DNA from: a gamma proteobacterium HIMB55
Lineage (GTDB): Bacteria; Pseudomonadota; Gammaproteobacteria; Pseudomonadales; Halieaceae
Length of the DNA: 64,000 nucleotides
Assembly: GCA_000227505.4 (NCBI GenBank)
Contig: AGIF02000001.1
Span: forward strand, 1,818,035 to 1,882,034
Direction of reading: 5' to 3'
Below the pieces are notes generated by a model. That model was given only the letters and a program-made list of their open reading frames with translations, did no database searches and was not told the origin of the DNA. Shown piece after piece: positions 1 to 64,000 of this stretch (the stretch's first letter is position 1; every line of letters begins with the position of its first letter). Made by a program: the position numbers and the translations under genes.

Positions 1-495
1 GTCCTATCTCAGGGTGTAGAGGCAGTGCCCAATTCAACGCGCATGCTCTACGCACGAGCCAATTTACTGGAGAGAGCTGGGCGCTTTGCTGCCGCAGAGA
101 GTGACTACCGAAGTGTTCTTGAACTCACTCCCGGAGATGCAGGTGCCCTCAATGCACTTGGCTATGCACTGACGAACAACACTGAACGATTCTCTGAGGC
201 TGCAGAGCTTCTTGAAGAGGCCATTGCGAAAGACCCGCGCAACCCGGCAATCATCGACAGTTTGGGATGGGTTTATTTCAAATTAGGAAAAAATCGTCAG
301 GCCGAAGTGCTACTCAAAGAAGCATACCAACAGTACCCAGACCCTGAAGTTGCGGCTCATTTGATCGAACTCCTATGGTCAGTGGGACGCGAAATCGAGG
401 CCCGCGACTTGATGACAGCACAGTTAAAAACATCGCCCAATAACACCTTGCTCATCGATACGGCGATGCGACTCGCAATACCTCTCCCAAAGTGA
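1..495 (+). CDS. TPR-repeat protein, C-terminal part (cut by left edge)
   Basis: The reading frame is open to the first base of the window, so the N-terminus is missing; 164 residues are visible. They form helical pairs with tetratricopeptide character (for example ALNALGYAL, IIDSLGWVYFKLGK and AEVLLKEAY), which normally act as a protein-protein interaction scaffold. The gene ends 7 bp before lolB. A TPR lipoprotein gene directly upstream of lolB-ispE is a common arrangement in Pseudomonas-like Gammaproteobacteria, so this is probably that protein, perhaps exported. The specific partner cannot be told from this fragment. A GTG at 25 is an internal codon rather than the start. Confidence 0.85.
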   Translation, partial: VLSQGVEAVPNSTRMLYARANLLERAGRFAAAESDYRSVLELTPGDAGALNALGYALTNNTERFSEAAELLEEAIAKDPRNPAIIDSLGWVYFKLGKNRQAEVLLKEAYQQYPDPEVAAHLIELLWSVGREIEARDLMTAQLKTSPNNTLLIDTAMRLAIPLPK

Positions 496-502
496 GACGG
501 TA

Positions 503-1048
503 ATGGATATACGTGGGCTTTTGATTACTCTGATGATGGCCATAGCCATGACGGGGTGTGCACATCAAACCCGCACCATAATTCCGCAACCTATTTCAAC
601 CGAGTCTCAGGTATCACTCACAGAGCCTTGGATCGCGAAGGGCAAATTATTGGTAACAACGGAGGGCTCCAAGCAGTCGCTACGTTTTAATTGGCACCAC
701 AATACTGCCGCAGATGACATCATCAGCATTGGGGATACACTCGGTATTCGACAGCTTGAACTCCATGAACGTAACGGGGTGCTATTTCAACGACTGGCCG
801 ACGGCACTCTCCAGCCCATTCATACTCATCAGCTTGAGGGAGAGCTCAGCGCGCTCAGTTTGCTGTCACCATCCGATTTGGCCAAAGCCTTGACTGGGAA
901 AACATTGATCTCCAAAGCTGTGCGCTCAGAGGTTACGGCTTGGCAGTCGGTTGATGGCATCAACGCGCCACGCGTTATTCAATTGAAAGCGACTGGCATC
1001 GCAGTAAAGGTCGTTATCAACCGTTGGGAACTGACCAAAAATGTCTAG
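503..1048 (+). CDS. lolB: Outer-membrane lipoprotein LolB
   Basis: 181 residues with a short hydrophobic signal and a lipobox ending in MTGC, lipidated Cys at residue 19. LolB is the outer-membrane acceptor that takes lipoproteins from the periplasmic chaperone LolA and inserts them into the inner leaflet. The body has the expected small open beta-barrel pattern, beginning around WIAKGKLLV and ending with basic strands near INRWEL. Identification also rests on position: it is 7 bp downstream of the TPR gene and overlaps the ispE start by 8 bp, the classical lolB-ispE pair. Sequence similarity in this family is low, so context carries weight. Confidence 0.85.
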   Translation: MDIRGLLITLMMAIAMTGCAHQTRTIIPQPISTESQVSLTEPWIAKGKLLVTTEGSKQSLRFNWHHNTAADDIISIGDTLGIRQLELHERNGVLFQRLADGTLQPIHTHQLEGELSALSLLSPSDLAKALTGKTLISKAVRSEVTAWQSVDGINAPRVIQLKATGIAVKVVINRWELTKNV

Positions 1049-1862
1049 CAATGCAATCGAAGTGCTCAGCCCCGCGAAATTGAATTTGTTTCTTCATGTG
1101 ACTGGGCGTCAAGCTAACGGATATCACGAGCTGCAAACCGTCTTTCAACTCCTTAACTGGGGAGATACCCTCAGGTTCGAATTAAGCGACATACCAGGCG
1201 TTCACCTGACCTCCGATCTCAGCGGGGTCAACCCTACTGACAACCTAATCATCCGCGCTGCAAACTTATTGTCCCTACCGAGTGATGCGGGCGTCTCGGT
1301 CACCGTTGAGAAAGTTATCCCTATGGGCGGCGGCCTTGGAGGCGGAAGCTCTAATGCAGCAGTCACGATGCTTGCACTGAATAAGCTCTTAGCGCTGGGG
1401 TACAGCGTTGATGAGATGGCCAATATGGGTGCGGCTTTAGGTGCTGACGTCCCTGTATTTGTGCGTGGACAATCGGCATGGGGCGAGGGTATAGGTGAGA
1501 AGCTGACCCCGATTGAGCTCCCAAATCGCTGGTATGTAATTATTTACCCCAATTGTCATGTCTCAACACAGGAAATCTTCACCGCTCCAGAATTGACACG
1601 CAATACTCCGCCAATTACAGTGTCGGCCTTTTTCGACGGGGCGGTACGCAACGACCTCCAACCAGTGGTTGAGGCGCGTTATGAACCAGTGAAAACAGCC
1701 TTGGAATGGCTGTCTGAACGCGGCTCCGCGATGATGACCGGAAGCGGCGCGTGTGTATTCGCCGCGTACGACGAACGCGAAATAGCCGAGCAAGTTGCTG
1801 GCGAGGCCGCGGGCCCATTTAAGGCCTTCGTCGCAGAGGGAATTAATCGCTACTCATTGTAG
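1041..1862 (+). CDS. ispE: 4-diphosphocytidyl-2-C-methyl-D-erythritol kinase
   Basis: 273 residues, normal family length. IspE phosphorylates CDP-methylerythritol with ATP in the cytoplasmic MEP pathway to isoprenoids. The GHMP-kinase fold is clear: substrate-side Lys13 in PAKLNLFLHV, the glycine-rich ATP loop PMGGGLGGGSSNA at residues 94-106, Asp136 in GADVPVF as catalytic base, and a C-terminal MTGSGACVFA motif. The ATG at 1041 overlaps the end of lolB by 8 bp, which implies translational coupling. A glutamine tRNA follows. Confidence 0.97.
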   Translation: MSSNAIEVLSPAKLNLFLHVTGRQANGYHELQTVFQLLNWGDTLRFELSDIPGVHLTSDLSGVNPTDNLIIRAANLLSLPSDAGVSVTVEKVIPMGGGLGGGSSNAAVTMLALNKLLALGYSVDEMANMGAALGADVPVFVRGQSAWGEGIGEKLTPIELPNRWYVIIYPNCHVSTQEIFTAPELTRNTPPITVSAFFDGAVRNDLQPVVEARYEPVKTALEWLSERGSAMMTGSGACVFAAYDEREIAEQVAGEAAGPFKAFVAEGINRYSL

Positions 1863-1879
1863 TAGCATTGACAAATTAT

Positions 1880-1954
1880 TGGGGCGTCGCCAAGCGGCAA
1901 GGCAGCGGGTTTTGATCCCGCCATTCGGAGGTTCGAATCCTCCCGCCCCAGCCA
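1880..1954 (+). tRNA. tRNA-Gln (anticodon TTG)
   Basis: A full cloverleaf can be drawn. The acceptor stem tggggcg (1880-1886) pairs with cgcccca (1944-1950), followed by discriminator G and an encoded CCA. The anticodon stem gcggg/cccgc holds the loop ttttgat, giving TTG. The T arm contains gttcgaatc. The position between ispE and prs is the usual one for this tRNA in gammaproteobacteria. Processing from the ispE transcript is likely, since there is little room for a separate promoter. Confidence 0.97.
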
Positions 1955-1978
1955 TTTTCTACTCGCAGGATGCCCCGC

Positions 1979-2929
1979 ATGTCTTCGAAAATGATGGTCT
2001 TTACGGGCAACTCAAACCCCGACTTAGCTAGGAAGGTAGCGAGCCGCCTTTATCTCGAGCTAGGCAGCGCCAAAGTTGGAAAATTCTCCGATGGTGAGAT
2101 CACCGTTGAGCTCAACGAGAATGTTCGAGGCAAGGACGTTTTCGTACTGCAAAGCACCTGCGAGCCGACGAACGACAATCTGATGGAGCTGTTGCTCACC
2201 ATCGACGCTCTTCGGCGAGCGTCCGCAGGCCGCATTACAGCAGTTGTCCCCTACTTCGGCTACGCGAGACAAGATCGACGTGTAAGATCGTCTCGTGTCC
2301 CGATCTCCGCCAAGGTGGTTGCGGACATGATGGTTAGCGTAGGCGTCGACCGTGTACTCACCGTAGACCTTCACGCTGAGCAGATTCAGGGCTTCTTCAC
2401 CTGCCCCGTGGACAACGTTTACGCCTCACCCATCCTTAACGACGATATTGTTGCCAGCAAATATAAAGACGTCGTGGTGGTATCTCCCGATATCGGCGGC
2501 GTGGTCAGAGCCCGCGCAATCGCAAAACAGCTCGATGATGCTGACCTAGCCATTATCGACAAGCGCCGACCGCGCGCCAACGAGTCTGAAGTGATGAACC
2601 TGATAGGTGATGTCGAAGGCCGCACCGCGATCATGGTCGATGACATGGTTGATACTGCAGGGACGCTTTGCTCCGCAGCCAACGCGCTTAAAGAGCGTGG
2701 CGCGAAAAAAGTGGTCGCCTACTGCACGCACGCCGTACTTTCAGGCAAGGCGCTCGACAACGTACGCAACTCGCAGCTCGATGAGTTAGTGGTAACTGAC
2801 ACCATTCCACTGAGCGCTGAAGCAAGAAGCATCCCAAAAATCCGCCAGCTAACCCTCGCGGATTTGCTCGCAGAATCGATTCGTCGAGTGAGCAACGAAG
2901 AATCCATTAGCGCACTGTTTGACGCATAA
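1979..2929 (+). CDS. prs: Ribose-phosphate pyrophosphokinase
   Basis: About 316 residues from the chosen start. The enzyme makes PRPP from ribose-5-phosphate and ATP for purine, pyrimidine, His, Trp and NAD synthesis. Seen directly: the N-terminal [13 protein letters not shown] signature, the ATP-binding flexible loop [12 protein letters not shown], a metal/substrate histidine in [12 protein letters not shown], and the PRPP loop [12 protein letters not shown]. The open frame begins at 1970, but I choose ATG 1979 because an AGGA lies 8 bp before it and the resulting N-terminus matches known Prs proteins. Confidence 0.97.
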
Positions 2930-2947
2930 AACAGTGTAAACCCACCC

Positions 2948-2982
2948 ACCCTCCAACTGGTCGCAGGTTTGAGGGTGTTTTT
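2948..2982 (+). terminator. Intrinsic terminator after prs
   Basis: Inverted repeat accctccaac (2948-2957) with gtttgagggt (2967-2976), one mismatch and a 9-nt loop, followed by a T run at 2978-2982. It lies 18 bp after the prs stop and 17 bp before rplY, so it may act as a partial terminator or attenuator between the two genes. Confidence 0.65.
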
Positions 2983-2999
2983 GTCAAAGGAGACAGACC

Positions 3000-3671
3000 A
3001 TGTCTGACACTTTTGTAGTAGAAGCCGAGCTTCGTAGCGATGAAGGGAAAGGTGCGAGCCGCCGCCTTCGCCGACTCGAAGCAAAAGTACCCGCCATCAT
3101 TTATGGAGGCGATAGTGCCCCTGTAAGCCTTTCGCTGATCCGCAAGGACCTCGAAAAACACCTCGAAAAAGAGGCGTTTTACTCAGCGATTATCGAAGTT
3201 GCTTACGATGGCAAAAAAGAAAAAGCGATCTTGAAGGCGCTTCAGCGTCACCCTGCAAAGGATTTCCCAATGCACGCTGACTTCTTCCGAGTTGAAGCAG
3301 ACAAGGCGATCAAGGTCTCCGTGCCACTGCACTTTGTTAATGAAGAAACCTGCGTCGGTGTCAAGCTGGGTGGTGGTCGTATCCAGCACACAGTCAACGA
3401 AGTGGAAGTCCTTGCACTCCCTGCTGACCTACCTGAGTTCATCGAAGTCGATATGGCAGACATTCAAGTGGGCGACATCGTTCACCTCTCAGATCTCAAG
3501 TTACCCGACGGCGTTACCTCTACTGCTCTCGCATTAGGCGAGGACCGTGACATGGGTGTGGCGAGTGTTCTTGCACCTCGCGGTGGCAAAGGAGCTGCTG
3601 GTGCAGCGGACGACGCCGAAGAAGAATCTGCTGACGACGCAGCTAGCGAAGACGCCGGCGACGAGAGCTAA
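3000..3671 (+). CDS. rplY: 50S ribosomal protein L25/Ctc (TL5 form)
   Basis: 223 residues, the long two-domain form. It binds 5S rRNA in the central protuberance of the 50S subunit. The N-terminal L25 domain (about residues 1-95) carries the GASRRLRR and PAIIYGG motifs; a CTC/TL5 beta domain follows (about 100-185, PADLPEFIEVD). The last 25 or so residues are a very acidic Ala/Asp/Glu/Ser tail, common in this group. A GGAG-like site precedes the ATG. The gene sits in the prs-rplY-pth-ychF order. Confidence 0.95.
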   Translation: MSDTFVVEAELRSDEGKGASRRLRRLEAKVPAIIYGGDSAPVSLSLIRKDLEKHLEKEAFYSAIIEVAYDGKKEKAILKALQRHPAKDFPMHADFFRVEADKAIKVSVPLHFVNEETCVGVKLGGGRIQHTVNEVEVLALPADLPEFIEVDMADIQVGDIVHLSDLKLPDGVTSTALALGEDRDMGVASVLAPRGGKGAAGAADDAEEESADDAASEDAGDES

Positions 3672-3673
3672 CA

Positions 3674-4276
3674 GTGAAGCCCAGTATTCGACTCATTGTC
3701 GGTCTGGGTAACCCTGGCGAAAAATATATCGGCACTCGCCATAATGCGGGTGCCGATTTCGTTTCGGCGGTAGCAAAACTCAACGCTATCGAACTCAAAG
3801 CTGACAAAAAGGTGGCCGGCCGAATTGGGCGCGGTATCGTAAACGGGCAAGACACACGCCTGTTAATCCCTGACACCTTCATGAACCACAGCGGTAAAGC
3901 TGTGGGACTTGCAGCCAAGTATTTTCAAATAAGCCCCGAGCATATCCTCATTGCTCACGATGAGCTCGATATGCCACCGGGCGCAAGCCGCTTTAAGTTT
4001 GATGGCGGACACGGCGGTCATAATGGGCTTCGCGATATCATTCCAGCGCTTGGTGGGAGTCGCGCGTTTTGGCGCCTACGCGTTGGCATTGGGCACCCGG
4101 GCAATGCAAACAAAGTATCGGCTTGGGTGCTGAACAAAGCATCAAAGATTGAACAGGCACTTATCGATCAATCTCAGAACGAAGCCATTAGGGCACTGGA
4201 GCTACTCATGGCAGGCGATGACGTGAAAGCCATGACGCAATTACACAGTAATGACAAAACAAAAGACGACCTCTAA
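3674..4276 (+). CDS. pth: Peptidyl-tRNA hydrolase
   Basis: 200 residues. It releases tRNA from dropped-off peptidyl-tRNA in the cytoplasm. Family marks: [10 protein letters not shown] at the N-terminus, catalytic His23 in [14 protein letters not shown] with the substrate-binding Asn, HDELDMPPG with the catalytic Asp, and the [12 protein letters not shown] signature. The start is a GTG three bases after the rplY stop, so the two are very likely translated from the same message. Confidence 0.97.
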
Positions 4277-4287
4277 GGACAGTTTCT

Positions 4288-5382
4288 ATGGGTATTAAAT
4301 GTGGCATTGTTGGCCTTCCAAACGTTGGCAAATCAACGCTGTTTAATGCGCTCACCAAAGCAGGTATTGATGCTGAAAACTTCCCGTTCTGTACCATCGA
4401 ACCCAATGCTGGCGTGGTATCGGTCCCCGACCCTCGACAGGATGCGATCCAAGCCTTAGTGAATCCAGAGCGCTGCATCCCCGCAACCATGGAGTTTGTA
4501 GATATTGCAGGCTTGGTCGCTGGCGCGTCTAAAGGCGAAGGACTTGGTAACCAGTTTCTTGCAAATATTCGTGAGACGGATGCCATCGCGCATGTGGTGC
4601 GCTGCTTTGAAGATCCAAATGTGATTCACGTAGCGAATCAAATCGATCCGCTGGCAGATATTGAAACCATCAATACAGAGCTTGCTCTCGCCGATCTTGA
4701 GAGCTGTGAGAAGCAGTTGCAGCGGGTTATTCGAACCGCAAAGAGTGGCGACAAAACAGCTGTTGCTACCAAAGCACTGCTCGAGGACAAGCTACTGCCT
4801 CATTTAAACGAGGCGCTTCCGGTTCGTGCACTCGATCTCGATGAGAACGAGCAAGCCCTCGTAAAAATGATGCACCTTCTCACCACAAAGCCAACGATGT
4901 ACATCGCCAATGTTGCCGAAGACGGCTTTGAGGACAATCCACATCTTGATGCGGTTAAGCAATTTGCCGAAGCCGAGAACGCCGGTGTCGTCGCTATTTG
5001 TAACAAACTCGAGTCTGAGATTTCAGAACTGGAAGACGATGAAAAACTCGAATTCCTCGCTGATATGGGCATGGAAGAATCTGGCCTCGATCGCACGATT
5101 CGCGCGGGCTACGCTCTACTCAACCTGCAGACCTACTTTACGGCAGGCCCCAAAGAAGTAAGAGCATGGACAGTGAAAGTGGGGGCCACGGCTCCAGAAG
5201 CTGCGGGCGTTATTCACACTGACTTCCAAAAGGGTTTCATTCGCGCCGAGGTAGTCGCCTACAATGATTTCATCAGTCTGAAAGGTGAATCGGGCGCCAA
5301 AGAAGCTGGCAAATGGCGACTAGAAGGAAAGGATTACACCGTTGCGGATGGTGACGTCATTCACTTCCGCTTCAATGTGTGA
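4288..5382 (+). CDS. ychF: Redox-regulated ATPase/GTPase YchF
   Basis: 364 residues, typical for YchF/Ola1, an Obg-family nucleotide hydrolase that prefers ATP and associates with ribosomes. The P-loop [10 protein letters not shown] spans residues 8-17; [22 protein letters not shown] supplies the DxxG/switch II region (split here only for description), and ICNKLESE supplies the specificity motif. The C-terminal TGS-like domain ends in [16 protein letters not shown]-type residues. The gene is 12 bp after pth and ends 3 bp from the convergent HDOD gene. Confidence 0.96.
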
Positions 5383-5385
5383 GCG

Positions 5386-6396
5386 CTAAATCGCAAGCGC
5401 AGCCCTGACCTGCTCGATATCGTGACGTGCCGCAGTGAGGACAGCTACCCCCTTCCCGGCCTCATCAAGTGTTAGTCCCAAATGCTTCACAGCAGGCGCT
5501 CGACGCAGGTCGGCCGTTTTCTCGCCGGGGATGCCGGACAACAAATGCAATTGAGCGACCTGAACTAAATCGACCAGACGGACCACCTGCTCGGACGCTC
5601 GCTCAAAGTTGTCCGCATGCAGTGCAGCGAAGACAAACTCTTCATCTAGATTCCATTGACGCAACATCAACGCACCCAACTTCCCGCTTAAGTGTTCAAT
5701 AGCTTCTGTTAAAGCTTCATCACTTAGCTCATCAGTAGAGAACGCATTGGCGTATTTGATGATCGCCAGCTCCCCAATATCGTGGACCAAACCAGCCAGT
5801 AACGCCTGATCAGGGTCAACGCCCACCTGATGACGGGCCAGAACCGAGCAATTGGCAGCAACTCGAGCACTGTGCTCCCACAACTCGCGCATTCTCCTCC
5901 GGAGTCTCGGTTGCTCGGTCACAAATATTTGTTTGATCGTAAGCCCCGTCACGATATCCCGAACGGCGGTCATACCGATTCGTGCTACCGCCTCATTCAG
6001 CGACTGAATGGGTTCATAGCCCGCATAAAGAGGAGAGTTCGCGACCTGAATTAGCTTCGTCGTGATGGCGATATCGGTTTGAATAATCAGCGTCAGGTCA
6101 GATGCTGACGACGATGGATCTTGCGTTTTTCGCCTCACCGCAAGACCGAGTTCCGGCATGATTGGCAATTCAAGCTCGTCGTTGAGCGCATCACGAACAA
6201 TCTGACGCACAAAAGCACCTGCCGCCTCCGGTAAGTCTGCGAGGTCCAAGTCAGATTCAGCGATCACAATTTCCGGCTCAATCCAATCACGCTCAGCCGT
6301 GCCAGAAACTTGCAGAGAGTCACTGGGCACAGAAGCTTTTGAATGATCTGCGGAGTTGTTAGAACCACCGAATAGTCGGCGAAAAGGCTTCAACAT
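5386..6396 (-). CDS. HDOD-domain signalling protein
   Basis: About 336 residues from the preferred ATG at 6396; the frame extends to a TTG at 6426. After a low-complexity N-terminal stretch of about 80 residues comes an HDOD domain (helical HD-related output domain), with LPIMPELGLAVRR at its start and the HD-like motif GLVHDIGELAIIKYA in the middle. HDOD proteins usually act in signal transduction linked to c-di-GMP, motility or stress, without proven hydrolase activity. It is convergent with ychF and is transcribed alone. The precise role is unknown. Confidence 0.85.
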   Translation of the reverse strand: MLKPFRRLFGGSNNSADHSKASVPSDSLQVSGTAERDWIEPEIVIAESDLDLADLPEAAGAFVRQIVRDALNDELELPIMPELGLAVRRKTQDPSSSASDLTLIIQTDIAITTKLIQVANSPLYAGYEPIQSLNEAVARIGMTAVRDIVTGLTIKQIFVTEQPRLRRRMRELWEHSARVAANCSVLARHQVGVDPDQALLAGLVHDIGELAIIKYANAFSTDELSDEALTEAIEHLSGKLGALMLRQWNLDEEFVFAALHADNFERASEQVVRLVDLVQVAQLHLLSGIPGEKTADLRRAPAVKHLGLTLDEAGKGVAVLTAARHDIEQVRAALAI

Positions 6397-6468
6397 TGAT
6401 TTTCTGGCCAAGCGCTTAGAGAGCAAACAGTAAGGCGCGAAAAAGTAACAAATTCAAGCTGCAGGACA

Positions 6469-6497
6469 TTGACCTGTGATCTATTTCTCGACACACT
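6469..6497 (+). promoter_or_regulatory. Possible promoter of tRNA-Met
   Basis: TTGACC at 6469-6474, a 17-bp spacer, and a weak -10 hexamer CACACT at 6492-6497, twelve bases before the tRNA. The GC-rich stretch between the -10 and the start (acgcgccctcg) resembles the discriminator of stringently controlled stable-RNA promoters. The -10 is poor, so the call is tentative. Confidence 0.4.
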
Positions 6498-6509
6498 ACG
6501 CGCCCTCGT

Positions 6510-6586
6510 GGCTACGTAGCTCAGCTGGTTAGAGCACAGCATTCATAATGCTGGGGTCGGTGGTTCAAGTCCACCCGTAGCTACCA
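6510..6586 (+). tRNA. tRNA-Met, elongator (anticodon CAT)
   Basis: Acceptor ggctacg (6510-6516) pairs with cgtagct (6576-6582) with a terminal G-T wobble, then discriminator A and encoded CCA. The anticodon arm cagca-ttcataa-tgctg gives CAT. The 5' half (ggctacgtagctcag) matches the elongator tRNA-Met of enterobacteria rather than tRNA-Ile2 (which starts ggcccctt) or the initiator. Confidence 0.93.
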
Positions 6587-6596
6587 TCTATTCCTG

Positions 6597-6626
6597 AAAA
6601 GCAGCGGCCTTTATCGCTGCTTTTTT
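6597..6626 (+). terminator. Intrinsic terminator after tRNA-Met
   Basis: Perfect stem aaaagcagcg (6597-6606) with cgctgctttt (6615-6624), an 8-nt loop, and six T residues at 6621-6626. It lies ten bases after the tRNA CCA end. Confidence 0.9.
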
Positions 6627-6698
6627 ATGTCTGAATCGCGACTATTTGTTACTTCTGAAACACCAAAAAGTCGCTATCCATGGCTCTTTTGCGTCTGC

Positions 6699-7643
6699 TT
6701 ACTTCCGAGCTTGCTCGAAAAAATAATTCGCCATCATAAGGTCGAGATGGGCGCCACCGCCATTCTTGAAGACAGTGGTTTCATTGCGATATCGCTCAAA
6801 GTCGTCACCTCCGACCAGCTCGTAAAGATCTCCCAAAACGTCGGAGGCTGTCACAACACCCGTAGAAATGGGTATGCGTAGTTCGCCGATATGCTCCAGA
6901 ACGGTTTCACGTGAATCGACAAAAAGCGATGGTGTTGAAATAAGCTCATCGTCAGCTTCCCGCATATCAGGGCCGTGCGCGCCAACAAGGTCGACATGTG
7001 CGCCCTGCTTAATCCACTCTCCCATGATGATCGGCGATCTGGCGCCTGTGGCACTTGTGACGATGTCTGCGCCTCGAACAGCCGCTTCGGCAGTCTCGCA
7101 GACCACCAGATCAAAAGAACATGTATCAGCAATAGCCTGAGCACGTTCATTCGTCCTACCCCATACACGAATATCGGTCAGCCGTGGGTACATCGCGGCG
7201 TACCCCTCAAGCAGTCCCCTAGCAATGGGACCCGTGCCCATTACCGCAAGAGATTTTGCATCCGATGACGCGAGATAATGGGCACCTAGAAGGGAGTCAG
7301 CAACGGTCTTCCAAAGCGTTAAGAAAGCTCCGTCCACTAGGCCTACCGGGTGCCCTCGCTCCTCGTCAAACAGTGTGAACAGTCCCTGCACACTCGGCGC
7401 TGGCGGTGAAAGTTCAGGGTTTCCCGGTCGTATGGTTACGGACTTAGTACCCGCACCCATCCCTGCAATAGCGGCGGAACGCGTCAGCAACTCACCCTTT
7501 GCCATCGAGGTGAGCATGTCGCTTAGGGTTGCTCTTGGAAAAGTGTGACCAACACGAAGCGCTTCTACCGCGTCAGTCCAGTTCAAGTGGCGAGTGAGCT
7601 CGGAGCCCAGGATCTGTAGTTCACCGATATTTGTGTCAGTCAA
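6699..7643 (-). CDS. Ornithine cyclodeaminase-family reductase, probable delta1-pyrroline-2-carboxylate reductase
   Basis: 314 residues of the ornithine cyclodeaminase/mu-crystallin fold: substrate-site Lys67 in GAGTKSVTIRPGN, GLVDGAFLTLWKT, and a Rossmann nucleotide-binding motif MGTGPIARG at residues 135-143. Within this family, members next to a trans-3-hydroxyproline dehydratase (LhpI type) reduce delta1-pyrroline-2-carboxylate to L-proline with NAD(P)H. The dehydratase-like gene lies 224 bp upstream on the same strand, so I infer that role. Other imine reductase or cyclodeaminase activity is possible. The start is a TTG at 7643, with no closer ATG available. Confidence 0.82.
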   Translation of the reverse strand: MTDTNIGELQILGSELTRHLNWTDAVEALRVGHTFPRATLSDMLTSMAKGELLTRSAAIAGMGAGTKSVTIRPGNPELSPPAPSVQGLFTLFDEERGHPVGLVDGAFLTLWKTVADSLLGAHYLASSDAKSLAVMGTGPIARGLLEGYAAMYPRLTDIRVWGRTNERAQAIADTCSFDLVVCETAEAAVRGADIVTSATGARSPIIMGEWIKQGAHVDLVGAHGPDMREADDELISTPSLFVDSRETVLEHIGELRIPISTGVVTASDVLGDLYELVGGDDFERYRNETTVFKNGGGAHLDLMMANYFFEQARK

Positions 7644-7867
7644 AACGTTGGTTAACTCCCCACTAATTCACCCTAACCGGGCACCTTACGTTCGGTAGCT
7701 TTTTGCACCGACCTCTCCGCGTAGCTTGTTTGTTCCTCTCCGGATAGCTCTCTAAACAGCTCTCCACATAGCAATCTACGTGTTTTTCCGTACAACCCAA
7801 CGCATGCCTCTCGAAGCGTCTTACCACAGCTTTCACTACCACTTTCTACTGCGATTACTAAGATTCT

Positions 7868-8884
7868 TTACGTCCCGGGCCAAGTATCAGCAACTCGATA
7901 CCCCTGTGGCCAAGGATCATCTGGCGCTAATAGGAGCTCCGATCGTCCATAAATCCATGCTCGACCGGTGAGAGAAGGCACAATTGCCGGCAGATCACCC
8001 ACCTGCGTTACTGCTTCGATCCGCCCTATAAATACTGAATCAATGATCGATCGTGCAGTCAGCATCGAACCTACATCCGCCTCGCCACGCGCCTGCAGCA
8101 AGGCTAGGTGGGCCGATACACCCGTGCCTGTTGGTGAGCGGTCAATTTTCCCGGGGCGAATCGCAACTGCGTGCCTAGTCTCACCGTCAACAACCGGCGT
8201 GCGAAACAGACAGAACGAAATGTGCTGCCAATCGGGATTTGTTGGGTGATGGAACCCCAACTGCTCGGTCGCGGCATCTGAAATTCTCACGCCCAGATCA
8301 GCGAGGTCTTTCGCCTCATCAGGCGAGAGCCTAAAGCCCAGTGCAGGTGCATCAACCACCGCAAAACTATCGCCGCCGTAGGCAGTATCAATCTGAATAC
8401 TTCCCAGACCCTCGACCTCAACGGCAGCATCAAGACGACCCGCGAAACTCGGGTGATTAGTGACCGTAACCGATTCCACGCGTCCGGACCGACACTCTGC
8501 CGTTACCCGGGCGAGACCACCCGGCGCCTCTAGTGTGAGAGTATTGGTTCCCTCCTTCATCGGAACGCGACCCATCTCAAGGAGTACGGTCGCAACACAC
8601 ATCGAGTTGGAACCCGACATTGGCGGCGTATCAGCAGGCTCCATAATGATAAAACCCGCATCTGCCTCCGGATGCTTAGGTGGCACGAGTAAATTAACGT
8701 GCTTGTGTACACCCCCACGTGGTTCGTTGAGCACAAAGTTGCGCAAGGCCTGATCACGAGCAATCCAACGCGATTGCTCCCATAAAGTCTCTCCCGGTGG
8801 AGGCGCAACACCCTCGACAATGACGTCACCCACCTCACCACAGGCATGGCATTGCACAATGTGAATAGGATCAGTGCCAAGCAT
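7868..8884 (-). CDS. Proline racemase-family trans-3-hydroxy-L-proline dehydratase (Ser/Thr type)
   Basis: 338 residues with the duplicated proline-racemase fold. Racemases and 4-hydroxyproline epimerases use a Cys/Cys pair. Here the first position is Ser90 (PPMSGSN) and the second is Thr252 (DRSPTGTG). The Ser/Thr pair is the hallmark of bacterial trans-3-hydroxy-L-proline dehydratases, which remove water to give delta1-pyrroline-2-carboxylate. A reductase for that product is the next gene downstream, and prolyl peptidases are upstream. ATG at 8884 is the first start. Function is inferred from residues and context. Confidence 0.85.
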
Positions 8885-8921
8885 GGCGTAACTCCAAGTG
8901 GTTGGTGTTTATCGGGCCTAT

Positions 8922-8951
8922 CTTGAGGCGATTATGCTTGAGGCGATTATG
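8922..8951. repeat. Perfect 15-bp tandem duplication upstream of the hydroxyproline dehydratase gene
   Basis: The unit cttgaggcgattatg occurs at 8922-8936 and again at 8937-8951 with no mismatch. It lies 38-67 bases upstream of the dehydratase ATG, in the 88-bp gap after the aminopeptidase gene. It could be a pair of operator half-sites or a chance slippage duplication. Confidence 0.9.
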
Positions 8952-8972
8952 GATACTCATTGGTGGTCATGC

Positions 8973-10781
8973 TCAATGATCTTGCAGCGGCTTTGTCGCC
9001 GCCTCGAGCCAAGCGACTAAATCATCATCAGCCAATAAAGGACTGACTCTATCGAGAACCTCCCGGTGGTAGGTATCTACCCAAGCACGCTCGGCTGCGG
9101 TCAACATCTCCACATCGATTAAGCGTCGGTTGAACGGTATATAGGCCATGCTTTCCAGGCCTAGCCACCCGTCTTCGCGACACACCACCTCGCAAAGGTT
9201 TTCGTGGCGAATACCAAATTCGTCCGCCCGATAAAAGCCTGGCTCCACGGTGAGGGTCATGCCGGCCTCAAGGCCTACGGCCGTTCCCGCCTTCTGCATA
9301 CGCTGGGGGAATTCATGGACGCTGAGATAGTGCCCTACCCCGTGCCCTGTTCCATGGTCGTAATCTAGCTTCGCCTGCCACATTGGGAGCCTAGCTGCAC
9401 TGTCAAGCGCATGTCCCAAGGTACCCACTGGGAAGGTTTGCTGAGCCACACTAATGTGCGCTTTCAGCACGCTGGTCGCGAGACTCCGATGCTCCGAGGT
9501 TGGTGTCTGGAAGCACCACGTGCGTGTGGTATCTGTAGTCCCCCCACGACTGAATTGACCACCAGAATCCAGCAAAAACAGTGTTGAAGGCTTCAGTGTT
9601 GCGCCACCATCGGCAGGTGCGGAGTAGTGCGCAAGCGATGCATTGCCATCAGCGGCGGAAATTGTCCTAAAGCTGGGTGCTGTGTAGTCGTCAACCTCGG
9701 TTCGAAATTGATGGATGCGCTCTTCCACCCCCAGTTCGGTGACCACTTCGCTGTGAACTGCCGACTCCAACCAATGAAGTAAACGCACCCAAACCGCACT
9801 GTCAGACAAGCAAGCACTGCGCAGAGCAGTTAATTCGGTGTCATTTTTGCGCGCCTTCAAATCGGTAATGGGGCTGCGATGGGTGAGCGCCCCACCACCA
9901 ACCGTTTCCGCCATTTGACGTCCGCACTGCGGTCCCTGTGTTGGGTCAACCCACAGACAATCGGCTGGCTGAATTGCATGCTCAAGCGTGTTCAAAAATT
10001 GATCGCGCGCATGACAGCGTACTGCGGTATCAGCACTCGCGAGCGCCTCGGCATCGCTGTCTGCTACATCCCCAAACAGGTGAATCTCGCCCTTTAATCC
10101 AATCAATAATCGCGCGCGCACGACCGGGCAATACGGCAGGTCTTGCCCACGAATATTAAGGAGCCAGTTAACGTTGTCGGGCTGTGTTTCTACAAGCCAA
10201 GCAACACCAGCCAAGCGCATTTGCTCGCGAACTCGCGCTAACTTCTCAGCGACCGATTCACCGGCCCACTCAGCCGACAACTGAATGACTTCCGATGAGG
10301 GCGTCTCGGGTCGATCGAGCCAACACTGATCAAACGTGTCTGAGGCAGTCGGCTGCATAAGCGCTGCTTTTTGCTCACAGACTTTTTGCAGGCGATCGTA
10401 TAAGTCAGGCGTAACGACTTCGCTATCAAAACCAACGCGCCACCCTGCCTGCGCATGTTGCGAGATCCAATCCTCAGGAGGCTCCTCGTACAAATGCTGT
10501 AGGGTCACCCAATCGCGATTGGTCTCGCGTGCCGCTTGCTCGGGGTATCGCCCATCAATGAAGAGAATGACATCGTCGTACGTGACTATCGATAGTCCCC
10601 AGCTACCTGTGAATCCCGTTGTCCATGCCAGTCGTTCGTTGGCAAGCGATACATATTCAAACTGTTGCTCGTCCCAACGCGGAATGACCAGGGCATCGAG
10701 TTTCATCGCGCTCATCACATCTCGCAAGGCAGACACACGACTGGGCTCCCAACCCGCTGCAATGGTCTTAACATCAGTCAT
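8973..10781 (-). CDS. Xaa-Pro aminopeptidase, long three-domain form (M24B)
   Basis: 602 residues from the ATG at 10781. Length and architecture match eukaryote-like aminopeptidase P (XPNPEP1 type): two creatinase-like N-terminal domains (about 1-310) and a C-terminal pita-bread domain. The five metal ligands are in place, counted from the GTG at 10793: Asp409 (LLDSGG), Asp421 (TTDTTR), His484 (GTGHGVGH), Glu517 (VEPGF) and Glu531 (RHENLCE). It removes an N-terminal residue ahead of proline. ATG 10781 has GAGG six bases upstream and overlaps the transporter stop (ATGACTGA), implying translational coupling. Confidence 0.93.
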   Translation of the reverse strand: MTDVKTIAAGWEPSRVSALRDVMSAMKLDALVIPRWDEQQFEYVSLANERLAWTTGFTGSWGLSIVTYDDVILFIDGRYPEQAARETNRDWVTLQHLYEEPPEDWISQHAQAGWRVGFDSEVVTPDLYDRLQKVCEQKAALMQPTASDTFDQCWLDRPETPSSEVIQLSAEWAGESVAEKLARVREQMRLAGVAWLVETQPDNVNWLLNIRGQDLPYCPVVRARLLIGLKGEIHLFGDVADSDAEALASADTAVRCHARDQFLNTLEHAIQPADCLWVDPTQGPQCGRQMAETVGGGALTHRSPITDLKARKNDTELTALRSACLSDSAVWVRLLHWLESAVHSEVVTELGVEERIHQFRTEVDDYTAPSFRTISAADGNASLAHYSAPADGGATLKPSTLFLLDSGGQFSRGGTTDTTRTWCFQTPTSEHRSLATSVLKAHISVAQQTFPVGTLGHALDSAARLPMWQAKLDYDHGTGHGVGHYLSVHEFPQRMQKAGTAVGLEAGMTLTVEPGFYRADEFGIRHENLCEVVCREDGWLGLESMAYIPFNRRLIDVEMLTAAERAWVDTYHREVLDRVSPLLADDDLVAWLEAATKPLQDH

Positions 10782-12708
10782 AACTCGCCTCACTTGGAAT
10801 GTCTCCTGCCCCCATATGTGGTGCTAGGAAACGATTGAACAACGCCAATGCGATCATCGCCAGAACTGCCAAACCTGCGAACAGAGCCCACATCAGGAAC
10901 GGTTGATTCGCCTCAATCGCTATCTCCCCGTAGGCCCATCCCGACATGATGCCGGCAAGCAGGTAGCCAATCGCAATCGAGACAAAATAGTAACCCTGAA
11001 ACAACGCCGCCTGCTGGGGTGAAGAGGTTGACGCTACGTATTCTTGGCTCTTTGGTGACGCAAGCATCTCACCAAAAGCAAAAACGATGACACTTGCGAT
11101 GGTTAGGACGCCACCAAAAGCCACCATGTGCGACACACCACCGATAACGAAAGCGGCACCGATCATCCCTGTGCCCAGAATCAGCATGCCAAATGGCGCA
11201 CGGCTCTCTCCCCACCGACTGATGAAATACTGGAACAGCACAATCGACAGGAAATCAAAGGCGATGATGTATTCGGGGCTGACCTGCCGAAACTTGCTCG
11301 CCCATTCACCTGCGAGCGTGTCAACGCTGATACTTCCTGCGCTCAGTGCAGCCAAGCCAGCGGCTAACTCAGCCTCGGGGATGCGAACTTGATATTGCAC
11401 AAGCGTTTTGAACGCTTCGACCGGCTCGGGCTGAGAGACCGCTAGTACCCCCAGGGCTTCAGCAAGCCGCGCAGTGTCAACCGGTGCAATGAATTGAGCA
11501 AAACCATTGGACAGCGACTGGGCAATTGCTACAGCGTCAGATGTGTCTACGAAGTCCTGAATGTAGAGCGGAAAGGTGAGGAAAATTTGGTTATAGACCG
11601 CCCAAAAAAGCGACAACACAAGTAAATAAACAAGAAACGGCGCGTTACCGACTCTCAATTTTTGTTGATACCAAGGCGCTGTTAGAAGCGCTGTCTCCTG
11701 TCCTGAGGACGGATTTCGTTCAGGCGAGGACTGCCTCGCAGCGAGACGATCCCAGATAATCTGAGCGCCAAGCCAGAAAAACATAAACACACCGTAGTCA
11801 CGCCAGGCTATCCAACCACCCCCGGCAATCATGAGCCCCAGAATGATGGGAATAAGCATCAGGGCAAAGCGGCCATTACCAAGCACTTCGATAGCGTCCG
11901 AGAGTGCCTCAGAGGCGGCACTTTGGGAGGTGCTGCTTTGAGAGGTACTGTCTGTATCGCCAAAATTATCCGCATGATCGGTGCCAGCATTCGAGCTCAT
12001 CTCATGAGCCTGCTGAGGGTTCGCCGCCTGCGTTGAGTTATGCGAAGCGGCGTCACTCGCTTCTTGACTCGGGTCTTGGTCCGCAACTATCTGAGCTCGC
12101 TTTGGTGAGTCATCTTCTAAGAGAAAAAGCGCGATAAGAAGATTTATGCCAATCGCAATCGATGAGAGCCAGAAGACGTGATCCCAACTGATGGCTCTTA
12201 CAAAACCCGCAATCACGGGGCCCAAGAAGCCGCCGACGTTGACCATCATGTAGAAGATGCCGAACGCACGACCACGATTGTCATCGTTTGCACTTCGCGC
12301 AACTGTACCCACCACGAGCGGTTTAAAAATGGCGGCCCCTAAAGCCACAAGCATGTAAACAAAGAAAAATGGCCAGAACTCGTGCACTTGACCCAGCAGC
12401 AAGTAGCTCGGAGTGAGTAGCGCGAAGGCGATTAAAAACATCTTCCGGTAACCGATCCGATCTCCCATCGCACCGGTGATTACCGGCAAGACGTAGACGA
12501 AGAAGGGAATAATGCCCTGCAAGATGCCGCGCTCAGTGTCACTAAAGCCAAGACCACCTGCGCTCGGGGAGGTACTCATATAAAGCGAGGAAACCGTGAA
12601 GAAACCATACCAGGCTATGCGCTCGAAAATTTCGAGCGTGTTGGCAACGTAAAAGGTGCGCGTGAACGTGTTCGCTGGTGTTTTGTTATTCAAGTTATGC
12701 GTCTCCAA
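10774..12708 (-). CDS. POT-family proton-coupled oligopeptide transporter
   Basis: 644 residues, longer than the usual 450-500. The N-terminal ExxER motif of peptide symporters is present (EIFERIAWYGFF, residues 26-37), followed by MFS helices. Two additions stand out. An acidic Ser/Gln-rich linker of about 75 residues (198-275) joins the two helical bundles, and a soluble insert of about 90 residues lies in the second half after LYIQDFVD. It would import di- and tripeptides across the inner membrane for the adjacent prolyl aminopeptidase. The start is a TTG with GAGGG just upstream; an ATG is not available nearby. Confidence 0.88.
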   Translation of the reverse strand: METHNLNNKTPANTFTRTFYVANTLEIFERIAWYGFFTVSSLYMSTSPSAGGLGFSDTERGILQGIIPFFVYVLPVITGAMGDRIGYRKMFLIAFALLTPSYLLLGQVHEFWPFFFVYMLVALGAAIFKPLVVGTVARSANDDNRGRAFGIFYMMVNVGGFLGPVIAGFVRAISWDHVFWLSSIAIGINLLIALFLLEDDSPKRAQIVADQDPSQEASDAASHNSTQAANPQQAHEMSSNAGTDHADNFGDTDSTSQSSTSQSAASEALSDAIEVLGNGRFALMLIPIILGLMIAGGGWIAWRDYGVFMFFWLGAQIIWDRLAARQSSPERNPSSGQETALLTAPWYQQKLRVGNAPFLVYLLVLSLFWAVYNQIFLTFPLYIQDFVDTSDAVAIAQSLSNGFAQFIAPVDTARLAEALGVLAVSQPEPVEAFKTLVQYQVRIPEAELAAGLAALSAGSISVDTLAGEWASKFRQVSPEYIIAFDFLSIVLFQYFISRWGESRAPFGMLILGTGMIGAAFVIGGVSHMVAFGGVLTIASVIVFAFGEMLASPKSQEYVASTSSPQQAALFQGYYFVSIAIGYLLAGIMSGWAYGEIAIEANQPFLMWALFAGLAVLAMIALALFNRFLAPHMGAGDIPSEASYD

Positions 12709-12808
12709 CTGCCCTCAAATATAGCATGCGACCCCTCGATAAGTTATTGCACTTCTCGTCGAGAAACTCCGACAATGAGAGCCGAAGAACCGATGGAAAT
12801 TACAGACT

Positions 12809-13951
12809 ATGTCAGCGAGAGACACCGTTAGCCCGATCACCCACGAAGAGCGTCAGCAGCGACTGAGCGCTCTGCAAAATAGCTTGCCTGCTTTTAAGCT
12901 AGACGCTGTGATGATTACGCCTGGCGCTAGTATGCGCTACTTCTTCGGGCTTACCTGGCGCGAGACGGAAAGGCTCGTTTGTGCCGTTGTCTCAGCACAG
13001 CGCGTGGTGTTCGTCTGTCCAAAATTCGAAGACACAGCGCTTCTCGCAGCGCTTTCTACACCGTACGACTATGCCTGGTGGGAAGAGCACGAAGATCCTC
13101 GGCATGTGGTCTCAACGGTTCTCTCCGACGGTCACTGCCAAAACGTGGGGATTGATCCAAGTTGCTCATATGGTCAGGCGTTTGCGCTAAGCAATGCCAC
13201 ATCGGCGACGCTTTGCTCAGCGGGCCCCATTTTACAGAGCTTGCGCGCGCAAAAGTCCGCAACCGAGCTCGCTCTAATGCAAGCTGCAAAGTCCCTCACA
13301 TTAGACGTGCATGTGGCGATCTTTGACTGGATTAAACCCGGTATGCGAATGAGCGAGGTGAAAGCTGAAATCGATCGCTTGCACCGCGTAGGCGGGGCAG
13401 ACAACGGAAGCTTCTTCTGCGCCGTTCAGTTTGGCGAAGGCACCTCGCACCCGCATGGTGTGCCGGGAGACCCAGTGCTTCAAAAAGGAGAACTCATACT
13501 CATCGACACCGGCTGCACGATCGACGGTTATCACTCAGATATCACGCGAACCTACGCGCTCGACAAACAAGGCCACCGTGTTGAAGCGCTGTGGGATTTA
13601 GAGAAAGAGGCGCAAGCCGCTGCCTTTGATGCTGCGCAGATTGGCCGGCCCTGCGGCGATGTCGACGCAGCGGCTCGTGCAGTCCTAGAAACACACGGAC
13701 TAGGCCCCGATTACCAATTGCCGGGCCTTCCTCATCGAACGGGCCACGGTATTGGGCTCGAAATTCATGAGGGCCCTTATCTTGTGAGAGGTGACGACAC
13801 ACCACTGGACACGGGCATGTGTTTTTCAAATGAGCCCATGATTGTTGTTCCCGGGCAGTACGGCATTCGCCTAGAAGATCACTTCTACATGACGGACGCA
13901 GGCGCTAAATGGTTTACGGAGCCACAAAAAAGTTTGTATCAACCACTTTGA
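12809..13951 (+). CDS. M24B metallopeptidase, Xaa-Pro dipeptidase/aminopeptidase-like
   Basis: 380 residues: creatinase-like N-terminal domain (1-150) and a pita-bread catalytic domain. All five metal ligands are visible: Asp233 (LIDTGC), Asp244 (HSDITR), His313 (HRTGHGIG), Glu342 (NEPMI) and Glu356 (RLEDH). It would hydrolyse X-Pro bonds in the cytoplasm, either as dipeptidase (prolidase) or short aminopeptidase P. It is divergent from the POT transporter across a 100-bp gap, which may hold a shared bidirectional promoter. With the 602-residue enzyme this makes two prolyl peptidases in one cluster. Confidence 0.88.
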   Translation: MSARDTVSPITHEERQQRLSALQNSLPAFKLDAVMITPGASMRYFFGLTWRETERLVCAVVSAQRVVFVCPKFEDTALLAALSTPYDYAWWEEHEDPRHVVSTVLSDGHCQNVGIDPSCSYGQAFALSNATSATLCSAGPILQSLRAQKSATELALMQAAKSLTLDVHVAIFDWIKPGMRMSEVKAEIDRLHRVGGADNGSFFCAVQFGEGTSHPHGVPGDPVLQKGELILIDTGCTIDGYHSDITRTYALDKQGHRVEALWDLEKEAQAAAFDAAQIGRPCGDVDAAARAVLETHGLGPDYQLPGLPHRTGHGIGLEIHEGPYLVRGDDTPLDTGMCFSNEPMIVVPGQYGIRLEDHFYMTDAGAKWFTEPQKSLYQPL

Positions 13952-13968
13952 GATCAAATGCTTTGAGG

Positions 13969-14016
13969 TAGTTGGCCTAACTCGTCAGACCCTACTCGGT
14001 TTTCGTAGGCCAACTA
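13969..14016. repeat. 11-bp perfect inverted repeat with alternative inner hairpin
   Basis: tagttggccta (13969-13979) is the exact reverse complement of taggccaacta (14006-14016), with 26 bases between. Inside, cctac (13991-13995) can instead pair with gtagg (14005-14009), which would disrupt the outer stem. No T run follows. It lies between the M24 gene and the small membrane protein gene, so it may be a 3'-end structure or an operator-like palindrome. Confidence 0.6.
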
Positions 14017-14063
14017 GCTCTCAATAAACATTCAGAACATCAAACAATAAACAAGGGAACCGC

Positions 14064-14396
14064 ATGACAGCTAAATTATTTCTGGGAAGCATCATTATCG
14101 TCGTGGGTATCTACACGACGCCCGTCGTCGCTGATTACGGCTTGCTAACGCTACTCCCCAGCTTTTTCGGCGAGATGAGTAAGATGAATTGGCAAGGGCA
14201 GTTCAATCTCGACTTCTTCATGTTCTTGCTTATGTCCGGCCTTTGGATTGCATGGCGAAATAAATTTTCGCCCGCGGGTCTGGGACTCGGGATAGGCGGG
14301 ATCTTTTTGGGCGCACCCTACCTATCTGCTTACCTGCTATATCTTGGACAGCACCATGGCTGGGATTTAAATAAAGTATTTTCGCAGGATATATGA
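14064..14396 (+). CDS. Small inner-membrane protein of unknown function
   Basis: 110 residues. Three hydrophobic segments are visible: residues 4-24 (FLGSIIIVVGIY), about 50-63 (FFMFLLMSGLWIAW) and about 73-92 (GLGLGIGGIFLGAPYLSAYLL). The sequence ends in a short polar tail. No catalytic motif is recognisable. It stands alone, 112 bp after the M24 gene and 180 bp before the amidase. I do not recognise the family. Confidence 0.65.
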   Translation: MTAKLFLGSIIIVVGIYTTPVVADYGLLTLLPSFFGEMSKMNWQGQFNLDFFMFLLMSGLWIAWRNKFSPAGLGLGIGGIFLGAPYLSAYLLYLGQHHGWDLNKVFSQDI

Positions 14397-14576
14397 TGCG
14401 AGAACGTCGCTCTTCCTCGAAGCAGTCATTACCCCATATTCTGCCGAGCAGCGGCTTGATGGCCTACTCGAGCGACGGGATTCGGATATCTGCTCTGGAA
14501 AACCATTATGTGAAGCTAGTACCACAGTGCTGTGCATAGCGAGGACGAGAGTGAGGATGGGACTGGGGACAAAGGA

Positions 14577-16139
14577 ATGAAGCGTAGAGACTTTGTTAAA
14601 AGCACGGCAATAGCCGGTGCATCGGCGCTCTCACCTCTCACCACAACAGTGGCTGTCGCCAGTTGGACTGAAGAGAAACTTCCTATGAATGATCAGATTA
14701 CCGCGCTGAGCGCGACTCAACTGTCGGGCGCGATTCGGAACCGAGATGTATCCTGCAAAGAGGTCATGATGGCTTTTTTAGAGCGCATTCATCGGTACAA
14801 CCCAACCTACAACGCGATCGTCAGCTTAGCGAATGACGATACGCTTTTGAGGCAAGCAGAGGCTGCTGATAAGGCTTTAAGTAAGGGCGAGTATTGGGGC
14901 TGGATGCACGGCATGCCACACGCAGTAAAGGACCTTGCCGATGTTCGCGGATTCATCTCATCATCAGGCTCGCCACTCTTTGCTAAGACCGTCGCGACCA
15001 AAGACAGCCTCCCCATTGAACGGATTAGAAATGCGGGTGCAATCTTCATAGGCAAAACCAACACACCGGAATTTGGTCTTGGTTCGCAGACCTATAACAC
15101 TGTCTTCGGCACTACCCGCAACGCCTACAACCCCGAGCTTTGTGCCGGTGGCAGTAGTGGCGGTGCAGCAGTTGGACTCGCCGCTCAATTGCTACCCGTG
15201 GCGGACGGCAGTGACATGATGGGGTCGCTAAGAAACCCTGCGGCGTTTAATAACGTTATCGGTTTCAGACCTACCAAAGGCCGCGTGCCCGGTGCCGATG
15301 AAGATGCCAAACTCTTCTTTAACCAGTTGGCAACCGACGGCCCTATGGGCCGCAACGTGACAGACACCATCCAACTGCTTACGACAATGGCTGGCTACGA
15401 CACACGCGAACCCCTATCGCTGCGGGATACACTCCCTAACGCTGAGACTTTTACCGCGACCCCTTTCAACAATGAAATGCGTATCGGATGGCTGGGCGAT
15501 TATGGCGGCTATCTGCCAACCGAGCCCGGTCTCCTAACGCTCTGCCGTGACGCACTCGATCAGCTTGAACATCGAGGTGTTGTGGTTGAGAACTGCACAC
15601 CCGACTTTGAGCCCGCTCGACTGTGGGAGACATGGCTAACGTTGCGGCACTTCGCCTTCGTTGATTCGCAGGCATTACTTAAAAATCCGTCCATAACATC
15701 CCAGCTTAAACCTGAATTTCAATGGGAAATCGAGGGCAGTCTGGGAATGACGGCTGCACGTGTCGTGGCCGCAGACACGGCGCGATCTGATTGGTACCGC
15801 GCGCTTATGAAACTGTTCGAGAACTATGATTTTTTGGTGCTCCCCACTGCGCAAGTATTTCCTTTCTCAGCCGATACGCATTGGCCCTCTGAGATTAATG
15901 GCAAAGCGATGGATACTTACCATCGCTGGATGGAAGTCGTAATAGCAGGAACGCTCGCGGGACTGCCCGTCGTCAACCTACCCGTGGGCTTTGATTCGAG
16001 AGGACGGCCCATGGGCATTCAAGTTATGGGTCCCTCTGGCGCGGACAAAGCGGTACTCGAATTTGCGCTTGCCTACGAATCGGCCACTTCGTTTTTAGCA
16101 CAGAGGCCAACGCTAGTAGCAAACACTGAGACGATTTAG
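14577..16139 (+). CDS. Tat-exported amidase-signature hydrolase
   Basis: 520 residues from ATG 14577; the open frame runs on upstream to 14532. The start [16 protein letters not shown] is a twin-arginine signal (RRDFVK), so a folded enzyme is probably exported to the periplasm. The amidase-signature triad is complete: Lys118 (HAVKD), Ser193 (GGSSGG) and Ser217 (MGSLRNP), with the expected 24-residue spacing between the serines. It would hydrolyse an amide bond, but the substrate is unknown (aryl or acyl amides are typical). Its stop overlaps the convergent purT stop (TTAG). Confidence 0.9.
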
Positions 16140-17317
16140 AGCAACACGTCCACAGCGTGAGAGACAGCATTGGCCTTCGCGCGCGCTTCCTCCACGGAGA
16201 CGCCTCGCGCAAGCCCCACACCCATGCGCCGCTTGCCAGCGACCTCGGGCTTACCGAATAGCTTTACCGAAGTATCAGGCGCAGACAGTGCAGCACTTAA
16301 ATTGCCAAAGCGCGTTTCCCTTGATTCTCCCTCGACCAAAATGACGCTTGAAGCAGAAGGGCCATGGAACGCTATATTAGGAATAGGTAGCCCCAAAATC
16401 GCTCGGGCATGCAGTGCAAATTCCGAAAGATCCTGCGATATAAGCGTCACCATGCCCGTGTCGTGAGGGCGTGGCGATACCTCACTAAAGTAAACGTCGT
16501 CGCCTTTGATGAAGAGCTCCACACCAAATAACCCATAACCACCAAGCGCCTCGGTGACCTGCTCAGCAATGTCTCGCGAACGCGATAACGCGAGACTGGA
16601 CATGGGCTGAGGCTGCCAACTCTCCTGATAATCCCCGTCTTCTTGGCGGTGACCGATCGGCTCACAGAAGCTAACACCGCCCGCGTGCTGAATAGTAAGA
16701 AGCGTAATTTCGTAGTCGAAATCCACAAAGCCTTCAACAATCACCTTACCTGCACCCGCCCTGCCACCTGCTTGCGCGTAGTCCCATGCGTGATCAATAT
16801 CTGCCTCGGACCGAACAAGACTTTGGCCCTTGCCTGAGGAGCTCATAATCGGTTTAACCACACAGGGGATCCCGATATCTGAAATCGCTGCGTCAAAAGC
16901 CGCTCTGTCTGACGCAAAGGCATAGGGGGAAGTCGCTAAGCCCAGTTCCTCAGCCGCCAATCGGCGTATACCCTCTCGATTCATAGTGAGCTGCGCGGCG
17001 CGTGCGCTAGGAATGACTCTGAAGCCTTCTGACTCAAGCTCGACCAGAGTATCAGTAGCAATAGCCTCTATCTCAGGGACAATTAAGTCGGGCTTCTCAG
17101 TCTCAACCACTCGTCGCAGCTCATCGCCGTCGAGCATGGAAAAGGTGTGGGATCGATCGGCTACCTGCATCGCCGGCGCATTCTCGTAGCGATCGCAGGC
17201 AATGACCTCAACACCAAGTCGCTGGAGTTCGATGACAACTTCCTTTCCCAGCTCTCCGGAGCCACAAAATAAAACACGGGTAGCTGTTGATGAAAAAGGG
17301 GTTCCTATATTGACCAT
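16136..17317 (-). CDS. purT: Formate-dependent phosphoribosylglycinamide formyltransferase 2
   Basis: 393 residues, normal length. PurT uses formate and ATP to formylate GAR in purine synthesis, bypassing folate. It is an ATP-grasp enzyme: N-terminal [39 protein letters not shown] in the ATP-binding domain, [18 protein letters not shown] and [14 protein letters not shown] near the active site. ATG at 17317 begins the protein. It is convergent with the amidase and is transcribed as a single gene. Confidence 0.97.
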
Positions 17318-17485
17318 TGCGCCGTCCTCGAGTGTCTTTTACCAGTCACTCAGGGTTTAACGCAGAACTCGCACCATCGGTTTGCTCTGTCATCCGCTGT
17401 TTTATGACATGTAGAGGAGTGTTCCAGTGCAACAGTATACGGGTGGCGTCGCTTGCTCTGGAGGGAACTCAACATAAACGCTTAA

Positions 17486-18073
17486 TCACCCACCTTGAAG
17501 ACCCAACTGGTATACCTTCTCAACCCAGCGTTCACGCGTCTCTGGTTTGGAGTCTTTTACCGGAGCAAACTGAGTCACCTTAACGGGCTTAACGCCGCAG
17601 AACTCAAGTGTTGTCTTTCTCAGCTGATTCACGCTCGGCGCGCTATATAACAATCGATAGAGAATCGATGGTGTATCCATAGTGGCGACAATCCGTCCAG
17701 TCTTTCCCTCTAAATAACCATCCCAGCCCATACCCCCAAGCTTTTCGGGGTTGTAATCAAACATGATTGACGGAAGGAAGGTCCGATCGATAAAACCCTT
17801 CACAAGTGCCGGTAACCCACCCCACCAGACGGGATGGAACCAAACCATGTGATCGCAGGCTTTCAACGTGTCGATCGCTACTAATAGATCAGGCTCGAGC
17901 TCAACGCGTTTTGCATATCCATACTTTAAGTTCAGCTCAAAGTGCAGATCACGAATTGTCAGCGTCGAGAGTTTGAATCCTGCCTCCTCTGCGCCTTTCT
18001 TGTAAGCGGCCAAAAGCGCTGACGAAAAACGAGCGTCGTCCGGGTGCGCATCGATTAGCAAAATGTGTTTCAT
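17486..18073 (-). CDS. NAD(P)H quinone reductase-like flavoprotein
   Basis: 195 residues from the ATG at 18073, chosen over an upstream start because GAGGG sits five bases before it. The fold is flavodoxin-like of the NQO1/KefF/MdaB type: HILLIDAHPDDARFS binds FMN/FAD phosphate, and MVWFHPVWWGGLPALVKGFIDR is the family's core signature. Such cytosolic enzymes reduce quinones by two electrons. The substrate is unknown. It is co-oriented with purT but 168 bp upstream of it. Confidence 0.85.
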   Translation of the reverse strand: MKHILLIDAHPDDARFSSALLAAYKKGAEEAGFKLSTLTIRDLHFELNLKYGYAKRVELEPDLLVAIDTLKACDHMVWFHPVWWGGLPALVKGFIDRTFLPSIMFDYNPEKLGGMGWDGYLEGKTGRIVATMDTPSILYRLLYSAPSVNQLRKTTLEFCGVKPVKVTQFAPVKDSKPETRERWVEKVYQLGLQGG

Positions 18074-18248
18074 ATAGCCCTCAACCTTTGCGCTATTTGC
18101 GCTTATGTTCACAACCTACGCAATGATGCGTAAGCATCAGACTAGCCACGATCAAATATTAAATATGAATTAGCCATGAGCGGTTGTGACGTTCGCATAT
18201 TTGCTTTGCCGGCAACTATGGACTCCAGACTCGGAAACGAGAATGACT

Positions 18249-18677
18249 TCAAGAGCCATACGATGCGTCACCGCGCTCTTCATAGGTCGCTGCGACGTAA
18301 ATGAGGTAAGCACCTACTGCAAGATCAAAAACCAAACACGCGGTTGGGTACCAAGCAAAGACCCCTGGGTTCACAAAAAAGACATCGTGATAAACATCAT
18401 AAAACGCATGGCTCAACCAACCCAGGCCGGCTATGAGCAACCAGGATTTAGAAACGAAGCGCCACGCCAAAAAGCCAATCAGAAAATACGGAAGACCGTA
18501 AATGAGTTCGTTTGCGATGACGGATATATCCAGGGCAAGCAGCCCAAATAAGGCGTACCAAATCGGTAACGTCATCATGAACAATGACCATGCACTGCGG
18601 TCCCAGCCCTTGTTTCGCACCACCCAAAGCATTGGGAGTGATACCGCAATACCAATAAAAAGACCTAGGGTTGTCAC
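18249..18677 (-). CDS. Hypothetical multi-pass membrane protein
   Basis: 142 residues from GTG 18677, preferred because GGAG lies nine bases upstream and the protein then begins directly with a membrane helix (TTLGLFIGIAVSLPMLWVV). The open frame continues to a TTG at 18734. Four to five hydrophobic helices are visible. A histidine-rich motif, SHAFYDVYHD, sits in a loop near residues 96-105, reminiscent of small membrane families with HxxxD/H motifs. Function is unknown. Confidence 0.7.
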   Translation of the reverse strand: MTTLGLFIGIAVSLPMLWVVRNKGWDRSAWSLFMMTLPIWYALFGLLALDISVIANELIYGLPYFLIGFLAWRFVSKSWLLIAGLGWLSHAFYDVYHDVFFVNPGVFAWYPTACLVFDLAVGAYLIYVAATYEERGDASYGS

Positions 18678-18840
18678 GCGTTCAATCTCCTTTCTAACAA
18701 ATAATGAATGAGCGAATGGTGTCTGGCTAGACAAACACGCTCAGCCCCAAAAGCGTTCGAAGTCATGTACTCTTAATGACCAACAATAATTCGTGCTCAC
18801 CAACTTGGACACTGGGCACCAACGCTGAGGCTAGCAAACC

Positions 18841-20961
18841 GTGACGATTGCATCGACTAAAACTCATCACCGTGTCTGTCATCTCTGCGAGGCCATGTGT
18901 GGACTCGTCATCAAAACAGAAGGCGACAAAGTTGTTGATATTCGAGGAGACAAAGCAGACCCCTTAAGCCGCGGGCATGTCTGCCCCAAGGCGGTGGCAT
19001 TACAGGATATCCACGAAGATCCGGACCGCTTGAGAAAGCCCTTGAAGCGTATTCGGTCTGCCCCAGGTGTTTACAAGCACGTGGAAATTGAGTGGGACGA
19101 AGCGCTGGATCTCGCAGCCAATGCGCTGGCCGACACCATTGAAAAGCATGGTGTCAACGCAATCGGCGCCTACTTTGGTAACCCATCGGCCCACAACTAC
19201 GGGATGATGACCCACCAGCGAAACCTCTTCCGCAATATCCGCACGCGCAATCGTTTCTCAGCGACGTCCGTAGACCAACTACCGCATCACCTTGTGTCGA
19301 TGTGGATGTACGGACACATGTTGCTCATGCCCATCCCAGATATCGACCGCACGGATTACTTTTTGATGCTTGGCGCCAACCCACTTGCATCAAACGGCAG
19401 CATTTGGACAGTGCCTGATGTCAGAAAGCGAATCAAAGATCTGACGGCTCGCGGTGGGAAATTAGTGGTGGTCGATCCGAGAAGAACCGAGACCGCTGAG
19501 CTTGCGAGTGAGCACCACTTCATCAAGCCCGGGACTGACGCGGCGCTGCTACTTGCGCTCATTCACGTGATCTTCCGCGATGATTTAGTATCACTGGGCG
19601 CCTTAGCAGACTTCACTGACGGACTCGATGAGGTTCGAAATGCTGTTCTGTCTCTTACCCCCCAGTGGGCTTCAAACATCACGGGTGTTGCGGCATCTGA
19701 CATCGAAGCAATTGCCACGGATATGGCAACGGCTAAAGCAGGTATTTGCTACGGGCGTATGGGCGTCAGCACACAGGCTTACGGCACCCTTTGCCAGTGG
19801 GCTATTCAGGTTATCAATGTGATTACGGGCAACCTCGATAAACCGGGCGGTAGTTTATTCACTCGACCCGCAATGGATCAGGTTATGAACAGTAGCCGTG
19901 GCGGCTTTGCACGATTTACCAGCCGCGGGCGCGGACTGCCCGAGTTTAACTATGAACTTCCCGCTGCGGCGCTGGCTGATGAGATTCGGACACCTGGTGA
20001 AGGTCAAATTAAGTTGATGTTTACCGGTGCAGGTAATCCCGTGCTGTCCACACCGAATGGCCGTGCAGTCGATGAAGCTTTCGAAGAGCTCGATTTCATG
20101 ATCTCGCTCGATCCGGCGCTCAACGAAACAACGCGTCATGCCGATGTTATCTTGCCGCCAACCTCACCGTTAGAGCACGATAATTACGATTTTGCTTTTC
20201 ACAATCTAGCCATTAGAAACACGGCTCGCTACACCCCTGCAGTCTTCGACAAGCCCGAAGGTGCGCTTCACGACTGGGAGATTTTCGCAGAGTTAGGAGA
20301 TCGACTGGCAGACCGACTAGGCCTAGAGCCTATGCCCCGAGTACCACCCCACAAAGTGGTCGACGCGGCCCTTCAAGCAGGCCCCTACGGACGAGACTCG
20401 GAGTGGAATCTGAGCATCGAAAAACTGAAGGAATATCCATCCGGTATCGACTTTGGTCCGCTGGAGCCCTCTTGCCCTGAGCGGCTCCAGACAGCCGACA
20501 AGCGCATTCCACTGGCGATTCCAGAAGCGTTAGCGGATATCACTCGCCTACTGTCGGATGTGACGATAAATGAGGGTAGCTATCGATTGATTGGCCGTCG
20601 CAACGTGCGTGACAACAATTCGTGGATGCACAACCACCAGCGATTGGTGAAAGGAAAATCGAGGTGCAATCTACTTATGCACCCGGACGATGTGGCAAGA
20701 GAGGGATGGTCGGAAGGCATGCAAGTGACGATTAAGAGTCGCGTTGGTGAGATCACCGCAGAGCTATCATCCTCAACCGAAGTCATGCCCGGAGTAATCA
20801 GTTTGCCACATGGTTATGGCCACGGATTGCAGGGCACGCGCTCAGAAGTCGCGAACACACATGCGGGCGTGAGCTGTAACGACGTGACTGACGAGCAGTT
20901 CCTCGATCAGCTCTCGGGGAACGCAGCTATCAATGGGGTGCCGGTAGAGCTTTCTGTATAA
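18841..20961 (+). CDS. Molybdopterin-dependent oxidoreductase with N-terminal [4Fe-4S] cluster
   Basis: 706 residues of the bis-MGD (formate dehydrogenase/DMSO reductase) superfamily. The N-terminal cluster motif is Cys13-x2-Cys16-x3-Cys20-x27-Cys48, with Lys50 after the last Cys as in electron-transferring members. The C-terminal MopB domain (about 580-700) has RNVRDNNSWMHN and LPHGYGHG. The Mo ligand is not certain; the candidate loop is SATSVDQLPHH. No signal peptide is seen, so it is probably cytoplasmic. No partner subunit lies adjacent, so the substrate cannot be named. The start is GTG 18841. Confidence 0.88.
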   Translation: MTIASTKTHHRVCHLCEAMCGLVIKTEGDKVVDIRGDKADPLSRGHVCPKAVALQDIHEDPDRLRKPLKRIRSAPGVYKHVEIEWDEALDLAANALADTIEKHGVNAIGAYFGNPSAHNYGMMTHQRNLFRNIRTRNRFSATSVDQLPHHLVSMWMYGHMLLMPIPDIDRTDYFLMLGANPLASNGSIWTVPDVRKRIKDLTARGGKLVVVDPRRTETAELASEHHFIKPGTDAALLLALIHVIFRDDLVSLGALADFTDGLDEVRNAVLSLTPQWASNITGVAASDIEAIATDMATAKAGICYGRMGVSTQAYGTLCQWAIQVINVITGNLDKPGGSLFTRPAMDQVMNSSRGGFARFTSRGRGLPEFNYELPAAALADEIRTPGEGQIKLMFTGAGNPVLSTPNGRAVDEAFEELDFMISLDPALNETTRHADVILPPTSPLEHDNYDFAFHNLAIRNTARYTPAVFDKPEGALHDWEIFAELGDRLADRLGLEPMPRVPPHKVVDAALQAGPYGRDSEWNLSIEKLKEYPSGIDFGPLEPSCPERLQTADKRIPLAIPEALADITRLLSDVTINEGSYRLIGRRNVRDNNSWMHNHQRLVKGKSRCNLLMHPDDVAREGWSEGMQVTIKSRVGEITAELSSSTEVMPGVISLPHGYGHGLQGTRSEVANTHAGVSCNDVTDEQFLDQLSGNAAINGVPVELSV

Positions 20962-21199
20962 ATCGTTAAGCGAACGAAGCATAGCCTCCAGGGGACTCGA
21001 CGCCGAGCAAGAGCTGCGAGACTCAGCAGCTTCGCAGATTAATCCGTTTGAATCTGGTTCTGTGCTATCAGACTTCGGGGTTTGGGCGAAATGAGCACCT
21101 GCAGATGGTTTGCGTAGGGTGTTTACGTCTCGACAATCGGGCTGCTCCTTGAGTAGCCTTGCTGAGCAAATTAAAAAAACCACAAGGAAAAAGTGAATC

Positions 21200-21577
21200 A
21201 TGTTTAGTCATATCATGCTGGGCGCCTCGGACATCGAAGCCTCCAAAAAGTTCTACGACGCTGCACTCGGTGCTCTTGGTTATGGACCTGGAGTTATGGA
21301 TCCAAAGGGTCGTGTTTTTTACATAACCGACACTGGCATCTTTGCACTCTCAACGCCAATCGACGGCAATCCTGCGACCGCCGCTAACGGCGGCACTATC
21401 GGTTTTGCTTCACCCAGCGTCGAAGCCTCAGAAGCCTGGCATGCTGCCGGTTTGGCCAACGGCGGCACAGATTGTGAGGATCCACCCGGCGTACGCGATG
21501 GTGATATGGGCCCTATCCACCTGGCCTACCTCCGAGACCCATCGGGCAATAAGATTTGCACACTGCTAAGAGTCTAA
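21200..21577 (+). CDS. VOC-superfamily (glyoxalase/bleomycin-resistance fold) protein
   Basis: 125 residues with the paired beta-alpha-beta-beta-beta module: FSHIMLGASDIEASKKFYDAAL at the start and HLAYLRDPSGNKI at the end. His4 and a C-terminal acidic position could bind metal. VOC members include lyases, dioxygenases and resistance proteins; the specific role is open. Its 3' end overlaps the next gene by 22 bp, implying co-expression with the cytochrome/propeller protein. Confidence 0.85.
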   Translation: MFSHIMLGASDIEASKKFYDAALGALGYGPGVMDPKGRVFYITDTGIFALSTPIDGNPATAANGGTIGFASPSVEASEAWHAAGLANGGTDCEDPPGVRDGDMGPIHLAYLRDPSGNKICTLLRV

Positions 21578-22770
21578 TAGCTCGCCTCACTGCTTTGCTC
21601 GCCCTATTCGTGGGCGAGCAGAGCTTTGGTCAAACAAACGACCTACCCTTCGATTATGACGTCGCGGTTGATGTCAAACAGACCTGTTCTGCGTGCCATG
21701 GATTGCGCTACCTTGACCGAGCACAAGGCTACGACACAAGCGCCGAGTGGTCGCACCTTATCAACAGCATGGTCGCGTTACCGGCTGCTCGGCTGGGTGC
21801 AATTAGTGACTACCTCGCGAGCCAATATCCACACAAGCCCGAGAAAGCGCCACGGCTAATTGATGGCCACATAGACATTGTCATCGATGAATGGGTGACA
21901 CCGACACTCGGCCAGCGAACGCGGGACCCCATTGAAGCTCTAGACGGCGCTATTTGGTGGACAGGCATGTGGGCCTCTCTCGTTGGTCACCTTGATCCGG
22001 AAACTGGTGCGATGAAGGAATACCCGCTGCCAAGCTCCGCACGTCCGCACTCGATCGTGCCTGACGAAAAAGGGTTTATTTGGTACACCGGGAACAGTAA
22101 CGGAACCATTGGCCGACTAAATCCTGCTGACGGGAGTATTAAAGAATTCCCAACTAAAGCACGAGATCCGCATACCGCAGTCTTCCACCCCAATGGCAAA
22201 CTTTATTTCACCAGCCAGCACTCAAATATGCTCGGTTGCCTCGACCCTGAATCAAGTGAGGTCATTGAAATAGAGACGCGTCGCAAACCCTACGGCATCA
22301 AAGTGGGCGCCGGAGGTGATCTATTTATCGCCTTTAACGGCACGAATGCGATTGGCCGGATGGATGCTGATAGCTTGGAGGTTTCTTACTATCCGGTTCC
22401 CGATGAGCGCACGCGCATCCGCAGACTCGATATCGATAGCAAAGGCGACGTTTGGTTCGTGAATTCCTCGCTCGGAAAAATCGGCAAGTTAGCGATCGAG
22501 ACGGGCGAGATTACTCAGTGGGACTCACCGAGTGGAGAGCGTTCACACCCCTACTCGATGACGGTGATCGATGACGTGGTTTGGTACAACGAGAGCGGCA
22601 TGCGACCTGACGCTTTGGTGCGCTTTGACCCACGAACTGAGACGTTTCAAAGCTGGGCCATGCCATCGGGTATTGGCATCATTCGGCATACCTGGAAGAC
22701 GCGCGATGGCGATCTTTTAATTCATCAGAGCAGTTCCAATCGTGTGGGGCGCGTCCGCATTGCAAAGTAA
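21556..22770 (+). CDS. Secreted cytochrome c / virginiamycin B lyase-like beta-propeller fusion
   Basis: 404 residues. A signal peptide (residues 1-25, LTALLALFV core) is followed by a c-type heme motif CSACH (Cys44-Cys47-His48) in a small domain of about 70 residues, with Met72 as a possible axial ligand. The rest is a propeller of repeated blades with Vgb-like motifs (GAIWWTGMWASLVGHLDPETG, GFIWYTGNSNGTIGRLNP, GDVWFVNSSLGKIGKL; each a separate blade). Vgb lyases linearise streptogramins, but many homologues have unknown roles. A heme domain in front suggests a periplasmic electron-transfer or sensing role. The start is a TTG inside the VOC gene. Confidence 0.8.
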   Translation: MHTAKSLIARLTALLALFVGEQSFGQTNDLPFDYDVAVDVKQTCSACHGLRYLDRAQGYDTSAEWSHLINSMVALPAARLGAISDYLASQYPHKPEKAPRLIDGHIDIVIDEWVTPTLGQRTRDPIEALDGAIWWTGMWASLVGHLDPETGAMKEYPLPSSARPHSIVPDEKGFIWYTGNSNGTIGRLNPADGSIKEFPTKARDPHTAVFHPNGKLYFTSQHSNMLGCLDPESSEVIEIETRRKPYGIKVGAGGDLFIAFNGTNAIGRMDADSLEVSYYPVPDERTRIRRLDIDSKGDVWFVNSSLGKIGKLAIETGEITQWDSPSGERSHPYSMTVIDDVVWYNESGMRPDALVRFDPRTETFQSWAMPSGIGIIRHTWKTRDGDLLIHQSSSNRVGRVRIAK

Positions 22771-23068
22771 CAATGAGGCCGACGCAAAAGCACGTGTTTT
22801 ACTGACCGTAAGCCAGATCCCCAGGGGTAGAGTCTCTTCGTTTGGGCGAATTGCTGAGGCTGCGGGCTTTCCCAGAAAGGCGCGGTGGGTTGGCAGAATT
22901 CTCAGCCAGCTGCCGAGTGATACGGAGATACCGTGGCATCGCGTACTTGGTCACAGTGGGCATATAACCTGCCCCCGAAAAGACCTCGCACAGTCTCGTC
23001 TGGAAAGCGAGGGTGTCGAAGTTCAGCAATTCAAAGTGAGTATGAAGCGGCATGCCTGGCCGGACTAA
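22742..23068 (+). CDS. Alkyltransferase-like protein (ATL), MGMT homologue lacking the acceptor Cys
   Basis: 108 residues covering the MGMT DNA-binding domain only. The methyl-acceptor motif PCHRV of MGMT reads PWHRV here (Trp65), the defining change of ATL proteins. These bind O6-alkylguanine, flip it, and recruit nucleotide excision repair instead of dealkylating. The helix-turn-helix region RGRVSSFGRIAEAAG and the arginine finger area are intact. The start is uncertain: GTG 22742 (overlapping the previous gene by 29 bp) or TTG 22760. Confidence 0.9.
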   Translation: MWGASALQSNNEADAKARVLLTVSQIPRGRVSSFGRIAEAAGFPRKARWVGRILSQLPSDTEIPWHRVLGHSGHITCPRKDLAQSRLESEGVEVQQFKVSMKRHAWPD

Positions 23069-23216
23069 TCACGTATATGTCTGCCCTACTAACACCTAGC
23101 AGTCTCCCTAAAGAGGGATGCAAGCGGTAGAAAGAACCTACCCGATTATTGAAGAGCCGTTCGCGCTCAGCCTGAGCGCTCTCATATTGGTGGCTCAACC
23201 CTAATGAGGGCCAGTA

Positions 23217-24197
23217 TTAACAATCGGGTCGGATTACCAGCTTCCCAATAACCTCTCGATTTTCCAACATTCTAAAGCCCTCAAGCGTTTCAGACAGTGG
23301 CAGCTCACCATGAATATAGGGCCGTGTCCTGCCCTCCTCAGCCCATTGCCAGATGGTATTTAGGTTTTCCTCGCCCTTTTCGGGGAATTTGCGGCCGTAC
23401 TCGCCCGCGCGCACCCCTACGACCGAGAAACCCTTTATGAGGGGCATGTTTGAGGGCACTGAGGCGATCCGACCGCTGGTAAAACCAATGACGAGAAGTC
23501 GACCGTCAAAATTGATACAGCGAATACTTTCATCAAAAACATCACCCCCAACAGGATCATAAATAACGTCAGCCCCTCTACCGTGGGTAAGTGCCTTTAT
23601 CTCTTCACGAAACCCGCCCTCGGTATTGATGACGTGGTCTGCTCCCTGCGCTGTGACCTGCTCGAACTTCTCGTCACGTCCCCCGGTCGCAATAACGGTC
23701 GCACCCAAAAGCTTGCCGATATCAACCGCAGCCATACCCACACCACCGCTGGCTCCGTGTACTAGCAGCGTTTCTCCCGCTTGTAGGTTACCTCTTCGCA
23801 CCAACGCGACATATGCGGTTAGGTAAGCCACCTGATATGAGGCCGCTTCCGCGAAACTCATATGAGTGGGCTTTTTACGGAGCCCTTCAACCGGAACACA
23901 GACATACTCAGACAACCCACCAAAGCGCATACCCGCAACGACAGCATCTCCAAGATCAAACCCGGAAACACCTTCACCGATTGCATCTATTTCACCTGAG
24001 GTATCCATCCCCGGCGTGAACGGTGGATCGAGTTTCAATTGGTACTTTCCTTGGCACAGTAGAAGATCAGGAAAATTGAGACTAGCCGCCTTTATGCGGA
24101 GTCTTACTTCTCCCGGGGCGGGCTCAGGTAGGGGTAAATGACTCACTGATACACCCGAAAAATCATCGGAGAGGGCGTGGCACACAAGAGCTCGCAT
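23217..24197 (-). CDS. Quinone oxidoreductase-like MDR family protein
   Basis: 326 residues from ATG 24197, selected because GAGG lies seven bases upstream; the frame reaches a TTG at 24209. It is a medium-chain dehydrogenase without catalytic or structural zinc. The GroES-like N-domain has SLNFPDLLLCQGKY and PFTPGMDTSGEI. The Rossmann domain has LVHGASGGVGMAAVDIGK and the QOR signature-like VIYDPVGGD. It would use NADPH on quinones or enoyl-type substrates. No pathway neighbour identifies the substrate. Confidence 0.88.
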   Translation of the reverse strand: MRALVCHALSDDFSGVSVSHLPLPEPAPGEVRLRIKAASLNFPDLLLCQGKYQLKLDPPFTPGMDTSGEIDAIGEGVSGFDLGDAVVAGMRFGGLSEYVCVPVEGLRKKPTHMSFAEAASYQVAYLTAYVALVRRGNLQAGETLLVHGASGGVGMAAVDIGKLLGATVIATGGRDEKFEQVTAQGADHVINTEGGFREEIKALTHGRGADVIYDPVGGDVFDESIRCINFDGRLLVIGFTSGRIASVPSNMPLIKGFSVVGVRAGEYGRKFPEKGEENLNTIWQWAEEGRTRPYIHGELPLSETLEGFRMLENREVIGKLVIRPDC

Positions 24198-24276
24198 AGA
24201 TTTCCTCAAAAAGTGACTTGGATCGATTAGATTCTAGGTCATTTAACAAGCGACTCTGGCTTGTAATCTAACAGCT

Positions 24277-26268
24277 TTACCCGCGAGATAAGTGTTGTTC
24301 AAGCGAGGCGAGACCTTTCTCAAATGCTGTCCTTGCATATTTTAGGCTGTCAGCCTGTGGCATCTCTCCACGTGCAAACTGCGATTCAATCGACGCCATA
24401 GATTCGCTTAGCGCGAGCAAACCTAAAGCCCTGCTGCTGCTTTTCAGCGTATGAGCGGCCCGTTCGGCATCCTCAACGCTGCGCTCTTCAGCGGCCACCT
24501 CAAGCGCTGCAAGATTCTCTTGCCCCTCATTTCGGAGACTTTCGAGTAATCCTCGAACGACATTTGCACCAAGAAGGGAGCACATCTCATCGCTTTGACT
24601 CGGGTCAAAAAATAATGGAGCGGCCTGCGGTGCCAAGTCCTCAAATTCAGGTATCTCGGTGTGAATATCAAACAGATTGTCAAACTCGGCCGCAATCGCG
24701 TCGCGCTTAAACGGCTTGGTGATAAAGCCAACCATTCCACTCAAGAGCGCCTTCTGTTTTTCCTCTTCTTGAGAGTAGGCACTGAGCGCTACGAGTATGG
24801 TATTTGCACATTGAGGCAACTTCCCAAGACGCTCTGCGACCTCGTACCCCGTCATATCAGGAAGATTAATATCTAAGAGCGCTACGTCAAAAGGGACACT
24901 CGTTCGCTCGGTGAGCTTAATTGCCTCGTCGCCTGTCATAGCCGTGGTTACGTCGAACCCTAGGCTACGCAATAGCTGCGCATTGAGGGTGAGGTTCGTA
25001 ATGGAGTCGTCTAGCAACAACAGTCGCTTGTCAAACGTAGAGATCTGAGCAGCTGCAGCGGAACCATCGATCGGATCTGCGTTTACAGAAGGCACCAAGG
25101 GTAAGGTAACGATGAATAACGCACCCCCTGATTCAGACTCACCGACCGTGATAGAACCGCCCATGGTTTGAACGTGAGCCTCGCTCATGCTGAGCCCCAA
25201 ACCTGTCCCAACAGAGCCTTGAGTTGCAGAGCTGACCCCGGTTTCAAACGGTGAAAATACTTGCCTACGAAGACTCCTTGGAATACCGGGACCGGAATCA
25301 GCAACCTGGAAAATTACCTCATGATCTGCATCTACGGAGCTATTTGACACAGCCACTTTCAGATCAACTGTGCCTTCTTCCGTGAACTTCACCGCGTTAC
25401 TCAGCAGATTAATCAGGACCTCTTTAAGGAGTAGATCCGCACACCAATATTGAGCGTGCACATCATCGTTTACAGTAACTGATAGCGTAAGCCCCTTCTC
25501 TGTTGCAGTCGCCATAAAGAGCTTATGGAGTGACTGGCCAAGGTGCCTCAAATCCGTCGCCACCTTAAATTGCTCGGCCCCGCTTTTGTTGTTGGCCGCA
25601 TCACCCAAGGCAAAATTGATGACCTCGGTAGCGCGGTCCATACTGGCTTCTGCCATCGATAAAAGATCGAGCGTTTGCTCATCCTTTATTTTGTCCGATA
25701 ACAAGGTCAAGGCGCTGCTAACGCCCATCAACGGCGTCCTAACTTCGTGACTGATACGATTGAAGAACTGTTGGCGAACTTCCCCTTGCCTCTCTACCTC
25801 GACCTTCGCACTCTCCAAATCGCGATTAAGATTCTGTAAGTCTTCGAGCATTTTCTGCTGTGAGGAAAGCAGCAGTAATTGGTCCATTTGCGAGTCGTGA
25901 ACGGGAAAATCATCGAAATTTGGCTCTGACTCTGGATACTTTTCATTCATCCATGCCATCCATGGAACACCTACAAAAAGTATTCCGCCCCGTTCCATAT
26001 CCGAGGCAATTATCTGGCCTCTCACCGCGAGCCGTAACTGCGCACTGAAGGCTAGATAAAGTCGGCCCGGCGTGGCCAGCGCCTCTTTCGGCCCGCCTCG
26101 GAAACGCGCGGGGCGTTTGAACTGGAGGTCCTCAAAAAATCGAAAATCGGTTTCGCCACTGCCGTCGAGTCTGGCTTCAACAAAGGGCGATACACGACGT
26201 GTCGCTCCGTCTTCGCTAATCTCGATAAGGACGGTGAATAGCTCCGATAAGAGGTCCCACTGCGACAT
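24277..26268 (-). CDS. H-NOX-associated hybrid histidine kinase (HNOBA sensor-kinase-REC-HPt)
   Basis: 663 residues, no membrane helix. An HNOBA-like sensor domain (about 1-135: VRGQIIASD, ILFVGVPWMAW, FPVHDSQMDQLLLL) is followed by a coiled coil (135-165). The kinase core has His174 (SHEVRTPL), the N box around 284-296, G boxes DSGPGIP (325-330) and GTGLGLS (354-360). A receiver follows with Asp466 (LLDINLPD), and a C-terminal HPt has His606 (AHTLKSSSRALG). The H-NOX gene ends 9 bp upstream. By analogy with known H-NOX/kinase pairs, NO-bound H-NOX should inhibit autophosphorylation, and the HPt would relay phosphate to the response regulator. Confidence 0.93.
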   Translation of the reverse strand: MSQWDLLSELFTVLIEISEDGATRRVSPFVEARLDGSGETDFRFFEDLQFKRPARFRGGPKEALATPGRLYLAFSAQLRLAVRGQIIASDMERGGILFVGVPWMAWMNEKYPESEPNFDDFPVHDSQMDQLLLLSSQQKMLEDLQNLNRDLESAKVEVERQGEVRQQFFNRISHEVRTPLMGVSSALTLLSDKIKDEQTLDLLSMAEASMDRATEVINFALGDAANNKSGAEQFKVATDLRHLGQSLHKLFMATATEKGLTLSVTVNDDVHAQYWCADLLLKEVLINLLSNAVKFTEEGTVDLKVAVSNSSVDADHEVIFQVADSGPGIPRSLRRQVFSPFETGVSSATQGSVGTGLGLSMSEAHVQTMGGSITVGESESGGALFIVTLPLVPSVNADPIDGSAAAAQISTFDKRLLLLDDSITNLTLNAQLLRSLGFDVTTAMTGDEAIKLTERTSVPFDVALLDINLPDMTGYEVAERLGKLPQCANTILVALSAYSQEEEKQKALLSGMVGFITKPFKRDAIAAEFDNLFDIHTEIPEFEDLAPQAAPLFFDPSQSDEMCSLLGANVVRGLLESLRNEGQENLAALEVAAEERSVEDAERAAHTLKSSSRALGLLALSESMASIESQFARGEMPQADSLKYARTAFEKGLASLEQHLSRG

Positions 26269-26277
26269 ATAGTCTGC

Positions 26278-26829
26278 TTAGCGCTCCATCAATAAGTGGA
26301 ACTTTGTGTGAGTTCCGTCGCTGGGCGACAAATCTTCAACAGACTCGATTGACATAGGCTCATTAAAGCGCTCGCTTAACGCCACCAAAAGTCCCGCGAC
26401 AAAACTATTCAACCCCTCTCGGTGACTGATGTACTCGACCTCCATTTTATCGTTTTCTAGCTCGCTCACGCGAAACTCAGGGGGTTCATAGTCAAGGAAC
26501 GTAGTGCTTATGCGATCGTGCAACGCATTAAGATTTCCCAAAAACTCAAGCATCGTACTACCCGTAGAGCGCGCCAAGGCGTCGTAATCTCTCGCCAACG
26601 TATGGTTCACCCAATGCTGACCGAAGGCGTGAAGCGCCGTATCCACATCAATTCCCAACGCATCTGAGGCTGCTACTGCAAGCCGAAACGTGATTTCGTC
26701 GTCGTAACTGCGCATCGCAAGAAAGCTATCGCTCGGAACACCCGCTTTTGCAAGCACTTGCTCCCAAACCGCATCGCCGTGCCCCTCGGTCACCATATCT
26801 CTGAGGGATTTGTTGATAACACCGTACAT
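26278..26829 (-). CDS. H-NOX heme nitric-oxide sensor
   Basis: 183 residues, a stand-alone H-NOX domain. The proximal heme ligand is His104 (LNALHDRIS), and the heme-propionate motif YxSxR is Tyr133-Ser135-Arg137 (YISHR). N-terminal MYGVINKSLRDMV matches the family start (MxGxI/V). No distal-pocket Tyr that would stabilise O2 is obvious, so a selective NO sensor is expected, as in other facultative or aerobic proteobacteria. It lies between the NtrC-type regulator (42 bp) and the kinase (9 bp), on one message. Confidence 0.95.
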   Translation of the reverse strand: MYGVINKSLRDMVTEGHGDAVWEQVLAKAGVPSDSFLAMRSYDDEITFRLAVAASDALGIDVDTALHAFGQHWVNHTLARDYDALARSTGSTMLEFLGNLNALHDRISTTFLDYEPPEFRVSELENDKMEVEYISHREGLNSFVAGLLVALSERFNEPMSIESVEDLSPSDGTHTKFHLLMER

Positions 26830-26870
26830 AAGCCTAACTCCTGCTGACTGCGTGACGATTTATCGCTAAC

Positions 26871-28235
26871 TTAATCGTCCTTCCACGCCTGAACTTTGCG
26901 ATAAATGGTGGAAGGAGCAACTTCGAGCAAGGTTGCCGCGCGATTGATGTTGCCGTCGCTCACATCTATGGCGTGCTGAATCGCTTCTTTCTCGACGATC
27001 CATAAAGGCCTGACTCCCTCAACATCTCCATCAGATGGACTTACGGGACTACCGGAAGCGCGTGAATCCTCGGGCTGACTATCAAATTGTCCAATAGCCT
27101 CATCGATGATATCCACGTTAATGTCAGACCCAATCAACATAGTCGCAACCCAGCGCAACATGTTTTCCAACTGGCGAACATTTCCCGGCCATGCATAGCT
27201 TACTAGGCGGTCTTCGGATTGTTTCGATAGGGCTTCGAACGTTTTACCGGTCTCAGTGGCGAGTCGCTTCAAAATAGTGGTTGCCAGATTTGGAATGTCA
27301 TCGAGGCGCTCCCTGAGAGGTGGCAGTCGAATTGGCAACACCTGAAGTCGGTAATACAAATCTTCTCGCAACCGTCCAGCCCTGACCTCTTCCAACAGAT
27401 CGCGATTGGAAGAGGCAATGACGCGTACATCAGCGGACATTTCTCTGTCAGCACCTAGCGATCGAAAGACTCCACTCTCTATAAACCGTAAGAGTGATGA
27501 CTGCGCCGCATAGTCCAGCTCAGCAACCTCATCTAGAAATAAACTGCCACCCTCGGCGCGTGACACCAACCCTCGATGTATCCAGCCAGCACCACCGTCT
27601 CTAGCATCTTCACCGAAAAATTCTTTTTCAAAGTTGACGACTGAGGTTGCAGCACAGTCAACGACCACAAAAGGCTCAGCAGCGCGCGCAGAAAGATCAT
27701 GCACAGCTCGAGCGGCTAACTCCTTGCCCGTGCCGCTCTCGCCGAGGACAAGCACCGTTCCATCAGCTGCTGCAATTCGCTCTACTGCGTCGTATACGGC
27801 ACGCATAGGTGGCGATGAACCAATCAAGCCACCCAGCTGACCTCGCTTTTGAGACAGAGAGTCGATCTGATCGTTAAGTTCTTTGCGGCGCATTGCGTTT
27901 TGAACGGTCACCCGCAGACGAATAGAATCGAAGGGTTTAGCGAGGAAATCAGCGGCGCCCTTGTCGAGTGCTCGCTCGGCCCATTCTGTACCGTGCCCCG
28001 TCATGACAACGCTTACTGGCGCGGGAGTCATACGGCCAGTCTCGGAGAGCAAATCGAGGCCGTTCCCGTCAGGAAGTTCAATATCGAGTAATACGAAATC
28101 TGGCTTCAGGCGAGACAAACTTGCTCGGGCATCATCCAACGTTGTTACGGTGTGGATTTCTAGCCCTAAGCCAGCAAGATAAGCCTCATAAATGGCGCAC
28201 AGGGTTGAGCTATCTTCAACGATCAATGCTTTCAT
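26871..28235 (-). CDS. NtrC-type response regulator lacking the GAFTGA motif
   Basis: 454 residues: receiver (1-120, phospho-acceptor Asp51 in LLDIELPD), AAA+ domain (about 135-370, Walker A GESGTGKE 165-172, Walker B SLFLDEV 231-237), and a Fis-type HTH at the C-terminus (NINRAATLLEVAPSTIYRK). The sigma54-contact loop GAFTGA, expected near residues 213-219, reads EDARDGGAGWIHRG, so normal sigma54 activation is unlikely. A repressor or sigma70-type regulator is more plausible, comparable with HnoC of Shewanella, whose phosphorylation relieves repression. It lies 27 bp downstream of the HD-GYP gene. Confidence 0.92.
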   Translation of the reverse strand: MKALIVEDSSTLCAIYEAYLAGLGLEIHTVTTLDDARASLSRLKPDFVLLDIELPDGNGLDLLSETGRMTPAPVSVVMTGHGTEWAERALDKGAADFLAKPFDSIRLRVTVQNAMRRKELNDQIDSLSQKRGQLGGLIGSSPPMRAVYDAVERIAAADGTVLVLGESGTGKELAARAVHDLSARAAEPFVVVDCAATSVVNFEKEFFGEDARDGGAGWIHRGLVSRAEGGSLFLDEVAELDYAAQSSLLRFIESGVFRSLGADREMSADVRVIASSNRDLLEEVRAGRLREDLYYRLQVLPIRLPPLRERLDDIPNLATTILKRLATETGKTFEALSKQSEDRLVSYAWPGNVRQLENMLRWVATMLIGSDINVDIIDEAIGQFDSQPEDSRASGSPVSPSDGDVEGVRPLWIVEKEAIQHAIDVSDGNINRAATLLEVAPSTIYRKVQAWKDD

Positions 28236-28262
28236 GTCTTGCCCCCCTTGCCCCAGACTGAT

Positions 28263-28883
28263 TTAGTCTCTCATTGCCTCGAAAATATGGTCCATCGCCT
28301 GACCCGCCCGCTTGAAGGCATCCAACACATCAGGCCTAAAATGCTGCGGATCAGTTCGCCCATCGCCCTCTAGAATAACCTGCATTGCCTGTTCATGTGT
28401 CATCGCCGCTTTGTAAGGCCGCTTGGATCTTAGAGCATCATAGACATCTACTAGCGTGGTAATCGACGCCTCTATTGGAATTTCGTTGCCTGCGAGTCCC
28501 CTCGGATAACCTCCCCCATTCCAGCGCTCGTGATGATTGAGCGCAATACGCGCAGCCATGGCCATAACCGGGTAATCTGACATCGACAACACTTCGTGCC
28601 CATATTTGGGGTGCTGGCGCATCACCGCAAATTCATCATCGGTTAAAGGGCCTTCCTTGAGCAAAATCGCGTCGGGCGTTGCCACCTTCCCCACGTCATG
28701 AAGTGGTGCCGCCAACCGCAGCATCTCGCACTGCTCCTTGGACCAACCCAACTCGGCAGCCAGCCGTGCAGCATAAGCACCGATTCGAAGCAGATGCATT
28801 CCCGTCTCCCGGTCTTTGTTTGCGACCGAACTTACAAGGCGGGTTACAAATTCTGCAACTGGCTCTTGAGTATCGTAACTCAA
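28263..28883 (-). CDS. HD-GYP domain cyclic-di-GMP phosphodiesterase
   Basis: 206 residues, a bare HD-GYP domain with no receiver. The HD pair is His62-Asp63 (LHDVGK) and the GYP signature is HHERWNGGGYP (117-127), both intact, so hydrolysis of cyclic-di-GMP is expected. It is the first gene of the four-gene NO operon. In Shewanella the comparable HnoD is a degenerate HD-GYP that modulates the EAL enzyme HnoB; here the HD-GYP looks active and no EAL gene is present. A 261-bp gap upstream should hold the operon promoter. Confidence 0.93.
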   Translation of the reverse strand: MSYDTQEPVAEFVTRLVSSVANKDRETGMHLLRIGAYAARLAAELGWSKEQCEMLRLAAPLHDVGKVATPDAILLKEGPLTDDEFAVMRQHPKYGHEVLSMSDYPVMAMAARIALNHHERWNGGGYPRGLAGNEIPIEASITTLVDVYDALRSKRPYKAAMTHEQAMQVILEGDGRTDPQHFRPDVLDAFKRAGQAMDHIFEAMRD

Positions 28884-29144
28884 TGAATCAAGGCCTCCTG
28901 AGCTCTCAACTGATTAAATTCTATGGAGTCGTAAGTCAGGTGCGCATAAGAACTAAATCGAAATGTCCAGCGTTGCCTTTCAACACACCGATGACCAGTA
29001 GATAAAAATTCATCGGCTACTGCAAGGGTAAATCCACAGCAGGCCATAGTTGCCCACAAATCTACTAGGAGTACCTTTTAGGCGTGGCTGCGCCGTAAAG
29101 TAGTGTGGTGTGAGGCTAAAGCTATTGGCTAGGTGGAGGTCCGG

Positions 29145-30170
29145 TCAGGGCTTGGATGTGATGTTGCACTGAGCCCAAAACAAAACAGTTGTTAGCAGCA
29201 CTACGGCGCCACTTTGATGACCTGCCGCAATTGGAATATGCACGTGGGACAGCACAGTGGAGATTCCCAAAATGATCTGAAGGCTAACCGCCACAAGCAT
29301 CAAAACGCTTGCAAGCCTGACCCGGGGATCTGATGAAGTCAGCAGGCCACGTGTAGCGAGCGCAATCAGTATTGCACCGGTGACATAGGCTAACATGCGG
29401 TGATTAAAATGAATCGTTGTAACCTGCTCGAATGCGGATATTAAACCCTGAGAGTAAATCGCCGCCGGTATAAAGCTGTCGCCCATCAGCGGCCAGGTCG
29501 GGAAGGATAGGCCCGCGTTGGTTCCTGCGACAAAACCACCGCTTAAAATCATGACATAAACCAGCGCAATTACAGCAAAGGTCATGACCGCCGGCTCATT
29601 TGTTCGGTGACGACTCGGTGAAAATAAGCCAATGGTTAGCCAGACGATGTAGGCATAAATGGCCACTGCCAAACCGAGATGAGCCGTCAAACGGTATTGC
29701 GAAACATCGGGTCGATCTACAAGGCCACTTTTCACCATGTACCAACCCATAAAACCCTGGCAGCCACCCAAAAATAACAAGAACAAAAGATGAGGCTTGA
29801 GTGATGACTTCACCTTGCCAAGCCACAAAAAAACCATCAATGGGACAAAGAATAGGATGCCGATGAGTCTACCTAGCATGCGATGAAGGTATTCAAACCA
29901 GAAGATTTGTTTAAATTCCTCGAGCGACATGCCTTGGTTAACTAGCCGGTATTCGGGAAACAGCTTGTACTGATCAAACAGATATACCCAATCAGCCGTG
30001 GACAGTGGTGGCACAACACCCATGATGGGACGCCAATCCACCATGGACAGACCGGACTCCGTTAGACGCGTGACACCACCTAACAAAATCATGCCAAAAA
30101 TCGTGGCCGCGCAAATGGCTAGCCAGCGCCCGATTATCACGTCATCGCGATGTGAAGTTACTGCAGTCAT
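29145..30170 (-). CDS. ctaA: Heme A synthase (CtaA/Cox15 type)
   Basis: 341 residues, eight predicted membrane helices in two four-helix bundles. Conserved histidines for heme O/heme B binding are visible: His96 in WFEYLHRMLGR, a second in HFNHRMLAY, and C-terminal HVHIPIAAGHQSGA. The long loop after GVTRLTESGLSMVDWRP is of the Cox15 (alphaproteobacterial/mitochondrial) type. It converts heme O to heme A for aa3-type oxidases in the inner membrane. Unusually, no ctaB or cox genes are adjacent. It lies upstream of, and on the same strand as, the NO operon, separated by 261 bp. Confidence 0.93.
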   Translation of the reverse strand: MTAVTSHRDDVIIGRWLAICAATIFGMILLGGVTRLTESGLSMVDWRPIMGVVPPLSTADWVYLFDQYKLFPEYRLVNQGMSLEEFKQIFWFEYLHRMLGRLIGILFFVPLMVFLWLGKVKSSLKPHLLFLLFLGGCQGFMGWYMVKSGLVDRPDVSQYRLTAHLGLAVAIYAYIVWLTIGLFSPSRHRTNEPAVMTFAVIALVYVMILSGGFVAGTNAGLSFPTWPLMGDSFIPAAIYSQGLISAFEQVTTIHFNHRMLAYVTGAILIALATRGLLTSSDPRVRLASVLMLVAVSLQIILGISTVLSHVHIPIAAGHQSGAVVLLTTVLFWAQCNITSKP

Positions 30171-30263
30171 TTAGTCCCCCAAAACAGCGCAGTAAGTTTA
30201 ACAAACTCAAGACGCGAATCGGGTACTAAAGTAGACTCTCAGCCTCAGCAAGGATTATGTTTG

Positions 30264-32180
30264 ATGGCGCTCTTACGATTGAGTGATGCCGAGTTACATT
30301 TCGGCACACAGGTACTCCTCGATAAATTAAACCTCACCATCTCCAAGGGCGAGCGCTTGGGCCTGCTGGGCCGAAATGGCGTCGGTAAAACAACGCTATT
30401 CAAAGTTCTAACAGGAGAACAACAGCTCGACGACGGAGAGCGATGGATAGACCCCGGCGTGAAACTATCGAGACTCGAGCAGGAACTGCCGCTCGAGGGA
30501 CAAACATCGGTCTTTGACTGGGTCGCTGGCGGTTTGCCCGACGTGGGTGAGCTGCTTATTAAGTACAGAGCGTTACTATCTTCAAGCGAAGACAATGCGC
30601 TAGAAGAACTCTCATCGGTACAACTTGCTCTAGAGGCAAACGACGGTTGGAGTAGTCAAAATCGGGTCGAGACGACACTCACTCAGCTCGGACTCGATGG
30701 CGATGAATACTTAGCCGACCTATCCGGAGGTTGGCGGCGGCGTGTCGCACTCGCACGCGCACTCGTCTCAGAACCCGATTTACTGCTGCTTGATGAACCG
30801 ACCAACCATCTCGATATACCGACCATCGTCTGGCTCGAACAACAGCTTCAATCCTTTCGAGGCGCTATCGTTCTGATCACCCACGACCGACGTTTTCTAC
30901 AGGCTATTGCTAACCGAATCGGCGAACTTGACCGAGGCATGTTGAGTGTATGGGACGGCAGCTACCAAGACTTCCTAAAACATCGTGCAGAGCAGCTGGC
31001 CGCGGAGGAAACAGCCAACGCACTTTTCGATAAGAAACTTGCGCAAGAGGAGGTTTGGATTCGGCAGGGCATCAAAGCCCGGCGGACGCGCAACGAGGGT
31101 CGCGTTCGGCGGCTCGAGGCGATGAGAGAAGAGCGCGCAGCCCGGCGGCAACAGACTGGCAAGGCCAATATCAATGTAGGGGCAGGTTCACTCTCCGGAA
31201 AGCTCGTGGCGGAAGCTAAGGGCGCGCGGGTTAACTACGACGAGCAGACAGTCATTAAAAGCGTTAACACGATCATCCAACGCGGTGATCGCATCGGTAT
31301 TGTCGGGCGAAACGGTGCGGGCAAGACCACTCTGATCAAGATGCTTCTTGGCGAGCTGGAGCCCAGTGATGGGACAGTCAAGATCGGCTCGAAATTAGAA
31401 ATCGCCTACTCGGACCAGCTCCGTGGTCACTTGGACCCTGAGGGCACACTAATCGATAACATCTGTGGCGGTCAGGAATTTATTGAAATAGACGGTAAGA
31501 AACGTCATGCGATTGGTTATCTGGGTGACTTTTTATTCTCGCCCGATCGAGTCCGTGCGCCTACAAAAGTGCTCTCTGGTGGAGAGCGCAACCGAGCGAT
31601 CCTGGCCAAACTCTTCACACAGCCTGCCAACTTACTGGTGTTGGACGAACCTACGAACGATCTCGACATCGAAACCTTGGAACTTTTAGAAGAGGTATTG
31701 CTCGAGTTCAAAGGGACTATTCTGCTAGTCAGTCACGACAGGGACTTTTTGGATCGCGTCGTGACCAGTTTGCTCGTCATCAACGAGTCAGGCGAGATTG
31801 AGGAGCAAGCGGGCAACTTCTCTGATTGGGAAAGCCGTGGCGGAACCCTGCAAAGCGTCGATACAAGAATCGATCGGAAAGGGGATGCAAACCAGAAGTC
31901 AGAGACATCGACCGAAGTAGATAAGTCAGTGGTTAACACGACTCAACCTAAGCAAGCTGTCACACGGAAGCTGAGTTACAAAGAAACACGTGAACTCGAA
32001 AGCCTGCCCTATCGAATCGCACAGCTCGAAGAAGAGCAAGCGGCACTCGAGGCGAGGACAGCAGACCCCTCATTTTTTGCAGGTGACAGCGATGAGGTCG
32101 CCAATACGCTCGCCCGACTGACCGAGGTAAGCGTGTCGCTTGACGAGGCGTTAGAACGCCTCATTGAACTAGAGGGCTAG
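30264..32180 (+). CDS. uup: ABC-F ATPase Uup
   Basis: 638 residues from ATG 30264 (AAGGA nine bases upstream; an adjacent in-frame TTG at 30261 is ignored). There are two ABC modules with Walker A GRNGVGKTTL and GRNGAGKTTL, signatures LSGGWRRR and LSGGERNR, and an ABC-F linker rich in charged residues (RRTRNEGRVRRLE). The C-terminal coiled coil (from about 560, YKETRELESLP) binds DNA in Uup. Roles proposed are in ribosome function and limiting transposon precise excision. Its stop shares a CTAG with the convergent aminotransferase. Confidence 0.95.
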   Translation: MALLRLSDAELHFGTQVLLDKLNLTISKGERLGLLGRNGVGKTTLFKVLTGEQQLDDGERWIDPGVKLSRLEQELPLEGQTSVFDWVAGGLPDVGELLIKYRALLSSSEDNALEELSSVQLALEANDGWSSQNRVETTLTQLGLDGDEYLADLSGGWRRRVALARALVSEPDLLLLDEPTNHLDIPTIVWLEQQLQSFRGAIVLITHDRRFLQAIANRIGELDRGMLSVWDGSYQDFLKHRAEQLAAEETANALFDKKLAQEEVWIRQGIKARRTRNEGRVRRLEAMREERAARRQQTGKANINVGAGSLSGKLVAEAKGARVNYDEQTVIKSVNTIIQRGDRIGIVGRNGAGKTTLIKMLLGELEPSDGTVKIGSKLEIAYSDQLRGHLDPEGTLIDNICGGQEFIEIDGKKRHAIGYLGDFLFSPDRVRAPTKVLSGGERNRAILAKLFTQPANLLVLDEPTNDLDIETLELLEEVLLEFKGTILLVSHDRDFLDRVVTSLLVINESGEIEEQAGNFSDWESRGGTLQSVDTRIDRKGDANQKSETSTEVDKSVVNTTQPKQAVTRKLSYKETRELESLPYRIAQLEEEQAALEARTADPSFFAGDSDEVANTLARLTEVSVSLDEALERLIELEG

Positions 32181-33361
32181 AGAACAGAGGCTACCGCGTC
32201 GACGACTTTGTCCATGTTCTGCTGGTTAAGTGCCGCCACGTTGATGCGCGACGAGTCGAGCATATAAAGGCCACGATCTTTGCGAAGTCCTCGCGCCTGC
32301 TCGACTGATAGCCCCAAGAAAGAAAACATGCCCTTCTCTCGCGAGATAAACGAAAAGTCCTGATTCGTTTTCTCCGAAAGCTTCTCAGACAACTGCGTCC
32401 GCAGTTCGATCATCCGCGCACAGATAGCCGAAAGCTCACTTTCCCAAGACGCACGCAAATCAGGGTTACTCAGCACACGACCCGCGAGCAATGCGCCATG
32501 CGCAGGCGGCATGGAATAAACACGTCGCGCCGCACCCAGACCGTGACTGTGGGTTGCCGCGGCGGTTTGCGTATCTTTTCCAAAAAATAACGCCACGCCT
32601 GTTCGTTCACGGTATAAGCCAAGATTCTTCGAGCATGACGCGGCGACAATCAGCTCACCCAAACGGCTCGCTAACAAACGAAGCCCCGCCACATCAGCCT
32701 CTAAGTTCGTGCCCATCCCCTGATATGCGAGGTCGACAAGGACCGTGAACCCTTGAGCCTCTGCCATGTCGGCAATCTGCCCCCATTGTTCAAGCGTCAA
32801 ATCCGCGCCGGAAGGGTTGTGGCAGCAACCGTGCAGAAGCACCACATCACCCTTTTTCGCAGCCTTCAGATCGCTGGCCATGTTGTCAAAGTCAACACCG
32901 TGGGATGCCGGGTCGTAATAACTGTATGTTTCAAACTTCAGCCCGACGGATCCCATTAGCGGGATGTGAACAGGCCAAGTAGGGTTACTGATCCAAACAG
33001 TCGCGTCAGGCGCTGCAGCGGCCAATACCTCTGAGGCAATTCTAAGCGCACCGCATCCACCCGGTGTTTGGATAGCGGTAATATTTGAGCCGTCTCCGAC
33101 AAGTTCGTCTCCGAAAACGAGTGACTTCATCGCCTGCAAATAAACAGCATCTCCCGCAGCGGGGAGGTAGGCCTTAGTAATCTCATCCGCCACGAGCTGT
33201 TGCTGCGCTTCACGAACTGCCTGAAACACGGGGCAAACACCCGCCTCATCCATGTAAATACCGACCGTCAAATCAATTTTATTTGGATTCGGATCTGCGC
33301 GGCACTCAGCAGCAAGACCAAGGATCGGATCAGGCGATAAAACAGACAGTTGCTCTAACAT
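32177..33361 (-). CDS. Aromatic/aspartate aminotransferase (class I, PLP)
   Basis: 394 residues of the AspC/TyrB subgroup (Ib), normal length. N-terminal DPILGLAAECRADPNPNKIDLTVGIY-type motif (described in part), GCGALRIASE, NPTWPVH, HGCCHNPSGADL, and the PLP lysine in ASCSKNLGLYRER. The last Arg is the typical active-site region. It transfers amino groups between aromatic or dicarboxylic amino acids and 2-oxoglutarate in the cytoplasm. Whether Tyr/Phe or Asp is preferred cannot be settled from sequence by eye. It ends in a 4-bp overlap with uup. Confidence 0.92.
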   Translation of the reverse strand: MLEQLSVLSPDPILGLAAECRADPNPNKIDLTVGIYMDEAGVCPVFQAVREAQQQLVADEITKAYLPAAGDAVYLQAMKSLVFGDELVGDGSNITAIQTPGGCGALRIASEVLAAAAPDATVWISNPTWPVHIPLMGSVGLKFETYSYYDPASHGVDFDNMASDLKAAKKGDVVLLHGCCHNPSGADLTLEQWGQIADMAEAQGFTVLVDLAYQGMGTNLEADVAGLRLLASRLGELIVAASCSKNLGLYRERTGVALFFGKDTQTAAATHSHGLGAARRVYSMPPAHGALLAGRVLSNPDLRASWESELSAICARMIELRTQLSEKLSEKTNQDFSFISREKGMFSFLGLSVEQARGLRKDRGLYMLDSSRINVAALNQQNMDKVVDAVASVL

Positions 33362-33472
33362 CGAAGACTCTTACGTAAAAAAACAGGGCGAGAGTATACG
33401 GTATGGGTCTAGCCGCATAAATGCCTGATATTATTCGCAGACAAGTTTCTAACCGATCAAAAATACACGGCC

Positions 33473-34213
33473 ATGTCTTCCAACCAACGCGACAACCTAT
33501 TTGCTGAATTACGGTCTGACACAACGTTATTTAGCTTCAACGACTCAGTTGTCGACGTATTCCCCGACATGATCCAACGCTCCGTACCTGGCTACTCGAC
33601 AGTCGTAAGAATGACCGGCGTCCTCGCTGAACAGTATGCGCAACCAGGCACTTGCGTTTACGACATTGGATGCTCACTCGGCGAGTCCATCCGCTCTGCA
33701 GAGCATGCGCTCGGAGGCAACACGTCGTCGCGACGAGACTGCCGACTAATTGGCATCGACAACTCCGGAGCCATGATTCGCCGTGCAAAAGAGCAAGTGC
33801 AAGCGGAGTCCCGTATTGAATGGATCGAGGCAGACGCACTAGAGGTCGACTTTTTGCCTTGCAGCGTCGTGATATTGAACTTCACGCTACAGTTCATTCC
33901 TGTTGAGCAGAGGCTTAGCTTACTCAAATCCATTCATTCAGCGATGGTACCCGGAGGACTGTTGATCCTCTCGGAGAAGCTCACAATGGCTGACCCTGCC
34001 ATGGATACACTGATGATCGATCTGCACCACGACTTTAAGCGCAGCCAAGGTTACAGTGACCTCGAGATTGCTCAAAAGCGGGATGCGATTGAGAATGTCC
34101 TGATTCCGGAAACAGCGCAGTCACACAGCGACCGTCTCTTGGAAGCCGGGTTTTCTTCTTCAAGCATTTGGTTTCAGTGCTTGAACTTCGCATCTTTCAT
34201 CGCCGTTGCGTGA
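33473..34213 (+). CDS. cmoA: Carboxy-S-adenosyl-L-methionine synthase
   Basis: 246 residues. CmoA makes Cx-SAM from SAM and prephenate, the donor used by CmoB to modify wobble uridine 34 of tRNAs. Seen: start region DNLFAELRSDTTLFSFND, the SAM motif VYDIGCSLGES, GIDNSGAMIRRAKEQ, and LNFTLQFIPVEQR. It is followed after 6 bp by cmoB, the expected operon. Confidence 0.95.
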   Translation: MSSNQRDNLFAELRSDTTLFSFNDSVVDVFPDMIQRSVPGYSTVVRMTGVLAEQYAQPGTCVYDIGCSLGESIRSAEHALGGNTSSRRDCRLIGIDNSGAMIRRAKEQVQAESRIEWIEADALEVDFLPCSVVILNFTLQFIPVEQRLSLLKSIHSAMVPGGLLILSEKLTMADPAMDTLMIDLHHDFKRSQGYSDLEIAQKRDAIENVLIPETAQSHSDRLLEAGFSSSSIWFQCLNFASFIAVA

Positions 34214-34219
34214 TCGCCG

Positions 34220-35209
34220 ATGGACATACCCGAGGAGCTCACAGCAGATCTAGAAGCCTTCGCAGCACGGTGGGAGGAACCAACGCTTTGCGAGTGGCTG
34301 GAGGTTCTGCCTAAGCAACTGGCTCAATCGATGTCTGAAAAGCGCTACGGCGATCTGAAGCGCTGGCGAGAATCGATGCATGCGCTACCTGAGCTTACAG
34401 CCAGTGAAATCAAACTCGACAGTGCTTATGTGGGCGCTGAAGGGGACATAACCGACATCACGCGCGCAGATCTGGAACAGGCACTCCGCGGTTTACACCC
34501 ATGGAGAAAAGGACCTTTCTCGCTTTTTGGCGTGGACATCGAGACCGAATGGCGCTCAGACTTTAAGTGGGAGCGTCTCGCGGATGCGATATCACCTCTG
34601 CAAGGTCGCCGTGTACTCGATGTCGGGTGTGGTAGTGGCTACCACTGCTGGCGCATGCGCGGCGCAGGGGCATCTGAGGTCATCGGCATCGATCCAACAC
34701 CGCTCTTCGTTCTACAGTTCAAAGCCATTCAAAAATACCTTGGCGACTCTGCAGTCCACGTCCTGCCACTTACGCTGGAGCAGCTGCCACCAAAGTTACA
34801 TGCCTTCGACACCGTATTTTCGATGGGGGTGCTCTACCATCGTCGATCCCCCATCGACCATCTGACAGACCTGCGCGATACGCTCGTATCAGGCGGCGAA
34901 CTTGTACTCGAGACACTTGTGGTTGAAGGGGACGCGCAGACGGTGTTTGTACCTCCCGGACGCTACGCGAGAATGGGCAATGTTTGGTTCCTTCCCAGTC
35001 CAGAAGCCTTGAAACTCTGGCTGTCAAAAGTGGGGTTTGCAGACATACAGCTTATCGATGTCAGCCAGACATCGATATCGGAGCAGCGCTCAACGGATTG
35101 GATGACCTTCCACTCGCTGACCAACTTTCTGGATCCTGAGGATCGAAATAAGACGATTGAAGGCCACCTAGCGCCACGCCGCGCGATTCTGACGGCACAG
35201 TTGCCCTAG
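34220..35209 (+). CDS. cmoB: tRNA U34 carboxymethyltransferase
   Basis: 329 residues. CmoB transfers the carboxymethyl group of Cx-SAM to 5-hydroxyuridine at tRNA position 34 to form cmo5U. The N-terminal helical domain carries HPWRKGPFSLFGVDIETEW, and the Rossmann methyltransferase domain has VLDVGCGSGYHCWRM, GIDPTPLF and VFSMGVLYHRRSP. The start ATG is 6 bp after cmoA. Convergent with the DUF1820 gene. Confidence 0.95.
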   Translation: MDIPEELTADLEAFAARWEEPTLCEWLEVLPKQLAQSMSEKRYGDLKRWRESMHALPELTASEIKLDSAYVGAEGDITDITRADLEQALRGLHPWRKGPFSLFGVDIETEWRSDFKWERLADAISPLQGRRVLDVGCGSGYHCWRMRGAGASEVIGIDPTPLFVLQFKAIQKYLGDSAVHVLPLTLEQLPPKLHAFDTVFSMGVLYHRRSPIDHLTDLRDTLVSGGELVLETLVVEGDAQTVFVPPGRYARMGNVWFLPSPEALKLWLSKVGFADIQLIDVSQTSISEQRSTDWMTFHSLTNFLDPEDRNKTIEGHLAPRRAILTAQLP

Positions 35210-35223
35210 CTGAGATTGGGTTA

Positions 35224-35565
35224 TTACTCGTCTGAAGTAATGCTCGAGGCGCCGGTGGGGCTCATAGGAAAGGTAGCAATCTTCCCTGAATCACCGCCCT
35301 CACTGATTTTCGCAGCACCTTGCTTCTCTACTTCATCGATTCGGATGATGGATTGCATCGGAATATAGCTGCGCTTAACTCCCGCAAACTCGGACTTGAG
35401 TTTCTCCTCGCCTGGATCCACCAAAATTGCAGAGCGCTCACCGAAAAGCATTTCTTCAATCTCCACAAAGCCCCACATATCACTCTGATAGATGTGTTTA
35501 GCAAAGACCTCAAAGATCTGCTTGCCGTTGTGGAAAATGATTTTGTACACAGGCTGATTAGACAT
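35224..35565 (-). CDS. DUF1820 family protein
   Basis: 113 residues. The core (YKIIFHNGKQIFEVFAKHIYQSD, continuing into a WGFVEIEEM motif, and a KRSYIPMQSIIRIDEVEKQG motif) matches my memory of the DUF1820 family, often found beside miaB in Gammaproteobacteria. It is small, cytosolic, and has no known function. The C-terminus is a Ser/Gly-rich tail. It is divergent from miaB over 130 bp. Confidence 0.85.
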   Translation of the reverse strand: MSNQPVYKIIFHNGKQIFEVFAKHIYQSDMWGFVEIEEMLFGERSAILVDPGEEKLKSEFAGVKRSYIPMQSIIRIDEVEKQGAAKISEGGDSGKIATFPMSPTGASSITSDE

Positions 35566-35695
35566 GCTCTTTCGTGTGTTTGGTCCGGGGCGCGCGATGC
35601 TACCACTTTTGCCAAAATTCTAAAGGGGTGGCGCCGGCCCATTTCGTAGTTACACAGGTATAATAGCGCTTTGTAAACATATTGAGCGCCAGCAC

Positions 35696-37036
35696 GTGAG
35701 CACAACAACCCCCTCCAAAGTCTTTATTCAGACCCACGGTTGCCAGATGAATGAATACGACTCTGCGCGTATGGGCGACCTGCTGCGCGAAAGCCATGGG
35801 CTTGAGCGAACGGAAAATGCAGAAGAAGCGGATGTGCTGTTGTTAAATACCTGCAGCATTCGAGAAAAAGCGCAGGAAAAAGTATTCCACCAATTAGGAC
35901 GCTGGAAATCCATAAAAGCAAAACGTCCCGATGTTGTTATTGGTGTCGGTGGTTGCGTCGCCAGCCAAGAGGGTGAGGCAATTAGTGAACGTGCTCCTTA
36001 TGTCGACCTTATATTCGGCCCGCAAACGCTTCACCGTTTGCCCGAGATGCTGGAAACTCGAAACGAGAGAGATAGTGCTGTTGTCGATATCTCTTTCCCA
36101 GAAATTGAGAAGTTTGACCGCCTCCCGCAGCCATCAACCGATAGCGCGACGGCGTTTGTGTCCATCATGGAGGGATGCAGCAAGTACTGCACGTTTTGTG
36201 TTGTGCCCTATACGCGAGGTGAGGAGGTATCTCGTCCTGTTGACGACGTCATTGCAGAAATCGCGCACCTAGCGTCAGAAGGTGTCAAAGAGGTCAACTT
36301 GCTGGGGCAGAACGTCAACGCCTATCGCGGTGAAAATCATTTGGGAGAGATTGTCGACTTCGCTGAATTGTTAGGTCTCGTCAATTTGGTCCCTGGCGTT
36401 GAGCGGATCCGGTACACAACATCGCATCCCGTGGAGTTCAGCGATGCACTTATCGAGGCTTACCGGGATATACCTGCGCTGGTCGACCATCTACACCTCC
36501 CCGTGCAGAGTGGGTCGGATCGCATTTTGATGGCGATGAAGCGCGGCCACACTGCGATTGAATACAAATCAAAGATTCGTGCTCTGCGAAAGATACGTCC
36601 CAACATCTCGTTGTCATCGGATTTCATCATTGGCTTCCCCGGTGAAACCGAGCAGGACTTCCTAGCAACCATGAAGCTCATCGAGGAAATAGGGTTTGAT
36701 ACCTCTTTTAGCTTTATTTACAGCGCACGGCCCGGAACACCCGCGTCAGATCTTAAAGATGACACGCCCGAAGATGTTAAGAAGAAACGGCTCCACCTAT
36801 TACAAAGTCGTATCAATCAACAAGCGATGGAAATCAGTCGGCGCATGGTTGGAACAACCCAACGTATTCTCGTAACTGGTGTGTCTAAGAAAGACCCTGG
36901 GCAGCTGGCAGGTCGGACCGAAAACAATCGCGTGGTTAACTTCACGTGCCTAGACCACGATTTGATCGGTGAATTCGCGACAGTCGATATTGTCGACGCA
37001 TTACCAAACTCGCTACGCGGCGTGCTTGTTGGTTGA
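35696..37036 (+). CDS. miaB: tRNA-2-methylthio-N6-dimethylallyladenosine synthase
   Basis: 446 residues. MiaB is a radical-SAM methylthiotransferase acting on i6A37 of tRNA. The N-terminal auxiliary cluster cysteines are in [24 protein letters not shown] and GVGGCVASQ; the radical SAM cluster is CSKYCTFC (CxxxCxxC) in [20 protein letters not shown]-terminal TRAM domain follows [11 protein letters not shown]. The start is GTG 35696. It begins the miaB-ybeZ-ybeY-corC-lnt series. Confidence 0.97.
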
Positions 37037-37097
37037 CATGCGGCACAGGCAAGGTATCGTCACTCCCCCATACGTTACATGAGCGGCCAAACAGTCC

Positions 37098-38135
37098 TTG
37101 GACATTGACCCGATACCTCCCGAGCCCGACAGTCGGGAGGACATAGTATCCTCCTCTTTCACGCTTGAACCTGAAAACGCGAAGCATGTTGCACTGCTCT
37201 GCGGGCACTTGAACACCCATCTGAAACTAATTGAAGATCGGCTTAGAGTTTCAGTTAGCAATCGCGGTAACCAAATCAAGATTGGCGGTCCCTCAGCGGC
37301 ATGTGCGTCTGCGGAGAGACTCCTAAAGAAACTGTACAGCGATGTCACAAAAGGCGTTCGTTTGAGCCCCGAGACGATTCATCTGCAACTACAGCAGGCT
37401 GATCTCGAGTTATTGCAGGGTCAGGGGGCAACCGACGAGTCTGTTCTGGTAAAAGCAATCAAGACCAAGCGCGGCACCGTTAAACCGCGCGGGCATAGCC
37501 AGATTAGCTACGTCAAAGACATTCAGCGATACGACCTCAATTTCGGCGTCGGTCCTGCGGGCACTGGCAAAACCTATCTCGCCGTCGCCTGTGCGGTACA
37601 AGCGCTGCTCGAAGAAGACGTAAAACGCATTCTACTCGTTAGGCCCGCGGTCGAGGCTGGAGAGCGACTAGGCTTCTTACCCGGCGATTTGACGCAAAAG
37701 GTCGACCCGTATCTTCGCCCTCTTTACGACGCACTCTATGAGATGCTCGGGTTTGAGACGGTGGGTAAATACATCGAGCGAAATATCATCGAAGTTGCAC
37801 CTCTTGCCTTCATGCGTGGCCGTACGCTCAACAACGCGTTCATTATTCTCGACGAGGCTCAGAATACCACTCGCGAACAAATGAAAATGTTCCTGACACG
37901 ATTAGGCTTTGGCTCCACGGCTGTTATTACAGGTGACGCGACGCAAATCGATCTCCCTCGCGGCCAACCCTCGGGACTTGTCCACGCGACTCAGGTACTT
38001 GACGGCGTAGATGGCGTCTCCTTCACCTGGTTTGGAAAAAAGGATGTTGTGCGTCACCCGCTGGTTCAGCGCGTCGTCAATGCCTACGAAGAACACGATG
38101 CGATCATGAGCTCAAACGAGGCCGAGCGCTCATGA
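37098..38135 (+). CDS. ybeZ: PhoH-like ATPase YbeZ
   Basis: 345 residues. Walker A GPAGTGKTYLA, Walker B FIILDEAQNTT and TGDATQIDLPRGQPSGL are the PhoH signatures. It works with YbeY, probably in rRNA processing and ribosome quality control. The N-terminus starts at TTG 37098 (no ATG or GTG in frame before FTLEPENAKHV). The stop overlaps ybeY by 4 bp (ATGA), so the pair is translationally coupled. Confidence 0.94.
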   Translation: MDIDPIPPEPDSREDIVSSSFTLEPENAKHVALLCGHLNTHLKLIEDRLRVSVSNRGNQIKIGGPSAACASAERLLKKLYSDVTKGVRLSPETIHLQLQQADLELLQGQGATDESVLVKAIKTKRGTVKPRGHSQISYVKDIQRYDLNFGVGPAGTGKTYLAVACAVQALLEEDVKRILLVRPAVEAGERLGFLPGDLTQKVDPYLRPLYDALYEMLGFETVGKYIERNIIEVAPLAFMRGRTLNNAFIILDEAQNTTREQMKMFLTRLGFGSTAVITGDATQIDLPRGQPSGLVHATQVLDGVDGVSFTWFGKKDVVRHPLVQRVVNAYEEHDAIMSSNEAERS

Positions 38136-38614
38136 ACCTCTCCGTACACGTAGATTGCAATAATCAAGAGGCGCCAAAACCTGAAGCTTTCGAGTCATGG
38201 GTGGCGACCGCCCTTTCAGGCGACCACGCTCGATGGCGTCCAACCGAAATCGCAGAAGTCAGCATCCAAGTGGTCGACAGTGAGGAGATGACTCGCTTCA
38301 ACCACCAATATCGTGGCAAAGAGTCCGATACAAATGTGCTCTCTTTCCCAGTAGATGCTGACTTACAGAAACAAACCGGTTTACTCGGTGACCTCATTAT
38401 TTGCAGTGATGTTGTGCAACGCGAGGCACAACAGCAGTCAAAAACACCCGAGCACCACTGGGCACATATGACCATTCACGGCACGCTCCATTTACTCGGC
38501 TATGACCACATCGCAGACGAGGACGCAGAATTAATGGAAGCGATTGAAGTCGCACGTCTAGCTCAGCTGTCCATTCCCAACCCTTACAACCAAACTGAAA
38601 ACCTCACGCAATGA
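38132..38614 (+). CDS. ybeY: Endoribonuclease YbeY
   Basis: 160 residues, normal length. The metal-binding motif HGTLHLLGYDH (H-x3-H-x5-H) and the preceding DTNVLSFP motif are diagnostic. YbeY is a single-strand RNase for 16S rRNA 3' maturation and 70S quality control. Both ends overlap neighbours by 4 bp (ybeZ and corC), so the three genes form a tight unit. Confidence 0.97.
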   Translation: MNLSVHVDCNNQEAPKPEAFESWVATALSGDHARWRPTEIAEVSIQVVDSEEMTRFNHQYRGKESDTNVLSFPVDADLQKQTGLLGDLIICSDVVQREAQQQSKTPEHHWAHMTIHGTLHLLGYDHIADEDAELMEAIEVARLAQLSIPNPYNQTENLTQ

Positions 38615-39459
38615 ACACGAACGACACGCGCAATAACGAATCTGACGAGCGATCCTGGCTGGATCGCTTGACACAGATGGTGACGGGGACGCCTTATACC
38701 CGGGCCGACCTCGAGGGTTTGCTGCAGTTGGCTGTGGACAATGAGGTTATCGATGACGATGCGCGAAACATCATGGAAGGCGCCCTGACGGTTGGCGAGA
38801 TGCAAGCGCGCGACGCCATGATCCCACGGGCGCAAATGGTCGTGATTCGATCAGGGGCGACCTTGGATGAAGTTTTGCCGCAAATCATTCACACAGGACA
38901 CTCGCGTTACCCTGTAGTCGGTGAAGGAACAGATGATATTCAGGGCATTTTGCTGGCTAAAGACCTATTGCCATTCGTTCTTAATCCCAACGCCGATTTC
39001 GATATCTCAGCACTACTTCGGCCGGCGGTCATTGTTCCTGAGAGTAAGCGTTTAAACGTACTGTTGAGAGAGTTTCGCCAGGCGCGCAACCATATGGCGA
39101 TCGTTATCGACGAGTACGGTGGTGTTGCGGGACTTGTAACCATCGAAGACGTGCTAGAAGAGATCGTGGGTGAAATTGAAGATGAGACTGACTCAGATGA
39201 AGAGGTTCAAATCCGTAAGCTCACCGAGGACAGTTTCTTCGTACAGGCGTTAACACCTGTAGAGGATTTCAACGAAGCCTTTGGCGTCGATTTCAGCGAT
39301 GAAGAGTTCGATACTATTGGTGGTCTCGTTTTGCAAGCCTTTGGCAGGTTGCCTACTCGCAATGAAACTGTGACGTTTGACGGCTTTGAATTTCGGGTCA
39401 TAAACGCCGACCAGAGAAAGCTCAACAGTCTGCGCGTCACCGTAATTAACGAGGGTTAA
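38611..39459 (+). CDS. ybeX: CorC/HlyC-type CBS-domain protein YbeX
   Basis: 282 residues. Two CBS domains (about 65-190; AMIPRAQMVVI, HSRYPVVGEG, MAIVIDEYGGVAGLVTIEDVLEEIVG in parts) are followed by a CorC_HlyC transporter-associated domain. No DUF21 membrane domain is present, so this is the short cytosolic form linked to Mg/Co handling and, in E. coli, to ribosome metabolism. It overlaps ybeY by 4 bp and precedes lnt by 3 bp. Confidence 0.95.
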   Translation: MNTNDTRNNESDERSWLDRLTQMVTGTPYTRADLEGLLQLAVDNEVIDDDARNIMEGALTVGEMQARDAMIPRAQMVVIRSGATLDEVLPQIIHTGHSRYPVVGEGTDDIQGILLAKDLLPFVLNPNADFDISALLRPAVIVPESKRLNVLLREFRQARNHMAIVIDEYGGVAGLVTIEDVLEEIVGEIEDETDSDEEVQIRKLTEDSFFVQALTPVEDFNEAFGVDFSDEEFDTIGGLVLQAFGRLPTRNETVTFDGFEFRVINADQRKLNSLRVTVINEG

Positions 39460-39462
39460 TCG

Positions 39463-44013
<4,551 letters not shown>

Positions 44014-44030
<17 letters not shown>

Positions 44031-45045
44031 ACAACTCGAGCAGTTCCTTAAGCAGGGCTTATCGTCTTGTTATCTCGTGACAGGCGCTGAACCCCTGATT
44101 GTTCAAGAGTGTGCCGACGCTATTCGTGTTGCCGCGAGGGAGCAGGGATGTGTCGACAGAGAACGTATCGATACGTCTGATAAAGCCGGCTGGCAAAACC
44201 TTGTTCAAAGCGCCAGTGCCATGTCGCTGTTCTCCGATAAAAAGCTGATCGAAGTCCAAGTCGACAGTGGCAAGCCCGGCACTGAGGGCAGCAAAGCAAT
44301 CCAAGAATACCTGTCGATGGAGTCTGACGACATCTTGCTGATTGTTGCCGGCAAAATTGATAAGCAATCACAGCGCGCGAAGTGGTACACGGCGCTGGAC
44401 CAGCGAGGCGCGATTATCACGGTATGGCCTGTGGGTCGTCGTGAGATGCCATCGTGGATTCAAGGCCGACTCAAGCAACGAGGAATGTCTGCCGACCGAG
44501 ACGCTGTTGCCTTACTCGCCGAGCGAGTTGAGGGCAACTTACTGGCAGCTGCGCAGGAAATCGAAAAGCTGGCGCTATTAGCGAGTGACAAGCATCTCTC
44601 TGTCGAGAAAATTGCTGAGTCAGTGGGCGATAGTGCCCGCTACAACACCTTTGGCATGGTTGATACAGCGCTTGCCGGCGATGCCAGAAGCGCACTAAAA
44701 GCCCTGCGAGGCTTGCAAGCTGAGGGAAACGCCGCGCCTGTTATCTTGTGGCCGCTTTCCAAAGAGCTAAGACTCCTTATCGACGCTGAGTCCGCCGTTC
44801 GAAAAGGTACCTCGCAAGCGATTGCACTCGACCGTTTAGGTGTGTGGCGAAGCCGTATTAATCTCATGCAGTCTGCGCTCGCCAGACACAATCGCGAGTC
44901 GCTGGAAGCCTGCTTGTCACTTAATTTTGCAGCCGACGGTAGCGCTAAAGGCTACATGCCAGGCAATTGCTGGGATTACCTCGAATCACTGGTTGTAACG
45001 CTGGCCACGGGCGCCTCTTCAGCCATGCCGCGACGCCGTGCGTAA
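44014..45045 (+). CDS. holA: DNA polymerase III delta subunit
   Basis: 343 residues from ATG 44014 (MQIRPEQLEQFLKQG), overlapping lptE by 17 bp. HolA opens the beta clamp within the clamp loader. The family pattern is visible: CYLVTGAEPLIVQE at the start, SLFSDKKLIEV in the clamp-opening region, AERVEGNLLAAAQEIEKL, and SARYNTFGMVDTALAGD. Its last 70 bp overlap the 3' end of the convergent MFS gene, an unusually long overlap. Confidence 0.95.
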
Positions 45046-46235
45046 AGCCCTACCAGCCCCAACACACCTACAACTGCAGCAATAGCAAACGCGACAACAA
45101 AACCTAGCCATTCAGCGATGGCACCGTGCGCTGCCGCGCCAAGGGCAGGTGCTGCCATCATGGTCATCGACCACAAGCTCATCACTCGGCCGTGATACTG
45201 AGGGTCTATGATTAATTGCGCGAGAGTCTGGCAAGCGGTTCCCGCGAGGGTCGTCGATAAACTCAATAACCCCACCAAAACGAACAAAGAGGGTAATTGC
45301 CCTATCCAAACGAGATTGGAGAGCAAGCAGGCCGCAAAAAACATCGCAGCGACACTCATATTAAAAAGGTAACGTACATCTGCTTTCAGGCGGCTCATAA
45401 TCAAACCACCCATTACCGCACCGCTACCCGCGGCAGCCGTCAGCCACGCAAGCTCCGTAGGACCACCGGCAATTAAGCGACCCGAGACCGCAGGCAATAG
45501 CTCAATAAAACTACGACCTAGAAACCCGTTGACTGAGGTCAGTGCAAGGACAGTAACGAGTGGCGCCATGCTGAGGACGTAACGAAGTCCCTCAATAAAC
45601 TCACTGTTCACACTGCCGTGTGCCCGCTCTTGACGCGTGCCCACACCGCCCAATGAACTTAAAATCAAACCAGCCGTCGCGAATATAAAAACAGGGATCG
45701 TCCAGGCCCACGCTGCACCTGCACGGGCAATAACCGCCGCACAAATGCCCGGACCCAAAATGCGGGCAATGTTAAAAGACATCGCTGTCAGCCCCACTGC
45801 GCTCGGAAGCGCCTCGCGCGGCACGAGCATAGGCACCAATGCCAAACGCATAGGACTGTGCATCGCCGATACAGAACCCAATGCCGTCGCCAAGATTAAG
45901 AGCACAGCCACATTCAGAATACCGAGATAGGTGGCCAACGCACCGCTCATGGCGATCGCACCATGAATGAGCATCGACCACATCAAGCCATGTCTCGGAT
46001 TAACGCGATCCGACTGAACACCAAAGTAAGGCGACAAGATAAGCGCCGGTGCGAGCATCAGCGCACTCACAATGCCTACCCACAGGGCGGATTGTGTCAA
46101 CTCCCACGCATTCCATCCCAGCAGGAATCGCAGCATCCAGCTACCCAAGCCCGAGCACCAGCTGGCCGGGTAATAGCGGCGAAAACGCAGCTCATTTAAC
46201 GCGGAATGCTTCACCTGTCGCTTTTCACGACACAC
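44976..46235 (-). CDS. MFS transporter, EntS-like
   Basis: 419 residues, about 12 hydrophobic helices, with the loop 2-3 motif GVQSDRVNPRHGL (a relaxed GxxxDRxGRR). Overall it resembles the MFS_3 branch that includes the enterobactin exporter EntS and drug exporters. Substrate unknown; no siderophore genes are near. The start may be GTG 46235 or GTG 46214. It is divergent from imuA, and the LexA box between them lies 38 bp upstream of the first start, so SOS control of this gene is possible. Confidence 0.82.
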   Translation of the reverse strand: MCREKRQVKHSALNELRFRRYYPASWCSGLGSWMLRFLLGWNAWELTQSALWVGIVSALMLAPALILSPYFGVQSDRVNPRHGLMWSMLIHGAIAMSGALATYLGILNVAVLLILATALGSVSAMHSPMRLALVPMLVPREALPSAVGLTAMSFNIARILGPGICAAVIARAGAAWAWTIPVFIFATAGLILSSLGGVGTRQERAHGSVNSEFIEGLRYVLSMAPLVTVLALTSVNGFLGRSFIELLPAVSGRLIAGGPTELAWLTAAAGSGAVMGGLIMSRLKADVRYLFNMSVAAMFFAACLLSNLVWIGQLPSLFVLVGLLSLSTTLAGTACQTLAQLIIDPQYHGRVMSLWSMTMMAAPALGAAAHGAIAEWLGFVVAFAIAAVVGVLGLVGLYARRRGMAEEAPVASVTTSDSR

Positions 46236-46272
46236 AAATAGCGCCTCTCTTGCTTTTCAACGGCAATGGAAC

Positions 46273-46292
46273 TACTGTTTATTTATACAGTA
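46273..46292. promoter_or_regulatory. LexA (SOS) box upstream of imuA
   Basis: TACTGTTTATTTATACAGTA fits the gammaproteobacterial SOS consensus CTGT-N8-ACAG with the extended TA flanks and AT-rich centre. It lies 52 bp before the imuA ATG and also faces the divergent MFS gene. Confidence 0.93.
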
Positions 46293-46344
46293 TTTTTACT
46301 GGTGCTCTCTCGAGCAGCACCTTATCAACTTTGCGGAGCGCATC

Positions 46345-47085
46345 ATGAACCACTCCATAGAACAGATCATTAATCGTCCTGATACCTGGCAAGGTGTCGA
46401 TAACCACACAAACTCACGCGTTATCTTAACCACCAAGTCGGCCAATACAGATTGGCACAATCGACAGAGTGTACCAACGGGTTTCACTTCTCTCGACGAA
46501 GAATTACAGCTCGGCGGCTGGCCAAAGCATGGTGCCGTCGAAGTATTGAGCGATCACGATGGCGCTGAATGTATGGGACTGTTTCTACCAACCATGCAGC
46601 GACTCTCCAGCGAAAAGCGTTGGCAAGCATTTATCAATTCACCGCACACACCGTACGCACCGCTACTGCGCGCTCACAACATTCCCTCAGAACAAATACT
46701 GATGGTTCACCCTAAACATCGGGATGAAACCTTATGGGCGGCAGAGCAAGCTGTTCGCAGCACTACCTGTAGCACAGTATTTGTGTGGTTAGGGAGCACT
46801 CATTATCGGTACGCCGAGATACGCAAGCTACAACTTGCGGCGGCGAGTACCGACACCTTGCTTTTTCTTTTTAGATCGAGCGACGCACTGAAAGATGCCA
46901 CACCTGTTTCTCTCAGACTGCATATCAACGCTTATCGTGAAGTCACCGTCGTTAAACAGCGCGGCGGCAAGCGAGAAGTTGAAATACGGCTACCTGAAAG
47001 CCACCTGTTGAAAGTGCAGACAGCGCAATCTCACAACAAAGCTGTTGCTACGAAGACCGGTACATTCCTGACACCTGTCGCCTAA
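46345..47085 (+). CDS. imuA: ImuA, SOS mutasome accessory protein
   Basis: 246 residues with a RecA/SulA-like fold: VPTGFTSLDEELQLGGWPKHGAVEVL near the start is the ImuA signature (about residues 40-65), and SSDALKDATPVSLRLHI lies near the end. ImuA works with ImuB and DnaE2 in damage-induced mutagenesis, probably contacting RecA. GGAG is six bases before the ATG. Here imuA stands alone: imuB is 4.9 kb downstream rather than adjacent. Confidence 0.9.
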   Translation: MNHSIEQIINRPDTWQGVDNHTNSRVILTTKSANTDWHNRQSVPTGFTSLDEELQLGGWPKHGAVEVLSDHDGAECMGLFLPTMQRLSSEKRWQAFINSPHTPYAPLLRAHNIPSEQILMVHPKHRDETLWAAEQAVRSTTCSTVFVWLGSTHYRYAEIRKLQLAAASTDTLLFLFRSSDALKDATPVSLRLHINAYREVTVVKQRGGKREVEIRLPESHLLKVQTAQSHNKAVATKTGTFLTPVA

Positions 47086-47111
47086 TTTACTTCGGTGACT
47101 CGCTTCCCCTT

Positions 47112-47144
47112 CCCCGGGCTCGGTTCCCCTCCGAGCTTCCGGGG
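47112..47144. repeat. Strong GC-rich hairpin after imuA
   Basis: ccccgg (47112-47117) pairs with ccgggg (47139-47144), and inside it ctcgg (47119-47123) pairs with ccgag (47131-47135), around a 7-nt loop. No T run follows on either strand, so it is not a classical intrinsic terminator. It may stabilise the imuA mRNA 3' end or act with Rho. Confidence 0.6.
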
Positions 47145-47215
47145 CAACCTCGCTCTAGGAAATCATCGGTTCGAGGCAAACTGATTTACACATCAAAACA
47201 GTACACGTCTGCGAT

Positions 47216-47986
47216 ATGCTTAGTGGACACGTTAATGTCCGCCAGCCAATGCTCGACTTACCGATTAGTCTCGATATCCTGACCATTTTGGTCGTGACGA
47301 GTTTTATTGCATCACTGCTCACTGCATCAGTAGGGATTGGGGGTGGCACACTCGTTCTCGCAGTACTGGTTGTGACTGTCCCCATTACGGCCGTTGTGCC
47401 TCTGCACAGCGTTGTTCAACTCGGCTCGAATACCGGCAGGACGGTCATGACCCGACGCCATATTTCGAGGCAACTATTTTGGCCTCTGGTAATCGGTGCC
47501 ATTGCTGGAACCTTACTCGCAGCACCGCTGTCCGCATTCTGGCTCAACGAATTGCAATTAACGCTACTACTCGCAACCTTTACGCTCGTTGTGACTTGGG
47601 TCCCGATACCGGTAGTAAAAACACACAGCACACGTAACAACCTGCTGTTCAGTGTTGCGGTGAGCTTCATCGGGGTTTTTGTGAGCGCTACTGGCCCTCT
47701 GATAGCGGCCTTTCTTCGCCATCAGGCCCAAGACCGAAAAGAACTCGTCGCAACCATGGCAGCAAGCGTGTCGACGATGAACTTTCTCCGCATAGTCCTC
47801 TTCAGCAGCCTCGGATTTTTTTGGAGTGAGTGGCTTGTTCCACTCGCTTTGATGATTGCTGCTGGCTTTGGGGGAACACTCATCGGCCTGCAACTTCTCG
47901 GCAGGCTGCCGGAGAAGCTTTTTCAAACTCTACTTAAACTGCTTCTAACGGTACTCGCGCTATCGATGATTTTCCGCGCTCTTTGA
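47216..47986 (+). CDS. TauE/SafE-family membrane permease
   Basis: 256 residues, about eight hydrophobic helices in two repeats. The family glycine motif ASVGIGGGTLVLAVL occurs in the first repeat, and a related pattern (ATGPLIAAFLR) in the second. Members export or import sulfonates, sulfite or related organic anions; the substrate here is unknown. The start may be ATG 47216 or ATG 47249. It lies within the split mutasome region and has no evident link to it. Confidence 0.85.
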   Translation: MLSGHVNVRQPMLDLPISLDILTILVVTSFIASLLTASVGIGGGTLVLAVLVVTVPITAVVPLHSVVQLGSNTGRTVMTRRHISRQLFWPLVIGAIAGTLLAAPLSAFWLNELQLTLLLATFTLVVTWVPIPVVKTHSTRNNLLFSVAVSFIGVFVSATGPLIAAFLRHQAQDRKELVATMAASVSTMNFLRIVLFSSLGFFWSEWLVPLALMIAAGFGGTLIGLQLLGRLPEKLFQTLLKLLLTVLALSMIFRAL

Positions 47987-48065
47987 GCACGCAAGCTAAG
48001 CACGCTAGAAAAATCTCAACTTACCCAAAGTTCGCCTACCCCGAGCAGGACTGAGCTGAGCACCA

Positions 48066-49946
48066 CTACCCCTCTGCTAATTGTAAGGCCAACATCGCAT
48101 CGATGTTTTCTGCCAGCTTATTTAACGGCACCGGACCACTTCCCAGCACCGTGTCGTGGAATAGCCGAATATCGAATCGATCGCCCAAACGCTCTTTAGC
48201 CGCTTCGCGGAGCTCAACAATACGCAACTTCCCAATCATGTAAGCCGTCGCCTGACCCGGCATTGCGATATACCGCTCGATCGCTTTTATGCAGTCGTAT
48301 TCTGCATTCGGCGTATTCTCAACGAGATAGGCGATGGCCTCTTCGCGACTCCAACGCTTACTGTGGATGCCGGTATCCACTACTAGACGCGCCGCGCGCC
48401 AAAGCTCCATAGCAAGCTGCCCAAATCGCGAATACGGGTCCTCATAGAACCCCATCTCGTAGGCAAGCTGCTCCGTGTATAAGCCCCATCCTTCGGAGAA
48501 CGCGGTGAAACTTAGGTAACGCTGAATATCGGGCACACCTTCGAGCTCAGCCGTAATAGCTCGCTGGAGGTGATGCCCCGGCAAGCCCTCGTGAAATGCC
48601 AAGGCCTCTAGATCGGTTTTTGGCATCGCAGCCATATCATACAAATTGGCGTAAAAGATGCCCGGACGCGAACCATCCGGCGGAGGGCTCTGATAAAACG
48701 CTTTACCCGCATTCCGCTCACGGAACGGCTCGACACGTTTCACGATCAGCTCGGCTTTTGGTAGCACCCCGAAGTACTCGGGAAGTTTCTTCTCCATACG
48801 GGAGAGCGCATCACGTGCACTACTTAGGTACGCTTCTCGCCCCTCGTCCGTATTGGGAAAGCGCAGCGACTGATTCTCGCGAACAAACACGAAAAATTCT
48901 TGCAGGCTCCCCTCGAAACCGACCTGGCCCATGATCTCCCGCATTTGAGCGTGGATGCGCTCAATATTGTCGAGACCTAACTGGTGTACCTCGTCTGCAG
49001 TGAGGTCTGTCGTTGTAAACCACTGAAGCAATCGCTGATAGAACGCCTCGCCATCAGGGAGACGCCATACCCCGTCGTTGGGTGAGGCTGACTCACTCTG
49101 CTTCTCGATTACAGCAATGAAGCGCTGGTAAGCCGGCTTAAAGACATCGATAAGCGCTGTTCTGCCCGCGTTAACCAGCCGGGCAGTTTCATCTTCCGAC
49201 AAATCGAGCGTCGCCACTTTCTTTTGAAAATCCGCCCAAACCGGTGACACCGCATCTGAGCCGTCAAACGGCTGACCCGTGATGACATTGTTAGACGATT
49301 CAAGAATCGCCGGATACATCCAATCAACCAGATAAAGTCCTTTCTCGGCACGCACCTCGAGCTGCTCGATGACCTCTCCAAGGTAGCTCTCTACATTTTG
49401 GATGCGATCGATATAGGCCTCTGCGTCGCTTAAGTCCGATACGCGATGGATGTTGATGAGCGAGCTAGGAATTTGAGTATGTGCACCACGAAATTGATGA
49501 AGCGCATAGCGGTGGTGCCGAAATTCGTCCATCGCCAGCGATCGCTCCAATGACATCCGATAGAGATCGAGAGAGAGCTTTCCCGCATCAGGAAGCGCAG
49601 CTCGATTAAACTCAGCCAAGTCGATAAGGCCCTGCTCCATGCGAGCACGCTCCTCGTCATTAAACGCTTCGGACTGAGGGTTCCATTCACCGTGACGATC
49701 CTTGATGCCCAAGTAGCTGGAAGTGAAAGGTTGCCGCGATAGATTGTCGGCAAACACCTTGGCAAGGTAAGCATTCAATCGCTCATGTTCTGACATTGAG
49801 GCGTCTACCACCTCACCCGTAGCACTCTGCTCCGTCTGTGCAAAACCTGCCTTCGCTGTTGATTGCGTTGGCTCAGTATCGCCGCAGCCCATCAGCAAGC
49901 CACTGAAAACGCTACCAAGGATCAAAAGCAAAATATTTCGATTCAT
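48066..49946 (-). CDS. DUF885 family lipoprotein, predicted zinc peptidase
   Basis: 626 residues from ATG 49946, chosen because it gives a clean lipoprotein signal: LLMGC with Cys21. The body is the helical DUF885 domain. Probable metal and catalytic motifs are FHEGLPGHHLQ (an HExxxxH-type site) and SEGWGLYTEQLA, with DTGIHSKRWSREEA further on. DUF885 proteins are thought to be M32/M3-like metallopeptidases, here anchored at the cell envelope. Substrate unknown. Confidence 0.88.
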   Translation of the reverse strand: MNRNILLLILGSVFSGLLMGCGDTEPTQSTAKAGFAQTEQSATGEVVDASMSEHERLNAYLAKVFADNLSRQPFTSSYLGIKDRHGEWNPQSEAFNDEERARMEQGLIDLAEFNRAALPDAGKLSLDLYRMSLERSLAMDEFRHHRYALHQFRGAHTQIPSSLINIHRVSDLSDAEAYIDRIQNVESYLGEVIEQLEVRAEKGLYLVDWMYPAILESSNNVITGQPFDGSDAVSPVWADFQKKVATLDLSEDETARLVNAGRTALIDVFKPAYQRFIAVIEKQSESASPNDGVWRLPDGEAFYQRLLQWFTTTDLTADEVHQLGLDNIERIHAQMREIMGQVGFEGSLQEFFVFVRENQSLRFPNTDEGREAYLSSARDALSRMEKKLPEYFGVLPKAELIVKRVEPFRERNAGKAFYQSPPPDGSRPGIFYANLYDMAAMPKTDLEALAFHEGLPGHHLQRAITAELEGVPDIQRYLSFTAFSEGWGLYTEQLAYEMGFYEDPYSRFGQLAMELWRAARLVVDTGIHSKRWSREEAIAYLVENTPNAEYDCIKAIERYIAMPGQATAYMIGKLRIVELREAAKERLGDRFDIRLFHDTVLGSGPVPLNKLAENIDAMLALQLAEG

Positions 49947-50077
49947 CACAATACCCACACACGAAAAATGAAAGCGCGATGATAGCTCAGTTACTACAGC
50001 AAGTCGGAGCACCGTTTGTGCTTGCCTGAACAAGGTCCGAACCTTAAGGTCTACTCACGAGTAGTGGAGAATAAATT

Positions 50078-51601
50078 GTGTCGAAGGGACCCATACCAAC
50101 CGATGCGCAAATGCATCTCGATCAGACTAAGGCTGAGACGCTTGATGGTACTCGCACGCGCGCAACCGAAAAGCGACACAGCAAAGGGTACCGAACGGCG
50201 CGGGAAAATTTGCAGGACCTCGTCGATGACAATAGCTTCATTGAATACGGTCAGCTAGCTGTTGCTGCCCAACGCGATCGTCGAGACCCATCTACGCTTC
50301 GTGTTGATACCGCAGCAGATGGCGTCATTACCGGCACAGCGACAATCAACGCTGCACTTTGTCCAAATAAGCGTACTGACGTGGCTGTCGCTATCTACGA
50401 CTACAGCGTGCTCGCCGGAACCCAAGGCTTTTTTCACCACCAAAAGCTTGACCGTATCTTTGAGATCGCTGAGCGAGAGCGACTGCCGTTTGTCATGTAC
50501 ACCGAAGGTGGTGGCGGACGCCCCGGTGATACCGACGTCAAGGTAAACATCGCTGGTCTCAATAGCACTTCTTTTAGTCGCTGGGCGGGACTCACCGGCA
50601 AGGTACCCCGCATTACGGTGAATAATGGCTACTGCTTTGCAGGTAATGCAGCGCTCTTTGGTGCGGGTGATGTTCGCATTGCGACAAAGAGTTCATCGAT
50701 TGGTATGGCAGGACCCGCCATGATTGAAGGTGGCGGACTCGGCGTCTTCCACCCTGATGAAATCGGCCCCGTTAACACGCTCTGTAACGTCGGCGCCGTC
50801 GATCTGCTTGCAGAAGACGAGGCGCACGCAACCGCACTCGCCAAATGGGCCTTAAGCTACACACAGGGAAACACCTCCCCCGGTACTGTGGCTGATCAAA
50901 CCGCCCTCAGGGCTTGTCTACCTGAGAATCGACGGATGGCTTACGACGTTCGGAAAGTCATGGAGATCCTATTCGATCAACAGTCAGTGCTTGAACTTCG
51001 TCCGGTCTACGGCCGTGCTGTGGTGACTGCATTTGCGCGTATTGAAGGTCACCCCGTCGCTGTTATCGCCAGCGACTGCCGGCATCTAGGTGGAGCCATT
51101 GACGTTGACGCTGCGCGTAAAGCAGGTGAAATGATGGAGTTGGCGAAGCGCTGGCAGTTGCCGATTGTATCTCTCGTTGATACCCCCGGATTTATGGTTG
51201 GCCCGGAAAGCGAGGCCATGGGCGCCGCAAAGGTTATGCCTGAACTCTTCAACACGGCTGCCGGCGTCACAACACCGTGGGTGGGCCTTTTCCTACGACG
51301 CGGCTATGGCCTGGGAGCGATGGCGCTTGTTGGTGGCTCATTTGAATTCCCAACGCTCACGGCGAGCTGGCCACAAGGTGAGTTCGGCGGCATGGGCCTT
51401 GAAGGCGCTGTTCGACTTGGCTTCAAGAAGGAACTCGAAGCAACACCCGCCGGCGAAGCCCGCGATGCGCTGTATGAAAAGCTGGTCGCGGAGATGTATC
51501 AAAAAGGTCGCGCCACGGAAGCGGCGGCGTATCTTGAAATCGATATGGTCATAGACCCAGCAGAAAGTCGTGCAGTGATTTTGCGAGGCTTAGGTTTATA
51601 G
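50078..51601 (+). CDS. Acyl-CoA carboxylase carboxyltransferase subunit
   Basis: 507 residues of the crotonase-fold carboxyltransferase family (PCC/MCC/GCD beta-like). Visible are the N-terminal half (RTARENLQDLVDD, AVAIYDYSVLAGTQGFFHHQKLDRI in part, GGGGRPGD) and the C-terminal half (LVDTPGFMVGPESE, RRGYGLGAMALVGGS, PQGEFGGMGLEGAVRLG). It moves carboxyl from biotin to an acyl-CoA. No biotin carboxylase gene is adjacent, so the partner and acyl substrate are unknown. GTG start with GGAG upstream. Its stop codon lies in the first unit of the downstream 15-bp repeat. Confidence 0.88.
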   Translation: MSKGPIPTDAQMHLDQTKAETLDGTRTRATEKRHSKGYRTARENLQDLVDDNSFIEYGQLAVAAQRDRRDPSTLRVDTAADGVITGTATINAALCPNKRTDVAVAIYDYSVLAGTQGFFHHQKLDRIFEIAERERLPFVMYTEGGGGRPGDTDVKVNIAGLNSTSFSRWAGLTGKVPRITVNNGYCFAGNAALFGAGDVRIATKSSSIGMAGPAMIEGGGLGVFHPDEIGPVNTLCNVGAVDLLAEDEAHATALAKWALSYTQGNTSPGTVADQTALRACLPENRRMAYDVRKVMEILFDQQSVLELRPVYGRAVVTAFARIEGHPVAVIASDCRHLGGAIDVDAARKAGEMMELAKRWQLPIVSLVDTPGFMVGPESEAMGAAKVMPELFNTAAGVTTPWVGLFLRRGYGLGAMALVGGSFEFPTLTASWPQGEFGGMGLEGAVRLGFKKELEATPAGEARDALYEKLVAEMYQKGRATEAAAYLEIDMVIDPAESRAVILRGLGL

Positions 51602-51794
51602 ATTCTGGGTTTATAGATTCTGGGTTTATAGATTCTGGGTTTATAGATTCTGGGTTTATAGATTCTGGGTTTATAAGCTCTGGGTGTATAGAGCCTAGGC
51701 TTGCAAGGCACTGATTTTTTGAACATGGATTTGAAAAATCTTGGCTTGTAAGACCTCTGTGTTTGAGACCTCAGCGTAAAGACCTTGTTTCTTA
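51586..51794. repeat. 15-bp minisatellite array after the carboxylase gene
   Basis: Five perfect copies of gattctgggtttata fill 51601-51675. They are followed by degenerate copies (agctctgggtgtata 51676-51690, gagcctaggcttgca 51691-51705) and, after a gap, further decayed 14-15 bp units up to 51794 (for example gacctctgtgtttga at 51752-51766). The end of the coding sequence (ttaggtttata, to 51600) looks like a partial copy, so the array probably arose by expansion of the gene's 3' end. Each unit carries an in-frame TAG. This accounts for most of the 367-bp gene-free stretch from 51602 to 51968. Confidence 0.95.
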
Positions 51795-51934
51795 GCTCGC
51801 CGTTTGCGGCGCTTTCATTCTCAATGCCTACGCGTGTTTTCAATGCCTTTGCGCGCAAGAGATGAGCAAAGCCTCAATTCGCACAAAATACCCATAAATG
51901 TGAAACCGCACTTGTCCAAAGCAGCTCATCATAA

Positions 51935-51954
51935 TACTGTATAAATAAACAGTA
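51935..51954. promoter_or_regulatory. LexA (SOS) box upstream of imuB
   Basis: TACTGTATAAATAAACAGTA, a perfect CTGT-N8-ACAG palindrome with TA flanks. It ends 14 bp before the imuB start, so LexA would overlap the promoter and the ribosome-binding region. Confidence 0.95.
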
Positions 51955-51968
51955 TTATGATGACTTAA

Positions 51969-53411
51969 GTGCTCTGGCTTTGCTTACACTTTCCAAAACT
52001 CCCTCTTGAAGCATTGGCCTCCAAGCCTGTGTGTAATGACGATATTTTGCGTGTTGTCATTGAAAGACAACGAGCCGTTACCTGCGACGATGAGGTTGAG
52101 GCGCTCGGTGTAACACCGGGACTGAAACAATCCACCGTGAGCGGCTTACTCAGCGGTCACCCGCTCAAACTTCTATCCAGAGAGCCTGAGGAAGAACTTA
52201 AAGTGCTCAAGCGCCTTCGGCAGTGGGCCTATTCAATCACTCCTACCCTTACGTTATGGCGAGATGACTGTCTTCAGCTAGAAATCGGTCGCTGCTTGTT
52301 AGTCCACGGTGGCTTAGAGCGCTTAATCGAAAAGATCACCGCCGAACTCGACCGGCGCGGCTTTACGACACATATTGGAATCGGCCCGAGCCAGGAAAGC
52401 GCCTGGCTGTTCAGTCAAACCAGCCATGCCGCTAAAACATCGCAACTCGATGATGGCGCATCGTTGGAAACCCGACTGAGCTCGATCGCCCTCCACCGAC
52501 TTGATGGGTTTGATAAAGATGTCTCTGCACTCAACAAAGCTGGAATTCATCGCTTCGGCGAACTCTTCGCACTTCCCCCAGAAAGCCTAAAGCGGCGCTG
52601 CAGTCAGGCGTTCTGTAACTGGATAGACCGACTACTGTGCCGGGTCGAAGTTGCCGTAGAAGACTTCCACCCAGAACCTGAGTACAGCGATATTGCTTGG
52701 CTGGGCTACGGGTCTACAAACAATCAGGAACTCATCTACCCCATGGAGCAATTACTCCAGGACTTCTCGCAGTTTCTGAGAAATACTCAACTGCAAACAC
52801 AGCATATACGCTGGGACTTCATTGCAACCCAGGGTAAAAGCCCCGAGCTACACGTCCACAGTAGTGAGTTCCATAACGACCCAACGCGTTGGTTAGAACA
52901 ATCACGCCTTAAATTAGAGCGGCTTCAGTTCGACGATCTCATTGAGGGTATTTCACTCACTGCCTGCGAACTCAGCTTGGCACAACTCACAACGCAAGAC
53001 CTGTTTCTCGAGTCGAAACATCAGGAGCCTTTATCGCAACTCATTGACCGTCTTCGTAGCCGATTGGGATTTCAGGCGGTGTCACACGTTTATGAACGCG
53101 CAGAGCATTTACCGGAGCACTGCTCATTTGTGGACGCCAATCAACTCAACGCACCGACAGCCAAGGAAAAAAATCTGCGTCGCCCCTTTTGGCTACTCGA
53201 GTCACCGCAACCCATTAGCCAGCGAGGAAACCAACTGTATTGGCTAGATGCGCTGGAGATTATCAGTGGACCTGAGCGCCTCGAGGACTGCTGGTGGAGC
53301 CAACCCACAAGTCGAGATTATTACATTGCAAAAACAGGTGCCGGCCAACCGGTCTGGATATTCCAAGACCGACACAATCGCTGCTGGTTCCTACAAGGAA
53401 TCTTCGAATAA
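51969..53411 (+). CDS. imuB: ImuB, catalytically dead Y-family polymerase homologue
   Basis: 480 residues. It has the Y-family polymerase layout without the metal-binding acidic residues: the N-terminus reads LWLCLHFPKLPLEAL, and the SIDE-type motif is replaced by IGRCLLVHGGLERL (107-119). ImuB is the scaffold that joins DnaE2 to the beta clamp; QDLFL at 343-347 is a candidate clamp-binding peptide. The start is GTG 51969. In most genomes it follows imuA directly; here it has its own LexA box and no partner beside it. Confidence 0.92.
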   Translation: MLWLCLHFPKLPLEALASKPVCNDDILRVVIERQRAVTCDDEVEALGVTPGLKQSTVSGLLSGHPLKLLSREPEEELKVLKRLRQWAYSITPTLTLWRDDCLQLEIGRCLLVHGGLERLIEKITAELDRRGFTTHIGIGPSQESAWLFSQTSHAAKTSQLDDGASLETRLSSIALHRLDGFDKDVSALNKAGIHRFGELFALPPESLKRRCSQAFCNWIDRLLCRVEVAVEDFHPEPEYSDIAWLGYGSTNNQELIYPMEQLLQDFSQFLRNTQLQTQHIRWDFIATQGKSPELHVHSSEFHNDPTRWLEQSRLKLERLQFDDLIEGISLTACELSLAQLTTQDLFLESKHQEPLSQLIDRLRSRLGFQAVSHVYERAEHLPEHCSFVDANQLNAPTAKEKNLRRPFWLLESPQPISQRGNQLYWLDALEIISGPERLEDCWWSQPTSRDYYIAKTGAGQPVWIFQDRHNRCWFLQGIFE

Positions 53412-53546
53412 TGCAATGTTTCACTAATGTGACTCTTTTATTTCACAAATATTTCAGTTAAGTTACAAAGCTAGTAACAAATATGTGTGGAGAAACCACG
53501 CAACGCTGTGAAGCGATAGCACGCCGTGAGGCGTAAGGAGACCAGA

Positions 53547-53903
53547 ATGAAAACGATGAAGAACTTAGCAATAAGCCTCTGCGTTTTAGGAGGCATGTAT
53601 ACCTCAGGAGCATCCGCTGAGGTTGTCCAAGACTGCGTACTGAGCGGTGAAGTGGTCAGTGTAAATCAGCAGTCCTCTGAAAAGATGCGCGTCCGATTCC
53701 ACAAGATGGAGCACGGCGAGCTTGCAAACTGTAATTTAAAAGGCCGAGCAAAACGCGGTCGAGTCGATGCAGATATTACGATGGAAGGCCTTGAGCTACC
53801 TAAAGGCTCGAAGGTTACCTATGCCTTCCAGCAGACACGGTCAGAAGCCAATTGGCAGCTGCTCAGTGTTCAGCGCCCTGTTTTGCTGACGTCAAAAGAC
53901 TAA
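53547..53903 (+). CDS. Small secreted protein of unknown function
   Basis: 118 residues from ATG 53547, chosen because AAGGAG lies upstream. The N-terminus is a clear Sec signal peptide with cleavage after SGASA (about residue 24). The mature part has two cysteines (DC and NC) that could form a disulfide, and a basic centre (KGRAKRGRVDAD). I recognise no family. It lies between imuB and the lipocalin, with its own terminator. Confidence 0.75.
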   Translation: MKTMKNLAISLCVLGGMYTSGASAEVVQDCVLSGEVVSVNQQSSEKMRVRFHKMEHGELANCNLKGRAKRGRVDADITMEGLELPKGSKVTYAFQQTRSEANWQLLSVQRPVLLTSKD

Positions 53904-53922
53904 GTCGCAAACAATCATTACG

Positions 53923-53956
53923 GCGCCACCTGGACTTTCTCCATGTGGCGCTTTTT
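53923..53956 (+). terminator. Intrinsic terminator after the small secreted protein
   Basis: gcgccac (53923-53929) pairs with gtggcgc (53945-53951), with an inner tgg/cca extension, followed by five T residues at 53952-53956. Confidence 0.85.
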
Positions 53957-54008
53957 ATTGCCTGATCCCCAGAGCCTATTGTTACAGTGATGGCATATCA
54001 TTCATGCA

Positions 54009-54524
54009 TCACTGGCCTGTCGCTGGCCAAATCAACTCAGACGTATCGAATCCCAGTTGATTGCTTTTCGCCAAAAATGCCTCTCGCACCGACTCACTTA
54101 CCTCGAGCTCGCGAGATAACAACCATAGGTAATCGGTGTTATAGCCAGCGACAAACGCGTAGCTGTAGTCCTCGGCCAGTTCAAAGACCGCGTAGGTCCC
54201 ATAAAACGGACCAAAAAATGACACCTTCAAGTGAGCAATGTCTTCGGCCCCCATCGGCTTAGCAACGCCCTCCGCTTGACGCCATTCACCCTTCTCCGTG
54301 TTAAACCCTTTGTTCAACACCGAAATCGACCCATCCTCATTCGCCGCATAGGTCGCGGTCACACGCTCGAGATTGCGCTCGAAACTGTGGTCTAAGCGTG
54401 CGATTTCGTGCCAAGTCCCCAGGTAGCGCTCGGAGTCAAAGCCGCTAACGGGCGTTACGCCATCGGGTAGGCCAGTACAGGCGCTGAGGAAGAAAAGCGA
54501 TAACACGCCAAGTCGCTTGAGCAT
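54009..54524 (-). CDS. blc: Bacterial lipocalin, Blc-type outer-membrane lipoprotein
   Basis: 171 residues from ATG 54524, which has an AGGAGGT site just upstream; the longer frame to 54575 is ignored. The lipobox LSAC gives lipid-modified Cys16. The lipocalin motifs are in order: RYLGTWHEIARLDHSFE (GxW), VTATYAANEDGSISVLN, FFGPFYGTYAVFEL and YLWLLSRE. Blc-type lipocalins bind lipids or lysophospholipids during stress. It is divergent from dnaE2, with the LexA box between. Confidence 0.92.
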   Translation of the reverse strand: MLKRLGVLSLFFLSACTGLPDGVTPVSGFDSERYLGTWHEIARLDHSFERNLERVTATYAANEDGSISVLNKGFNTEKGEWRQAEGVAKPMGAEDIAHLKVSFFGPFYGTYAVFELAEDYSYAFVAGYNTDYLWLLSRELEVSESVREAFLAKSNQLGFDTSELIWPATGQ

Positions 54525-54606
54525 GTGATGACCTCCTTTTGGTAAATCACTGACAGAGTATGAACGACTACTCATAGTGATGTGAGGATTATTTCAAAAA
54601 GCTCTA

Positions 54607-54626
54607 TACTGTATAAAAATACAGTA
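54607..54626. promoter_or_regulatory. LexA (SOS) box upstream of dnaE2
   Basis: TACTGTATAAAAATACAGTA, a perfect palindromic SOS box ending 8 bp before the dnaE2 ATG. It lies 82 bp upstream of the divergent lipocalin start. Confidence 0.95.
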
Positions 54627-54634
54627 TTTTTAAG

Positions 54635-57600
54635 ATGTCATACGCTGAACTTCACTGCTTAAGCAATTACAGCTTCTTACGGGGAGCTTCGCACCCCCAC
54701 GAGCTCGTGGAGCAAGCGGCGCACCTTGGTTATTCAGCACTCGCCATTACCGATGAATGCTCGCTGGCTGGTGTCGTCAAAGCGCACGTGACGGCCAAAG
54801 AACTCAACTTCAAACTCATTATTGGCAGCGAATTCACAATCAGCGAGGGCTTAAAGCTCGTTGCCATCGCGCCCTCACGGGCGGCCTACGGCGAACTGTC
54901 TAGCCTGATCAGTCGCTCTAGACGGCGCAGTGAAAAAGGTCAGTACCTCACCCACCTAAGAGACATCTACTTCCACTTAAAACGCTGTTTCATTATTTGG
55001 CTACCCGACGATATTGCTACAGAGCGCCATCATGCGGAGGCGCTTGCGCGGCGTTGCCCGGATCGATTTTGGATTGGCATCCATCAGCTCTTAAGCCATG
55101 ACGACTTATTGAGACTCGAAGAGATACAAACACTGGCGGATAAAATGAACGTTCCAACACTCGCTTGCGGCAGCGTTGAAATGCATTCAGCGAGCCGAAA
55201 AATGCTGCACGATGTCGTCACCGCAATACGCCACAACACAGCGATACAGGACTTAGGTCCGTTACGACTGCCAAATAGTCAGCAGCACCTAAGGCGGCTC
55301 GACAAACTCATCCCGCTCTATCCTCAGGCGCTTATAGGCGAAACGCTGCGTTTGGCTCAACGCTGTAACTTCAGCCTTGACGAACTACGCTACGAATATC
55401 CCGAGGAAGTTGTACCTAAGGGCCACACTGCAAATAGTTATTTACGTGACTGCGTATCGCAGGGAGCGTCCAAGCGCTGGCCACAGGGAGTCCCTTCCGC
55501 TATTCACGAGCGCATAGAGCGCGAACTTGCCCTCATTACCGAGCTTAATTACGAGTACTACTTTCTAACGGTATACGACATTGTCAATTTCGCGCGCACG
55601 CGAGGCATCTTGTGTCAGGGACGAGGATCAGCAGCCAACTCGGTTGTTTGTTACTGCCTGCACATTACCGAGGTCTCACCTGAGCAGGTCTCCTTACTCT
55701 TTGAGCGCTTTATCTCTCGTGAGCGTGATGAACCACCCGATATCGACGTTGATTTTGAGCACGAGCGCCGCGAAGAAGTCATTCAATATATTTATCAAAA
55801 GTATACGCGCCGCCGAGCTGCACTTGCCGCGACGGTCATTACCTATCGTTCTCGAAGTGCAGTCCGTGACGTTGGTAAAGCACTAGGCATGGATGCGGTC
55901 TTCGTCGAAGACTTAGCAAAATCCCTCGCCTGGTGGAATCGTGAGCGCGAGCTAACCGCCAAGTTTAAAGAGCAAGGTATACAAGCTAGCAGTCAACAGG
56001 CAGATATCTTCCTGCGCATGACACAGCAAATTCTGGGATTCCCTCGACACTTATCTCAGCACGTTGGCGGATTTGTTATCAGCCGTGGCCCGATCTCAAA
56101 CTTAGTGCCAGTGGAAAATGCCAGTATGCCCGATCGGACTGTTATTCAGTGGGACAAAGAGGACATCGAATCACTAGGGTTGCTGAAGGTAGATATCTTA
56201 GCGCTGGGGATGCTCTCAGCCATCAAGAAATCGCTAGCGCTCGTCCAGCGAAAAAATCCGGCCATCACACGGATTCAAGATATACCTAACGACGATCAGG
56301 CAACGTTTAGGATGCTTCAGACAGGCGACTCATTGGGCGTCTTCCAAATCGAATCGCGCGCTCAAATGTCGATGCTGCCAAGACTAAAGCCCAAATGCTT
56401 TTACGATCTCGTCATCGAAATCGCTATTGTCCGGCCAGGTCCGATCCAAGGCGATATGGTGCACCCCTACCTCCGCAGACGCGCAGGGCTAGAACCGATC
56501 ACCTATCCAGATCCTGCTATCCAATCGGTATTAGAAAGCACCCTTGGTGTGCCTATCTTTCAGGAGCAGGTGATTCGACTCGCAATGGTTGCAGCAGGCT
56601 TCAGCGGTGGAGAAGCTGATTCGCTTCGCCGCGCCATCACAAACTGGGGACGTAACAGTAAGCTACTGACCTTTGAACACAAGTTGAAAGCAGGCATGTT
56701 GAAACGGGGTTATAGCCCCGAGTTTGCCGATCAGCTATTTAGTCAAATCAAAGGTTTTGGTGGCTATGGATTTCCTGAGTCACACTCGGCAAGTTTTGCC
56801 TTACTAGCCTACGTCTCAGCGTGGCTGAAACGTCACTACTCCGGCGCCTTTTACGTTGGTCTACTGAACAGTCAGCCCATGGGCTTTTACACGCCCTCAC
56901 AGCTCGTCCAGGATGCTGATCGACATGGCGTTAAGAGTTTACCCGTCGACGTTAATGCCAGCGACTGGGACCACCGCTTGATCGACGGCGGCCCGCAGCA
57001 AAGAGATGTGATACAGCTCGGCTTGAGGTTAGTAAAAGGACTCACTAAACGCGGCGCAGAGCAACTTATCGACGCACGTCGCAGTGGTCAGTTTGTCTCT
57101 ATTCTGGATGTGAAACGACGCGCGAAACTCGACAAGGACGATCTAGAGGCGCTCTCCGCGGCTGATGCGTTACGAGCGCTTACAGGCAATCGGCACCAAA
57201 CGCATTGGGCGATTATGGCGGTTAAAGATTCACGCCCTTTACTGCCAGAAACCCATGTCTATGACCACGATGACGCTAGCGCGATTACAGCACCATCAAC
57301 CACAGAGAGCGTTATCTTTGATTATCAGAGCACAGGCCTAACTCTACGCTCGCACCCGCTAGCATTGCTTCGTCAGCAAAAGCCCTTCAGTCAGTGTCGT
57401 AAACAAACAGAGCTGATCAATATGGGAAGTCAGCGTTTTGTTCGCACCGCGGGATTGGTTACCTGCAGACAGCGTCCAGGCACTGCCTCAGGTGTCGTCT
57501 TCCTAACGCTCGAAGACGAGACCGGCAACATAAACGTCGTCGTGTGGCCAAAAATTCAAGAGCGCTTTAGAGCAGCTCTGATGACCGCACAACTGCTCCT

Positions 57601-57715
57601 AGTCAAAGGTACCGTAGAGTCACGAGATGGCGTCACACACGTTATTGCTAGCGGACTATATGACCACAGCAGTGCGCTAAGCGAGCTTGCGGTTAAATCG
57701 CGAGACTTCCATTAA
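54635..57715 (+). CDS. dnaE2: Error-prone DNA polymerase DnaE2 (ImuC)
   Basis: 1026 residues, the usual size for DnaE2 rather than DnaE1 (about 1160). An N-terminal PHP domain (YAELHCLSNYSFLRGAS) is followed by a C-family palm with catalytic aspartates in PPDIDVDFEHERR (about residues 367-379). FGGYGFPESHSASFALLAYVSAWLK is the conserved C-family helix region (cited in part), and an OB domain (TAGLVTCRQRPGTASG) lies near the end. It replaces Pol III at lesions when SOS is induced, with ImuA and ImuB. Confidence 0.96.
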   Translation: MSYAELHCLSNYSFLRGASHPHELVEQAAHLGYSALAITDECSLAGVVKAHVTAKELNFKLIIGSEFTISEGLKLVAIAPSRAAYGELSSLISRSRRRSEKGQYLTHLRDIYFHLKRCFIIWLPDDIATERHHAEALARRCPDRFWIGIHQLLSHDDLLRLEEIQTLADKMNVPTLACGSVEMHSASRKMLHDVVTAIRHNTAIQDLGPLRLPNSQQHLRRLDKLIPLYPQALIGETLRLAQRCNFSLDELRYEYPEEVVPKGHTANSYLRDCVSQGASKRWPQGVPSAIHERIERELALITELNYEYYFLTVYDIVNFARTRGILCQGRGSAANSVVCYCLHITEVSPEQVSLLFERFISRERDEPPDIDVDFEHERREEVIQYIYQKYTRRRAALAATVITYRSRSAVRDVGKALGMDAVFVEDLAKSLAWWNRERELTAKFKEQGIQASSQQADIFLRMTQQILGFPRHLSQHVGGFVISRGPISNLVPVENASMPDRTVIQWDKEDIESLGLLKVDILALGMLSAIKKSLALVQRKNPAITRIQDIPNDDQATFRMLQTGDSLGVFQIESRAQMSMLPRLKPKCFYDLVIEIAIVRPGPIQGDMVHPYLRRRAGLEPITYPDPAIQSVLESTLGVPIFQEQVIRLAMVAAGFSGGEADSLRRAITNWGRNSKLLTFEHKLKAGMLKRGYSPEFADQLFSQIKGFGGYGFPESHSASFALLAYVSAWLKRHYSGAFYVGLLNSQPMGFYTPSQLVQDADRHGVKSLPVDVNASDWDHRLIDGGPQQRDVIQLGLRLVKGLTKRGAEQLIDARRSGQFVSILDVKRRAKLDKDDLEALSAADALRALTGNRHQTHWAIMAVKDSRPLLPETHVYDHDDASAITAPSTTESVIFDYQSTGLTLRSHPLALLRQQKPFSQCRKQTELINMGSQRFVRTAGLVTCRQRPGTASGVVFLTLEDETGNINVVVWPKIQERFRAALMTAQLLLVKGTVESRDGVTHVIASGLYDHSSALSELAVKSRDFH

Positions 57716-57817
57716 AAACCACTAGCACTAAGAACCACTAGCAACCATAAATACCATTACCTACGGACTCTCGAAGGTAAGCGTAAGTACTGTTTGTCTG
57801 GACTGACTCGCACTGCC

Positions 57818-58273
57818 TTAGGGTTTCGGCGTCGAGAGCGGCACTGTTACGGGCTCACCTACAATACCGGCATAAACCACAAGGATCACGGCATCTTCGT
57901 CGCCGATATTCGCACCACCATGCGCTTGATTGACGAGCTCTATGACCGCATCTCCCGCTCGCGCGATATGAGTATCACCCGAGTCTGTCAGAACCTCTAT
58001 CGTACCCTGAATAACAACCCCTGCGGTCATGTACGGATGCTCGTGAAGTGGAAGCGCCATGCCCGCGGGTATCGTAATTTTCGCAACCGTTACCTCAGGT
58101 TGACCCTCACTGTAAGTTGGCAACGTAACGCCTCGCCAGTCTTTGGTTGACTTAAGGAGCACTTCCGCCTCGATCTTGCGCTCACTCGCACTGACGTTAA
58201 ACGTCAGAGCTACTAGCCCAATAAAAGAAAATAAAAGTTGTATCCCTCGAGTCTTGAGATGTTTAAACGTCAT
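57818..58273 (-). CDS. Periplasmic cupin-domain protein
   Basis: 151 residues from ATG 58273 (GGAG upstream; the longer frame to 58330 is ignored). A signal peptide with cleavage near NVSA-SE is followed by one cupin barrel: VAKITIPAGMALPLHEHPY and AGVVIQGTIEVLTDSGDTH. Metal-binding histidines are in LHEHPYM, and a later H lies in NQAHGGAN. It could be a small exported metal-binding or sensor protein; the ligand is not known. Confidence 0.8.
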   Translation of the reverse strand: MTFKHLKTRGIQLLFSFIGLVALTFNVSASERKIEAEVLLKSTKDWRGVTLPTYSEGQPEVTVAKITIPAGMALPLHEHPYMTAGVVIQGTIEVLTDSGDTHIARAGDAVIELVNQAHGGANIGDEDAVILVVYAGIVGEPVTVPLSTPKP

Positions 58274-58518
58274 GGTGATCTCCACTCCCCTTTCAGCCGT
58301 TTGCCATGGTCGCCAACCAGAGCAGAACACCGCTGCGCAGAGTTATCAGTCTACAGGCAACACAAGCCCTACCCGTTTATTGTGTCGCCGGTCGGTAGAG
58401 ATTTAAAGCATGGCTGACTCGCTAGGGATTACTGGCAGTGACTGTCCCTCAGTAACTATCCTTCATTGACGACTTTCAAGCGACCTGCTTTTGCTGATCA
58501 GCCCCTAGAGACCAGCGC

Positions 58519-58713
58519 TCAATAGTCGTCGCTTGAGACCGATGCTTGGAGTTCGCCCATACCTGTCTGTTGAACCATGAACTCAATAGGCCTGCAGCAC
58601 ACTTGGCAGTCTTCTACGTACTCCTGCCCTACATCTTCAGGGTTGAGAAGAACACATATGGACTCCCAACAGTATGGGCAGTCAATCCACGTCTCTTGCA
58701 GGGCGCGATCCAC
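58519..58713 (-). CDS. CPXCG-motif cysteine-rich zinc-ribbon protein
   Basis: 64 residues. CPYC (Cys12, Cys15) and CQVCC (Cys36, Cys39, Cys40) form a zinc ribbon followed by RPIEF, as in the small CPXCG family. The last residue of the first CPXCG motif is Trp here (CPYCW). Function unknown. GTG start, 5 bp after the flavin monooxygenase stop, so it is probably co-transcribed with it. Confidence 0.85.
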   Translation of the reverse strand: MDRALQETWIDCPYCWESICVLLNPEDVGQEYVEDCQVCCRPIEFMVQQTGMGELQASVSSDDY

Positions 58714-58718
58714 AGCGA

Positions 58719-60236
58719 TTAGCCGGCCGCCCTCAATTGATCACCCTCTACCTCGCGTGAGGTGAAGATGAGTGCGCCATCCGCGATGGCTGTATCGCGG
58801 AACATCTTCCTATCTTTGCGATAGTTCTGAGGATTAACCCACGGAAGCTGCGTTCCCTGACGGGGCATTTTGGGCAGCATGCGTTGCATGTAACCGGCTG
58901 AGAAATCGTGAATCCAGTAACGCTTCTCCATGGTCCGCGCGAGGATGTCGGGGATGCGCGGAGTCGCCTGGTCGTAACCAAACTCGTCCATGTGATTTAG
59001 CACGCGACAGACCCACTCGGCCGTCAGATCGGCACGAAGTGTCCAAGATGCATTGATGTAGCCAAAGGTCTGAACCATGTTGGGGATGTTTGAACACATC
59101 ACGCCCTTGTAGGTCCATTCTTCCGCGAAGTTGATGGGCTTGCCGTCAACCACGAAGTCCGCGCCACCAAGATTGAGAAGTTCGATACCGGTTGCAGAGA
59201 CAATGATATCCGCCTCAACGTGCTCACCGGAGCCAGTCACCACACCCGTTTCGTCAATGTGCGAAATCGTGTCTGTCACGACGTCAGCCTTACCCGAGCG
59301 AAGTGCAGTGAAGAGATCGTCGTCGGGAACCAAGCACAAACGCTGATCCCAAGGGTTGTAAGTCGGAGTGAAGTGCTTCTTCACGTCCACAACATCACCA
59401 ACGGCCTTCTCAACCTCATCCAAGAGCATCTTTGTTACTTTCTCGGGCTTGGTACGCGTTCGGTTGTACAAAAATTGCTGGCCGACAGTGTTTTTAAATC
59501 TAACGACACCGTAAGCCCAACTTGATGGCAATATTGCTCTCAGGAAATTAGCAATCCTATCCACCGATGGACGCGAGACCACATAGGTGGGCGATCGCTG
59601 AATCATCGTTACCTTTTCGGCCTTCGTCGACATATTGGGAACCAAGGTCATGGCCGTGGCGCCCGAGCCGATCACGACCACTTTCTTGCCCGTGTGATCG
59701 AGATCTTCAGGCCAGAACTGCGGATGCACCCACGTGCCCTTGAAGTTTTCGCGACCCTCAAAGTCGGGTTGATGACCTGAGTCGTAGTTGTAATAGCCAG
59801 AACACATCAAAAGAAAATTGCAGGTGTAGTAGACAGTCTCACCACCGGCATCGACGGTTAACAACCATGTTGCAGTCTCCGATGACCAAGAAGCGCCAAC
59901 CATCTTTTGCCCGAAACGCACATTGTCGCGAATGCCATATTCATCGGCTGTCTCATTGACGTAATTCCAGATCGCAGGTCCATCGGCGATCGCTTTTTCA
60001 GCACGCCAGGGCTTAAAGTTGTAACCGAGGGTGTGCATATCTGAATCAGAGCGAATACCTGGATACCGGAATAAGTCCCAGGTACCACCAATGGCCTCTC
60101 TTCGCTCTATGAGCATGTAATCTCGATCAGGGCAGCTTTTCTGAAGATGAACCGCAGCACCGATTCCAGAGAGTCCCGCACCCACAATCATGATGTTGGT
60201 GTGGATAGCCATTTCCGGCGACGTATTGGTATTCAT
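58719..60236 (-). CDS. Flavin-containing Baeyer-Villiger-type monooxygenase
   Basis: 505 residues from ATG 60236, with GGAAGAG upstream; the frame extends to a GTG at 60263. FAD-binding VGAGLSGIGAAVHLQ, GGTWDLFRYPG, and a second nucleotide motif VIGSGATAMTLVPNM for NADPH. The BVMO fingerprint FxGxxxHxxxWP is met by FKGTWVHPQFWP. It would insert oxygen next to a ketone or oxidise a related substrate in the cytoplasm. Substrate unknown. Transcribed with the CPXCG gene. Confidence 0.93.
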   Translation of the reverse strand: MNTNTSPEMAIHTNIMIVGAGLSGIGAAVHLQKSCPDRDYMLIERREAIGGTWDLFRYPGIRSDSDMHTLGYNFKPWRAEKAIADGPAIWNYVNETADEYGIRDNVRFGQKMVGASWSSETATWLLTVDAGGETVYYTCNFLLMCSGYYNYDSGHQPDFEGRENFKGTWVHPQFWPEDLDHTGKKVVVIGSGATAMTLVPNMSTKAEKVTMIQRSPTYVVSRPSVDRIANFLRAILPSSWAYGVVRFKNTVGQQFLYNRTRTKPEKVTKMLLDEVEKAVGDVVDVKKHFTPTYNPWDQRLCLVPDDDLFTALRSGKADVVTDTISHIDETGVVTGSGEHVEADIIVSATGIELLNLGGADFVVDGKPINFAEEWTYKGVMCSNIPNMVQTFGYINASWTLRADLTAEWVCRVLNHMDEFGYDQATPRIPDILARTMEKRYWIHDFSAGYMQRMLPKMPRQGTQLPWVNPQNYRKDRKMFRDTAIADGALIFTSREVEGDQLRAAG

Positions 60237-60281
60237 AATCTCTTCCTTACAACTTATCCCCACAAGATACTGCGTATGTGG

Positions 60282-61508
60282 CTAATCTCCCAGTGCTGAC
60301 CGTCCTCGCTCAGCGGCGATCCTTAGGCGAAGTGCATTAAGCTTGATAAAGCCCTCAGCATCCGCTTGATCATACTTTCCAGCATCGTCTTCAAATGTCG
60401 CAATCGCGTCATCGAATAACGTGTCAGACGAGCGTCTTCCAGTCACCGTCACATTACCTTTGTAAAGCCTTACGCGAACCTCGCCGTTGACCACCGTCTG
60501 CGACTCATCAATAGCTTTTTGCAGCATGAGGCGCTCTGGCGCCCACCAGTAGCCGTTGTAAATCAGTTTGGCATAGCGCGGCATGAGCTCGTCTTTTAAA
60601 TGCGCGACTTCGCGATCAAGTGTAATGGACTCAATGGCGCGGTGGGCACGCAACAAAATTGTGCCACCGGGAGTTTCATAACAACCTCGGGATTTCATGC
60701 CAACGTAACGGTTCTCAACGATATCGAGACGACCAACGCCGTGAGCGCCGCCAACCTGATTCAAGTGCGCGAGTACGCTTGCTGGAGACATGGCTTGACC
60801 ATCGATAGCAACCACATCGCCCTGCTCAAACGTTAAAGTCAACTCGTGGCCTGTCTCAGGTGCCTGCTCCGGAGAGACAGACCAGCGCCACATTGACTCC
60901 TCAGGCGGACACCAAGGGTCTTCAAGCACTCCGCCTTCATAAGAGATATGCAATAGATTAGCGTCCATCGAATAGGGCGACTTTTTAGACGCACTGGAAA
61001 AATCAACGGGAATATCGCGCTCCGCGCAGTAAGCCATTAGCGACTCTCGCGAGTTGAGATCCCACTCCCGCCAAGGCGCGATGACTTGGATCCCCGGCTT
61101 GAGCGCATAAGCACCCAGCTCGAACCGAATCTGATCGTTGCCCTTGCCCGTCGCACCATGAGAAATCGCATCAGCACCGGTTTCGTTGGCAATCTCCACT
61201 AAGCGCTTAGCTATCAGCGGTCTTGCGATCGATGTTCCCAGAAGGTACTCACCCTCGTAGATCGTATTCGCACGGAACATGGGAAAGACGAAATCGCGGA
61301 CAAACTCCTCTTTCAAATCATCGATATAAATTTCTTTGACACCCAGCGCTTCAGCTTTCGCTCTTGCCGGTTCCACCTCTTCACCCTGCCCAATATCGGC
61401 GGTGAAGGTAACAACCTCACAATCATAGGTGTCTTGTAGCCATCGGACGATGACTGAGGTGTCGAGACCGCCTGAGTAGGCGAGCACGACCTTGTTAACG
61501 TTGCTCAT
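60282..61508 (-). CDS. argG: Argininosuccinate synthase
   Basis: 408 residues. It joins citrulline and aspartate with ATP in arginine synthesis. P-loop-like ATP motif [14 protein letters not shown] near the start, the aspartate/citrulline site [15 protein letters not shown], and the conserved [18 protein letters not shown]. Normal length and start. Transcribed toward the monooxygenase gene but separated by 45 bp. Confidence 0.97.
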
Positions 61509-61608
61509 TGATTACTCCCTGATCAGGCGGTGAAGTTTACGCGCGCTGATGCCCGATGGACAGTCGATCACTGCTAAACTACGTGGGCAAACCGCAAAAG
61601 GGCTTCAA

Positions 61609-62649
61609 ATGTCTCGCATCACCATCACTAAACCCGACGATTGGCATATTCACCTGAGAGATGGCGCCATGCTCGACCGAACCGTCAACGATGTTGCCGC
61701 CTGGGCAAATCGCGCGGTTGTCATGCCCAACCTGACACCACCTGTCAAAACACTCGCCGACGCGGACGCCTATCGAAGTCGAATCATGTCTGCCTTTACC
61801 GGCAGCAGTGCCTTCGAGCCCCTGATGACGCTGTATTTAACGGATGCCACAACACCCGCGATAATCGAGGAAGCCGCCGCCTCTCCTCATGTCTGCGGCG
61901 TCAAGTTGTACCCTGCGGGCGCAACGACAAACTCAGCTGCCGGCGTCACGGGCTTAGAAGCGTTGAAGCCAACCCTGGCGGCCATGGAAGCTTGCGACCT
62001 CCCGCTGTTGGTACACGGAGAAGTCACGGACCACGACATCGACATTTTCGATCGCGAGGCTGTTTTTATCGAGCGAACACTGGCACCGCTGGTCGAGGAA
62101 TTCCCCAATCTGCGCGTCATTCTTGAGCATATTACAACCAAGGACTCCGTCGATTTCGTCGCTTCGGCTCGAAACGGAGTAGCCGCCACCATTACGCCCC
62201 AGCATCTGCTTTTTGATCGTAACGATATGCTGGTAGGCGGCATCCGACCGCATCTTTTCTGCCTGCCTATCCTCAAGCGCCGATTGCACAAAGAAGCACT
62301 CCGGGCCGCTGCAGTATCGGGTAATGCGAAATTCTTCTTAGGAACCGACTCTGCACCGCACACAGTTGAAACAAAAGAGTCTTCATGTGGCTGTGCTGGC
62401 TGTTATACAGCCCATGCTGCGATGCCGTTTTATGCAGAGGTGTTCGAGGAGGAAGGTGCGCTCGATAAGCTAGAGGGTTTCGCCAGTCACTTTGGTCCCG
62501 ACTTTTATGGGAAGGCTAGAAATACAGAGCAAATCACCTTAGTCAAAGCGGGGCAGCTCTCCCCAGCAAGCTTAAGCTTCGGCGAGAGCTCCGTAACGCC
62601 TCTGCGAGCGGGCGAAACGCTTTCCTGGCGCTTGGAAACCGCCGGATGA
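61609..62649 (+). CDS. pyrC: Dihydroorotase, class II
   Basis: 346 residues from ATG 61609 (MSRITITKPDDWHIHLRDG), chosen as the known N-terminus; the frame runs back to 61549. Metal ligands: HIHLRDG (H-x-H), carboxylated Lys in GVKLYPAGATTNS, and histidines in LLVHGEVTD and LEHITT. It cyclises carbamoyl aspartate in pyrimidine synthesis. Its TGA overlaps the rnt start (ATGA). Confidence 0.97.
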   Translation: MSRITITKPDDWHIHLRDGAMLDRTVNDVAAWANRAVVMPNLTPPVKTLADADAYRSRIMSAFTGSSAFEPLMTLYLTDATTPAIIEEAAASPHVCGVKLYPAGATTNSAAGVTGLEALKPTLAAMEACDLPLLVHGEVTDHDIDIFDREAVFIERTLAPLVEEFPNLRVILEHITTKDSVDFVASARNGVAATITPQHLLFDRNDMLVGGIRPHLFCLPILKRRLHKEALRAAAVSGNAKFFLGTDSAPHTVETKESSCGCAGCYTAHAAMPFYAEVFEEEGALDKLEGFASHFGPDFYGKARNTEQITLVKAGQLSPASLSFGESSVTPLRAGETLSWRLETAG

Positions 62650-63299
62650 CTGCTTCCACCGAAATCAGAATGAAGCATCGGTTTAGAGGCTTTTTGCCTG
62701 TCGTCATTGATATCGAGACCGGTGGCTTCAACGCGACGACTGACGCGATGCTCGAAATAGCCGCCACCTTCTTCACGCTTACCGACGCAGGCCACCTTGA
62801 AGTTGCTCACTCAATCGCTCGGAATGTTGATCCGTTTGAAGGCGCGAATCTTGAGCCTTCTGCTCTCGAATTTACCGGCATAGATCCAGAGAACCCGCTG
62901 CGAGAAGCCGTACCGGAGGCCATTGCTCTGGGGGATATCTTTTCGGAAGTTCGGCGCGAAGTGAAAGAGCACGGATGTAATCGCGCGATCTTGGTCGGCC
63001 ACAACGCGCACTTTGATGCAGGCTTTTTAAACGCGGCCGCGGAACGCTGCGACATAAAACGCAACCCTTTCCACCCGTTCTCACATTTCGATACGTCAAC
63101 GCTTGCAGGTCTTGCCTACGGACATACGGTACTGGCACAAGCCTGTAAACGCGCTGGCATTGAATTCAGTAATAGCGAAGCTCATTCTGCAGATTATGAC
63201 GCTAAGAAAACCGCCGAACTCTTCGCAGGGATTGTGAACCGCTGGCAGGACTTAGGGGGATGGACTTGGCCCGAGGAAGCCTCATCAGAGGCCGAGTAG
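62646..63299 (+). CDS. rnt: Ribonuclease T
   Basis: 217 residues. DEDDh 3'-5' exonuclease: VIDIETGGFN (DxE), HNAHFDAGFL (second Asp), and HSADYDAKKTAELF (His and last Asp). It trims tRNA and other stable RNA 3' ends. The start overlaps pyrC by 4 bp, the common pyrC-rnt pair. Its stop is one base from the convergent LON-domain gene. Confidence 0.97.
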   Translation: MTASTEIRMKHRFRGFLPVVIDIETGGFNATTDAMLEIAATFFTLTDAGHLEVAHSIARNVDPFEGANLEPSALEFTGIDPENPLREAVPEAIALGDIFSEVRREVKEHGCNRAILVGHNAHFDAGFLNAAAERCDIKRNPFHPFSHFDTSTLAGLAYGHTVLAQACKRAGIEFSNSEAHSADYDAKKTAELFAGIVNRWQDLGGWTWPEEASSEAE

Positions 63300-63300
63300 C

Positions 63301-63891
63301 TCAGCCAGACAATTCAGTAAGTATTTCGTCGAGCGCCTCAACGAGCTCGTGAATATCATTGAGTCCAAGTAGCTCGTATTTTATTGCACTGCCAACGGGT
63401 AAAAGCTGTAACAGCGCAAAACACACTTCCCAAGCGTTTCCTGTGTTGACTGTCATACCCAACTTCCTGACTTCGGGATGGCGCTGCAAACCTGCAAGTA
63501 CATCAATCATTGAACGTCCCGTCTCGGGCAGTGCAACCTCAGGAAGCGCAGGGTCGATCTCAACCGAGGCCATGTTTAGGCCCGAGACCTCGCGCCAAGT
63601 TTCTTGAATGTGAAAGCGCGACCCACCCTCGATGGTGATGCCCAACAGTCCGTTGGGTAATTGATCCCAGTCAACGATGCTCGCCACCGTGCCGTAAGCG
63701 CCTAATTCAAGATTAGTCTTGGACGCCTGTGCGACTTCCGAGCCTGTTCGAATCCAGACAACACCGAATCCTGTTCCCTCCCTCATGCAGGCGGAGATCA
63801 TATCGATGTAACGGCGTTCGAATATCTGTAAGGGCAGACGACCGTGGGGCAGCAAGAGTGTACCCAAAGGGAAAAGAGGTAATTCAGTCAC
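63301..63891 (-). CDS. LON substrate-binding (N-terminal) domain protein
   Basis: 196 residues, only the Lon N-terminal domain (COG2802 type): ELPLFPLGTLLLPHGRLPLQIFERRY at the start (cited in part) and EGTGFGVVWIR. No AAA+ or protease part is present. Role unknown; it may bind unfolded peptides. The start GTG overlaps the stop of the gene upstream (GTGACTGA). Confidence 0.88.
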   Translation of the reverse strand: MTELPLFPLGTLLLPHGRLPLQIFERRYIDMISACMREGTGFGVVWIRTGSEVAQASKTNLELGAYGTVASIVDWDQLPNGLLGITIEGGSRFHIQETWREVSGLNMASVEIDPALPEVALPETGRSMIDVLAGLQRHPEVRKLGMTVNTGNAWEVCFALLQLLPVGSAIKYELLGLNDIHELVEALDEILTELSG

Positions 63892-64000
63892 GCTTGTCTC
63901 CTAGCGGGTCGCTCAACGCTTCAAGGTCAGTGAGTAACAGTAGCGCTTCCTCTCGCGAATTCCCGCAAAACTCGGGCTCAGCTTGAAATTGACTGCAGCA
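63884..64000 (-). CDS. 3' end of an unidentified gene, cut by right edge
   Basis: 38 codons are open from the window edge to TGA at 63884-63886. The visible C-terminus is acidic (REEALLLLTDLEALSDPLGD) and overlaps the LON-domain gene start by 8 bp, so the two are co-transcribed. Too little is seen to name a product. Confidence 0.7.
   Translation of the reverse strand, partial: CCSQFQAEPEFCGNSREEALLLLTDLEALSDPLGDKRD

Follow-up and report, generated by a model that had tools for sequence, protein, structure and literature searches.

In the window, the whole 64,000-nucleotide stretch of DNA from the gammaproteobacterium HIMB55 that we analysed, the genes for the mutasome proteins ImuA, ImuB, and DnaE2 lie as three separate pieces, with gaps of 4.9 and 1.2 kb and with order and strand kept. 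Gene calls, profile scores, and coordinates agree on this layout, which had been proposed in a sequence-only reading. The features of the locus are as follows.

46250-46255, forward strand: -35-like TTGCTT, 17 bp before the TACTGT of box 1, read by eye
46273-46292: LexA box 1 (imuA), TACTGTTTATTTATACAGTA, matching TACTGTN8ACAGTA at 12 of 12 positions
46345-47085, forward strand: imuA, NCBIfam NF033429 (ImuA), 201 bits, cut-off 150
47216-47986, forward strand: intervening TauE/SafE permease gene (Pfam)
48066-50033, reverse strand: intervening gene for a DUF885 protein (Pfam)
50078-51601, forward strand: intervening carboxyl transferase gene (Pfam)
51912-51917, forward strand: -35-like TTGTCC, 17 bp before the TACTGT of box 2, read by eye
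51926-51963: 38-bp inverted repeat of box 2 and 9-nt complementary arms, perfect except for the box centre
51935-51954: LexA box 2 (imuB), TACTGTATAAATAAACAGTA, exact reverse complement of box 1, 12 of 12 positions
51969-53411, forward strand: imuB, GTG start, no Shine-Dalgarno motif, similar to ImuBs of the family
53526-53903, forward strand: intervening gene for a small protein that reads like a secreted one, no Pfam match
54009-54575, reverse strand: intervening Blc-type lipocalin gene, divergent from dnaE2 (Pfam and NCBIfam)
54607-54626: LexA box 3 (dnaE2), TACTGTATAAAAATACAGTA, matching TACTGTN8ACAGTA at 12 of 12 positions
54635-57715, forward strand: dnaE2 (imuC), error-prone polymerase, no Shine-Dalgarno motif, NCBIfam PRK05672, 1386 bits, cut-off 939

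The identities of imuA and dnaE2 are secure, as the profile scores correspond to a RecA/SulA-like ImuA and a DnaE2-type C-family polymerase. The imuB of the window matched no Pfam model itself but resembles ImuBs in 133 of 140 genomes of the family, with 59-93% identity within its subclade and about 40% to other Luminiphilus, and both of its two tested relatives matched the IMS (Y-polymerase) domain. The lipocalin scored 207 bits against NCBIfam Blc, below the cut-off of 267, and its true start is probably near 54524. In many relatives, an OsmC gene occupies the place of the TauE/SafE permease. The genome contains one imuA, one imuB, and one DnaE2, the sole other DnaE2 match being 31% identical and taken as the replicative DnaE1. 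A second intact imuA-imuB-dnaE2 operon, on whose absence the initial reading had depended, was not found in this genome.

LexA boxes accompany genes that lead their own unit

As first read, each gene has its own near-identical palindromic box, with two central bases distinguishing box 3 from box 2, and the distances from box to start are indeed 52 bp (imuA), 14 bp (imuB), and 8 bp (dnaE2). Allowing up to two mismatches to TACTGTN8ACAGTA, the window holds four matches, three of them exact, versus 1.09 expected by chance. Exact matches number three in the whole genome (2.74 Mb), all at imuA, imuB, and dnaE2; up to two mismatches gave 54 matches, and among the matches listed none had a single mismatch. 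The reversed-pattern control produced 1 exact match genome-wide and, at the same tolerance of two mismatches, 120 in all. The genome has its own LexA gene, and the same motif, weaker, precedes lexA and recA (three mismatches, counted by hand, and two of 12, respectively). Operators of the CTGT-N8-ACAG type, as in the LexA regulon, lie upstream of all three genes, each deviating at two central positions from the E. coli-type 20-bp consensus. With its gaps and three boxes, the locus is not the contiguous imuABC operon with one promoter.

To follow the boxes across the genus, we picked from 57 Luminiphilus genomes the 35 loci with all three genes on one contig. Three boxes, each with at most one mismatch, were present in all 35, so that each separated piece has a box, as had been proposed. 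Gap counts left out loci with genes on different contigs, and the genomes G113, G162, and G164, with their foreign-looking compact cassettes, were kept out of the pair test. Among the loci scored, imuB had its own box in 53 of the 54 loci where it lies apart from imuA and in 1 of the 25 where the two are adjacent (hand count; Fisher 5e-18, with relatedness ignored). The exceptions are a separated imuB without a box (G116) and a nearly adjacent one, at 252 bp, with a box (G140). The 11 compact outgroup cassettes showed no box before imuB or dnaE2. As a rule, a gene at the head of its own unit carries a LexA box. A duplication of box regions between genes, which the sequence-only reading had suggested looking for, found no support: judged by eye, the sequences flanking the boxes are unlike one another.

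An integron integrase gene precedes dnaE2 in other Halieaceae

We scored the stretch upstream of dnaE2 in 66 of the 83 non-Luminiphilus family genomes, 3 of the others having a foreign cassette and 14 no usable upstream stretch. An intact intI was found upstream of dnaE2 on the same strand in 21 of the 66 (hand count), and a remnant in 12; in 1 more, a C-terminal fragment lies where the contig ends. The other 32 showed none, and several of these offer less than 2.5 kb upstream (for example, 697 nt in G079); the stretch is cut at 267 nt in G149 and at 980 nt in G129. In G131, no box was seen within 3.75 kb, but its dnaE2 match begins at residue 228.

The usual arrangement is box-intI-dnaE2 with attC sites adjoining, and the spacing between intI and dnaE2 was 2-20 nt in 13 of the 20 genomes measured. 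Two of the IntI proteins matched TIGR02249 with 411 and 428 bits (cut-off 265), while the other IntI proteins were assigned by similarity to these two. Two home-made attC patterns, which had no positive control, missed real sites that a repeat search and reading showed. The attC model matched at E<=1.3e-5 in 13 loci outside its training set, always on the dnaE2 strand, as compared to a best E of 0.058 on 37 control loci. No attC was found in 8 of the 20 intact-intI loci searched, all with less than 2 kb upstream of dnaE2. Judged by integrase class and predicted attC sites, these are chromosomal integrons. In ten further genomes (G105, G107, G165, G089, G090, G111, G112, G116, G154, and G087), we did not call the gaps integrons because they contain no attC at E<=0.1; some of them resemble cassette arrays. 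The position of the integron between imuB and dnaE2 can be seen in only 2 genomes with an intact intI and 4 with remnants, since in the others the contig with dnaE2 does not include imuB.

The window itself contains no intI at E<=1e-3, its best attC match has an E of 2.8, and the Luminiphilus loci show no trace of either element. This absence would also fit a history in which Luminiphilus never had the integron, its dnaE2 box going back to an older box of the gene itself and the integron entering only other Halieaceae. In g31 and g32, genera that branch early, dnaE2 has a box and no intI was seen, and in g32, as in Luminiphilus, a lipocalin gene fills the gap. However, intI is found in many crown genera and in g36, the genus adjoining Luminiphilus in the tree (2 of 4 genomes, one of the two with attC), and G088 clusters with g36 in the trees of IntI and of DnaE2 alike, although the branching is not identical. 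IntI and DnaE2 distances agree modestly (Mantel r 0.34, 41 of 5000 permutations); thus, some integrases may have been exchanged. We give the history without an integron a real but lesser chance. Because neither intI nor attC left a trace in the window or the Luminiphilus loci, its loss is argued from the relatives, and Luminiphilus most likely lost it.

Box quality points to a probable joint rather than staggered induction

The TACTGT of box 1 would serve as a -10 element together with the -35-like TTGCTT, and TTGTCC might be the promoter -35 upstream of box 2. By eye, and uncounted, a similar TTG hexamer precedes many imuA boxes of the family. We also examined the box flanks for complementary arms, counting identical flank rows once. 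The imuB boxes are embedded in longer palindromes with covarying arms. Extended arms of the dnaE2 box passed the genus-wide test and failed the paired-change test (6 versus 3.9 shuffled, 375 of 2000). The imuA box flanks showed no arm excess in Luminiphilus or the outgroups; in other Halieaceae, the excess was 1.57 versus 0.40 (0 of 5000), mainly from G078, G084, and G087, and the paired test gave a small excess (7 versus 2.2, 11 of 2000).

In the 35 Luminiphilus loci, a Shine-Dalgarno motif precedes imuA in all, and imuB and dnaE2 in none. The motif is missing in 15 of 16 outgroup loci for dnaE2 and likewise in 15 of 16 for imuA, where the starts are uncertain. An intI-coupled past as the reason why dnaE2 has no motif is a weak idea, because the outgroup dnaE2 genes have none either. 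A read-through lock, with a hairpin masking the start codon in upstream-initiated transcripts alone, found no support: for imuB, the accessibility of the start region was 0.40 and, with the flanks shuffled, 0.43, and the corresponding values for dnaE2 were 0.45 and 0.48.

The initial reading had taken the small differences between the boxes as support for different timing: three promoters would have evolved so that scaffold, accessory protein, and polymerase are made at different times following damage. Three promoters are likely, the leaders differ in length, and only imuA is preceded by a Shine-Dalgarno motif. This difference, however, concerns protein yield and not order. Moreover, the boxes in the window are all perfect matches, and across Luminiphilus the mean mismatches to the consensus hardly differ between genes (imuA, 2.26; imuB, 1.63; dnaE2, 1.83); thus, LexA should leave all three at similar damage levels. 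We consider staggering unlikely, and the argument from the box differences did not hold. Because the three boxes match equally well and outrank every other LexA site in the genome, including those of recA and lexA, induction is instead predicted to be tight, late, and joint.

The split was probably inherited from an ancestor of the family

An ancestral operon that was later opened, as originally proposed, agrees with the outgroups from other families of the order, where all three genes are contiguous in 11 of 17 genomes and imuA and imuB are adjacent in 15 of the 16 loci holding both. The comparison with relatives thus bore out a compact ancestral operon but not a local split: the split is neither recent nor local and was inherited from the family ancestor. 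The dnaE2 gene would have quit the operon first, early in the family: it is already apart in g31 and g32, and even a genus that branches early has a lipocalin gene between imuB and dnaE2. The lipocalin cluster was found in the imuB-dnaE2 gaps of 40 loci. The imuA and imuB genes would have parted later, through OsmC/DUF885-type genes. The tree leaves out the orphan imuA copies of G113, G162, and G164, and G162 is absent from it.

That the lineage never had an operon, three separate SOS genes having come close together, could be argued from relatives in which as much as about 52 kb separates dnaE2 from imuB (G153), from independent splits in other families (G051, G056, G062, and G076), and from dnaE2 being on the other strand in the outgroup G056. 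Against this, the shared-contig Halieaceae rows compared by eye retain the arrangement imuA-imuB-dnaE2 in both order and strand, and the adjacency of imuA and imuB in the outgroups makes such an origin very improbable. Decay into silent copies, which had been named as fatal to the initial reading and might be suspected from the strong divergence of imuB between Luminiphilus subclades, is scarcely credible given the conserved boxes and a dN/dS of 0.01-0.15 in 19 of 21 gene pairs (the 19 computable), and imuA, imuB, and dnaE2 are under purifying selection.

Discussion

Together, these data make it probable that the locus encodes the single ImuA-ImuB-DnaE2 translesion mutasome of a Luminiphilus-type member of the Halieaceae in three LexA-repressed units, with an inherited layout from which the integron has most likely been lost. 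LexA would bind at each box, and its inactivation by DNA damage would release all three genes together. In those relatives where the chromosomal integron stands just before dnaE2, the integrase gene would be part of a LexA box-intI-dnaE2 unit. We see an even chance that in part of the Halieaceae one LexA promoter drives intI and dnaE2 as an operon, so that damage would set off both cassette shuffling and point mutagenesis at once; DnaE2 might even take part in the replicative step needed to complete attC recombination, and what Luminiphilus has now, a mutasome with three boxes, would be a streamlined remnant left when the integron was deleted.

Separate promoters for mutasome genes are known, and the Halieaceae offer a graded natural series of two- and three-piece layouts, completed by the compact cassettes of other families and with a LexA box as a rule where a gene leads its unit. 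The series lets one ask how co-regulation survives the break-up of an operon. With intI ahead of dnaE2, point mutation and cassette shuffling, both of them SOS-driven ways to generate genetic novelty, would be coupled within a single transcription unit. Our literature search found no paper on an intI-dnaE2 operon, and the link can be tested in culturable marine bacteria.

The LexA-controlled imuA-imuB-imuC(dnaE2) cassette of Pseudomonas putida and Caulobacter, as described in the available part of PMC3901139, shares with our locus the three proteins and the LexA control, but forms one transcription unit, whereas here there are three with unrelated genes between them. In mycobacteria, the same part reports imuA'-imuB at one locus and dnaE2 at another, both LexA-controlled (PMC3901139). 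The pieces are thus apart under LexA in both cases, with two pieces and ImuA' there and three pieces and ImuA here. LexA-controlled chromosomal integrons have been described (Cambray 2011, PMC3108266), and the terms dnaE and operon are absent from the available portion of that text. An intI with a LexA box and attC sites occurs in the relatives of the window only, and in the Halieaceae the integrase gene is followed by dnaE2 at the short spacing given above. Last, a three-way split with separate SOS boxes has already been published (PMC3901139), which is in principle the same configuration; in the excerpt available, it is mentioned with no species named, while here it is described for a whole genus, together with its neighbour genes and its history.

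The mutasome boxes in the HIMB55 genome

The sequence-only reading had described a split mutasome whose three genes each follow a near-identical LexA box, and the positions of all genes and boxes were borne out on re-examination.

46273, box 1; 46345-47085, imuA
51935, box 2; 51969-53411, imuB
54607, box 3; 54635-57715, dnaE2 (imuC)

Family models and similarity identified the products as ImuA, ImuB, and DnaE2, and boxes 1 and 2 are exact reverse complements of each other. The genome, a single contig of 2.74 Mb, has one copy of each gene and no second imuA-imuB-dnaE2 operon. We found that the exact core, TACTGTN8ACAGTA, occurs at three sites genome-wide, all at imuA, imuB, and dnaE2; 54 sites lie within two mismatches of it, and none of the matches listed for this genome had a single mismatch. 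Because exact matches occur only at the mutasome genes, while the boxes of recA (CACTGATTATATATACAGTA) and lexA (TACTGTACATTTATACATGC) are weaker, the strongest predicted LexA sites of the genome are thus those of the mutasome. In Luminiphilus, the window's genus (name inferred), recA boxes are also weaker than mutasome boxes and keep an imperfect CTGA half-site in 15 of 15 loci (L279, L289-L310).

A separated gene usually carries its own box

We scanned 100 fetched loci together with the window. The 35 Luminiphilus loci, including the window, came from 57 genomes of the genus and were chosen for having the three genes on one contig. All 35 retained the gene order and strand and had boxes before imuA, imuB, and dnaE2 with at most one of 12 positions off. 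Among outgroups, imuA and imuB were adjacent in 15 of the 16 loci holding both; none of these 15 had an imuB box, and 14 had an imuA box with up to two mismatches (exception, genome G052). All three genes were contiguous in 11 outgroup loci, none with a dnaE2 box. By hand count over all loci with both genes, a box preceded imuB in 53 of the 54 where it was separated from imuA versus 1 of 25 where it was adjacent (Fisher test, 5e-18, uncorrected for relatedness). The exceptions were G116, with a separated imuB that lacks a box and appears to have a longer frame, and G140, where a box is present despite a gap of 252 bp. Independent splits in other families are consistent with this pattern: the separated dnaE2 of G051, G056, and G062 has a box with two, zero, and zero mismatches, respectively, and the separated imuB of G076 has one with a single mismatch, in the core.

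Three Halieaceae genomes (G113, G162, and G164) carry a foreign-looking, more distant compact cassette and, elsewhere, an orphan imuA of the native type that retains a LexA box (L252, L248, and L250). In another, G168 (L256), imuA was present, while imuB and DnaE2 were unmatched at the thresholds used. The imuB frames of genus g42 (G114-G117, e.g., L222) span 600 to 790 amino acids versus the usual 480 or so, perhaps owing to an N-terminal extension occupying the imuA-imuB gap.

History of the split

In a tree of concatenated proteins (79 rows, no printed support values), genera g31 and g32 branch off first among the native Halieaceae sequences. Here, imuB adjoins imuA and lacks a box (three loci), and dnaE2 already lies apart with its own box. 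An OsmC gene (assigned by Pfam on one member) lies within the imuA-imuB gap in loci of eight genera (Luminiphilus, g36, g38, g39, g40, g49, g52, and g55), several of which also have a DUF885 gene before imuB. In the window's subclade (12 loci), this gap holds TauE/SafE and carboxyl transferase genes, with DUF885 in 10 of the 12. A minus-strand lipocalin gene separates imuB from dnaE2 in 40 loci, namely, all 35 of Luminiphilus, G084 (g32), G089, G090, G107, and G165. The intervening genes thus vary by subclade, but the opening of the operon is old.

In many Luminiphilus loci (e.g., L193 and L200), OsmC after imuA places an oxidative-stress gene beside an SOS gene; in some genomes, imuA is followed by a KatG-like (catalase-peroxidase) gene, labeled from sequence alone. 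A tandem repeat (15-bp unit, 6.7 copies, 51593-51692) spans the 3′ end of the carboxyl transferase gene and extends into the region upstream of imuB.

Expression signals and palindromes around the boxes

All three genes are under purifying selection, and we infer that they are jointly SOS induced. Because a TTG-type −35-like hexamer, read by eye, lies 17 bp before TACTGT at imuA and imuB of the window, the first half of these boxes would act as the predicted −10. A Shine-Dalgarno motif precedes imuA in 35 of 35 Luminiphilus loci and neither imuB nor dnaE2 in any (0/35 each); the distance from box to start is 10 to 16 nt for imuB and 6 to 15 nt for dnaE2. The respective counts for imuA, imuB, and dnaE2 are 25/33, 12/29, and 0/27 in other Halieaceae and 1/16, 3/17, and 1/16 in outgroups, where starts are uncertain.

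The imuB boxes sit inside longer palindromes whose arms covary between species (window, 51926-51963, 9-nt arms). In Luminiphilus (32 distinct of 35), the mean perfect imuB arm beyond the box was 5.75 nt versus 1.61 nt after permuting arms among genomes (0 of 5000); in other Halieaceae, it was 3.16 versus 1.13 (0 of 5000). Double compensating changes numbered 23 versus 3.9 after shuffling (26 independent pairs, 0 of 2000). The dnaE2 arms exceeded the swapped control in Luminiphilus (3.65 versus 1.74, 0 of 5000) and other Halieaceae (5 of 5000), without a significant excess of compensating changes (375 of 2000). For imuA, arms were longer than the control in other Halieaceae (0 of 5000), with no excess for Luminiphilus (944 of 5000) and none for the outgroups (1556 of 5000). 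The recA-box arms showed none in Luminiphilus (363 of 5000); those of HIMB55 are 7 nt long. Pairing of the imuB arms may have arisen from template-switch mutation or from selection on DNA structure. A read-through lock as the cause of the arms found no support on testing.

An integron integrase upstream of dnaE2 in other Halieaceae

In a few genomes, dnaE2 had no close box, and the gene directly upstream was the integron integrase gene intI, preceded by a LexA box. Two of the proteins scored 411 and 428 bits against TIGR02249 (cutoff, 265). Scoring covered 66 of 83 non-Luminiphilus family genomes, including additionally fetched upstream stretches: 21 had an intact, co-oriented intI upstream of dnaE2 (448 nt away in G151), 12 had remnants, G149 had a C-terminal fragment where its contig stops, and none was seen in 32. 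Among the 21 intact loci, the LexA box lay solely before intI in 13, solely between intI and dnaE2 in 5, and at both places in 2, while 1 ended at the contig end. The intI stop lies 2 to 20 nt ahead of the dnaE2 start in 13 of 20 genomes measured, and because the junction is so tight, dnaE2 may be translated behind intI there; a past coupling of this kind is a weak candidate explanation for the missing Shine-Dalgarno motif of Luminiphilus dnaE2. IntI dN/dS was 0.04 to 0.21 (five pairs), and IntI and DnaE2 distances correlated modestly (Mantel r 0.34, 41 of 5000).

The recombination sites (attC) upstream of intI were first recognized by reading the sequence. A covariance model built from 11 sites was run over 43 loci. 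Its matches at E 1.3e-5 or better outside the training set came from 13 loci, of which 10 have an intact intI and 3 have remnants; every one lies on the same strand as dnaE2. At E ≤ 0.1, 8 of the 20 intact-intI loci searched (2 of the 20 from the training set) gave no match, each having <2 kb upstream of dnaE2. A position of the integron between imuB and dnaE2 is visible in six genomes, those where the two genes share a contig, all with the same gene order and strand: G097 (28.5 kb) and G143 (35.6 kb) with intact intI and G094, G104, G109, and G155 with remnants.

In the 35 Luminiphilus loci, we found neither intI nor visible remnants in the gaps. With the attC model, the window gave no convincing match (best E 2.8), and neither did 34 Luminiphilus loci and three early-branching ones (best E 0.058). 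Because g36, the neighbor genus in the tree, has intI in two of four genomes, we favor, without taking it as proven, loss of the integron in Luminiphilus.

Outside Halieaceae, Marinobacter salarius (L148, 3425-13108) has a second integron-mutasome neighborhood, in which intI immediately precedes a compact cassette (LexA box-imuA-imuB-dnaE2) and has an attC-like site before it (E 2.6e-4).

Comparison with known systems

Among the papers listed in a literature search that paired integrons with Halieaceae, imuB, dnaE2, or attC, none reported an intI-dnaE2 operon in its title or the beginning of its abstract, a coverage that mostly excludes subscription literature. SOS control of integron integrases is the subject of PMC3108266, in whose main text dnaE, polymerase, operon, KT71, and HTCC2080 do not occur. 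DnaE2 modules are treated in PMC12926913, with the integron link absent from the available passages. The split layout itself has precedent: according to PMC3901139, nearly every arrangement of the genes occurs, among them one in which all three lie at separate loci, each behind an SOS box.
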